NCBI GenBank assembly: GCA_947627365.1
Contig: CANQVT010000019.1
Coordinates: 1-45,436, forward strand
Length of the DNA stretch: 45,436 nt
Direction: 5' to 3'
Origin: an uncultured Lachnospiraceae bacterium
GTDB lineage: Bacteria > Bacillota > Clostridia > Lachnospirales > Lachnospiraceae
The notes under the pieces were generated by a model. The model was not told the DNA's origin and ran no database searches. It was given only the letters and a program-made list of their open reading frames with translations. Positions 1 through 45,436 of the stretch are shown here, piece after piece; the first letter of the stretch is position 1, and each line of letters opens with the position of its first letter. Both the position numbers and the translations under genes were made by a program.

Positions 1-124
1 AAGCGCGAGCGGGTCTGCCCTGACATTGCAAGCCCTTGCAGGGCGTCCGGATAGCCAATATGTGAATTAAACACGAACAGTATATCACCACATTCTCCCA
101 TTTGCAATGAAAGAATCACGCGAT
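1..124. other. Left edge, no gene supported
   Basis: This stretch lies downstream of the amidohydrolase stop codon. It holds a short inverted repeat, GCCCTG (about 17-22) with CAGGGC (about 39-44), which could be part of a transcription terminator, but no T-run follows it on either strand. No reading frame with a ribosome binding site is visible. Confidence 0.3.
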
Positions 125-1567
125 TTAGTCCGGAATAGTCGGAACCGCATCCGCCGGAACCGGGCAGGTATAACCCGCCGTCGTGCGCTTTTCAAACTCC
201 GCACGGGCTTCCCGCAGAAGCTCCGGCTGCTCAAACAGGTCGATCGCCCCTGCCGCGAGCACCTTGCCCGCGTGGAGCGCCGCCTTATGCCCGATCTTCG
301 TGCGGACGCAGGAGACGTTCTGCCAGCTGTGTCCCGGGCAGCCGTTCGGCCAGGACGCAACGTGGATCTGCGCCGTCGGCGTAAGCCAGCTCACATCGCC
401 GACATCCGTAGACCCGGGGTCGAACGCGTCTCCCCGATAGAGCGGCGCGAGGAATTCGTTCATCGCGTGGCCGCACTGCCTGCGCTGCTCTTCCACCTGC
501 TCCCGCAGCGCGCTGTCATTCTCTGCCGCCACGCCCGGCGTCTTATCGCTTCCCGGATAGGTTTTGGCGAGTGCGTCCGCAAAAGCGTGCTCCTCCTGCG
601 TGTAATGCGGCACGCCGAGCTCACTGAAATTCTCATAGAGCACGCGCTCCAGCGCGAAATTGCTGACTGTGTCCGCCACCCCGTCGATGAACTTACGTTC
701 AAACGTCGTGTCGGTCATCAGCGCCGCGCCCTGCGCGATCCGGTCGACGCGTGTCTGTAGTTCCACCGCCTCGGCGACGCGGTTCGAGCGCACCATGTAG
801 AGCACGCTCGCGCGCGGCTGCACCACGTTCGGACTGCACCCTCCTCCATCGGTGATCGCATAGTGGACGCGCGCCTTGTCGCTCATGTGCTCCCGCAGGA
901 ACTGTACGCCGACGTTCATCAACTCGACCGCGTCCAGCGCGCTTCGCCCAAGCTCTGGCGCCGCAGCCGCATGCGAAGCCACGCCCTCGAATTTATACTG
1001 CACCTGGATGCAGGCGTTCGAGGAGCCGGTCGCCACCTCGTTCACATCCTCCGGATGCCAGGTCAGCGCCGCGTCCAGCTCCTTCCAGAGGCCGTCGCGC
1101 GCCATGAACGCTTTCGCCGCTCCGCCTTCCTCACCCGGGCAACCGTACAGAATCACAGTTCCCTGACGCTCTCTCTGCTCCAGATATGTTTTCACGCCGA
1201 TCGCCGCCGCCAGCGCTCCCGCACCCAGCAGGTTGTGACCACAGCCGTGTCCGCAGCCGCCCGGGATAAGCTCTTCGCGCTGCGTGCTCCCCGCTTTCTG
1301 CGACAGTCCGGAGAGCGCGTCGTACTCCGCAAGGATCCCGATCAGCGGGCGACCGCTCCCGTAGCTCGCCGAAAATGCCGTCTCAATCCCGCAGATTCCC
1401 TCTTCCACCCGGAAGCCCTCCTCACGCAGGGCCTCGCAATAAAGCGCAGCTGATTTCTCCTCCTGCAAAGAAAGCTCCGCGTATTCCCAGATCTGATCCG
1501 CCACGTCGGTAATCTTCTCCGCCCGCGCTTCGATTGCCGCCAGCGCGGCCTGCTTTTCCCGTGTCAT
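125..1567 (-). CDS. M20 family amidohydrolase (AbgB-like)
   Basis: The protein is 480 aa and resembles M20-family metal-dependent amidohydrolases of the AbgB / aminobenzoyl-glutamate hydrolase subunit B type, which cleave amide bonds of acyl-amino acids or small peptides. Visible motifs are GILAEYDAL (residues 77-85), GHGCGHNLLG (106-115, metal-binding His) and CPGEEGG (143-149, catalytic/metal Glu pair). There is no signal peptide, so it is probably cytoplasmic. The ATG at 1567 was chosen because AAGGTGGAG lies just upstream; the frame stays open about 26 codons further up but without a good ribosome binding site. It follows an amino-acid importer operon, which suggests it processes imported peptide or acyl-amino-acid substrates. 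The exact substrate cannot be read from sequence. Confidence 0.88.
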   Translation of the reverse strand: MTREKQAALAAIEARAEKITDVADQIWEYAELSLQEEKSAALYCEALREEGFRVEEGICGIETAFSASYGSGRPLIGILAEYDALSGLSQKAGSTQREELIPGGCGHGCGHNLLGAGALAAAIGVKTYLEQRERQGTVILYGCPGEEGGAAKAFMARDGLWKELDAALTWHPEDVNEVATGSSNACIQVQYKFEGVASHAAAAPELGRSALDAVELMNVGVQFLREHMSDKARVHYAITDGGGCSPNVVQPRASVLYMVRSNRVAEAVELQTRVDRIAQGAALMTDTTFERKFIDGVADTVSNFALERVLYENFSELGVPHYTQEEHAFADALAKTYPGSDKTPGVAAENDSALREQVEEQRRQCGHAMNEFLAPLYRGDAFDPGSTDVGDVSWLTPTAQIHVASWPNGCPGHSWQNVSCVRTKIGHKAALHAGKVLAAGAIDLFEQPELLREARAEFEKRTTAGYTCPVPADAVPTIPD

Positions 1568-1629
1568 ATTTTCCGTCTCCACCTTCCGCAATCTTCTATC
1601 AATTTGTCTCCGCTTCTTTTTTCTTCCGC

Positions 1630-1676
1630 AAAAAAGCTGCCGCAAATATCCGCTGGAAATATTTTACGACAGCTTT
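1630..1676 (-). terminator. Hairpin with T-run: transporter terminator or amidohydrolase leader attenuator
   Basis: AAAGCTGCCG (1633-1642) pairs with CGACAGCTTT (1667-1676) with one wobble or mismatch. An inner AAATAT/ATATTT stem extends it, and six T follow on the minus strand. It lies between the glnQ-like stop and the amidohydrolase start. It can end the importer transcript. Because a TATAAT (1698-1703) lies upstream of it, it may also sit in the leader of the amidohydrolase mRNA. Confidence 0.75.
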
Positions 1677-1697
1677 CTTTTCTTGTCCATTTCTTTC

Positions 1698-1703
1698 ATT
1701 ATA
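1698..1703 (-). promoter_or_regulatory. Possible -10 box before the amidohydrolase gene
   Basis: A perfect TATAAT on the minus strand lies about 130 bases upstream of the amidohydrolase start. The best -35 candidate, TAGACA, is 19 bases further upstream, which is a long spacer, so the promoter is only tentative. If real, the transcript would run through the hairpin at 1630-1676. Confidence 0.35.
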
Positions 1704-1770
1704 TTTTGTCTGATCCCATGTCTGTCTAATTCCCAGATTGGAATCGCGCTCTGACTTCCGTGCAAATTCT

Positions 1771-2547
1771 CTACAGCACCTTTGCAAGGAAATCCTTGAG
1801 TCTCGGGTTTTGCGGGTGGTCGAAGACCTGCTCCGGCGTGCCCTCCTCCATCAAAAGGCCGTCTGCCATAAAGAGAACGCGGTTACCCACCTCGCGCGCG
1901 AAGCCCATCTCATGTGTCACGCAGACCATGGTCATGCCCTCCTGCGCGAGCTCCTTCATGACGTCGAGCACCTCGCCGACCATCTCAGGGTCAAGCGCGG
2001 ACGTCGGCTCGTCGAACAGCATAACCTCCGGCTCCATCGCCAGAGCGCGCACGATCGCGACACGCTGCTTCTGCCCGCCGGAAAGCTGGATGGGGTACGC
2101 CCCCGCGCGGTCCTTCAGCCCCACGCGGTCGAGCAGCGCGAGCGCTTTCTCCTCGGCCTCGTCCTTACTCATACCCTTCACCTTCATCGGCGCCAGCGTC
2201 ATGTTGCCGAGGATCGTCATGTGCGGGAACAGGTTGAAGTGCTGGAACACCATGCCCATCTTCTGCCGCAGCAGATCGATGTTCAGGTTGACCGTCTTTC
2301 CGCTCTCATTTACATATTTCTTCTTCGTGATGTCGATGCCGTCGAAGATGATGGAACCCTCCGTCGGCTCCTCCAGCAGGTTCAGGCTGCGCAAAAAGGT
2401 CGACTTGCCGGATCCGGACGGTCCGATCACCGCCATCACGTCGCCTTTGAAAATCTCGGTCGCGATCCCGTCGAGCGCCTTGATTGCTCCCATGTTATAA
2501 TGCTTTTTCAGGTCGGTTACCTTGATCAGACTATCTCTTGTCGCCAC
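1771..2547 (-). CDS. glnQ: Polar amino-acid ABC transporter, ATP-binding protein (GlnQ-like)
   Basis: This 258-aa ABC ATPase belongs to the GlnQ/HisP type that powers import of polar amino acids. Walker [10 protein letters not shown] is at 42-50, the signature LSGGQKQR at 155-162, Walker [13 protein letters not shown] at 175-186, and the switch His lies in CVTHEMGFA. About 15 extra residues after the glycine-rich turn (residues 77-92) are slightly unusual. The start is a GTG at 2547 with AGGAGG eight bases upstream. The gene overlaps the permease by 17 bases, so the two are probably translationally coupled. It is the last gene of the importer operon. The solute is not identifiable beyond polar amino acid. 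Confidence 0.93.
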
Positions 2548-3316
2548 GGCTCATCCTCCTCTCAAAATACGCGATCAGCTTGGACGTCGGGAAGCACAGG
2601 CAGAAATAGATCGCCGTCGCCACCAGAAGCGGCTCGATGATGATAAAGGTCGCGCCCTTGACCGCGTTCACAGCCGACATGATGTCCTGCACGCCGATTG
2701 TGTAAGTGATCGCAGATTCTTTGATAATGATGACAAACTCGTTCGCGATCGCGGGAAGGATGTTCTTCACTGCCTGCGGGAGAATGATATAGCGCATGTT
2801 TTGCGTCTGGGAAAGTCCCAGTGAACGCGCCGCCTCCGTTTGGCCTCCGTCGATTGACTGGATACCGGCGCGGATGATCTCACAGAGATATGCGCCGGAG
2901 TTCAGTCCCAGCGCCACAACGCCCGGGAAGAAGCGCTCAAAACGGATAAACCCGAACATCAGAAACGACGGGAGCTTGATCATGCCAAACACGCCGTAAT
3001 AGATGATGAAAATCTGAACGATGACCGGCGTGGACCGCAGAATCTCGACATACGCGGTCGCGAGGAAATTCAGCGGGTTGAACCTGCCGACTGCGGCCAG
3101 AAAACCGCGCTGCCTCCGGTGCCCGTTCTTGTCCAATCCGAGGAAACGCAGCGGACAGAAATTCGACAAACGCATCAGCGCAAGGATCAGCGCGAGGACA
3201 AAGCCGATGACCACCGTGAAGACGGACAGAAGAACCGTCACCAGAATACCCTGCCAGAAGAGCTGCGCATAAGGCAGCAGCTTCGGAAAGTTGCTCAGCT
3301 TGATAAATGAATCCAT
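2531..3316 (-). CDS. Polar amino-acid ABC transporter permease (HisM/GlnP type)
   Basis: The 261-aa membrane protein has about five hydrophobic segments and the typical HisMQ permease core. [14 protein letters not shown] lies in the middle, and the cytoplasmic EAA loop [20 protein letters not shown] near residues 170-190 docks on the ATPase. A polar stretch rich in Arg/Asn (residues about 60-75, [10 protein letters not shown]) separates the first two hydrophobic segments. Only one permease gene is present, so the channel is probably a homodimer. AAAGGAGCC precedes the ATG. The binding-protein gene lies 150 bases upstream, separated by a hairpin likely to reduce readthrough. Confidence 0.92.
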
Positions 3317-3401
3317 GTAAGGCTCCTTTCAAACATGCCATTCGTGTGTTCATATCGGGGCAATCGCCCTGTAGTCACATGATTGGAACATATTCCAGTA
3401 G

Positions 3402-3436
3402 AAAAGCTGCCGCATCACATGAGAAAATGCGGCAGC
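3402..3436 (-). terminator. Intra-operon hairpin between binding protein and permease
   Basis: GCTGCCGCAT (3406-3415) and ATGCGGCAGC (3427-3436) form a perfect 10-bp stem with an 11-base loop, followed on the minus strand by only four T and then mixed sequence. The short T-run fits a partial terminator or 3' stabilising stem, giving more binding protein than permease and ATPase. Confidence 0.75.
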
Positions 3437-3466
3437 TCCTGCGTCTTTGCATGAAGTGCTTTATAA

Positions 3467-4357
3467 TTACTCGGTCTCAGCCTCCGTCTCAACCTCTTCC
3501 GGTACCTGACCTTCCTCATTCAGAACGCCCTCGTACTTCTCGCCGGTCGCCAGCTCGTTCGCCTCCTCGACGAAGCGCTCCATGGAGCCGTCCTCCTTCG
3601 CCAGAGCGATCGCCTCATTGACCGCCATCAGCAGCTCGGCGTTGTCCTTGCAGACGCCTACCGCAGAACCTTCCTCTTCATACGGCACATCCAGCACGAT
3701 CTCAAGATCCGGGTATACCTTCTGGTAGCTCTCGGCGACAGCGGTCTCGATGTAAGCCGCGTCCAGTTTGTCGGCCAGGAGCTCGGCGATGATGTCCGTC
3801 ACCTTCACAAGCGGAACGATGTCGGCGTCCGGGGTATTTTTGTTCGCCAGATCCATCTGGATCGAACCGATCTGCGCGCCGACGGAAATCTCCGGCTTGT
3901 TGGCGTCCTCAAGGGAAGTGAAGTCTCCGGCCTTGTCCTTCACCGTCACGAACGACTGTCCTCCGCCAAAATAAATATCGGAGAAATCCATCACATCCAT
4001 ACGCGCCGGATCCGGGGAAAGGCCCGCCATACCGAGATCCACGGACTTCGTTGTCAGCTCGCTTAATACACCATCAAAATCCATCGGGATCACTTCAAGC
4101 TCCAGTCCCATGTAGTCCGCTATGTACTGTGCAAGCGCCATGTCGAAACCTGCCAGCGTCGGATTGCCGTCCTCGTCGATCGCGTAGAACTCATACGGAG
4201 CGAAGTCCGGGCTCGTCGCCACGGTCAGCTTGCCCGGCGTAACCGTCTGAACCTCGAGCGGAGCGCTCGCAGTCTCTCCCTCAGTCTCGTCTGCAAACGC
4301 GGTCATCGACAGGGCCATGCATGCAGCCATCGCAAGTGCCAGTAATTTCTTTTTCAT
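3467..4357 (-). CDS. Polar amino-acid ABC transporter substrate-binding protein
   Basis: This is a 296-aa family 3 solute-binding protein (PBPb fold). The N-terminus MKKKLLALAMAACMALSMTA is a signal peptide; AFA|DE is a signal-peptidase I type site, while the earlier MAAC could be a weak lipobox. Family motifs are SPDFAPYEF, GFDMALAQYIADYMG, LTTKSVDLGMAGLS and MDVMDFSDIY. The C-terminus is a Glu/Thr-rich tail. The ATG at 4357 has GGAGGAG upstream; 15 upstream in-frame codons were discarded. It heads the three-gene importer operon under a strong promoter (4435-4462) whose spacer is palindromic. Confidence 0.93.
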   Translation of the reverse strand: MKKKLLALAMAACMALSMTAFADETEGETASAPLEVQTVTPGKLTVATSPDFAPYEFYAIDEDGNPTLAGFDMALAQYIADYMGLELEVIPMDFDGVLSELTTKSVDLGMAGLSPDPARMDVMDFSDIYFGGGQSFVTVKDKAGDFTSLEDANKPEISVGAQIGSIQMDLANKNTPDADIVPLVKVTDIIAELLADKLDAAYIETAVAESYQKVYPDLEIVLDVPYEEEGSAVGVCKDNAELLMAVNEAIALAKEDGSMERFVEEANELATGEKYEGVLNEEGQVPEEVETEAETE

Positions 4358-4434
4358 AATAAGCTCCTCCTTCTCATGCCATGTCCGCCATACAGCGAAC
4401 ATGCATAAATATAAATTAATATCGCTATTTATAC

Positions 4435-4462
4435 ATTATACAGATATTCGCGAATAATTCAA
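4435..4462 (-). promoter_or_regulatory. Promoter with palindromic spacer for the amino-acid importer
   Basis: On the minus strand TTGAAT (4457-4462) is followed by 16 bases and then TATAAT (4435-4440). The spacer contains the perfect 12-bp palindrome TATTCGCGAATA (4445-4456), placed where a dimeric repressor could block RNA polymerase. The -35 box lies inside the last codons of the upstream leucine-rich-repeat gene. Confidence 0.75.
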
Positions 4463-5538
4463 GTAGAAATGACCTTTCTTGTTCGGAGAATTTCTTCCGC
4501 CCTGGCTTTTTTCTCCTTGAAAGGTTCTTCACTGGTATCGCTTGCCGTCGCGGTGATGCGCGCAGTTCCTGGAATCGGCTGCATATTTTCATCGAGGAAC
4601 CACCAGTCATAGTAGTGCTCCGCGCCAAAGCCATCCTCATCCGGTCCTATATAGCTCTCCGGGGCACTCACCTCGACGAGATCCTTCCCCTCCAATTGCT
4701 TAATCTCATATTTCCTGCCCGGGTCAAAAAACGCGAATCCCAGATCGTTCAGAAGCTTCCCAGGAACGGAATGGCTGTAATAACCAATCCTGTGATTGCT
4801 GTTCTCCGGCAGGATTGACTCCAGCCGTTCTCCCGGATGCCCGGCAAAATACTGCGCGAACCAGTCTGCCGCCTCTGCGTTCCCTCTGCGGTATGCGCGA
4901 TACCGCCAGTAATTTGCCGCCCGGGTATAGAAGGGCGAGGCATCCGGCTCCCACGCCCATTGCCCGAACCAGTCCGCCATCGCGGCCATCGCGGCCGCAT
5001 CTCCCTGAGCGCAGCCGTCTCTCAGACGTCCGAACTCGGGATCGGCTCTGTGCCCCAGATTTGCCGCGTCCTCCAAATGCTGCTCCAAAAACGGTTGTCC
5101 CATTATGTGAAAGATCTGATCCGACGCAGCCTGGTCCCCATAATTGATCTTCTTTATATTTTTGCACTCGAAAAACGCGCCAATCTCGACTCTTGTCTCC
5201 GGATTCTGTATCGTAACCGTCTCCAGCTGTTCGCAGTAGAAGAATGCGGACTCTCCGATCTCCCGAACCGAATACGGGATCGTTATCTCACGCAGCCCGC
5301 AATCTACAAATGCCATTTTTTCGATCCTCTCAAGACCTTCTCCGAGGACGACCCTCTCCAGATTCCCGCATCTGACAAACGCCCTGAAGCCGATCTTTTT
5401 CACTGTTCCCGGAATGGTAACGGATGTGATTCCCTGGTTTTGGCAGAACAGCTCTGTCGGAATCTCATCCATGGTATCCGGAATCACCACATCGCCCGAA
5501 AGCATCTTTGCCTGATCATTGTCAATCACGCGCCCCAT
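4459..5538 (-). CDS. Leucine-rich-repeat (BspA/LRR_5-like) protein with Sel1-like segment
   Basis: The 359-aa protein begins with four to five BspA/LRR_5-type repeats (about residues 15-135), shown by recurring units such as VTIPGTVKKIGFRAFVRC, ITIPYSVREIGESAFFYC and RVEIGAFFECKNIKKI. An Ala-rich segment follows (about 170-235: GDAAAMAAMADWFGQ, AYRRGNAEAADWFAQYF) that resembles Sel1/TPR-type repeats, then an unassigned acidic C-terminal domain. There is no signal peptide or anchor, so it is probably cytoplasmic, unlike most BspA surface proteins. The ATG at 5538 has AAGGGAG upstream. It trails the GntR/ABC operon by 60 bases. The function is unknown; protein-protein interaction is the only safe inference. 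Confidence 0.8.
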   Translation of the reverse strand: MGRVIDNDQAKMLSGDVVIPDTMDEIPTELFCQNQGITSVTIPGTVKKIGFRAFVRCGNLERVVLGEGLERIEKMAFVDCGLREITIPYSVREIGESAFFYCEQLETVTIQNPETRVEIGAFFECKNIKKINYGDQAASDQIFHIMGQPFLEQHLEDAANLGHRADPEFGRLRDGCAQGDAAAMAAMADWFGQWAWEPDASPFYTRAANYWRYRAYRRGNAEAADWFAQYFAGHPGERLESILPENSNHRIGYYSHSVPGKLLNDLGFAFFDPGRKYEIKQLEGKDLVEVSAPESYIGPDEDGFGAEHYYDWWFLDENMQPIPGTARITATASDTSEEPFKEKKARAEEILRTRKVIST

Positions 5539-5598
5539 ATCAGCACTCCCTTCCTGCGGCCGTGTTATTGCCCCGCGCACGGTAAGATTTGCAATTCA

Positions 5599-6318
5599 TT
5601 ATACGCTCGCCTGCTGTTTCCGCAGGATCACCCAGGTTCCCGCGATCCCCGCCGCACATACCGCCGCAAGCAGGCTCCATTGCAGATATCCCGGAATGCC
5701 GCCGATCAGCCGCCCGATCGCATTCCCGATTCTGCCCCAGAAGGAATTCGGGGCTTCCTCCGCCGCGTCGTGGATCCGCGGGACACCGATGCACAGGAAC
5801 ATCCACACGATCCAGGTCACCGCGAGGACAGGCTTGCCGAAGCGCAGGAAGATTGCGCCGACAAGACCTGCCACGATCACCAGCAGCACGACGACCGGGA
5901 TCCCGATCCGAAGCAGATACGGCAGCAGCAGTTCTATCCCCTCATCCGCTCCTGCATTCTGCATGTGGTTCAGCGCTTCCTCTACCTTATACAACAATAC
6001 CGTCAGCACAAAAACCTCCGCTATCGCAAGCAGCCACAATACCAAGTGCGATACAAAGAATGCTTTCCGCGTCGAGCTCATCGACAGCTCAACATCGAAA
6101 TAGACGACCACTTCCGCAAACGAGAAAAACAGCATCGCCAGTCCCAGCGCTATGAGCGCGCAGCATGTCCCGAGTGGAAAATAGACCTTTTCTTCTATAA
6201 AATGCATCGCAATCGCAAGCGCCGCGGCCCCGAACAGCCATACCCCAAGCATGCCCCCTGCGATCTCGGCAAAGATTTTCCTCTGCACATAAATCTGTCG
6301 TTTGATTGCTTTCCACAT
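5599..6318 (-). CDS. ABC-2 type transporter membrane protein (second paralogue)
   Basis: This 239-aa integral membrane protein has about six hydrophobic helices. It shares a distinctive SMSSTRKAFF motif after the second helix with the preceding gene product (SMGSTRKEII), showing the two are paralogues and probably form a heterodimeric channel. The start at 6318 has AAGGAGAT seven bases upstream; earlier in-frame ATGs at 6336 and 6360 have poorer sites. It is the fourth gene after the GntR regulator and the ATPase. By analogy with YtrA-regulated ABC systems, it may take part in export or in sensing of cell-envelope stress, but no substrate can be read. Confidence 0.82.
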   Translation of the reverse strand: MWKAIKRQIYVQRKIFAEIAGGMLGVWLFGAAALAIAMHFIEEKVYFPLGTCCALIALGLAMLFFSFAEVVVYFDVELSMSSTRKAFFVSHLVLWLLAIAEVFVLTVLLYKVEEALNHMQNAGADEGIELLLPYLLRIGIPVVVLLVIVAGLVGAIFLRFGKPVLAVTWIVWMFLCIGVPRIHDAAEEAPNSFWGRIGNAIGRLIGGIPGYLQWSLLAAVCAAGIAGTWVILRKQQASV

Positions 6319-6340
6319 ATCCTGATCTCCTTCCATCATC

Positions 6341-7054
6341 CTAAGCCCTTGCCTCGGCATTCCGCGTGAGGAATCGCGCGAATCCAGCGGCGCAAAGATC
6401 CATCACAAGCCCTGCCGCGAACATCCCCATGCAAACAAGCGGCATGAGCAGCTCTGTTCCTATATGAGTCATCAGAAATCCTGTTTCTGAACGATCAAGC
6501 GAGACAAGGCTCCAGCCGATCACGCCGCCGATCAGTATGAATACGATCATCATGATCACCGCGCCCGCGGTTCTCCAGCGAAGACCCACTGCCCCGAGCG
6601 CAATGCCGAACGCCGAGCCCAACAGCTGCATTCCAAACGCGATCAGGAAAAACCACAGCATTCCGAGTCCGAACAGTTCCTCCTGTGGCGGATTGTTTTC
6701 CACATAGCGGCCAATCCCCCAGACCAGCCCCGCAAGCAAGGACGTAAGCAGCGCGGTCGCTCCCTGGCTCAGAAAGAAGGTCCGGATGATCTCCTTTCTG
6801 GTGCTTCCCATGGAAAGCAGCACCGAAAAGTAGACCTGATACAGACCGACCCCGGCCAAAGTCTGTATCAGCACCCCCGAAAACAGGAGCATCGTGGAAA
6901 ACTGGAACAAAAGCGTCTGCCAGACCTCCGCCCGGTCTGCTTCTCCAAACCCTCCGGTCAGCAGAATCATACCTACCGTGATCGCCGCAGCGATCCCTAC
7001 ATAGGTGAGGGACGCCGTACTCCACAGCTTTACTTTCTTCATCCCCGTCCTCAT
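6341..7054 (-). CDS. ABC-2 type transporter membrane protein (first paralogue)
   Basis: A 237-aa protein with about six hydrophobic segments and the motif SMGSTRKEIIRTFF between helices 2 and 3, a feature of ABC-2 permeases paired with YtrB-type ATPases. The start codon at 7054 overlaps the ATPase stop as ATGA, with GGGAGGAG just upstream, which indicates translational coupling. The next permease gene begins 22 bases after its stop. No cargo can be inferred. Confidence 0.83.
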   Translation of the reverse strand: MRTGMKKVKLWSTASLTYVGIAAAITVGMILLTGGFGEADRAEVWQTLLFQFSTMLLFSGVLIQTLAGVGLYQVYFSVLLSMGSTRKEIIRTFFLSQGATALLTSLLAGLVWGIGRYVENNPPQEELFGLGMLWFFLIAFGMQLLGSAFGIALGAVGLRWRTAGAVIMMIVFILIGGVIGWSLVSLDRSETGFLMTHIGTELLMPLVCMGMFAAGLVMDLCAAGFARFLTRNAEARA

Positions 7055-7926
7055 ACGTGCTCCTCCCCGCAAAGCGCCACAAACAATTTCTGAAGGCTGA
7101 GCTTCTGAACGCTCACGTCATATCCCTGCGGCAGCGTCTGCCTCGGAGCCAACAGCACCGCGACGCCCTTGCTGCGGCCCAGCTTTTCCTCATGGTGAAC
7201 CTCAAGTTCTTTTGTCGCCGCGTCTACTTCTTCCTCATGTCCGCTTATATGATACGCCCGCTCCAGCAGCTCCTGCGTATTCTCTTTCAGAAGAATCTGC
7301 CCCTCGTCAAGCATGATAACCTCCTCGAACACATCCGCGGCCTCCTCGATGATGTGCGTCGAGATCACAAACGTGCGTCCGGTCTGCGTAAATTCCTCCA
7401 ACAAAAGCTGGTAGAAACGCTCACGCGCAATCACGTCCAGACCGGCAACCGGCTCGTCGAGAAACGTAAACTCCGCCTTGCTCGCCAACGCCACGACGAT
7501 CGTCACCATCGAAACCATACCCTTTGAGAGCTTGTTGATCCGCTTCTTTTTCTCAATCCCGAATTCCTGTATCAGACGATCCGCCGTCGCCTGATCCCAG
7601 TGCTCAAAATAGGTCGCGGCGATCTCCAGATACTCCTTCACCTTCATTGCAGCCGCGCCGCTTGTACTTGTCTGGCTCAGTTCCCGCGAAAAGCAGAAAT
7701 GCTCCAGCACTTTTGGATTCTCCCACACCGGCTGTCCATCAAGCTCCACCGTGCCCCTCGTCGCGGAGTTCTGTGCCGTCAGGATCGACAGCAGCGTCGT
7801 CTTGCCCGCGCCGTTTCGCCCGATCAGCCCGTAGATCTTCCCGGACTCCAGCTCCAGATCGACGCCGTGCAGCACGTCTTTCTTCCCGTATGTCTTCACA
7901 ATTCCCTTTGCAGTTAATTTGCTCAT
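7051..7926 (-). CDS. ABC transporter ATP-binding protein (YtrB/CcmA-like)
   Basis: This 291-aa ATPase has Walker A GRNGAGKTT at 36-44, a divergent signature LSKGM in place of LSGGQ, Walker B FTFLDEPVAGLD and the switch His in ISTHIIEEAADVFEE. The C-terminal 80 residues after the nucleotide-binding fold form an accessory domain typical of drug or bacitracin-type exporters. It is the second gene of a GntR-ATPase-permease-permease operon and overlaps the next gene by four bases. The layout matches YtrA-family loci, where the regulator responds to envelope-active compounds; this is by analogy only. Confidence 0.88.
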   Translation of the reverse strand: MSKLTAKGIVKTYGKKDVLHGVDLELESGKIYGLIGRNGAGKTTLLSILTAQNSATRGTVELDGQPVWENPKVLEHFCFSRELSQTSTSGAAAMKVKEYLEIAATYFEHWDQATADRLIQEFGIEKKKRINKLSKGMVSMVTIVVALASKAEFTFLDEPVAGLDVIARERFYQLLLEEFTQTGRTFVISTHIIEEAADVFEEVIMLDEGQILLKENTQELLERAYHISGHEEEVDAATKELEVHHEEKLGRSKGVAVLLAPRQTLPQGYDVSVQKLSLQKLFVALCGEEHV

Positions 7927-7977
7927 CCTTGCTATCCTTTCCCACGTCCATTCACCGTGAATCTGTCTCTATCCTCT

Positions 7978-8048
7978 CCTGTTTCTGTTCTTTCCTGTTT
8001 CTGTTCTTTCCTGTTTCTGTTCTTTCCTGTTTCTGTTCTTTCCTGTTG
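7978..8048 (-). repeat. Four tandem copies of a 16-bp unit in the regulator-ATPase gap
   Basis: Plus-strand unit CCTGTTTCTGTTCTTT repeats exactly at 7978-7993, 7994-8009, 8010-8025 and 8026-8041, with a partial fifth copy. In the mRNA this is a purine-rich AAAGAACAGAAACAGG array inside the 204-base gap between the gntR stop and the ATPase start. It is a simple tandem array, open to slippage. Nothing else is visible in the gap. Confidence 0.95.
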
Positions 8049-8130
8049 CCTGCCCCTTCTTCTATGCGGCAGACCATGCCTTTCACTTTTCTTTGCCCCG
8101 CCCGATCAGTCATGCGGCAGTCCATGTTTC

Positions 8131-8499
8131 TTATCTGTCCCCGTCCTGCCTGATCATCTCGACCAGCTCCTGTCTGCTGATCCCCAGGCTCTTTGCCTCC
8201 GCCAGCAGGCTCTTCACATAATCCTCATAAAAGTTCTTCTTCCGCTTTTCCGTGATCTGACGCTTCGCACCCGTCGCCACAAACATTCCGATCCCCCGTT
8301 TCTTGTAAAGAATGCCTTCGTCCACCAGAAGATTGACACCCTTTGCGGCCGTGGCCGGGTTGATCGCGTAGAGCTTCGCCAGCTCGTTCGTGCTCGGCAC
8401 GCGCTCCTCCTCCAGCAGGATATCGCGCAGAATGTCGTTCTCGATCATCTCGCGGATCTGGATATAAATCGACTTTTCCTGTGTCAGGATCTCATTCAC
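8131..8499 (-). CDS. GntR-family transcriptional regulator, YtrA subfamily
   Basis: The 122-aa protein has an N-terminal winged helix (about residues 8-75: SIYIQIREMIENDIL, RVPSTNELAKLYAINPATA, GILYKKRGIGMFV) followed by only a short helical tail. That is the hallmark of the YtrA subfamily, which lacks a large ligand domain. Such proteins usually repress their own operon with an ABC transporter, which matches the gene order here. The ribosome binding site is weak (GGAAGTGAGAG about ten bases upstream). The likely operator is near the promoter at 8683-8711. Confidence 0.9.
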   Translation of the reverse strand: MNEILTQEKSIYIQIREMIENDILRDILLEEERVPSTNELAKLYAINPATAAKGVNLLVDEGILYKKRGIGMFVATGAKRQITEKRKKNFYEDYVKSLLAEAKSLGISRQELVEMIRQDGDR

Positions 8500-8565
8500 G
8501 CTCTCTCACTTCCTTCACCTCTGCTTTGATCTTTTTCAAAATCTGTCCATCCTTTCTCTGTCCGA

Positions 8566-8640
8566 ATTTTGCATTTGATTTTTGTTTCTGATTCTTTGTT
8601 TCTCTGATTCTTTGTTTCCTTGATTTTTCTTTCTGTGCTC
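8566..8640. repeat. T-rich (A/G-rich in mRNA) degenerate repeats in the regulator leader
   Basis: The regulator leader carries repeated pieces on the plus strand: TGATTCTTTGTTTC occurs twice, with related TTTTTGTTTCTGATTC and TTGATTTTTCTTTC pieces. In the mRNA they read as GAAACAAAGAATCA units, similar in style to the exact array downstream of the same gene. No gene lies in this stretch. Confidence 0.7.
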
Positions 8641-8682
8641 TTTTTTCTTTATTCGTTAATCGGTTCACTACTTATGTAATTA

Positions 8683-8711
8683 ACCATACCACTAATCAGC
8701 TGTCCTGTCAA
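8683..8711 (-). promoter_or_regulatory. Promoter of the GntR/ABC operon
   Basis: TTGACA (8706-8711, perfect -35) is followed by 17 bases and TATGGT (8683-8688, four of six matches) on the minus strand. The A+T-rich segment around and after the -10, with the related pieces TTAGTGG and AAGTAGTG, is where a YtrA-type operator would be expected. Confidence 0.6.
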
Positions 8712-8723
8712 GCAGAAAAACGC

Positions 8724-8763
8724 AAAAAAATAAAGAATCTTCGAAACCTGGTTCAAAGATTCT
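8724..8763 (-). terminator. Rho-independent terminator after the small membrane-protein gene
   Basis: AGAATCTT (8734-8741) pairs perfectly with AAGATTCT (8756-8763) and three further pairs extend the stem after one mismatch. On the minus strand it is followed by a run of ten bases that are nearly all T (8724-8733). It insulates the GntR/ABC operon promoter from upstream transcription. Confidence 0.88.
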
Positions 8764-8787
8764 CTGTCAGCTCATTCATGGAATATT

Positions 8788-9207
8788 TCACAGCCGCACC
8801 CGCGAGCTCGCGACTACCGCCGCGCAGACCACACCGCCCGCGACAAGCGCATCCCTGGTCTGATCCGCTCTCAGAACATGCTTCAGCCCGAAGCAGTAGA
8901 TCAGGAAAAGGGCCGTCGCCACAAGAAAAATCAGCAGATGCCACAGCGCGAAGCGCCTCCTTGCGTCTGCCCCCGCTTTTTCCGCTTCTTCATACGTCAC
9001 GCCGCTGATCCAGTAAACGCTCTGCGTCGCCAGGATCATCGCAAAAAGCAGATCCAGAAATACAAGCACAACAATTCCCAGATTCTTGCCTGCCCCGATC
9101 ATTGGAAAATACATTCCCCCGCCGTATATGTAAAAAAGTATCACGGCTACCAACAAAACCTGCCACACCCAGAACAACGTATAGGATTTTTTCCGATAAG
9201 CAGTCAT
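8788..9207 (-). CDS. Small membrane protein of unknown function
   Basis: A 139-aa protein with four predicted membrane segments: WVWQVLLVAVILFYIY, IVVLVFLDLLFAMILA, LLIFLVATALFLIYC and ALVAGGVVCAAVVA. The loop YEEAEKAGADARRRF lies between helices 2 and 3. I do not recognise a family. The ATG at 9207 has GGAGG eight bases upstream, and a promoter is visible inside the end of the TatD-like gene. The protein ends abruptly in SSRVRL after the last helix, while another frame continues with a plausible polar tail ending NELTENL, so a C-terminal frameshift is possible. Confidence 0.7.
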   Translation of the reverse strand: MTAYRKKSYTLFWVWQVLLVAVILFYIYGGGMYFPMIGAGKNLGIVVLVFLDLLFAMILATQSVYWISGVTYEEAEKAGADARRRFALWHLLIFLVATALFLIYCFGLKHVLRADQTRDALVAGGVVCAAVVASSRVRL

Positions 9208-9229
9208 ATCATCGCCTCCATATATACAA

Positions 9230-9259
9230 AATATATTCCGCATATGATCCTTCTGTCAA
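9230..9259 (-). promoter_or_regulatory. Promoter of the small membrane-protein gene
   Basis: TTGACA (9254-9259) and TATATT (9230-9235) are spaced by 18 bases on the minus strand, ending about 23 bases before the start codon. The -35 box overlaps the final codons of the TatD-like gene. Confidence 0.6.
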
Positions 9260-10248
9260 CCAGTAAATACGTGAAAGTTCTCTTTCAGGCAAGCTCGCAG
9301 CTGTCCCGGCTGCATCTGCTTTTCCTTCGCGACAAATTTCAGATTTTTTTCCAGCACAGCTGGAATATCTCTGAAAGATACTGCTCCCGTCTCCTGCCCG
9401 CTCATCCATGCAATCGAAGAGAGGCCGTCCGTCTCCAAGAACATCCGCTCTGCCGGAATCTCGCGCAGCATGCGTTCATACAACGGCGTAAAATTCTCCG
9501 CCAGATCCGGTCCCAGCGTGAAATAGCAACCGACTTCCAGAAATTTTTCAAACTCCGCCTCGCTGCCGGAATACCAATGTACGCAAACCTTCCCCGGAAA
9601 ATCGCCGATCATCTCCGCGATCTGCCGCTCCTGCCCTTTCGTGTGCAGGACAATCGGCCTTTTAAGCTCCGCCGCAATCTCAAGCTGCTGCGCGAATACA
9701 TGCCTCTGCACGGCAAGCGGAACCTCACACCATACAGAGTCCATGCCGATCTCCCCGACGATCGGGCTGGCCATGAATAATTCCCGGCAATCCTGCGGAT
9801 CAAAACGGTCGCCGTACCACGGGTGAATGCCGAAACTGAGTATGCAGCTCCCGTTTTGTTTCGCCGATTGTTTCTCCGATGTGCCCGAATCATTCATTCT
9901 GTCTCTGTTCGCCGTTCGGGAATCATCGGGCGCATATCGACCGGAAAATATGCCTCCATCCCACTTCTCCTGCTGATCATTCCCCTCTCCCGATTCAAGG
10001 CCCCGCCGCATAAACTCCCACTCTTGCGGCGTCCCGCAGCTGAACACGGTATTGATCCCATATTCTCTTCGCGCCGCAAGTTCCTGCGCCGCGAGCGCGG
10101 ACAGTTCCTGTTTTGTCAGTTTATCCCGGTATCCCTCCGACAGGCAGAGCAGATGCGCATGCATATCCAGCATGCCTATACAATCCTTTTTCTTGTCCTG
10201 TACATCATAGGTTTCAGAAGAATCAGATTGAACTTTCCCATTTTCCAT
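9256..10248 (-). CDS. TatD-family metal-dependent hydrolase
   Basis: This 330-aa amidohydrolase-fold protein has TatD motifs in order: DMHAH (28-32), SFGIHPWY (138-145), GEIGMD (165-170), LHTKG (201-205), HWYSG (224-228) and LETDG (271-275). These provide the His/Glu/Asp metal ligands of TatD-type DNases and hydrolases. Between the first and second motif sits a polar, low-complexity insertion (about residues 86-133, rich in Asp, Arg, Ser and Gln), which makes the protein longer than the usual 250-270 aa. The first 20 residues are also extra. The ribosome binding site is weak. It follows the restriction operon by 30 bases and may be cotranscribed. The substrate is unknown. Confidence 0.85.
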   Translation of the reverse strand: MENGKVQSDSSETYDVQDKKKDCIGMLDMHAHLLCLSEGYRDKLTKQELSALAAQELAARREYGINTVFSCGTPQEWEFMRRGLESGEGNDQQEKWDGGIFSGRYAPDDSRTANRDRMNDSGTSEKQSAKQNGSCILSFGIHPWYGDRFDPQDCRELFMASPIVGEIGMDSVWCEVPLAVQRHVFAQQLEIAAELKRPIVLHTKGQERQIAEMIGDFPGKVCVHWYSGSEAEFEKFLEVGCYFTLGPDLAENFTPLYERMLREIPAERMFLETDGLSSIAWMSGQETGAVSFRDIPAVLEKNLKFVAKEKQMQPGQLRACLKENFHVFTG

Positions 10249-10278
10249 CGTGTTGGTCCTTATCTTTTTTGCATGCGT

Positions 10279-11016
10279 TTAAATCGATCCATAAACTACG
10301 TACGGCATTTTCTCTAACGTTTGTTTCCTCTCTTTCCAATCCGGCATCAGCACGGAGAGGAAACTGTAAAATTGTTTCGAGTGATTCGGATAGAGAAAAT
10401 GGCAATATTCATGCATAACCACGTATTCAATACAGTTTCTCGGAGCTTGAAGAAGGCGTTTATTAAGCGTAATAATCCCTTTCTTCTTCAGGCAAGTTCC
10501 CCAACGGGTATCCATATCCCTGATATGCAGCAAAGGTACTCCCACTCCGTATTTCCGGAATACCGGATATAATTCTTCTACTATTTCACCAAAAACTGTT
10601 TTGCATTGCTGATCAAGGAATTGCTGTACCATCTTCTGCTTTTTTAACGTATTATCAGGTTCTTTGACGGTCAGGATAATATATACCCCATCTGATGTGA
10701 CAGAATCCCGGTCATCCTTCAAAACTCTGAGCCGGAGTCCGCGCCCTTGTATATAAAACGTTTCGCCGCTGACATATTTTTTCGGCTGAGACTGATACCG
10801 GGCCATTTCCTCAAATCTTTTGACCGCCTTTTGTATATATTTGGCTTTCCTGCGAACGAACTCATCAATCTCAAAAACCGATACATCAAAACCGGCAGAC
10901 ACAAAGACCCGGCCGTCTCTGCAAATTCTCAGGTTCAGATTCTTTACCTGTTTTCGCTCCAGATAATATCTGATTCCGCCGTTATTGGAAGAAACGGTCC
11001 TGACAACATTTTCCAT
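10279..11016 (-). CDS. YgjP-like zinc metallopeptidase (DUF45/SprT-like)
   Basis: The 245-aa protein carries HEYCHFL (HExxH zinc motif, residues 202-206) followed by the third-ligand region NHSKQFY. The motif DTRWGTCLKKKGIITLNKRL before it is the hallmark of the YgjP/DUF45 metal-dependent hydrolase family. The N-terminal half (YYLERKQVKNLNLRI, FVSAG) also matches that family. The ATG at 11016 has GGAGG upstream, and the gene begins four bases after the hsdR stop, so it is the last gene of the restriction operon. Genes of this family are often found next to type I restriction systems; their role there is not established. Confidence 0.88.
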   Translation of the reverse strand: MENVVRTVSSNNGGIRYYLERKQVKNLNLRICRDGRVFVSAGFDVSVFEIDEFVRRKAKYIQKAVKRFEEMARYQSQPKKYVSGETFYIQGRGLRLRVLKDDRDSVTSDGVYIILTVKEPDNTLKKQKMVQQFLDQQCKTVFGEIVEELYPVFRKYGVGVPLLHIRDMDTRWGTCLKKKGIITLNKRLLQAPRNCIEYVVMHEYCHFLYPNHSKQFYSFLSVLMPDWKERKQTLEKMPYVVYGSI

Positions 11017-11020
11017 ACGG

Positions 11021-14000
11021 CTAAAACCTCCTGAGCGCAACGGCTTTCACATTGTCTATGATTTTGTCAATCAGGTCAAAAGACAATTTCAGTCCCCGCT
11101 TTTTCTCGTACTCATAAAAGAGGTCGTCAATATTCTGAGAAATCCGGTCATGAATCGTTTCGTTATTCGTCCAATCCACCTGGCTGTGCGCTGCGATAAT
11201 CTTCGTTATTTCTTCCGATATCTCTGCAACAAAATCAGGCGTAATTATATCGCTCTCCACTTCTTCGAAAATCGGAATTAAGACACCGTAAAAAGCCTGC
11301 GCATGAACGTTTTCCCGAATTCTGTCCGGATAACTTACCGTACTCCTTCCGACATGATAGTCCTCCATAATGGATTTCATTTTTGCGAAATACTCCGCTT
11401 CAGAAATCACTTTTTCCTTATAGAGATCCAGCGCCTCTTTAATCCGTTTTGAGAAGCTGTCATAATAGGCAGGATTTTCATCCCGTTTTTCGCTGATTCT
11501 TTTGGTGAGTCTGCTTGCTATGGCATCCGCTTTCGCGCGCAGCGAGCCCAGCTCGCCCAGCTCCTTCTCAAAATCATCTTTGTTGAGAATATCAACCGGG
11601 CTGGTAATCTGCTTCAGACCTGCAACCGAGAGATGCGTATCGAGCAGGTTCTGCATCTGTTTCTCATATTCCCTGTTATCAATCGCATCACAATATCGGA
11701 TTTTTACGCTGCGGCGGACTTTGGAAAAATAAGCAAACATATCCTGATACTTCTTCCGTTCGTCTTTTGGAAGCGCGTTGTATGCCTGCTCGGCATTCAG
11801 CACAAGGTTCAGCGCACGCCCGTAAACGCACACCCGATCGTAGAAATCTTTTCGGATCCCATCATCTGCCAGCAATACCTCCACTGCCTCAGAATCACCG
11901 GTATCCGGAATTGTCACAAACAGATCCGTCAGCTGGGTATATGCATTTCGAAGGTCTCCAACGGCAGTTATCACATCTGTAACAACCCCTTTGAGGTCAC
12001 CGCAGTCGAAGTTCTCCAGTCCTGCTCCACTGTACATATCCACCGCGATATCAAGATTCTCAATCAATCCCCGGTAGTCCACGATCATGCCGTAGTCCTT
12101 GCCTTCGTACAGGCGATTCGTCCTTGCAATCGCCTGCAAAAGCGCATGTTCTTTCAGTTCCTTATCAATGTACAAAACCTGACAGATCGGGACGTCAAAG
12201 CCCGTGAGAAGCTTACTGCACACAATCAGAATGTCAATCTCGCCATCGCAGAATTTATTTTTCATTGCCTCTTCATAGCAATCTGCGGAACCGTATTGTC
12301 TCATCATTTTATCCCAGTACGCAATGACCAGATCGTCTGTGCCTTCGTCCATATCGTCAACGCTCTCCCGCATATCCGGAGGAGAGATCACAACCGCACA
12401 GTTCAAGTCTCCAAACCGTTCAAAACAGTCCAGATAGCGTACCGCATCCCGCTTGTAGTTTGTCGCAAGCATCGCCTTAAACCCGGTATTTTTGTATCCT
12501 TCAATGAAATGTTCGTTGATGTCCAGAGCAATCCTCTTGATACGCGCATCTGTCGACGTCAGTCGGCGAATACTGCTCCATTTTCTCCGGAGATCCTCCT
12601 TTTGCGCATCTGTCAAACGTTTGGTTGTCTGCCGAAACCACAGATCAATATTCTCCTCGTCTACTTTCTGCTCCACGAAGCGCCCCTCATAGATCAACGG
12701 AACTATCGCATGATCCTCCACGCCGTCCCTGATCGTATATTTATGGATCAATTTCCCAAACCGGGACATCGTATTCTTTTCACGCTTCATCAACGGCGTG
12801 CCTGTAAACCCTATATAGCAGGCGTTTGGGAATACGTTGCGCATCTCAACCGACATAAGCCCGTTGTTCGAACGATGGCTTTCATCTACCAGGACAAAGA
12901 GATTGCGGGAAGGATTTTTCGCTTCCTGCTTTTCCGCCGCCTGAAATTTGTTGATGACGCTGGTAATCACATCCGCTTTCTCACTGTTGATCAGTTCAAC
13001 AAGATGACGCCCGCTGGTCGCCCGAACCGGCTTCAGCCGTGTATGCGCAAAAGTCGCCGCGATCTGCCTGTCCAGTTCCTTGCGGTCTGTGACAATAACC
13101 ACTCGCGGATGCTCCGAAGCCAGTTCCAACAGGATATATTTTGCCAGCATAACCATTGTCAGGCTCTTTCCGCTTCCCTGACTATGCCATATCACGCCGC
13201 TTTGACGGTTGCCCCTCTCATCCGTCTCGGCAATTGTCTTTATGATCTCCTTTACTGCAAAAAACTGCTGGTAGCGACATACTTTTTTCACATTTGCGTC
13301 AAACAAAATAAAATACTGCATCAAATCGTAAATACGTTCGGGGCTGAACAATGCGATGATATTTCTGTCCTGTTCGGTCGGCAGACGATCTGAAACCAGA
13401 GAATCCAGTTTTTTCCTTAACCATCCGTGGTCCTGCTCTTTCCAAATGCTCCAGAACTTTTTCTGTGTTCCCGCTGTCGCATACATCACAACATTTTTAT
13501 TGGTCGCCATTACAAACTGGACAAACTTGAAGAGCTGCGGAATGTATTCCGCCTGCTGATTCCGAATCATCTGTTCCACTGCCTGATCGACAGGAATCTG
13601 AGGAGCCTTACATTCAATTACGGCAAAAGGAATCCCGTTGATAAACAACACCAGATCCGGACGAGCATTATGCCGCTTGTCAAGACTGTCTACCGCGAAC
13701 TCCTCCGTCACATAGAGCAGATTATTTTTCGGATGTTCCCAGTCAATATATTTCAGATTGAAGCTGAGTGTTTTACCGTCGCCGACAATTTCCGGATAGC
13801 TTTTGCCAAGTAACAGGGCATCGTAGATTTTCTCATTCGTAGTCACAAGCCCATCGGTCAACGACTCATCAAGATCCTCCATCGCACGCTCTATATTCGA
13901 CAGAGAAAACTCATTTCCAACTCCGGCGTAGGAATACCTGTTAAGCCGGCGAAGCTGTCCCCGCAAAATATCCTTCAGCAAAACATGGTACCGGCTCCCG

Positions 14001-14110
14001 CGCTGCTTTTCGCAGTCTTCCGGGGACAGATAAATATAGCCCATATCCTGCAAGAGTCTGAGTGCAGGACGCTTACTGGCGTTGCTTTCCAGATACATAT
14101 CTTTATTCAT
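11021..14110 (-). CDS. hsdR: Type I restriction enzyme, R subunit (HsdR)
   Basis: The 1029-aa motor-nuclease subunit cleaves unmethylated DNA after ATP-driven translocation. A PD-(D/E)xK nuclease core is visible near the N-terminus: Asp152 in RPDLVLF, then Glu166 and Lys168 in IECKAP. The superfamily 2 helicase follows with Walker A HSQGSGKSLT (309-318), LVDESHRS as the DEAD-box equivalent (about 407-414), GFTGTPL and ARTNRLYEG. All key residues are present and the length is normal, so the gene looks intact. AAGGAGAA precedes the ATG. It lies 38 bases after hsdS and is followed by the YgjP-like gene. Confidence 0.96.
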   Translation of the reverse strand: MNKDMYLESNASKRPALRLLQDMGYIYLSPEDCEKQRGSRYHVLLKDILRGQLRRLNRYSYAGVGNEFSLSNIERAMEDLDESLTDGLVTTNEKIYDALLLGKSYPEIVGDGKTLSFNLKYIDWEHPKNNLLYVTEEFAVDSLDKRHNARPDLVLFINGIPFAVIECKAPQIPVDQAVEQMIRNQQAEYIPQLFKFVQFVMATNKNVVMYATAGTQKKFWSIWKEQDHGWLRKKLDSLVSDRLPTEQDRNIIALFSPERIYDLMQYFILFDANVKKVCRYQQFFAVKEIIKTIAETDERGNRQSGVIWHSQGSGKSLTMVMLAKYILLELASEHPRVVIVTDRKELDRQIAATFAHTRLKPVRATSGRHLVELINSEKADVITSVINKFQAAEKQEAKNPSRNLFVLVDESHRSNNGLMSVEMRNVFPNACYIGFTGTPLMKREKNTMSRFGKLIHKYTIRDGVEDHAIVPLIYEGRFVEQKVDEENIDLWFRQTTKRLTDAQKEDLRRKWSSIRRLTSTDARIKRIALDINEHFIEGYKNTGFKAMLATNYKRDAVRYLDCFERFGDLNCAVVISPPDMRESVDDMDEGTDDLVIAYWDKMMRQYGSADCYEEAMKNKFCDGEIDILIVCSKLLTGFDVPICQVLYIDKELKEHALLQAIARTNRLYEGKDYGMIVDYRGLIENLDIAVDMYSGAGLENFDCGDLKGVVTDVITAVGDLRNAYTQLTDLFVTIPDTGDSEAVEVLLADDGIRKDFYDRVCVYGRALNLVLNAEQAYNALPKDERKKYQDMFAYFSKVRRSVKIRYCDAIDNREYEKQMQNLLDTHLSVAGLKQITSPVDILNKDDFEKELGELGSLRAKADAIASRLTKRISEKRDENPAYYDSFSKRIKEALDLYKEKVISEAEYFAKMKSIMEDYHVGRSTVSYPDRIRENVHAQAFYGVLIPIFEEVESDIITPDFVAEISEEITKIIAAHSQVDWTNNETIHDRISQNIDDLFYEYEKKRGLKLSFDLIDKIIDNVKAVALRRF

Positions 14111-14148
14111 AGATTTTCTCCTTTGTAAAAATACCCTTGTAATCCGGT

Positions 14149-15438
14149 TCAGGACTTCACTCTCACGATCCCCGTCATCAAGAGTCTTATCAACGTCTTT
14201 TTCAATTTCTTCATCTCATCCAGCTTACGCTGGTGAAGGGTGATGAGGTCGTCAATAGCACTCAAAAATCCACCTATTGCTCTCTGCTCTTCCTGGGTCG
14301 GATATGAAACAATAGTACTTCCCACAAGCTCCTTATTAAGATTATTTACGGCGCTCCCCGCTGCTAAGGACTTGTATTGAGCAAGCATTTGTTGAATTCC
14401 AAGAAGATGACATAGGAATGTTAAATCATAAACTTTCTTCTCGTTCCTGATGAGAAGCCACCCATCATGAATACAGCCATTTATACCCATAATATAAGGT
14501 TTGCCAAAACTCATTGAGTTTGAAAGAATCAAATCTCCCGGGTGCACTTCTCTTGTTTTTGCTAACCCCTCAGGTCGGATTTTCTCTTTAGTTTTTGTGA
14601 TATAATTCCCCATTGTCGGAGCATCGCCAATCTTTACCCAATTAAGTCCATCCTCTGCGTCCGTTATAAAGTCTTCTATCGGGCGTGGTGATCCTCCCCG
14701 CTCAATAATTACTGTGTCGCGAAACTTACGCTGTTCCCAAGGATCGGTAAATTCCGGAAATCGTATCTCAGGCACATTACCGTCATGTTTTGGAAACATC
14801 TTCTCCAGATATACTTTCTTCAACTTTTTCGTTTCATCGATCTTCTTCTGCTGAAGCTCTATCTCCTTATCCTGAACAGCAAGGATCCCGGCAATTTTTA
14901 TCCGCTCATTCAATGGCGGAAGAGGAAACGAAAACTTCATGAACTCAGAAAAGTGTACTCTCTGCTTTTCAATTAGCGAGCCGGTAGATACCTTATTGTA
15001 GTATGTGAGCATTGCATCACAGTTCAGCAGGTTATCCATAAACAATTGATCGTCTTCGTTCAGAGTTGCAAAAATATCATAATAGCCCGATACCGCGACA
15101 GGTTGATTCCCTTTATGGCGAGCGACCGCGCCAAACCGTAAATTCATCGGATTGTATGCATATTCACCCGGACGAATAATTTTATAGGAATTTTCTTTCT
15201 TTACCAAATGACTTCTCTCATACCGCTCTGTTTTTGGTGTAATACCCTCCTCAATCGTCAGACTGTATAACGGGTAAGCGGAAAGGTCATCTGTATATTC
15301 GCTTCTGCTTGTAAATAGCGTTGAAAAAAGGACTTCGCCCCATTCATCCGGGGCAATGCCAAGCGGCCCTTTTCTGTATCCTTCCGGCACTTCTCCACGC
15401 CGAATCTGTTGTATTCTATATGCAATCTCTTTCTCCAT
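14149..15438 (-). CDS. hsdS: Type I restriction-modification specificity subunit (HsdS)
   Basis: At 429 aa this is a full-length specificity subunit with two target-recognition domains, each followed by a conserved coiled-coil spacer. The first domain spans about residues 1-165 and the second about 225-385. The central spacer has LPPLNERIKIAGILAVQD and DETKKLKKVYLEKMF, and the C-terminal spacer has EEQRAIGGFLSAIDDLI and DEMKKLKKTLIRLL. The repeated KLKK helices indicate the usual internal symmetry. It sets which two half-sites are recognised; the sequence cannot be predicted from reading. GGAGGG precedes the ATG. Confidence 0.94.
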   Translation of the reverse strand: MEKEIAYRIQQIRRGEVPEGYRKGPLGIAPDEWGEVLFSTLFTSRSEYTDDLSAYPLYSLTIEEGITPKTERYERSHLVKKENSYKIIRPGEYAYNPMNLRFGAVARHKGNQPVAVSGYYDIFATLNEDDQLFMDNLLNCDAMLTYYNKVSTGSLIEKQRVHFSEFMKFSFPLPPLNERIKIAGILAVQDKEIELQQKKIDETKKLKKVYLEKMFPKHDGNVPEIRFPEFTDPWEQRKFRDTVIIERGGSPRPIEDFITDAEDGLNWVKIGDAPTMGNYITKTKEKIRPEGLAKTREVHPGDLILSNSMSFGKPYIMGINGCIHDGWLLIRNEKKVYDLTFLCHLLGIQQMLAQYKSLAAGSAVNNLNKELVGSTIVSYPTQEEQRAIGGFLSAIDDLITLHQRKLDEMKKLKKTLIRLLMTGIVRVKS

Positions 15439-15467
15439 GTTCCCTCCAGGGCTTCACGCTCGTATAT

Positions 15468-16475
15468 TTACCCTTTTAACCGCTTTACTTCTTCCGTCAG
15501 TTCATCTATATCTGCAGTTTCCATGCTTCTGCGATGTGCATCATACTTTTCGTATTCTGCATTCGCCAGCGTTTCCGCGACCTCACGCTGCACTGTGCCG
15601 AAATTCTCCAGTACCTCCCGTCCGTTAAACCGCAGAAATTGATTCAGCTTGTCCTCCCAGTCGGCCATATGCATAACCTGATGCTGTTTGGCCTGCAGCT
15701 CCGCATAATCCAGATACATATTCACGATCAGATTCAGCGTGCTGATTTCCTCCTGCGTCATATAGTTCTTCGCTACAATTATATCGCTTCGGCGAACCTT
15801 TGCTCCCCTAAAAGCGGTAAGTCCCATATTGTCCCTGGAAGAATCCGCTCTGGCTGCGATCATTTCGGCTGCAGTATATCCGGTCGCCGCATATTCCAGC
15901 TTGTTCTGCACTGTCTTGAAAAACAGCTGCGCGGCATTACTCTTGCTGTCATAATCCACTGACAGAGCAAAAATATCCTTTACTTTCTGATATACTCGCT
16001 TCTCACTGGCCCGAATATCGCGAATCCGCTCCAGCAGTTCGTCAAAATAATCCGCCCCGAATTCTTGCGGATTTTTCAGCCGTTCGTCGTTCAGCACGAA
16101 GCCTTTTTTCATATATTCCGTCAGAATACCGCTCGCCCATTTGCGAAAATGAATACCTACATTGCTGCGGACACGATAACCGACAGCGAGAATCATATCC
16201 AAATTATAATGCTTGATCTCTCTGTTTACCCGTCGTTTCCCCTCTGATTGAACTATCCGGAAATTCCGGATAGTTCGGTCTTCGCTCAATTCGCCGTCTG
16301 CATAGATGTCAATAATATGTTCGTTGATTGTCCGAACATTTACCTGATACAGCTCCGCCATCGTTCTCTGAGGCATCCATACCGTCTCGCCGTCAAAATA
16401 TACATCTATTTTCGTATCGCCCTTTTCATTCTGGTAAATCAGAATTTTTCCGGTATCAGCCAGTTCATTATTCAT
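15468..16475 (-). CDS. RhuM-family protein embedded in the restriction operon
   Basis: This 335-aa protein matches the RhuM (virulence protein RhuM) family. It has VYFDGETVWMPQRTMAELY with a nearby DNA-binding-like element (VNVRTINEHIIDIY), FRIVQSEGKRRVNREIKHY, LDMILAVGYRVRSNVGIHFR and ADSSRDNMGLTAF. Its start overlaps the hsdM stop as ATGA, and hsdS follows 29 bases downstream, so it is cotranscribed and coupled with the methylase. RhuM genes are common inside type I restriction loci of gut bacteria, but their biochemical role is not known. The gene is full-length and undamaged. Confidence 0.9.
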   Translation of the reverse strand: MNNELADTGKILIYQNEKGDTKIDVYFDGETVWMPQRTMAELYQVNVRTINEHIIDIYADGELSEDRTIRNFRIVQSEGKRRVNREIKHYNLDMILAVGYRVRSNVGIHFRKWASGILTEYMKKGFVLNDERLKNPQEFGADYFDELLERIRDIRASEKRVYQKVKDIFALSVDYDSKSNAAQLFFKTVQNKLEYAATGYTAAEMIAARADSSRDNMGLTAFRGAKVRRSDIIVAKNYMTQEEISTLNLIVNMYLDYAELQAKQHQVMHMADWEDKLNQFLRFNGREVLENFGTVQREVAETLANAEYEKYDAHRRSMETADIDELTEEVKRLKG

Positions 16476-18010
16476 AAACCCAGTTCCTCCAGATACTTTG
16501 CCATCTGCGCCTGCACCTGTGTAAGTTCAGTCTCTATATCTGCGATATTTTGCCTTATCTCGTCGATATCCGGCAGCTCCTCTTCCTCATAAGTGTCCAC
16601 ATAACGTGGAATGTTCAGATTATAGTCATTTTGGCGAATCTCATCGCGCGTAGCCAGATAGCTGTACTTATTTACTTTTTCTTCCCTCGCTTCGTAGGTA
16701 CTGACGATCCTCTGAATATCACTGTCACGCAGAATATTCTGATTCTTTCCTTTTTCATAGTTGCCTTCTCCTGACGCGTCAATGAACAGGACGTCGTCAC
16801 GTGTGCGATTCTTCCTGAAAACAAGAATACAGGCCGGAATACCGGTACCATAAAACAAATTTGCAGGAAGTCCGATCACCGCATCCAGCAGATTCATTTC
16901 GATCAGCTGTTTTCGAATCCTTCCTTCGCCGGCGCCTCGAAACAAAACTCCATGCGGAAGGACAACTGCCATCCGGCCTGTCTCTGCATCAAGGCTATGA
17001 AGCATGTGCAGGACAAAGGCGTAATCCCCTTTTGACGAAGGCGGAACTCCCCATTCAAACCGTTTCCAGGGATCCAACTCCGCAGTCATCTTCTCTTTCC
17101 TTTTTTCTTCGGAATCGTAACTCACATTGGACAAAAAACCACTGTCCCATTTATCCATACTGAAAGGAGGGTTTGCAACCACCACCTGAAATTTCATGAG
17201 CTTGTCGTCCTCAATATTCTGAGGGTTTGAAAGTGTATCCCCCTGCCAGATGCGGGCGTCGTCTATCCCATGCAGGAACATGTTCATCGTGCATAGTGCC
17301 CACGTCTGTGCATTCAGCTCCTGTCCGTAAACAGCCGTTTTTCCGTTAGGCACCTTCTTGTATGCTTTCAGCAGCAGGCCCCCGCTTCCGCACGTAGGGT
17401 CGTAAATACGATCGTTTTCCCCTGGTTTTACAAGCTCTGCGACCAATTCAGATACCTGACCGGGGGTATAAAATTCTCCGCCCTTTTTCCCTGCGTCAGA
17501 AGCAAAGTTGGCGATCATATACTCATATGCGTCCCCAATAATATCGGATGAATCCAACTGGCCGGGGCGAAGATCCAGTTCATGAAAATCTTCCAGCAGA
17601 TTGCGAAGCGTCGCATTCTTCTCCCGCACGTCGCCAAAATCGACCTGAGAGTTAAAATCGATTGCACGAAAAACGTTGCGAAGCTTACCACTGTTGTGTT
17701 CCTCGATATGGGACAAAGCTACGTTAATCTTCTGACCGATTTCGTTGTCGTTTCTGTATTCATACAAAAAATCAAAGGAAGAGCTTTCGTCGATTGCAAA
17801 CCGCTCCCGCGCCATCGCCCGTTCTACACGGCGTACATCCCCGTCATACTGCTTCATGTAAATTACTCGCTTTTCCTTTGTAACATCGCTTAAATACTTC
17901 ACAAAGAGCATAGCCAGAATATAATCCTTGTAACGGGAACTGTCTATTTTTCCGCGAAAGCTGTCACATGCTTTCCAAAGTACACGTTGAACATCACTGC
18001 GACTTGTCAT
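16472..18010 (-). CDS. hsdM: Type I DNA methyltransferase subunit (HsdM)
   Basis: This 512-aa N6-adenine methyltransferase subunit has SAM-binding motif I DPTCGSGGLLL (204-214), catalytic NPPF (280-283), and GGEFYTPGQVSELV (178-191), which is typical of HsdM. The N-terminal helical domain (LWKACDSFRGKID, YILAMLFVKYLSD) and the C-terminal coiled coil that contacts HsdS are both present. It starts six bases after the short HsdS-like gene and ends in an ATGA overlap with the RhuM gene. It probably protects host DNA at sites set by HsdS. Confidence 0.96.
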   Translation of the reverse strand: MTSRSDVQRVLWKACDSFRGKIDSSRYKDYILAMLFVKYLSDVTKEKRVIYMKQYDGDVRRVERAMARERFAIDESSSFDFLYEYRNDNEIGQKINVALSHIEEHNSGKLRNVFRAIDFNSQVDFGDVREKNATLRNLLEDFHELDLRPGQLDSSDIIGDAYEYMIANFASDAGKKGGEFYTPGQVSELVAELVKPGENDRIYDPTCGSGGLLLKAYKKVPNGKTAVYGQELNAQTWALCTMNMFLHGIDDARIWQGDTLSNPQNIEDDKLMKFQVVVANPPFSMDKWDSGFLSNVSYDSEEKRKEKMTAELDPWKRFEWGVPPSSKGDYAFVLHMLHSLDAETGRMAVVLPHGVLFRGAGEGRIRKQLIEMNLLDAVIGLPANLFYGTGIPACILVFRKNRTRDDVLFIDASGEGNYEKGKNQNILRDSDIQRIVSTYEAREEKVNKYSYLATRDEIRQNDYNLNIPRYVDTYEEEELPDIDEIRQNIADIETELTQVQAQMAKYLEELGL

Positions 18011-18016
18011 CTTTCA

Positions 18017-18604
18017 TTACCTCTCTTTGTCTCTCTTCGTTTCTTCGTATATAGTATGAATCAGGAAGCTATAGTAACGCTCTTTTTCAATTACCAGCTG
18101 CCGGAGCAGATGCTCCTCTCTCTTTGCCAGCAGATTCATCGCGGAAATCCGCCTCTGATCGGCAATCGGCAATAAGTCTATTTCAAATTCTGTAAAATAT
18201 CTCGCTTTGGCTGCTCCCAGCATGTTGCTGCTGCTGTTTTCGTATATTTCCTTCCTTACTTCCGGTGTGTTAATCAGCCAGAAAAGATATTCCGGCAGAA
18301 GCTTGTCCCCGCACCGGATAATCGCAAAATTCGACGATACGACTGCTCCGGCGGTAGCTTCGTCAATAAGAACCGCCGTATATGGCAGACTCAGACGGAC
18401 AATGATGTCCCCAATCTGAGATATATATTCCAATGGCAGCTTTTCTGATGCATCAAATACATCCATCTGCTCTCTGGCAATAGATCCGTCGGGATTAACC
18501 GACCGCAGATTGAGCAGCGGATAACGTATTCCGGTCGGTTCCCGCGCCTGCTTCCGCGAGAGAACCAGTCCGCTTCGCACCAGAGCCAAATCCCCAAGTT
18601 TCAT
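18017..18604 (-). CDS. Half-length HsdS-like specificity protein (single target-recognition domain)
   Basis: The 195-aa protein is the first gene of the restriction operon. It has one HsdS-type target-recognition domain (MKLGDLALVRSG, YPLLNLRSVNPDG, IGDIIVRLSLPY, VVSSNFAIIRC, PEYLFWLINT) and one terminal helix (LPIADQRRISAMNLLAKREE, LLRQLVIEKERYY). It is about half the size of a normal HsdS. The ATG at 18604 has AGGTG upstream. It could dimerise into an alternative specificity module or modulate the full HsdS; both are inference. It does not look truncated, because it ends cleanly six bases before hsdM. Confidence 0.85.
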   Translation of the reverse strand: MKLGDLALVRSGLVLSRKQAREPTGIRYPLLNLRSVNPDGSIAREQMDVFDASEKLPLEYISQIGDIIVRLSLPYTAVLIDEATAGAVVSSNFAIIRCGDKLLPEYLFWLINTPEVRKEIYENSSSNMLGAAKARYFTEFEIDLLPIADQRRISAMNLLAKREEHLLRQLVIEKERYYSFLIHTIYEETKRDKER

Positions 18605-18678
18605 TTGTTCACCTCGTCTGTCATGATGGAAAAATAACATAAAATTTATTCATGAAAAGATTTTTCTTCTTTATTATC

Positions 18679-18718
18679 ATGCTAATACACATTTCGACAA
18701 ATGTCAATAAATTTTGTC
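18679..18718 (-). promoter_or_regulatory. Promoter of the restriction operon with overlapping inverted repeat
   Basis: TTGACA (18702-18707) and TAGCAT (18679-18684) are spaced by 17 bases on the minus strand. An inverted repeat GACAAA (18696-18701) / TTTGTC (18713-18718) brackets the -35 box, as an operator would. The leader to the half-HsdS start is about 70 bases. Confidence 0.65.
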
Positions 18719-18750
18719 ATGTCTAAAAAATAACGCCCCATTTGTTATAA

Positions 18751-18781
18751 ATTGCGGTGCAGAAATCCCCTGCACCGCAAT
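18751..18781 (-). terminator. Hairpin after thiZ-like gene
   Basis: ATTGCGGTGCAG (18751-18762) pairs perfectly over 12 bases with CTGCACCGCAAT (18770-18781) with a 7-base loop. On the minus strand it is followed by TTTATAAC, a weak T-run. It lies five bases after the ATPase stop and most likely ends the thiamine-precursor transporter transcript. Confidence 0.85.
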
Positions 18782-18785
18782 CCGT

Positions 18786-19511
18786 TCACGCTTTAATCAC
18801 CCGGTAAATCTCCGCGCGCAGCTCTCCCTGCTCGTACAGCCACTCCCTCGTGCGATTCTGCTCTGTGACAGAGAATTCTCTGCGGATACCTTCGCCGGGT
18901 GTCCCGAAGATCAGGATGCGGTCGGAGAGATAGATCGCCTCGTCCGTGTCGTGCGTCACCAACAGGATCGTCTTTTTCAGGCTGCCGCACAGTTCCCGAA
19001 GCCAGTCCTGCATGTCGCCGCGCGTGATTACGTCCAGCGCCCCAAAAGGCTCGTCAAGCAGGTAAATGTCCGCGTCGCACATCGCCGTGCGCAGGAATGC
19101 CGCCCGCTGCCGCATGCCGCCGGAGAGCTCGGAGGGATATTTGTCCTCGCAGCCCTCCAGACCGAAACGCGCCATCTGCTCTCTTGCTCGCTCCCTGACC
19201 GCATCCTTCTCATGATGAATCTCCCCGTAGAGGCAGACGTTGTCGAGGATCGTCCGCCAGGGGAACAGCAGGTCGTTCTGCGGCATGTAAGCGAACTGAT
19301 GATTCACGCCGCTCGTCTGCACGCCGTCAATCAGGATCTGTCCGCCCTGCGGCTTCAGGATCCCCGCCAGCACATTCAGAAGCGTCGACTTTCCGCAGCC
19401 GGAGGGGCCGAGAATGCTGACAAACTCGCCCTCCGACACCGCGAAAGAGAGATCCTTGAGGATCACTTTATCCGTATATGAAAAATTCAGGTTGCTCACG
19501 CTAAGTTTCAT
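18786..19511 (-). CDS. thiZ: Thiamine-precursor ABC transporter, ATP-binding protein (ThiZ-like)
   Basis: A 241-aa ABC ATPase of the nitrate/taurine/HMP type. Walker A GPSGCGKST, signature LSGGMRQRAAFLRT, Walker B IYLLDEPFGALD and switch His VTHDTDEA are all present. The ATG at 19511 has GGAGGG 11 bases upstream; a GTG 12 bases earlier sits on the ribosome binding site and was rejected. It is the last gene of an operon headed by a TPP riboswitch, so it most likely energises uptake of a thiamine pyrimidine precursor together with the neighbouring ThiX- and ThiY-like proteins. Confidence 0.88.
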   Translation of the reverse strand: MKLSVSNLNFSYTDKVILKDLSFAVSEGEFVSILGPSGCGKSTLLNVLAGILKPQGGQILIDGVQTSGVNHQFAYMPQNDLLFPWRTILDNVCLYGEIHHEKDAVRERAREQMARFGLEGCEDKYPSELSGGMRQRAAFLRTAMCDADIYLLDEPFGALDVITRGDMQDWLRELCGSLKKTILLVTHDTDEAIYLSDRILIFGTPGEGIRREFSVTEQNRTREWLYEQGELRAEIYRVIKA

Positions 19512-19569
19512 TGCTGAATCCACCCTCCGGAACCCGGAAATTCTGTTCGTATTGCTGCAAAATTACTTT

Positions 19570-20565
19570 TTACTGCGCCAGGAATTCATTCGTGTAGCAA
19601 TCCGCCGCCGGGATCGCCTCACTGATCACGCCGTACTCCTGCAGGAACGCGCTGTAATTGTCCCACACCTCGTCCTTCATCATACCCCAGACGTCCGTGT
19701 CCTCCATGAATTTATCCGCCAGGTACTCCTGCGAAATCTTCAGCATCTCAAGGTCATAATTCGGCGCATACTTGGAAAGAATCTCCGCCGACGCGTCCGG
19801 ATCCGCGATCGTGTCCGCATAGCCTTTCTCCGTCGCGCGCAGGAACGCGGAGACCATCTCCGGATCCTCCTCAAGCACTGCGTTGCTCGCGATAATGATC
19901 GGCGTATAGTAATCCAGGCGCTCATCCAGATCACGGCAGGCCATATAGTTGAGCTCTACGCCGTTCATCTCCGCCATCACGGAATCCCACGCCTCAAAGA
20001 ACCACATCAGATCACAGCTCTTTCCGAGCGCCTCAAAACCACTGCCGTCGGAAATCACCATATTCAGCTTCGAGAAATCCTTGCCTGCCTGCGTCATGCA
20101 CGCCTCGAGCACCGCCGACTCACCCGGGCCGCCCCAGCCCGCGTACGTCTTGCCCTCGAAATCCGCCGGGGACTCGATGCCGCTGTCCGCAAGGCTCACA
20201 AAGCCCGAGGTATTGTGCTGGATGATCGTCGCGATAGCCTTGATCGGGAGTGGATCCTCCGCGGTTAGCGCGATCGTCACATCCTCCTGATAGCTGACGC
20301 CGAACGTGCCCTTCTGCTGCGCCACGAGCGTCGCCGTCGCGCCGTCGGTCGGCTCGATGATCTCGACATCCAGCCCTTCTTCCTCATAATAGCCCTTCTC
20401 CAGAGCAACATACATACCCGTGTGATTCGTGTTCGGCACATAGTCCAGAATCACCGTTACCTTTTTGAGTTCCACATCCTCATCCGCCGATACCGGCATT
20501 GCCATGCCAAGCATCATTGATGCCGCTGCCACAAGGGCAAATCCTTTTTTCCATGTCTTGTTCAT
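19570..20565 (-). CDS. thiY: Thiamine-precursor substrate-binding protein (ThiY-like, NMT1 family)
   Basis: This 331-aa protein begins with a signal peptide (MNKTWKKGFALVAAASMMLG, cleavage near VSA|DED) and then the NMT1/THI5-like core: LDYVPNTNHTGMYVALEKGY, EEGLDVEI, AQQKGTFGVSYQED. In this family such proteins bind pyrimidine precursors of thiamine such as formylaminopyrimidine or HMP. No lipobox Cys is present at the cleavage site, so how it is retained at the membrane is unclear. It has GAGGAGG before the ATG. The TPP riboswitch upstream strongly supports the thiamine role. Confidence 0.9.
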   Translation of the reverse strand: MNKTWKKGFALVAAASMMLGMAMPVSADEDVELKKVTVILDYVPNTNHTGMYVALEKGYYEEEGLDVEIIEPTDGATATLVAQQKGTFGVSYQEDVTIALTAEDPLPIKAIATIIQHNTSGFVSLADSGIESPADFEGKTYAGWGGPGESAVLEACMTQAGKDFSKLNMVISDGSGFEALGKSCDLMWFFEAWDSVMAEMNGVELNYMACRDLDERLDYYTPIIIASNAVLEEDPEMVSAFLRATEKGYADTIADPDASAEILSKYAPNYDLEMLKISQEYLADKFMEDTDVWGMMKDEVWDNYSAFLQEYGVISEAIPAADCYTNEFLAQ

Positions 20566-20601
20566 CTCTGTCTCCTCCTCATTTCTGTCTTTTCTTTCCG
20601 G

Positions 20602-20638
20602 CCCATACAGGGTCGCTTTCTATGAAAATCCGTATGGG
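20602..20638 (-). other. Hairpin in the thiX-thiY gap
   Basis: CCCATAC (20602-20608) pairs with GTATGGG (20632-20638) across 23 bases in the 113-base gap between the permease and binding-protein genes. There is no T-run, so it is not a terminator; it may stabilise the downstream mRNA. Confidence 0.4.
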
Positions 20639-20678
20639 ATTTACATCGTTAATTTGCAATTCATCATGAGCCAAACGA

Positions 20679-21440
20679 TCACGCCTTCGCACTTCTTCTG
20701 CGCCGCGCCGGAATCATAAGATAACCGAACAGCTTCACCAGTCCGTTCATCAGCAGGCTCAGCAGAATGATCATCAGCACGCAGGCGAACACCTTGTCCA
20801 GCATATAACCGTTCTTTGCCCGGATCAGATAATAACCGAGGCCGCTCTGCGAGGCGATCCACTCTCCGACCACCGCGCCGCTGATGCTGTAGGTCGCGGC
20901 TACCTTGAGCCCCGACAGCAGCGAGATCACAGCCGATGGGATCTTGACGATCCGGTAGATCTGGAATTTCGAACCGCCGTAGGTGCGGACAAGATTCAGA
21001 TAGCCCTCGTCCATCTCCCCCAGACCGTCGCTGAAGCTGACGACGATCGGGAAAAAGCACATCAGCACGACCGTCAGGATTTTCGGCGCATAGCCAAAGC
21101 CCATGTAGATGATGAAGATCGGAGCGAGCACAATGACTGGAACCGTCTGCGTCACGACCAGAATCGGGTAAATACTCTTCTTGAACGTGGGCATCGCGTC
21201 GATCAGCACGCCCATGAGAATGCCGATCACGAATGAGATCGCCATGCCTGCGAGCGCCTCCATCACCGTCACACTTGCGTGCCTCAGAAGCTCCGGAAGC
21301 TCTGTGACAAACGTTGAAAGCATATCGCTTGGCGCCGGGAGCACATACAGTGGAATTCCCGCCAGCTGCACCACCAGCTCCCATATAATCAGCAGACTCA
21401 GGATCACAAAGACTGGAGCTGCTTTCGTAAGTTTCCTCAT
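20679..21440 (-). CDS. thiX: Thiamine-precursor ABC transporter permease (ThiX-like)
   Basis: A 253-aa inner-membrane permease of the SsuC/TauC/ThiX type. It has about six hydrophobic segments, and its EAA-type loop is contained in GLKVAATYSISGAVVGEW followed by GLGYYLI. The N-terminal motif YVLPAPSDMLSTF is typical of this class. The ATG at 21440 has AGGAGG upstream. It is the first gene behind the TPP riboswitch, ahead of the binding protein and ATPase, which is the order expected for thiamine-precursor importers. Confidence 0.88.
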   Translation of the reverse strand: MRKLTKAAPVFVILSLLIIWELVVQLAGIPLYVLPAPSDMLSTFVTELPELLRHASVTVMEALAGMAISFVIGILMGVLIDAMPTFKKSIYPILVVTQTVPVIVLAPIFIIYMGFGYAPKILTVVLMCFFPIVVSFSDGLGEMDEGYLNLVRTYGGSKFQIYRIVKIPSAVISLLSGLKVAATYSISGAVVGEWIASQSGLGYYLIRAKNGYMLDKVFACVLMIILLSLLMNGLVKLFGYLMIPARRRRSAKA

Positions 21441-21478
21441 AGTTGTTCCTCCTGGCACGGTTCGGAAGCTGTGCCCAG

Positions 21479-21565
21479 CCTCTGGAAAGCTTCGCTTTCC
21501 AGAGGTCGCGGGCTTTCGCCCTATAGATCCTCTGTCCCGTGGAATTGCCTGCAGGCAGGCATTCC
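21479..21565 (-). other. Two further hairpins in the thi leader
   Basis: CCTCTGGAAAGC (21479-21490) with GCTTTCCAGAGG (21494-21505) forms a perfect 12-bp stem with a 3-base loop. GGAAT and GCCTGC with GCAGGC and ATTCC form a second stem at about 21541-21565. Neither has a T-run. They lie between the riboswitch terminator and the permease start and may stabilise the full-length mRNA. Confidence 0.6.
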
Positions 21566-21602
21566 CCGCTCCAGCGGATCTGCACGGCTCATTGCCTTCG
21601 CG

Positions 21603-21632
21603 AAAAAAGCTGCCGACACTTCTGCCGGCAGC
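21603..21632 (-). terminator. TPP-riboswitch expression-platform terminator
   Basis: GCTGCCG (21609-21615) pairs with CGGCAGC (21626-21632) with a 10-base loop, followed by six T on the minus strand. It lies downstream of the TPP aptamer and upstream of the permease, as a ligand-controlled terminator should. An antiterminator partner was not resolved by eye. Confidence 0.82.
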
Positions 21633-21684
21633 CCATTATACTCGCAATAATCGCAAGAACCTGGTCGTTCCCGCGATCTGTTCC

Positions 21685-21768
21685 TATTTTCCTGCGCCAG
21701 CATTATCTGTATCAGGTTCGAAGGGTCAAAACCGTAAGGTTTACTCTCAGGCCCAAGGCCTCCCCGTT
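21685..21768 (-). promoter_or_regulatory. TPP riboswitch (THI element)
   Basis: Minus-strand sequence reads ACGGGGAGG, then GGCCTGAGAG, then GACCCTTCGAACCTGATA, then CAGATAATGCTGGCGCAGG, which are the conserved blocks of the thiamine pyrophosphate aptamer, including the CUGAGA and ACCUGA binding motifs. A terminator hairpin follows about 50 bases later. By family precedent, TPP binding turns off the downstream transporter genes. Confidence 0.96.
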
Positions 21769-21778
21769 TTCGTACGTT

Positions 21779-21807
21779 ACTATACCACAGCTGTCTGAAT
21801 TATACAA
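21779..21807 (-). promoter_or_regulatory. Promoter of the TPP-riboswitch transcript
   Basis: TATAGT (21779-21784) is preceded by TGG, giving an extended -10 element, and by a weak -35 TTGTAT (21802-21807) at 17 bases. Transcription would start a few bases before the aptamer. Confidence 0.6.
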
Positions 21808-21859
21808 GCATAAATTTTAAGTCTGTTTTTTTCTGTCTGTTAAGATTTTCTTAAATGAC

Positions 21860-21888
21860 TGGACACCTCCGCGACCGGATGTTAAAAT
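21860..21888 (+). promoter_or_regulatory. Promoter of the VanZ-like gene
   Basis: TGGACA (21860-21865), a 17-base spacer and TAAAAT (21883-21888) lie about 50 bases before the start codon. It is divergent from the thi promoter. Confidence 0.6.
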
Positions 21889-21937
21889 AGCCGCTAGAGA
21901 TGTGAGACAGGGGAAACAAATAAGGGGATTTCTTATT

Positions 21938-22822
21938 ATGATAATCAAATTTCTGAAGCCGTTTTCATTTTTGCCGGCTATTATCCTGATGTATATGATT
22001 TTTTCGCTGTCCGCGCAGGACGGCGAGACCTCGGCCGGACTCAGCTATCAGGTAAGCTATAAGATTGTGGAGGTCGGCGGCGAAGTCCTGGGAGCCGATC
22101 TGCAGTCCTGGGAGATCGACCAGCTGGCGACGCGCTTTCACACTCCGGTGCGCAAGCTCGCACATATGACGGAATATTTTCTGCTTGCCATAGCGGTGGC
22201 TTTCCCACTGTATGTCTATGGGCTGCGAGGCATTCTGCTGCTGATTGCGGCAGGAATGATTTGCGTGGGCTTTGCCTGCGGGGACGAATATCATCAGTCG
22301 TACGTCGCCGGACGCGGGCCATCCAAGCGGGACGTCCTGATCGATTCCATCGGCGTATTTTTCGGGATCGTACTCGTCCGTATCATCGGCTGGACCGGAC
22401 GCAATACGATCTTCCGTCCTTTTGCCCGCAAGAAGAATCGTCAAGACAAATCGGATGCAGAATTCGAGCGGCAACCATACCCACAGGGTAATCCCTATCC
22501 ACAGGGCAATCCATACTTGCAGGGCAACCCGTATCCGCAGGGCAATCCCTATCCACAGGGTAACCCATACTCGCAGGGCACTCCATATCCGCAGGGTAAC
22601 CCATATTCGCAGGGCACTCCATATCCGCAGGGCAATCCCAACGCCTACAGCAGGAATTCCTATCCCGAGGATTTCTATGACGAAAATCTCTACGAGGAAG
22701 AGGAAGCCGGCACCTCGGATCGACTGTCCGAGGATATGTCCTTACGCAAGCTCGTCAGCGATCTGAAGGATCAGAAGCAGTCCAGACGAGCATCCCAGAG
22801 AAGCAGCCGTTCTCCGGAGTAA
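21938..22822 (+). CDS. VanZ-family membrane protein with PYxQGN repeat tail
   Basis: A 294-aa protein. The first 150 residues match the VanZ-like family: four hydrophobic helices with RKLAHMTEYFLLA and CGDEYHQSYVAGRGPSKRDV, whose His, Glu, Tyr and Asp residues are family hallmarks. After a basic stretch (RKKNRQDK) there are nine tandem six-residue repeats of the form PYxQGx (about residues 180-233), then an acidic segment and a charged tail (SRRASQRSSRS). VanZ itself gives low teicoplanin resistance, but most family members are uncharacterised. The ATG at 21938 has AAGGGGA upstream. It is one of only two plus-strand genes here. Confidence 0.85.
   Translation: MIIKFLKPFSFLPAIILMYMIFSLSAQDGETSAGLSYQVSYKIVEVGGEVLGADLQSWEIDQLATRFHTPVRKLAHMTEYFLLAIAVAFPLYVYGLRGILLLIAAGMICVGFACGDEYHQSYVAGRGPSKRDVLIDSIGVFFGIVLVRIIGWTGRNTIFRPFARKKNRQDKSDAEFERQPYPQGNPYPQGNPYLQGNPYPQGNPYPQGNPYSQGTPYPQGNPYSQGTPYPQGNPNAYSRNSYPEDFYDENLYEEEEAGTSDRLSEDMSLRKLVSDLKDQKQSRRASQRSSRSPE
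22475..22636 (+). repeat. Nine tandem 18-bp units coding PYxQGx
   Basis: Nine consecutive 18-base units run from 22475 to 22636 inside the VanZ-like gene, all keeping CAGGG and mostly differing at third codon positions. The variable amino acids are Pro/Leu/Ser at position 3 and Asn/Thr at position 6. Confidence 0.95.
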
Positions 22823-22827
22823 AAAAC

Positions 22828-22865
22828 CAGGGGCAGGAATTTGTTTCCCGCCCCTGAATATTTTT
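22828..22865. terminator. Bidirectional terminator between VanZ-like gene and rpoC
   Basis: CAGGGGC (22828-22834) pairs with GCCCCTG (22850-22856) with inner G-C pairs. T-rich sequence follows on plus (AATATTTTT), and an A-run before it gives a T-run on minus. It serves the convergent stops of the VanZ-like gene (22822) and rpoC (22870). Confidence 0.88.
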
Positions 22866-22869
22866 GGAA

Positions 22870-26625
<3,756 letters not shown>

Positions 26626-26685
26626 GGCGGTACTCCTTTCACACGCTTGATCGTCGCCGTTCACTCTGTGACCGGCAGCACGGCA

Positions 26686-30543
<3,858 letters not shown>

Positions 30544-30683
30544 TGATGCTTTCACCTCTTGTTCTTTCTGCAGTTTTCGTAACTATTCAGTACCCTGATT
30601 ACTCCTGAACAATTACCAATTTTCTTTAATTTTGGGCATAGTACCCCCTCATGGGCACACTCCCGCACAATAGTGCAACTTAC

Positions 30684-30712
30684 ACTTTAGCACAGGATCA
30701 CGGGTGAGTCAA
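30684..30712 (-). promoter_or_regulatory. rpoBC promoter
   Basis: TTGACT (30707-30712), 17 bases, TAAAGT (30684-30689) on the minus strand, with a leader of about 135 bases before rpoB. The leader has no obvious terminator. Confidence 0.75.
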
Positions 30713-30742
30713 GCATTTTTTCCCAGTAAATTTCCATTCTTC

Positions 30743-31022
30743 GTCTACCCGAGATGTACCGCTACCGCCGTTACCGTTCGCTCCGCGACCGGCAACAAGC
30801 AGTTTGGGCATGCTGTTTCGCTCCGCGAAGCCCAAACTGCCTCTTGTCTCACTTTCTTACGACCTCAGCAGCAGGTGCTTCGGTCTACCCGAGATGTACC
30901 GCTACCGCCGTTACCGTTCGCTCCGCGACCGGCAACAAGCAGTTTGGGCATGCCGTTTCGCTCCGCGAAGCCCAAACTGCCTCTTGTTTCACTTTCTTAC
31001 GACCTCAGCAGCAGGTGCTTCG
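30743..31022. repeat. Two tandem 140-bp units with a cruciform, third partial copy at galA 3' end
   Basis: Units at 30743-30882 and 30883-31022 differ at only two of 140 positions. The next about 27 bases (31023-31049) repeat the unit start and are the end of the alpha-galactosidase gene, so the array was built by duplication anchored at that gene's end. Each unit holds an 11-bp perfect inverted repeat GCAGTTTGGGC / GCCCAAACTGC (30799-30809 with 30830-30840; 30939-30949 with 30970-30980). Its loop carries the smaller stem TTCGC/GCGAA. No gene is supported in this gap. Confidence 0.96.
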
Positions 31023-31024
31023 GT

Positions 31025-33199
31025 CTACCCGAGATGTACCGCTACCGCCTTCCAGTTCTCGCCCGGGCGGCAGTAGAGGACGTCCCCTTCCATCCAGACG
31101 TCCGGCTCCACGTCGGAGTAAGCGCTCAGGATCTTCGTCGGGACGCCGGCCGGCAGCTTCAGCCCGATCGTCTCCGGGATGGCTCCGCCGAACGTATGGA
31201 TCAGCGCGTACGCCTCGCCGTTTTCGCCGACGCGCACGATCCCCTGCCAACCCTCCGGATGGCGCATACGCGCGATCGCCGGGCTCAGGTGATAGGTCTG
31301 CCCCCTCTTGATGATCGGGGCAATCTCACGGTAGAACGCGATGCCGCGCTCAATGACCTCCCACTGCTCCCCGCTCAGATTCGTCACGTCCCCGGACAGG
31401 CACATCCGACCGAGGAAGGTATTCGCTACGGAATACGCGATCCGCTTCAGGCTGTCTGTCTCGCGGATGACCGCCCAGATCTGGCTCTGCCTCGGCAGGA
31501 TCGCACGGTGCAGATTCGCCGCGATGATCGGAACCTCCACACACTCATGCGCGTCCGAGAACGAGGCCATCGAGGTCGCGCCCATGAGTCCCGGTTCCAG
31601 ACGGTGGCCGCCCGACGCGCAATTCTCAAGGATGATTCCCGGCACCTCACGCTTCACTTCCTCCAGAAACGCCATCGTCGCCTCCATGTTGAGACGAAGA
31701 CCCTCGCCCAGAGACTCCGCCCCGTCGCAGCCGATGCCGATCGTGTCGTTGTAATCAATCTTCATATATTCAAAGCCGTATTTCTGCAAGGTGCCGATCA
31801 CGCGATCACGCAAATGCGCCTGCACCCAGGGATCCCGCATGTCCCAGAAGCGACGGCCGTTCGTCGTCAGCGCCATGCCGTCGCGCTTCAGCAGGTGTTC
31901 TGTCTGATGAAACGCGTCCGAGCCGTATCCGACATTCTCAATCTCGAACCAGATGCCGGCTTTCAGCCCTGCATCGTTGATCACCTTTACCGTTTTGTCC
32001 AATCCATCCGGGAACAACGTCTTCGACGGAATGTAATCGCCCATGCTGTTCCACCAGTCCGCATCGTCGGTCTTGTACCAGCCGCAGTCGATCACGAAGT
32101 AGTCGATGCCTTTCCCCCGGATCGCGTCCAGAATACCTGCAATATTCTCATGAGACGGGCAGCCCCAGGTCGTGCAGTATTCATTGAAGATGATCGGAAG
32201 CTCCTGCTCCGAACCAGGTCCCGCGTCCACTGCCCGTTCTCCCGCCTGCGTAAGCCGTCCGCACAACAGATCGAGCCCGGTCAAATCTGGCTCGTACCCG
32301 GTGATCATCGCGGACATCTGGTCCGCGCTTTCATCCTCTTGCGAAGCGCCCCACGTCGCTTCCGGCGGCAGGTACGCCACGGTCACGATCGCCTCCGGCG
32401 CCGTGAGGCGTTCGCCCGGAGCGAGCTCCTTCATCCAGTGCCCGAACTCCCGGTCCGCCAGCCCGCCGCTGATCGCGATATTATCATCGCAACGGTAGAT
32501 CTCCATCTGCCAGGACGCGGGATGCTTAAGCTGCGCGCCCCAGAAAACGTGGTTCTTTGTATCTTCGATCGCCAGGAACGGGAAATAACGGTTCACCGGC
32601 ATCGAACCGACCTGCCCGAAGCGCTCACAGCGTACCGACCCCTTCGTCCAGGAGGTCTCCAGCTGCAGGTCCTCGAGCGTCTGGGACAGCAGTCGTCCCT
32701 CCTGACTCCAGCGCGACTGCAGGCGGTGCACCATGACGTCTCCGCTACAGTCTCCCGGCAAATAGGGCGAAAGCCCTGTCAGGGAAAAGCTCGAAAGCAG
32801 CTCCAGACGGATCGCCTCGCTGCTCTTATTCTCATACGATGTGCGCACCCGCACGAAACGGTCGCCCTCCTCCCAGCTCGCTGTGTGCACCGCCTCATAG
32901 CCACGCGCGTCAGCCAGCACGGTTCTCACGCACTGCCGCGCGCCGTCATGCTCCAGCGTCTGCTCTACAAGCCGAAGCGCCAGCGTGCTGCGCGACTGTC
33001 TCATCGTGTTGCCGCCCTGCGCGCAATAGGGATCTCCCACAAGCTTCATCTGCACAAGCGGATCCATCGCCGCCTGCTTCTGCAGCTGATCAGGCAGCGG
33101 CAGCGCCGCCGGATACAGGACAAGCCCGACCCTGTCCTCCTCATCGCGCTCATAGCGCAGCATCATGTCTCCAAACCGATACTCTTTCACTCTTTCCAT
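31025..33199 (-). CDS. Alpha-galactosidase (GH36-like)
   Basis: A 724-aa glycoside hydrolase of the GH36/clan D type, which releases terminal alpha-galactose from raffinose-family or plant oligosaccharides. The central barrel has EYCTTWGCPSHENI, DYFVIDCGWYKTD, KAGIWFEIE, the nucleophile motif YMKIDYND, ENCASGGHRLEPG and SFSDAHE (acid/base region). The long N-terminal beta-sandwich and C-terminal domain are present. There is no signal peptide, so it is intracellular. The ATG at 33199 has AAGGAGAG upstream; the 53 codons above it have no ribosome binding site. The final codons coincide with the start of the 140-bp repeat. No sugar transporter is adjacent. Confidence 0.9.
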   Translation of the reverse strand: MERVKEYRFGDMMLRYERDEEDRVGLVLYPAALPLPDQLQKQAAMDPLVQMKLVGDPYCAQGGNTMRQSRSTLALRLVEQTLEHDGARQCVRTVLADARGYEAVHTASWEEGDRFVRVRTSYENKSSEAIRLELLSSFSLTGLSPYLPGDCSGDVMVHRLQSRWSQEGRLLSQTLEDLQLETSWTKGSVRCERFGQVGSMPVNRYFPFLAIEDTKNHVFWGAQLKHPASWQMEIYRCDDNIAISGGLADREFGHWMKELAPGERLTAPEAIVTVAYLPPEATWGASQEDESADQMSAMITGYEPDLTGLDLLCGRLTQAGERAVDAGPGSEQELPIIFNEYCTTWGCPSHENIAGILDAIRGKGIDYFVIDCGWYKTDDADWWNSMGDYIPSKTLFPDGLDKTVKVINDAGLKAGIWFEIENVGYGSDAFHQTEHLLKRDGMALTTNGRRFWDMRDPWVQAHLRDRVIGTLQKYGFEYMKIDYNDTIGIGCDGAESLGEGLRLNMEATMAFLEEVKREVPGIILENCASGGHRLEPGLMGATSMASFSDAHECVEVPIIAANLHRAILPRQSQIWAVIRETDSLKRIAYSVANTFLGRMCLSGDVTNLSGEQWEVIERGIAFYREIAPIIKRGQTYHLSPAIARMRHPEGWQGIVRVGENGEAYALIHTFGGAIPETIGLKLPAGVPTKILSAYSDVEPDVWMEGDVLYCRPGENWKAVAVHLG

Positions 33200-33366
33200 T
33201 TTTTGCTCTCTCCTTCCCTCTCTTTCTGTCCCGGCTCTTTTTCTCTGCCCTTTTGACGTTTCGTCATTTCCGCTGTCCACTGCCGCTTTCGCCAGTCTTC
33301 GTCCCAGGCACGGCACATGAAACAGGAAAAGTGCAGACACCTGTTCATGGGCCTGCACCTGTTCAC
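33200..33366. other. Gap between cinA and galA
   Basis: This 167-base gap holds the terminator at 33327-33360 and the galA ribosome binding site. A convincing promoter for galA was not found by eye. Confidence 0.5.
33327..33360 (-). terminator. Probable terminator after cinA/pncC
   Basis: AAGTGCAG (33329-33336) pairs with CTGCACCT (33353-33360) with a wobble, followed on the minus strand by TTTTCC. The loop is 16 bases. It sits immediately after the cinA stop. Confidence 0.6.
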
Positions 33367-33852
33367 TTACTTCATCCGATCCATATATTTCTCCAGACTC
33401 TTTTGCAGAAGCGCGAGCGCCTCGTCCCGTGCCTGCGCGCGGATCTGCGCGCGGGTACCTGTCAGATGCAGCTCCTTCACCTCTGTCTCGCCGCAGACAT
33501 GGCAGCCCACGTAGACCAGGCCGACCGGCTCGCCGCTCCCGCTGTCCGGTCCCGCGTATCCGGTCACAGAGACGCAGCAGTCCGCCTTCGCTGTCTTCGC
33601 TCCGCCCTCCGACATCTCCGCGGCCGTCTGCGCACTGACCGCGGTGTACTTCTCCAGCGTCTCCGTCCGCACGCCGACCATCTCATGCTTGGCCTCGTCA
33701 CAGTACGTCACAAATCCACGCTTGAACACCTCCGAGCTGCCCGGCACGTCGGTCAGCGCCGCCGCGATCATCCCGCCCGTGCACGACTCGACCGTCGTGA
33801 CGGTCAGACCGCGCTTTATCAATTCTTTTATAATCTCTTTTTGCATTTCCAT
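33367..33852 (-). CDS. pncC: Nicotinamide-nucleotide amidase (CinA C-terminal domain / PncC)
   Basis: The 161-aa protein corresponds to the CinA C-terminal domain alone, which deamidates nicotinamide mononucleotide in pyridine nucleotide recycling. Motifs are VESCTGGMIAAALTDVPGSS (from residue 21, with the catalytic Ser), GFVTYCDEAK, AVSAQTAAEMSEGG and VSVTGYAGPDSG. The N-terminal MoCF-like domain of full CinA is absent. ATGs at 33852 and 33846 are both possible; AGGTG favours 33852. In related genomes it commonly follows pgsA; here a toxin-antitoxin pair lies between. Confidence 0.92.
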   Translation of the reverse strand: MEMQKEIIKELIKRGLTVTTVESCTGGMIAAALTDVPGSSEVFKRGFVTYCDEAKHEMVGVRTETLEKYTAVSAQTAAEMSEGGAKTAKADCCVSVTGYAGPDSGSGEPVGLVYVGCHVCGETEVKELHLTGTRAQIRAQARDEALALLQKSLEKYMDRMK

Positions 33853-33884
33853 CCTGCACACCTGTCATGTAAATTGCAACGTGC

Positions 33885-34228
33885 TTAACGCTCTGCTTCT
33901 TTTTCCAGCCAGCTCTGCAATATATGTTCCCAATTCATCCCATCCTTGAAAACTCTCAGTACGGTTATCGCTGTATGTAGCTCGTCCACAATATATAAGA
34001 ACAAATATGTTTGATATGGCTTCAGATAAACGTCAAATCCCTTATATCGAAAACCCACCCTATTGTAAGCGGCAGGAAACACCTGCAGTATTTTTTCTGC
34101 CTCCTTCATCTTCTGTACAAAGTTTTTCCCTAATTCCCGATACTTAAATGTATCTAAAATATACTTTTCATATTTTTGATATCGTCACGGGCGCTATAGG
34201 TATATTCTACTTTGTATGACCCTTTCAT
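33885..34228 (-). pseudogene. RelE/ParE-type toxin gene with one-base frameshift
   Basis: From the ATG at 34228 (GGAGG upstream) the frame reads MKGSYKVEYTYSARDDIKNM and stops after 24 codons at 34154. The next frame continues at the same point as KYILDTFKYRELGKNF, then QKMKEAEKILQVFP and the RelE/ParE core (FRYKGFDVYLKPY, YIVDELHTAITVLRVF). Joining the frames gives a 114-aa toxin of normal length. The break lies at a run of four A on the coding strand (34165-34168); a fifth A would restore the frame. It is most simply a recent inactivating deletion; a programmed frameshift or sequencing error are alternatives. The intact antitoxin gene precedes it. Confidence 0.85.
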
Positions 34229-34236
34229 AATCCTCC

Positions 34237-34398
34237 TTACACATCTGATAATTCTTTCCACAATGCGTCAGATGAAATAACTCTTCCATTTCTGACGTCA
34301 TCAATTGCTTCATCCAGCTTGGAAAAAATAACCTCAGCGGCATTTTCCTGCGTATCTTTCCGTCTTTCCTGTTTTTCCACGGTATATGTTGTTTCCAT
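34237..34398 (-). CDS. Antitoxin of a RelE/ParE-type toxin-antitoxin pair
   Basis: A 53-aa protein, too short for most gene callers: METTYTVEKQERRKDT, then AAEVIFSKLDEAIDDVRNG and VISSDALWKELSDV. The acidic C-terminal ending with a short ribbon/helix pattern is typical of small antitoxins that pair with RelE/ParE toxins. AAGGAGAG lies seven bases before the ATG. Its stop is eight bases before the toxin start, so the two genes form an operon. It would neutralise the toxin by direct binding and probably represses the promoter, by family precedent. The exact family was not identified. Confidence 0.78.
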   Translation of the reverse strand: METTYTVEKQERRKDTQENAAEVIFSKLDEAIDDVRNGRVISSDALWKELSDV

Positions 34399-34445
34399 AA
34401 CAAATCTCTCCTTCACAGTTTGGCTGAAGCTTTTTCGTCTTTCTT

Positions 34446-34451
34446 ATTATA
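34446..34451 (-). promoter_or_regulatory. Possible -10 box of the toxin-antitoxin operon
   Basis: A perfect TATAAT on the minus strand lies 47 bases before the antitoxin start. No good -35 was found, as is common for autoregulated toxin-antitoxin promoters. Confidence 0.45.
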
Positions 34452-34479
34452 GCACTTTTTCATTCCATACTACAGGGAA

Positions 34480-35019
34480 TTACATCTGCCCATCCAGCAC
34501 GCTCCAATTCTTCCGCAGGTAATCCACAAGCGAGATCACCGTGAGCGCCAGCGCCACCCAGACAAGCAGCTGCGCGATCACGTCAAACACTCCTCCGAGA
34601 TCAAGGATCAGCAAAATCACCATGAGCATCTGAGACACCGTCTTGAACTTGCCCCAGTAGCTCGCCGCGATGACCGTCCCCTTGTCGGAGGCCACCAGAC
34701 GGAAGCCGCTGATGATGAACTCCCTGCCGATAATAATAATCACGATCCACGCTGCAAGCGCGCCCTTCTCCACCAGGCAGATCAGCGCCGAGCAGACGAG
34801 CAGCTTGTCCGCAATCGGATCCATAAATTTTCCAAAGTCGGTGACCAGATTGTTCTTTCTGGCCAGGTAGCCGTCAAACCAGTCCGTGATGCTCGCGAGG
34901 ATAAAGACTGCGGCGGCCACATATTTCCCGGCGCCTCCGAGCCAATCTGTAAGCATCAGCACCACAAACACAGGCACCATGCACACTCTCAACACTGTGA
35001 GTTTATTCGGTAGATTCAT
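34480..35019 (-). CDS. pgsA: CDP-diacylglycerol-glycerol-3-phosphate 3-phosphatidyltransferase
   Basis: A 179-aa membrane enzyme that makes phosphatidylglycerol phosphate from CDP-diacylglycerol and glycerol-3-phosphate. The CDP-alcohol phosphotransferase signature is complete: Asp46, Asp49-Gly50, Ala53-Arg54, Gly63, Asp67 and Asp71 within TDWFDGYLARKNNLVTDFGK and MDPIADK. About five to six hydrophobic helices are present. It starts inside the last 17 bases of rimO, showing coupling. It ends ahead of the inserted toxin-antitoxin pair. Confidence 0.96.
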   Translation of the reverse strand: MNLPNKLTVLRVCMVPVFVVLMLTDWLGGAGKYVAAAVFILASITDWFDGYLARKNNLVTDFGKFMDPIADKLLVCSALICLVEKGALAAWIVIIIIGREFIISGFRLVASDKGTVIAASYWGKFKTVSQMLMVILLILDLGGVFDVIAQLLVWVALALTVISLVDYLRKNWSVLDGQM

Positions 35020-36340
35020 CTACAATCTCTCCTATCAGATCATATTCCGCCGCGCCCGTGATCTTCACCTGCGCAAAGTCGCCGGACATCAGCGTCTCAT
35101 CCGTATGTATAAACAACAGGCCGTCCACGTTCGGCGCGTCGCCGTAGGTGCGCGCCACGTATGCGTCCTCGTCCGCAACCTTGCCCTCGACCATCGCTGT
35201 GACTGTGCGGCCGACCATGTCCTGCGCGAGGTCGAACGCGATCTCCTGCTGCAGCTCCATCAGTTCCTCCTGCCAGGTCAGCTTCGTATCCTCGTCGATC
35301 TGATCCGGCATCGAAGCCGCCGGCGTATCCTCCTCCTGCGAGTAGGTAAACACCCCGAGACGGTCGAACTCCATCTCGTCGATGAACTCCATCAGCTCCT
35401 CGTGCTGCTCTTTCGTCTCCCCAGGGAAGCCGGCGATCAGCGTCGTGCGCAGCATGATGTCCGGAATCGCCTCGCGCAGCCTCTTTACGATGCGCATCAG
35501 ATCGGCCTTCGTCGTCTGCCGGCCCATGCGCTTGAGCACCGCGTCGCTCGCGTGCTGGATCGGCAGGTCCAGATAGTGGCAGATCTTCGGTTCGCGCGCA
35601 ATCGTTTCGATCAGCTCGTCGTAAATTTCCTCCGGATAGCAGTACAAAATACGAATCCAGCGCAGCCCGGAGATTCTGCACAACGCCTCCAGCAGCAGGT
35701 GCAGCGACTTCGTCCCGTACAGATCCGCTCCGTAGAGCGTCGTCTCCTGCGCGACCAGGATCAGCTCCTTCACACCCTGCGCGGCCAACTCCCCGGCCTG
35801 CGCGATCAGCCGCTCCATCGGGACGCTGCGGTAGCTCCCGCGCAGCTTCGGGATGATGCAGTAGGTGCAGTGCTTGTCGCAGCCCTCCGCGATCTTCAGA
35901 TACGCGTAGTACCCGCCGGTCGTCACGAGTCTGCCCGTCTCCATCTGCGGCAGCCGGGACAGTTCCTCTGTCTCGACCTCGCGCTTTCCCGAAAGCACCT
36001 GCTCCACGGCATCCGCAATTTTGTCGTAGGCCGTCGTGCCGAGCACCATGTCCACCTCCTCAATCTCGTCGAGGATCTCCTGGCGGTAGCGCTGCGCCAT
36101 GCAGCCGGTCACGATGAGCGCCTTGCAGCTTCCGGATTTCTTATATTCCGCCATCTCGAGGATCGCCTGTACACTCTCCTCTTTTGCGTCATTGATAAAG
36201 CAGCAGGTATTGATTATGATGACGTCGGCCTCCGCCTCGTCGTCCGTAAACGTATATCCCCTGCTGCCCAACAAGCCAAGCATTTCCTCGGAGTCGACCA
36301 GATTCTTGTCGCAGCCGAGCGAAACAAACAGTATTTTCAT
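35003..36340 (-). CDS. rimO: Ribosomal protein S12 methylthiotransferase
   Basis: The 445-aa radical-SAM enzyme adds a methylthio group to the conserved aspartate of ribosomal protein S12. The radical-SAM cluster CDKHCTYC (Cys154, 158, 161) and the N-terminal auxiliary cluster cysteines (Cys10, Cys46, Cys80; SLGCDKN, INTCCF, VTGCMAQRY) are all present, and a C-terminal TRAM domain follows. MGRQTTK and GFPGETKEQHEEL are typical of RimO rather than MiaB. AAGGAAAA precedes the ATG. It starts nine bases after the DUF308 gene and overlaps pgsA. Confidence 0.95.
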   Translation of the reverse strand: MKILFVSLGCDKNLVDSEEMLGLLGSRGYTFTDDEAEADVIIINTCCFINDAKEESVQAILEMAEYKKSGSCKALIVTGCMAQRYRQEILDEIEEVDMVLGTTAYDKIADAVEQVLSGKREVETEELSRLPQMETGRLVTTGGYYAYLKIAEGCDKHCTYCIIPKLRGSYRSVPMERLIAQAGELAAQGVKELILVAQETTLYGADLYGTKSLHLLLEALCRISGLRWIRILYCYPEEIYDELIETIAREPKICHYLDLPIQHASDAVLKRMGRQTTKADLMRIVKRLREAIPDIMLRTTLIAGFPGETKEQHEELMEFIDEMEFDRLGVFTYSQEEDTPAASMPDQIDEDTKLTWQEELMELQQEIAFDLAQDMVGRTVTAMVEGKVADEDAYVARTYGDAPNVDGLLFIHTDETLMSGDFAQVKITGAAEYDLIGEIVDESTE

Positions 36341-36349
36341 ATATTGTCT

Positions 36350-37180
36350 CTATTTTCCTTTCTGATCCACAAGCCCATGCTCCCCGGCGTCTCTGTTCGC
36401 CACGGCGTATCCGGCAGCTCCTGCGCCAGCACCGGTTCCTGTGTTCCCGCTCTTCCCGGCATGCACGACATCTTCTCCAAAGACACTGGCTCTCCCGGCG
36501 TCTGAGGCATCCACAACATCCCCGGTTCTTCCATTCTTTCCGGCGCGCTTTGCGTAGACTTCCTGCTTAGCGAGCAGCTCCTGGAGATCGACGTCCGGAT
36601 TCTCCTTCTGAAGCTTCGCAAGCTTGCGCACCCTCGACTGAATACAGAACAAACTAACCAGATTCGTCAGGCCGTCCAGAACCAGACAGCCCCCAATGTA
36701 CAGGAGCATGTAGTGCTCCGCCTTTGCCGGATCGTCATATTTCTGGAACGGGTTGCACAGAAGTACGATGCCGAGCGCCACAATGACGACGGCACAGATC
36801 AGCACCAGATACCATTTCCGAAATCTCAGCTTCCGCATGTTGAGCGAGCTCTGGATCTTCACCACCGCACCGAGCAGCAGGATGATGCCCATCGCGAACG
36901 GCAGCACCTCCCCGAGAAAGCTCTGATTCAGCAAAATAAAAATACCGAACGCAAAGCAGACAATGCCGATCACCAGATCCATCTGCAGAAAGCCCTGCAG
37001 GTTATCCTTTGTATAATAGATGATCGCGTAGGTGATACCGAGCACGATCATCACGATGCCGAGCGCGATCCCGATCATGCGCAGAGACAGCGACGGCCAC
37101 GCGATCAATACAACGCCGAGCGCTACATAGAGCGCCGACAGGAAGATATAACTCTTACTGAAGCTCTTCACTTCTTTCAA
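36350..37180 (-). CDS. DUF308/HdeD-like membrane protein with Gly-rich tail
   Basis: The 276-aa protein has about six short hydrophobic helices arranged in repeated pairs (LYVALGVVLIAWPSLSL, GIALGIVMIVLGITYAI, GIVCFAFGIFILL), typical of the HdeD/DUF308 family. The last about 60 residues are a low-complexity, Gly/Ala/Asp-rich cytoplasmic tail (TGTGAGAGAAGYAVANRD). The start is a TTG at 37180 with AAGGAAGGTGAG upstream; no ATG fits as well. It lies between rpoZ and rimO. HdeD in enterics is linked to acid resistance, but the role here is unknown. Confidence 0.82.
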   Translation of the reverse strand: MKEVKSFSKSYIFLSALYVALGVVLIAWPSLSLRMIGIALGIVMIVLGITYAIIYYTKDNLQGFLQMDLVIGIVCFAFGIFILLNQSFLGEVLPFAMGIILLLGAVVKIQSSLNMRKLRFRKWYLVLICAVVIVALGIVLLCNPFQKYDDPAKAEHYMLLYIGGCLVLDGLTNLVSLFCIQSRVRKLAKLQKENPDVDLQELLAKQEVYAKRAGKNGRTGDVVDASDAGRASVFGEDVVHAGKSGNTGTGAGAGAAGYAVANRDAGEHGLVDQKGK

Positions 37181-37264
37181 TGAAACTCACCTTCCTTTCA
37201 CACCAGCGGCCGTCCCGCGGCCCTTTCACCGCACCGCCGCGGATATAGGGCAGAATTCCCCGTC

Positions 37265-37546
37265 CTACTCCTCAGTCACCGTCACTGTCTCCTCCGCGGC
37301 CGCCGCGGCCGTCTCCTCCGGAAGCACCTTGATCTTACCTTCGTTAAGCTCGGAAACCGCTTTCGACAGCGGCTTCGTGATCGCCTTCGCAGCCTCGTCG
37401 CCCTTCATCTGTCGGGCAATAATCTGGCGCGCGCGCTTTGCCGTCGCCAGCACGATGGAATACCGGCTGTTGACCACCGGCGTATCTCCCTGCTCTACCT
37501 CGCTGTTGACCACTTTCATCAGATCAGAATAAGATGGATGTAACAT
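37265..37546 (-). CDS. rpoZ: RNA polymerase omega subunit
   Basis: A 93-aa omega subunit that assists assembly of beta' into RNA polymerase. The core LHPSYSDLMKVV, SRYSIVLATAKRARQI and AKAITKPLSKAVSELNEGKI matches the family. The Ala/Glu-rich tail is unstructured. The ATG at 37546 has AAGGAGAT seven bases upstream; 11 codons above it were discarded. It follows gmk in the standard yicC-remA-gmk-rpoZ order. Confidence 0.93.
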   Translation of the reverse strand: MLHPSYSDLMKVVNSEVEQGDTPVVNSRYSIVLATAKRARQIIARQMKGDEAAKAITKPLSKAVSELNEGKIKVLPEETAAAAAEETVTVTEE

Positions 37547-37669
37547 AACTAAGATCTCCTTTCGCTGTCCCTGAATCACGGGACCACTCTCTTCTATATT
37601 TTATTCTACATTGCTTTCATCAGATTCTACATCGTTTTCATATGGACATCCCGAAACGACGGCCGGCGC

Positions 37670-38302
37670 TCACAGCTCCTGGGCGAGCTCTCGGACCTCC
37701 TGCCGGATCTGAGCGATAAACTCCAGATTCCGATCAATTCGGTTGTGCTGGCTCTCGATCAGGCGATGAACCTCCTCCATGCTCTCCTCGAGATCGTCGT
37801 TGATAATCATGTAATCGTACTTCTCAACCTCGGCCGACTCCTCGACCGCCCGCCGCATCCGCGCGCGGATCACGGCCTCATCCTCGGTCCCGCGCCCGTT
37901 CAGCCTCTGCGCAAGCGTCTGCGCATCCGGCGGCATCACGAACAACAGGAGCGCATCCGGATATTTCTCCTTGATCTTAAGCGCACCCTGAAGCTCAATC
38001 TCCAGGATCACATCCCGCCCCTGATCAATCTGATCCTCCACATAATCGCGAGGGGTGCCATAATAATTGTCGCAGTAGCATGCATACTCAATCAGACGGT
38101 CCTCGGCAATCAGCTGCTCAAATTCTTCCTTGGTCCGGAAAAAATATTCACGGCCGTCCTCCTCGCCCTCCCGCGGCGCACGCGTGGTCGCTGAGATGGA
38201 TAGCGCGTACTGGCCGTAGCGCTCGGTCAAAAGCTTCATCAGCGTACCCTTGCCGACCCCGGAAAATCCGGACACCACTACAAGGATCCCTTTTCTGCTC
38301 AT
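37670..38302 (-). CDS. gmk: Guanylate kinase
   Basis: The 210-aa enzyme converts GMP and ATP to GDP and ADP. The P-loop is GFSGVGKGT (12-20), followed by SISATTRAPREGEEDGREYF (GMP-binding), FEQLIAEDRLIEYACYCDNY and RLNGRGTEDEAVI (lid). The length is normal. Its start overlaps the remA stop by four bases (ATGA), indicating translational coupling. Confidence 0.97.
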   Translation of the reverse strand: MSRKGILVVVSGFSGVGKGTLMKLLTERYGQYALSISATTRAPREGEEDGREYFFRTKEEFEQLIAEDRLIEYACYCDNYYGTPRDYVEDQIDQGRDVILEIELQGALKIKEKYPDALLLFVMPPDAQTLAQRLNGRGTEDEAVIRARMRRAVEESAEVEKYDYMIINDDLEESMEEVHRLIESQHNRIDRNLEFIAQIRQEVRELAQEL

Positions 38303-38577
38303 GGTTGTTCTTCTCCCTTCGTCTCCTGCTCTACGCCAAGACCGGCCGCAAAGCGTCTTGCCACCGTATCCGGCTGCATCGCAGAGAGCAGGATCTGTCC
38401 GGTCTCCATCACAAGCACCGACTTCGTCCTTCTGCCCTGTGTCGCGTCAATCACAAGCTGCTTCTCCCTGGCATTTTGCACCATCCGCTTGATCGGAGCA
38501 GCGTCCGGATTCACGACCGCGACCACTTTCTGTGTGTTCACAAAATTGCCAAAGCCAATATTCACCAGATTTGACAT
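38299..38577 (-). CDS. remA: RemA/DUF370 extracellular matrix regulator
   Basis: The 92-aa DUF370 protein is the orthologue by sequence and position of Bacillus RemA, a DNA-binding regulator of matrix genes. Visible core: LVNIGFGNFVN, AVVNPDAAPIKRMVQNAREK, LVIDATQGRRTKSVLVME. The ATG at 38577 has GGAGG seven bases upstream. It sits between yicC and gmk, the conserved Firmicute order, and overlaps gmk by four bases. Confidence 0.93.
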   Translation of the reverse strand: MSNLVNIGFGNFVNTQKVVAVVNPDAAPIKRMVQNAREKQLVIDATQGRRTKSVLVMETGQILLSAMQPDTVARRFAAGLGVEQETKGEEQP

Positions 38578-38655
38578 TGATACCTCCATGATCGCGCGCT
38601 TTCTTTCGCTCCATACCGGTTTTCGAAAGATATGCTGCGTCGATTTGCATCCCCG

Positions 38656-39534
38656 TCACTCGATATTCTGCACCTGCTCGCGCACCTTCTCGATGTCCGT
38701 CTTCAGATCGATCGCGATGTTGGACGTCGCCAGATCGTTCGCCTTAGACAAGATCGTGTTCGCCTCACGGTTCATCTCCTGCGCGATAAAGTCCAGCTTC
38801 CGGCCAACCCCGTCGCCATGCAGCAGCGCCTCGCGCATCGTCCCGATGTGACTCTTCAGGCGCACCGTCTCCTCATCCGTGCAGATCTTATCCGCGAACA
38901 GCACCACCTCGGAGGCGAGCCGGTTTTCATCGATCTGCGAATCCTCGAGAAGCTCGCGCACCTTATCCTCCAGCTTCTTCCGGTACTCGGCCACAATCTG
39001 CGGATACCGCTCCTCGATCAGGCTTACATTCTCGTCCATCCCGTCGAGCTTGTCAAGGATATCCCTTTTCAGCGCCTCGCCCTCTCGCTCCCTGGCCGCG
39101 ACAAACTGGCTGCACGCTCCCTCCAGCGCCGTCTCCAGCGTCGCCCAGAGCTCCTCTTCGTCAACCTCCTGCTCCTCCATCGTGAAGACTTCAGGGCAGC
39201 GGCCGAGCGCAGAGGCGCGTATATCATCCTCAAGTCCGAAGGTCTCCGCCATCTGGCGATAATACTTCAGGTACTCCGCCGCGATGCTCTCGTTGTACTT
39301 CAGCGCAACGTTCTCCTCGCTGTCGTCCTCGTATGTGATAAACAGGTCGATCTTGCCGCGCTGCACATATTTCTTCAGTGTGTTCCGTATCTCCGCCTCA
39401 AAAAAGTTGAACTTCTTCGGCATCTTGATGTTCACATCGAAATAACGGTGGTTGACCGCCTTCATCTCGACCGTAAATTTTCTGCTGCCCTGATGGTGCT
39501 CGCACCGACCAAAGCCCGTCATGCTTTTGATCAT
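38656..39534 (-). CDS. yicC: YicC family endoribonuclease
   Basis: The 292-aa YicC protein begins with the hallmark MIKSMTGFGR and has MKAVNHRYFDVNIKMP, RGKIDLFI and, at the C-terminus, VGRKLDFIAQEMNREANTI and LATSNIAIDLKTDIEKVREQ. Family members are RNA endonucleases. It is the first gene of the yicC-remA-gmk-rpoZ-DUF308-rimO-pgsA-cinA run, which spans about 6 kb in one direction. The ribosome binding site GGGAGGGG is strong, and a promoter is at 39614-39642. Confidence 0.93.
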   Translation of the reverse strand: MIKSMTGFGRCEHHQGSRKFTVEMKAVNHRYFDVNIKMPKKFNFFEAEIRNTLKKYVQRGKIDLFITYEDDSEENVALKYNESIAAEYLKYYRQMAETFGLEDDIRASALGRCPEVFTMEEQEVDEEELWATLETALEGACSQFVAAREREGEALKRDILDKLDGMDENVSLIEERYPQIVAEYRKKLEDKVRELLEDSQIDENRLASEVVLFADKICTDEETVRLKSHIGTMREALLHGDGVGRKLDFIAQEMNREANTILSKANDLATSNIAIDLKTDIEKVREQVQNIE

Positions 39535-39613
39535 CGTCCGTTCCCCTCCCGTTACTGTCCGCTCCGTGCCCGGCAGCGACAGCCCGGATATGAAAATTTA
39601 ACCATTTGGATTT

Positions 39614-39642
39614 ATTATAAGCGAAAGCGTGAATGCAGTCAA
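39614..39642 (-). promoter_or_regulatory. Promoter of the yicC operon
   Basis: TTGACT (39637-39642) and a perfect TATAAT (39614-39619) with a 17-base spacer on the minus strand. It is divergent from the rqcH promoter, with only 13 bases between the two -35 boxes. Confidence 0.85.
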
Positions 39643-39655
39643 TGAAAAATATTCG

Positions 39656-39684
39656 TTTACACTGATACGGCGGTTTGATATAAT
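39656..39684 (+). promoter_or_regulatory. Promoter of rqcH
   Basis: TTTACA (39656-39661), 17 bases, TATAAT (39679-39684), 49 bases before the start codon. The back-to-back arrangement with the yicC promoter leaves little room, so the two may compete or share control. Confidence 0.85.
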
Positions 39685-39733
39685 ATCCGCAAAAACAATG
39701 AGCCATAAATTCAGAAAGCGGGGAAATCACACC

Positions 39734-41470
39734 ATGGCACTTGACGGGATCGTTATCGCAAATATAGTCGCGGAACTTGACGCCGCGCTTTCCGGCGCGC
39801 GCGTCAGCAAGATCGCCCAGCCGGAGGCAGACGAGCTGCTCTTCACACTAAAGGGAAGCGCTCAGCATCGCCTCCTGCTCTCCGCAGGGGCAAGCCTGCC
39901 GCTGATCTACCTGACCTCCGCGAACAAGCCGTCGCCCCTGACCGCGCCGAATTTCTGCATGCTGCTGCGCAAGCACATCGGGAACGGCCGGATCGTACAG
40001 GTATGGCAGCCGGGGCTTGAGCGCATCATTCATTTCGAGATCGAGCACCGCAATGAGATGGGCGATCTCTGCCGCAAGGATTTGATCCTGGAGCTGATGG
40101 GCAAGCACAGCAATCTCATCTTCTGCGACGACAAGGGCATGATCATCGACAGCATCAAGCATGTGTCGGCGCAGACAAGCTCGGTGCGCGAGGTACTCCC
40201 CGGACGCAGCTATTTCGTCGCCGTGACGCAGGAGAAATGCGATCCGCTTACGGTATCTGAGCAGGAATTCCGCGCGTCCGTCTTTTCGAAGCCGATGCCG
40301 CTTTCCAAGGCCATCTACAACTCCTGCACCGGCATCAGCCCCGTGATCGCGGAGGAACTCTGCCACCGCGCGGGTCTCGAATCCGCGCAGAGCGCGAACA
40401 CGATCGGTGAGATGGAGCAGTTTCATCTGTACCGTCAGTTCGAGCTGCTCATGGACGATGTACGCGGGCGCCGCTTTCGTCCAGCGATCATCTACGACCG
40501 CGACCGCACGCCGGTCGAATTCTCCTCCGTACCGCTTACCATGTACGCAGATATGGAGCAGGCAGATTTCACCTCGGCCTCGGAGATGCTGGAGCAGTAT
40601 TTCTCCATGCGCAACACTGTGACGCGCATCCGCCAGAGGTCCTCGGATCTGCGGCGCATCGCGACGACGGCCCTCGACCGCTGCCGCAAAAAATACGAGC
40701 TGCAGAGCCGTCAGCTGAAAGACACAGAAAAGCGGGAGAAATACCGGATCTACGGCGAGCTGATCAACACCTACGGCTACGGCGTCAAGCCGGGCGCGAA
40801 AAGCTTCGAGGCGCTGAATTACTACACGAACGAGATGATGACAGTGCCGCTCGACAGCACCTTAAGCGTACACGAAAACGCGCAGAAGTATTTCGACAAG
40901 TACAACAAGCTGAAGCGCACCTATGAGGCGCTCTCCGAACATATTCGGGAAACGGAAGCCGAGATCGCGCAGCTCGAATCCATCTGCACCTTCATGGATA
41001 TGGCGCTCTCCGAGGACGATCTTGTGCAGGTGCGCGAGGAGCTCATGGACGCGGGCTATATCCGCCGCAAGTACAGCGGCAAAAAGGTGAAGATCACCTC
41101 AAAGCCCTTCCACTACATCTCCTCGGACGGGTTCGACATCTACGTAGGAAAAAACAATTATCAGAACGATGAACTGACCTTCAAGCTCGCGGGAAACAGC
41201 GACTGGTGGTTCCACGCCAAGGGCGCGCCGGGCTCGCACGTCATTGTAAAGGCAAACGGCCGGGAGCTCCCCGACCGCACATTTGAAGAGGCCGCCCGCC
41301 TCGCCGCGCACTACTCGCGCAACCGGGGCGCCGAAAAGGTTGAGATCGACTATGTCGAGAAAAAGCATGTGAAGAAGCCGAACGGCGCGAAGCCGGGCTT
41401 CGTTGTGTACTACACAAATTACTCCATGATGATCGATTCGGATATCAGTGGGATACGGGAGATAACTTGA
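39734..41470 (+). CDS. rqcH: Ribosome quality control protein RqcH (NFACT family)
   Basis: The 578-aa NFACT-family protein binds stalled 50S subunits and recruits tRNA-Ala to add alanine tails to stalled chains. The N-terminal NFACT-N domain begins MALDGIVIANIVAEL. The conserved WQPGLERII carries Glu-Arg (residues 96-97) where Bacillus RqcH is recalled to have Asp-Arg. A middle coiled coil (about 340-450) and the C-terminal NFACT-R domain (KNNYQNDELTFKLAG, DWWFHAKGAPGSHVI) follow. It is also annotated as fibronectin-binding in older work. The ATG at 39734 has GGGGAAA upstream; the 35 codons before it cover the promoter. Confidence 0.93.
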   Translation: MALDGIVIANIVAELDAALSGARVSKIAQPEADELLFTLKGSAQHRLLLSAGASLPLIYLTSANKPSPLTAPNFCMLLRKHIGNGRIVQVWQPGLERIIHFEIEHRNEMGDLCRKDLILELMGKHSNLIFCDDKGMIIDSIKHVSAQTSSVREVLPGRSYFVAVTQEKCDPLTVSEQEFRASVFSKPMPLSKAIYNSCTGISPVIAEELCHRAGLESAQSANTIGEMEQFHLYRQFELLMDDVRGRRFRPAIIYDRDRTPVEFSSVPLTMYADMEQADFTSASEMLEQYFSMRNTVTRIRQRSSDLRRIATTALDRCRKKYELQSRQLKDTEKREKYRIYGELINTYGYGVKPGAKSFEALNYYTNEMMTVPLDSTLSVHENAQKYFDKYNKLKRTYEALSEHIRETEAEIAQLESICTFMDMALSEDDLVQVREELMDAGYIRRKYSGKKVKITSKPFHYISSDGFDIYVGKNNYQNDELTFKLAGNSDWWFHAKGAPGSHVIVKANGRELPDRTFEEAARLAAHYSRNRGAEKVEIDYVEKKHVKKPNGAKPGFVVYYTNYSMMIDSDISGIREIT

Positions 41471-41520
41471 CAGCAAACTTTTTTCATCCGCAAACTTCGC
41501 CTGGTTTCCAGCCTGCGACT

Positions 41521-41567
41521 GTTGCTAAGCTCTGACTTCGGCTATCGCCTCGCCTTCGCTAAGCAAC
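41521..41567. terminator. Inverted repeat between convergent rqcH and lipoprotein genes
   Basis: GTTGCTAAGC (41521-41530) pairs with GCTAAGCAAC (41558-41567) with one mismatch, across 27 bases. The right arm overlaps the last codons and stop of the lipoprotein gene. No clear T-run is present, so a terminator function for the two convergent genes is tentative. Confidence 0.4.
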
Positions 41568-42317
41568 GCCCCACGTAAACTCTTCTGCGGTCTTCTGCCC
41601 GACCTCGTGCGGGGTCTTCACGCCGTCTGCCACATCCTGATCCGCCTCGGCGCGATACTCGCGCACCTCGACGCAGAAGCAGCGATAATCACCCACCACA
41701 TAGTGGTACACGTCCTTGTACTCCAGCGCGGAATCGTCTACGATCACAATATACAGATAATCCTTCTCCTGCGTGTAGATCGCACTCGTGCTGATCTGTG
41801 CATTCACATTACTGTAGAGCAGATTGTTCGTCAGCATATCGCGCAGCTGCTCATACTCCATCACGGAATAATTCGTATCCATATAGCTGCAGGTGATCGT
41901 CGAGTTATTCTCGACCCCCACGCAGTCATCCTTCTTATATACGGTCTCCTCGTCCGTGCTCGCGTCTACGTCCACAGACCAGCCCTCCTCCACGGAATAC
42001 GTCCCGGTCATGGCAGAATCCTGCATGTCCCCGTCCGCAGCCGAAGCAGCTGCAAAATCCTGCGCAGTCCCCTCCGTCGCAGCTGCCGATGAGCCCGTAT
42101 TTTCAAATCCGGCATTCTCCGGGCTGTAATCGACCGAACTGCTCGAGTAAGAACCCGTGTCCTCAAACCAATACCCGGCCTCGTCGTAATAGCCGGAGCC
42201 TTCCTCCGCCCGCAAAACGTTTCCCAGACAACCGGACAGGCACCCGGCCAGACACAATGCCGCAGCCGCCTGCGTCGCTATTCTTTTCCCGATCGTGTAA
42301 ACCGACCTCTTCTTCAT
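41559..42317 (-). CDS. Predicted lipoprotein of unknown function
   Basis: The 252-aa protein has a basic N-terminus, a hydrophobic stretch and two adjacent lipobox-like motifs, LAGC and LSGC (residues 23-30), so it is probably a membrane-anchored lipoprotein. A low-complexity Ser/Ala/Gly/Glu linker (about 35-105) leads to a globular C-terminal domain (STITCSYMDTNYSVMEYEQL, KDYLYIVIVDDSALEYKD, YHYVVGDYRCFCVEVREYR) that I do not recognise. The ATG at 42317 has GGGAG upstream. It sits alone between rqcH (convergent) and RNase Y, with a promoter of its own. Confidence 0.8.
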   Translation of the reverse strand: MKKRSVYTIGKRIATQAAAALCLAGCLSGCLGNVLRAEEGSGYYDEAGYWFEDTGSYSSSSVDYSPENAGFENTGSSAAATEGTAQDFAAASAADGDMQDSAMTGTYSVEEGWSVDVDASTDEETVYKKDDCVGVENNSTITCSYMDTNYSVMEYEQLRDMLTNNLLYSNVNAQISTSAIYTQEKDYLYIVIVDDSALEYKDVYHYVVGDYRCFCVEVREYRAEADQDVADGVKTPHEVGQKTAEEFTWGVA

Positions 42318-42339
42318 CGCGTCATCTCCCAATCTATCT

Positions 42340-42419
42340 TTTCATAAATCCGTCTCTCACAGATCTGTCCTTCTCAATTCATCTTTCACAAATCCGTCTC
42401 GCATAAATCTGTGCTTCTC
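42340..42419. repeat. Imperfect direct repeat of 36 bp in the lipoprotein leader
   Basis: Two 36-base copies (42340-42375 and 42384-42419) match at 31 of 36 positions; both begin TTTCA, contain AAATCCGTCTC and ATCTGT, and end CTTCTC. They lie in the 5' leader of the lipoprotein mRNA, between its promoter and start codon. Confidence 0.85.
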
Positions 42420-42429
42420 TCGTACATCA

Positions 42430-42458
42430 AGTATAATCGCATTCTATTAATTTGTCAC
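42430..42458 (-). promoter_or_regulatory. Promoter of the lipoprotein gene
   Basis: GTGACA (42453-42458, five of six) and TATACT (42430-42435, five of six) with a 17-base spacer on the minus strand. Confidence 0.7.
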
Positions 42459-42533
42459 GAAAGGTTTTCTTAATTTTCTTCATAGAAATCATCAAAAAAT
42501 TTTCGCCGCGCGCCAAAAAGCAGATAACGAGAC

Positions 42534-42566
42534 AAAAAGAGCTGCTGCCATCGCTGACACCAGCTC
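42534..42566 (-). terminator. Rho-independent terminator after rny
   Basis: GAGCTG (42539-42544) pairs with CAGCTC (42561-42566), followed by five T on the minus strand, eight bases after the rny stop codon. Confidence 0.8.
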
Positions 42567-42574
42567 TATTGTCC

Positions 42575-44131
42575 TTACTTCGCGTAATCGACTGCTCTGC
42601 TTTCTCTGATCACGCTTACCTTGATCTGTCCCGGATATTCCAGCTCGGCCTCGATCTGCTTCGCAATATCTCTGGCCAGGAGCACCATATCCGAATCGTT
42701 GACCTGATCCGGAACTACCATTACCCGAATCTCTCTACCTGCCTGAATCGCAAAAGATTTCTCTACTCCCTTGAAGGTGTTCGTAATATCTTCCAACTGT
42801 TTTAATCTGTTCGTATATGTTTCGAGCGTTTCACGTCTTGCACCCGGACGGGCTGCGGAGATCGTATCCGCGGCCTGCACGATGCAGGCGATCAGTGATT
42901 CTGCCTCAACATCGCCATGGTGAGACTCCACCGCATTCACAACGATCGGAGACTCCTTGTACTTCTTACAGAGATCCGCACCGATCTGAATGTGTGATCC
43001 TTCGATCTCATGGTCGATGGATTTGCCGATATCATGCAGCAATCCGGCACGCTTCGCCATCCTGACATCCACACCGATCTCGCCGGCAAGCAGCCCGGAA
43101 AGCTGCGCCACCTCGATCGAATGCTTCAACGCATTCTGACCGTAACTTGTCCTGAACTTCATGCGGCCAAGCAAACGTACCAACTCCGGATGGATTCCAT
43201 GCACGCCGACCTCCAGCGTAGCATTTTCGCCCTCCTCGCGGATGATTGCCTCTACTTCTTTTTGTGCCTTTTCCACCATTTCCTCGATTCTGGCCGGGTG
43301 GATTCGGCCATCCACAATCAGCTTTTCGAGCGCGATGCGCGCTACCTCTCTTCTGATTGGATCAAAGCCTGACAGAATGACTGCCTCCGGGGTATCATCA
43401 ATGATCAGATCCACGCCCGTCAACGTCTCAAGAGTCCGTATGTTGCGGCCTTCTCGTCCGATGATCCTTCCCTTCATCTCGTCATTCGGAAGCTGTACCA
43501 CAGAGATCGTCGTCTCTGCAACGTGATCCGCGGCACATTTCTGGATCGCCGTGACCACGTATTCTTTTGCCTTTTTGCCTGCTTCTTCCTTTGCCCTGCT
43601 CTCAAGCTCCTTGTAGAGCTTGGCAGTGTCGATCTTTACTTCATCTTCAACAGTTTTTAAAAGATATTCTTTTGCTTGTTCAGAGGTAAGTCCTGAGATT
43701 CTCTCGAGTTCCTGGATTCTTTGCCCGAGAAGCTTGTCAGCTTCCGCGTTCTTCTTCTTTAGCTCATCTTCCTTCGCTGTAAGACCTGATTCCCTGCGTT
43801 CCAGAGCCTCCGCTTTCTTATCGACGCTCTCTTCCTTCGATAAGACGCGCTTCTCGAAGCGCTGCAATTCTGTTCTGCGCTCTCTCGTCTCTTTTTCCAA
43901 CTCATTCTTCGTCTTCAAAGATTCTTCCTTCGCTTCCAGAAGTGCTTCTCGCTTCTTCGTCTCTGCAACCTTCAGCGCCTCATCAATGATCTGCCGCGCT
44001 TTCTCCTCGGCACTGCCAAGCTTCGCTTCCACTACTCTCTTCCTGTAGTTGATTGCGACAAGCACCGAAATCGGAACCGCGATGATCAAAGTAACCACTA
44101 CAGCAATAACGAGCGGCACTATTCCAGTCAC
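42575..44131 (-). CDS. rny: Ribonuclease Y
   Basis: The 518-aa membrane-anchored endoribonuclease starts most mRNA decay in Firmicutes. It has an N-terminal helix ([20 protein letters not shown]), a long coiled coil (about 35-190, many Lys/Glu), a KH RNA-binding domain ([17 protein letters not shown], about 215-232) and an HD metal-binding domain ([12 protein letters not shown], about 363-374). The length matches the family. The start is a GTG at 44131 with AGGAGGTG seven bases upstream. It is monocistronic, with promoter and terminator both visible. Confidence 0.97.
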
Positions 44132-44178
44132 AGGAGCACCTCCTTATTCAATTTTCATTGTCCGTAAACAACACTTCA

Positions 44179-44207
44179 ATTTTATACTGTTTTATAAATT
44201 ATGTCAA
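44179..44207 (-). promoter_or_regulatory. Promoter of rny
   Basis: A perfect TTGACA (44202-44207) and TAAAAT (44179-44184) with a 17-base spacer on the minus strand, about 50 bases before the GTG start. Confidence 0.85.
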
Positions 44208-44482
44208 GCATAAACACGCCGACGCCCTAAATTTTGCCAGTGTTATGAAATTATACGTTACTTCGTCTCCAAAGCAAAGTCTGAAGCCTGCAAAACAGCG
44301 ACAGGCGACCCTGTCGTTAACTGATAAGAAAAAACTACTGCAGAACCGTTCTCCGATCCGACCGGAAGCGGCCCTGCAGCAGTCCCTCTTATTACTTATT
44401 GTTTTTCACATTTTCCGGCCGTCTCTCGCGGCCTTTTCCGTGTCTCATTACGTTCTCACGCGTCCGGCTTTCCCGCGCCGTG
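44208..44482. other. Intergenic region between surface protein and rny
   Basis: This stretch holds the terminator at 44329-44383 and a short GGCCG/CGGCC hairpin near 44416-44432. A short plus-strand frame through here has no ribosome binding site or recognisable features. No gene is supported. Confidence 0.6.
44329..44383 (-). terminator. Terminator after the surface protein gene
   Basis: ACTACTGCAG (44334-44343) pairs with CTGCAGCAGT (44374-44383) with one wobble, and six T follow on the minus strand. The loop of 30 bases can fold further (CCGATCCGACCGG). Confidence 0.78.
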
Positions 44483-45436
44483 TTACTTTCTCACGCGTCT
44501 TGCCTTCCTGCGCTTCTCCTCGAAGGCTGCTGCGCATACGCCCGCGGAAAGTGCCATCATCAGCAGGTATCTCATGAAGTTCGTGTCGTCGCCCGTCTTC
44601 GGCGCTTCCTTCTTCGGCACCTCCGTCTCGGTCTCCGTCTCTTCCTCCGTGAAGCTGTTCGTGATCACGACCTCCTGCCTCGAATTGTTCGCATCCAGTA
44701 TGATCTCGCTCTTGTCCACCGATACCTCGAACTCCGTCACTTCCTCCGGATCCAGCGGCACGCCGTTCTCATCCGTTTCTGTCACATAGTACGTCATCGA
44801 GCTGCCGATCGTATTGCCGATCGGAAGGTTCGTCACCGTATAGCTTGTGCTCGATCCGCCTCCCAGCTCAAGCGGTACAATCTCAAGCGGCTCGCTCATA
44901 TCCGGGCTGTTGAACACGCCCGCATAGTACGTCGCATCGGATGTGCCCTCCTCACCGTTTATCAGGATCTTCTTCGTAATCTTAAGCTGGCCTGACAGGT
45001 AAAGGTCGTCTGTAAATTCTACATATACGTTCGTGAAGTCCGCAACCGCATTCTTCTCGTCTCCTTCGAGCAGAACCTTCCCTTCCCCGGTGTACTCCGG
45101 ATAGAAGATGATTCTGTCGTTCACCATCTTCGAGATGAGCAGCGTACCGTTCTCATCCGTCTCGCCCACGTAGTATGTGCCCGCGCTGAGGTTGTCGAAC
45201 GTCGCCGAACTCGAAATCTGGTTCTTGAACACGATCTGCTTCACGCTGCTGACACGCTGTGTCTTTGCCTCGTCGGAAAACAGCGCCACATAGAAGATCG
45301 CATCCCTGATGCCGATGTCGCTGGTGATGCCGTCCAGACGCAGGTTCTTCGTCACCGTAAGGGAATAGGTGGCCGACTTAGGAACCTTCCTGTCCGTCAT
45401 CTTTACCTCGATCGTCTGGCCTGCAGCCTCTTTTCC
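44483..45436 (-). CDS. Sortase-anchored surface protein with Cna-B/SpaA-like repeats (5' end beyond window)
   Basis: The frame is open from the right edge to the stop at 44483, so at least 317 C-terminal residues are present and the start is missing. Two Cna-B/SpaA-type beta-sandwich repeats are visible (SLTVTKNLRLDG with YYVGETDENGTLL; QLKITKKILINGEE with YYVTETDENGVPLD). A Glu/Thr linker then leads to the sorting signal APKTGDD (an LPxTG-like motif), a hydrophobic segment (FMRYLLMMALSAGVCAAAF) and a basic tail (RRKARRVRK). It is likely a pilin or adhesin anchored to the cell wall by a sortase. The first ATG in the window, at 45400, is probably internal. Confidence 0.85.
   Translation of the reverse strand, partial: GKEAAGQTIEVKMTDRKVPKSATYSLTVTKNLRLDGITSDIGIRDAIFYVALFSDEAKTQRVSSVKQIVFKNQISSSATFDNLSAGTYYVGETDENGTLLISKMVNDRIIFYPEYTGEGKVLLEGDEKNAVADFTNVYVEFTDDLYLSGQLKITKKILINGEEGTSDATYYAGVFNSPDMSEPLEIVPLELGGGSSTSYTVTNLPIGNTIGSSMTYYVTETDENGVPLDPEEVTEFEVSVDKSEIILDANNSRQEVVITNSFTEEETETETEVPKKEAPKTGDDTNFMRYLLMMALSAGVCAAAFEEKRRKARRVRK

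Follow-up and report, generated by a model that had tools for sequence, protein, structure and literature searches.

The window, that is the whole 45,436-nucleotide stretch of DNA that was analysed, contains six open reading frames (ORFs), all on the minus strand, in the order half-S, HsdM, RhuM, S, HsdR and YgjP. The gene for half-S, our proposed controller, is located at 18017..18604 (18017-18640 in the ORF list), the likely start being the ATG at 18604, for a protein of 195 aa. It is followed by the genes for the adenine methyltransferase subunit HsdM (16472..18010), RhuM (15468..16475), the full HsdS protein S (14149..15438), the nuclease-translocase subunit HsdR (11021..14110) and a YgjP/SprT-like zinc metallopeptidase (10279..11040). 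In gene order, successive genes are separated by 6 bases, a 4-base ATGA overlap, 29 bases and 38 bases, and taking the first TTG of YgjP as its start gives a 20-base overlap with HsdR. These ORF coordinates bear out the tight, one-direction spacing (at most 38 bases or an ATGA overlap) of the original prediction, and from this spacing we infer that one transcript covers the six genes. The higher A+T content claimed for the block was also recovered, its G+C content being 45.9% as against 55.5% in the left and 55.9% in the right flank. GC3 was lower as well, ranging from 0.36 to 0.55 in the six genes compared with 0.75-0.77 in the two upstream genes and 0.61 in the downstream TatD gene. Of 20 other congener loci, 16 lack the block and have the two flanking genes within about 1 kb of each other, which, together with the lower G+C, indicates that the block was acquired. 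The view of the six genes as one acquired defence locus is supported.

Pfam searches agreed with the family assignments made beforehand for HsdM, RhuM, S, HsdR and YgjP. HsdM (Pfam, 1.9e-106; TIGR00497, 301 bits) carries the N6-adenine methylase motifs DPTCGSGGL and NPPF. S is 429 aa long and matched PF01420 (4.5e-13); PADLOC profiles covered nearly its full length, as expected for an HsdS with two target-recognition domains. HsdR scored above cut-off with PF04313, PF18766 and TIGR00348, and combines a nuclease N-terminus with an SF2 motor. RhuM, a PADLOC candidate (PDC-S05), matched PF13310 with 370.7 bits (cut-off 33.7; 4e-111); fold searches gave weak matches only, by which the front part of its model is winged-helix-like. 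YgjP matched PF01863 (186.5 bits, 8e-55) and contains the HExxH zinc motif, as HEYCH, and a conserved NHS. It fell below the cut-off of the Pfam SprT-like profile and matched weakly the profiles of projannalysin (8.9e-05), proabylysin (0.00026) and Wss1 (0.0028). On the basis of this weak likeness to Wss1 and SprT-type peptidases, YgjP would probably clear stalled complexes or trim HsdR.

The half-S protein had no match in Pfam or NCBIfam and matched PADLOC specificity profiles weakly (4.5e-10). In its AF2 model half-S matches S subunits of solved structure; the model predicts a half-HsdS fold consisting of a single target-recognition domain plus a long helix. Of the claim that the locus holds two specificity genes, the S-type fold of half-S was upheld, but the duplicated upstream elements described below suggest that half-S is (also) the regulator of the operon. 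It is very improbable that half-S is a decaying remnant of S or a spare shuffling cassette. Duplicated hsdS genes with inverted repeats do occur in type I systems, amounting to 3.9% in one survey (available part of PMC7394358), but at 10200-18760 of the window no repeats of at least 18 bases, inverted ones included, were common to half-S and S, and no similarity was found between the two proteins. Moreover, the dN/dS of half-S between the window and locus L035 was 0.15, like that of YgjP (0.14; HsdM, 0.04; HsdR and RhuM, 0.08 each), and the place and length of half-S are fixed across phyla, all of which disfavours this explanation. A phase-variable inverting hsdS was rejected for want of such inverted repeats between half-S and S in the same interval.

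Recurrence of the unit and its cargo

All six genes were present in 9 of 80 RhuM loci (the best 80 of 571), including two from Treponema and one from Desulfamplus magnetovallimortis. An hsd gene was detected by profile in 32 of these 80 loci, many of which end at contig ends. Both a composition shift and other operons joining RhuM and YgjP, whose absence was to signify chance adjacency in the original prediction, were thus found. A search with half-S in 398 genomes of the phylum (E 1e-3) matched 118, many in frames of full-S length, from which we took 20 loci, the best ones with a frame of half-S length. The core was complete in 15; the other five were L172, which ends at a contig end, L173, with half-S and a poorly scoring HsdM, and L177, L179 and L181, without YgjP. 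Searches at E 1e-14 matched 12 of 397 genomes of the family and 11 of 391 of the class, the window being counted in both, and gave 21 further loci. Sixteen were taken, leaving out L182 (upstream identical to L036), L192, L201 and L202 (long frames) and L199 (contig end). Seven of them were complete (one with S in two frames), one was broken (L230) and two were truncated; in the remaining six, half-S was followed by a poorly scoring HsdM-like protein. Among these HsdM-like partners, the NPPF position reads APPI, EPPI or APQL in L225, L226 and L227, and motif I is absent in L229.

The 22 complete half-S loci (15 from the phylum search and seven from the family and class searches) had been chosen without regard to RhuM, which was present in only two, L166 (in two frames) and L178. 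The others contained Bro-N, an AbiJ-like protein, SMODS and S-4TM, or no cargo, and RhuM presence takes at least seven changes on a 33-row HsdM tree. That the six genes form one fixed machine requiring RhuM is suggested by the nine RhuM loci with all six genes; the two out of 22 loci found via half-S speak against it, and we give it very little credence. The single defence module that had been proposed thus stands as one acquired defence locus, without RhuM as a fixed part. As judged from gene order, the recurrent unit is shown to be one of five genes, half-S-HsdM-S-HsdR-YgjP, found in Bacillota, Treponema, Desulfamplus and proteobacterial plasmids. There are two cargo slots: one separates HsdM from S, the other, occupied less often, separates S from HsdR. 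They hold RhuM, Bro-N (PADLOC PDC-S13), AbiJ-like, SMODS with S-4TM, DUF6119, Fic, Schlafen-like or family-less proteins, or nothing, and RhuM looks like one of several interchangeable, optional passengers. RhuM genes adjoining R-M genes were noted in 2013 and RhuM was proposed to be a toxin acting by protein modification (PMC3710099); half-S and YgjP are not mentioned in the available part of that paper.

Plasmids and Tn7-like elements carry members of the family. The complete unit was found in Paracoccus albus and, as part of a Tn7-like element, in Proteus, in both cases on plasmids. Photobacterium and Enterobacter plasmids have the same order, the peptidase gene being truncated where the stretch ends. 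The Vibrio penaeicida plasmid has no HsdR in its incomplete gene table but a 3.4 kb gap at that place, and a Neotabrizicola plasmid carries half-S-HsdM-RhuM. On two Vibrio plasmids, an HsdM 97-98% identical to that of Proteus is accompanied by DUF6088 (which we take to be AbiEi-like) and AbiEii genes in place of half-S. Judging from these comparisons, we assign the locus to a distinct family of mobile type I restriction-modification operons. It shares with type I systems HsdR, HsdM and HsdS with their signature domains and the swapping of S between relatives, and differs in the separate half-S gene before hsdM, the YgjP/SprT peptidase after hsdR and the two cargo slots. The components are individually of familiar kinds. 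In our literature search we found neither the joining of half-S, YgjP and cargo slots with a complete type I system nor upstream elements that differ with half-S.

Duplicated elements upstream of half-S

A sigma-70-like promoter, TTGACA-17-TAGCAT, is predicted at 18679..18707 on the minus strand from a consensus match only, such promoter-like matches numbering 21 in 10.5 kb versus 14.2 in shuffles. The inverted repeat said to overlap a single promoter is probably ACATTTGTCGAAATGT, at 18704-18689; promoter-like site and repeat are both present, but the same form of the repeat was not found in the relatives compared. The conserved element is a different one and is duplicated. Copy 1 of this operator-like element, CGTTATTTTTTAGACATGACA (18715..18735, minus strand), lies just 5' of the -35 hexamer, and copy 2, TGTTATTTTTCCATCATGACA (18619..18639, minus strand), immediately 5' of the ribosome-binding site. 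Copy 2 matches TGTYAT-N9-ATRACA perfectly, as does no other site in the 2.8 Mb assembly (84.5% complete); with one mismatch, the window's genome has 17 sites, including copy 1, compared with 13 for the control.

The motif GTYA-N11-TRAC was first noticed by eye as two copies preceding half-S in the window and its relatives. In the 250 bases before each of 31 half-S genes (L165 being dropped as a copy of L164), the loci from which the motif was read, it gave 12 sites in nine loci, versus at most 3 for other spacings from 3 to 21. With the motif then fixed, 17 new loci gave 7 sites in four loci, versus 0-3 for other spacings and a mean of 0.26 (at most 3 in 500) in base shuffles; two of the four (L183 and L193) fall in the same clade as the window. 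On the 33-row HsdM tree, from which L195 and L199 are absent, the N11 element is limited to one 19-row clade (12 exact and two near, L042 and L043) and occurs in none of the other 14 rows; the exact element takes 4 changes. Because the loci are related, locus counts are not independent.

A motif-free test for duplicated 20-mers detected duplication at p<=0.05 in 11 of 48 half-S loci (2.4 expected), with no significant duplication in the other 37. In all 11, the second copy starts 24-49 bases before the start codon and one copy is near the promoter, as opposed to none so placed among the nine duplications in 149 other upstream regions. The 11 include L185, L187, L188 and L189, which have an HsdM-like partner and different repeats. 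Duplicated palindromes, in a test designed after the Proteus and Paracoccus sequences had been seen, occurred in 12 of 52 loci (nine with the second copy at -50 to -20) versus five of 84 random stretches (two so placed), with top scores for Proteus (z 8.5) and Paracoccus (z 7.7). Eight further plasmid loci gave two at p<=0.05 versus five of 62 random stretches (three so placed), weak by count; the Proteus element recurs in Acinetobacter junii (z 6.4). Eight of 12 plasmid half-S loci had at least one of three element types read from these same 12 loci: the Proteus type in five (two copies in two of them), the CTGTA type twice in each of two, and the GTATT type twice in one. The three were absent from L259, L261, L266 and L267. 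L260 and L267 have single sites of the GTYA-N11-TRAC form, which look like chance. As the half-S proteins of L261 and L267 are 38-41% identical to that of Proteus (98% for the L261 HsdM), these two loci slightly weaken the proposal that half-S binds the elements.

The elements might instead be bound by another protein of the operon or by a host regulator, half-S having an unrelated role. The Bro-N cargo and RhuM, with its winged-helix-like front part (weak matches), may bind DNA, and element spacing varies by lineage. This explanation is nonetheless improbable, since elements are present without RhuM, duplicated 20-mers occur in half-S loci without S, HsdR and YgjP in the stretch (L185/L225, L187/L227), and the window's element is at background level elsewhere in its genome. 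In addition, the three plasmid element types, that of Proteus included, are absent from the two Vibrio operons that have the same HsdM as Proteus and no half-S.

Inheritance and exchange of half-S and S

We aligned 26 systems, which gave 15 pairs whose HsdM proteins share at least 85% identity. In these pairs half-S was 57-99.5% identical (mean 73), YgjP 61-97% (mean 73) and S 26-40% (mean 32), consistent with the swapping of S, and not of half-S, between these close systems. Between Proteus and Photobacterium, half-S is 30.5% and S 40.0% identical despite 96.8% identity of both HsdM and HsdR, which points to exchange of half-S among gammaproteobacterial plasmids. In plasmid loci with half-S swapped, the upstream element differs while HsdM is still 97% identical.

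The main rival remains that half-S is a second specificity subunit, whose homodimer, with HsdM, would methylate (and, with HsdR, cut) an extra palindromic site and so broaden recognition. Engineered half-S dimers are active methylases and, with HsdR, active nucleases (available part of PMC6158711), half-S has the predicted target-recognition domain and long helix, and its exchange among gammaproteobacterial plasmids is what one would expect of an S gene. We regard it as unlikely, given the contrast between half-S and S in the 15 close pairs, the half-S genes adjoining HsdM-like proteins without an NPPF-type motif and the duplicated promoter elements, which it leaves unexplained. It is also compatible with half-S acting as a controller.

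Proposed control and known systems

Based on these comparisons, we put at close to even the chance that, in this mobile type I operon of a distinct family, half-S, probably with HsdM, binds the elements and represses its own operon. M2S would methylate and R2M2S would cut at a target site set by the full S. A half-S dimer, partnered by HsdM or by a dead HsdM-like protein, would occupy the two elements, at the -35 box and before the ribosome-binding site, so that expression drops as HsdM and half-S accumulate; RhuM would be an added defence effector. Against this proposal count the 37 of 48 loci without significant duplication, the unequal spacings, the loci without elements and the relatedness of the loci. 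Usual type I spacers are narrower than N11. Since half-sites are spaced by N11 in the window's clade and by N7, N6 or N3 in proteobacteria, a simple S-like dimer has no obvious fit.

C proteins, the controllers of type II systems, are HTH proteins, whereas half-S is a target-recognition domain. The proposed logic, in which an operon-encoded DNA binder limits expression, would be shared with these proteins, which PMC12255303 names, and with RptR. According to the available part of PMC12255303, RptR is a small protein encoded upstream that, on repeated operators, holds down a type I operon with embedded DarTG2; the small upstream regulator (a proposed one here), the repeated promoter operators (operator-like elements here) and toxin-antitoxin cargo in the operon are points of likeness. 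RptR binds the 6-bp palindrome TAGCTA, while here the first gene encodes a half HsdS and the elements are about 13-21 bp. Half-S sits at an RptR-like operon position, occupied by the DUF6088/AbiEii genes in the two Vibrio plasmids. Truncated (NgoAV, PMC7394358) and engineered (PMC6158711) half-HsdS proteins likewise have one target-recognition domain; they are able to dimerise, as half-S is proposed to, but, in the available parts of these papers, replace the full S, which half-S accompanies here. Esub1 also ranks among the nearest known systems (PDB 8vsq and 8vsr, known by the entry titles alone, 'Co-crystal structure of Prx with Esub1'); our literature search found no paper on it.

We tentatively advance, at somewhat less than even confidence, that half-HsdS is a restriction controller of a new class, in which the target-recognition domain of a specificity subunit has come to repress, sequence-specifically, the type I operon that encodes it. 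It would act on duplicated operators, which differ after a swap of the domain, perhaps in a methylation-sensitive manner via HsdM, or via a dead HsdM-like partner, from the operon position taken elsewhere by RptR or AbiEi-type genes. The question at stake is how type I systems are restrained on entering a new host, for which the control named besides RptR in the available part of PMC12255303 is HsdR breakdown by ClpXP. RhuM would shift from core part to cargo. If the proposal is true, a recognition domain can act as a repressor whose operator is readable from the upstream DNA, and the operator would predict what the recognition domain recognises.

Plasmid relatives and replacement of half-S

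When the plasmid collection was searched with the HsdM of the Proteus plasmid, which carries the complete unit, relatives turned up in 499 records, of which 351 came from Klebsiella, whereas the half-S protein of the same plasmid matched in only 59 records. DUF6088 and AbiEii genes occupied the half-S position, before HsdM, in two loci (L257:5634-6981 and L260:5633-6980; coordinates are positions within each locus), and the HsdM that followed them was 97-98% identical to that of Proteus. Pairs of a SMODS-type or nucleotidyltransferase gene and an S-4TM gene recurred within or adjoining the half-S operon in three loci, one from Treponema, one from a relative in the same family and one on the Proteus plasmid (L043:10300-12226, L218:3208-5107, L255:6963-8874).

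Half-S with HsdM-like partners

Two loci paired half-S with a poorly scoring HsdM-like protein (L225:953-7852 and L227:997-9502), and neither S nor HsdR was found within these stretches. Strong duplicated 20-mers lay upstream of both half-S genes. The HsdM-like proteins had APPI or APQL at the position of the NPPF methylase motif, and genes encoding a PemK-like toxin and a serine recombinase were located a few kb from the pair. The two parts also occurred in a single chain of 535-547 amino acids, as an HsdM-like part fused to a half-S domain (L119:16542-18182 and L122:11428-13032). By eye, the motifs of the HsdM-like part of these fusions were not intact. A type I system adjoins both fusion genes.

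An alternative leader

A leader type distinct from the duplicated elements was seen by eye in six loci (L040, L041, L115, L167, L184 and L197), where a Cys-rich DGCxxCC-type motif closes an ORF 5' of half-S; in most of them a hairpin separates the end of this ORF from half-S, which it directly precedes.

Esub1 and Prx

According to their entry titles, PDB 8vsq and 8vsr contain Esub1 in crystal with Prx. Esub1 is a stand-alone half-S-like protein, and Prx is perhaps the streptococcal phage protein paratox. A literature search for these structures found no paper. Half-S proteins may be targeted by phages.
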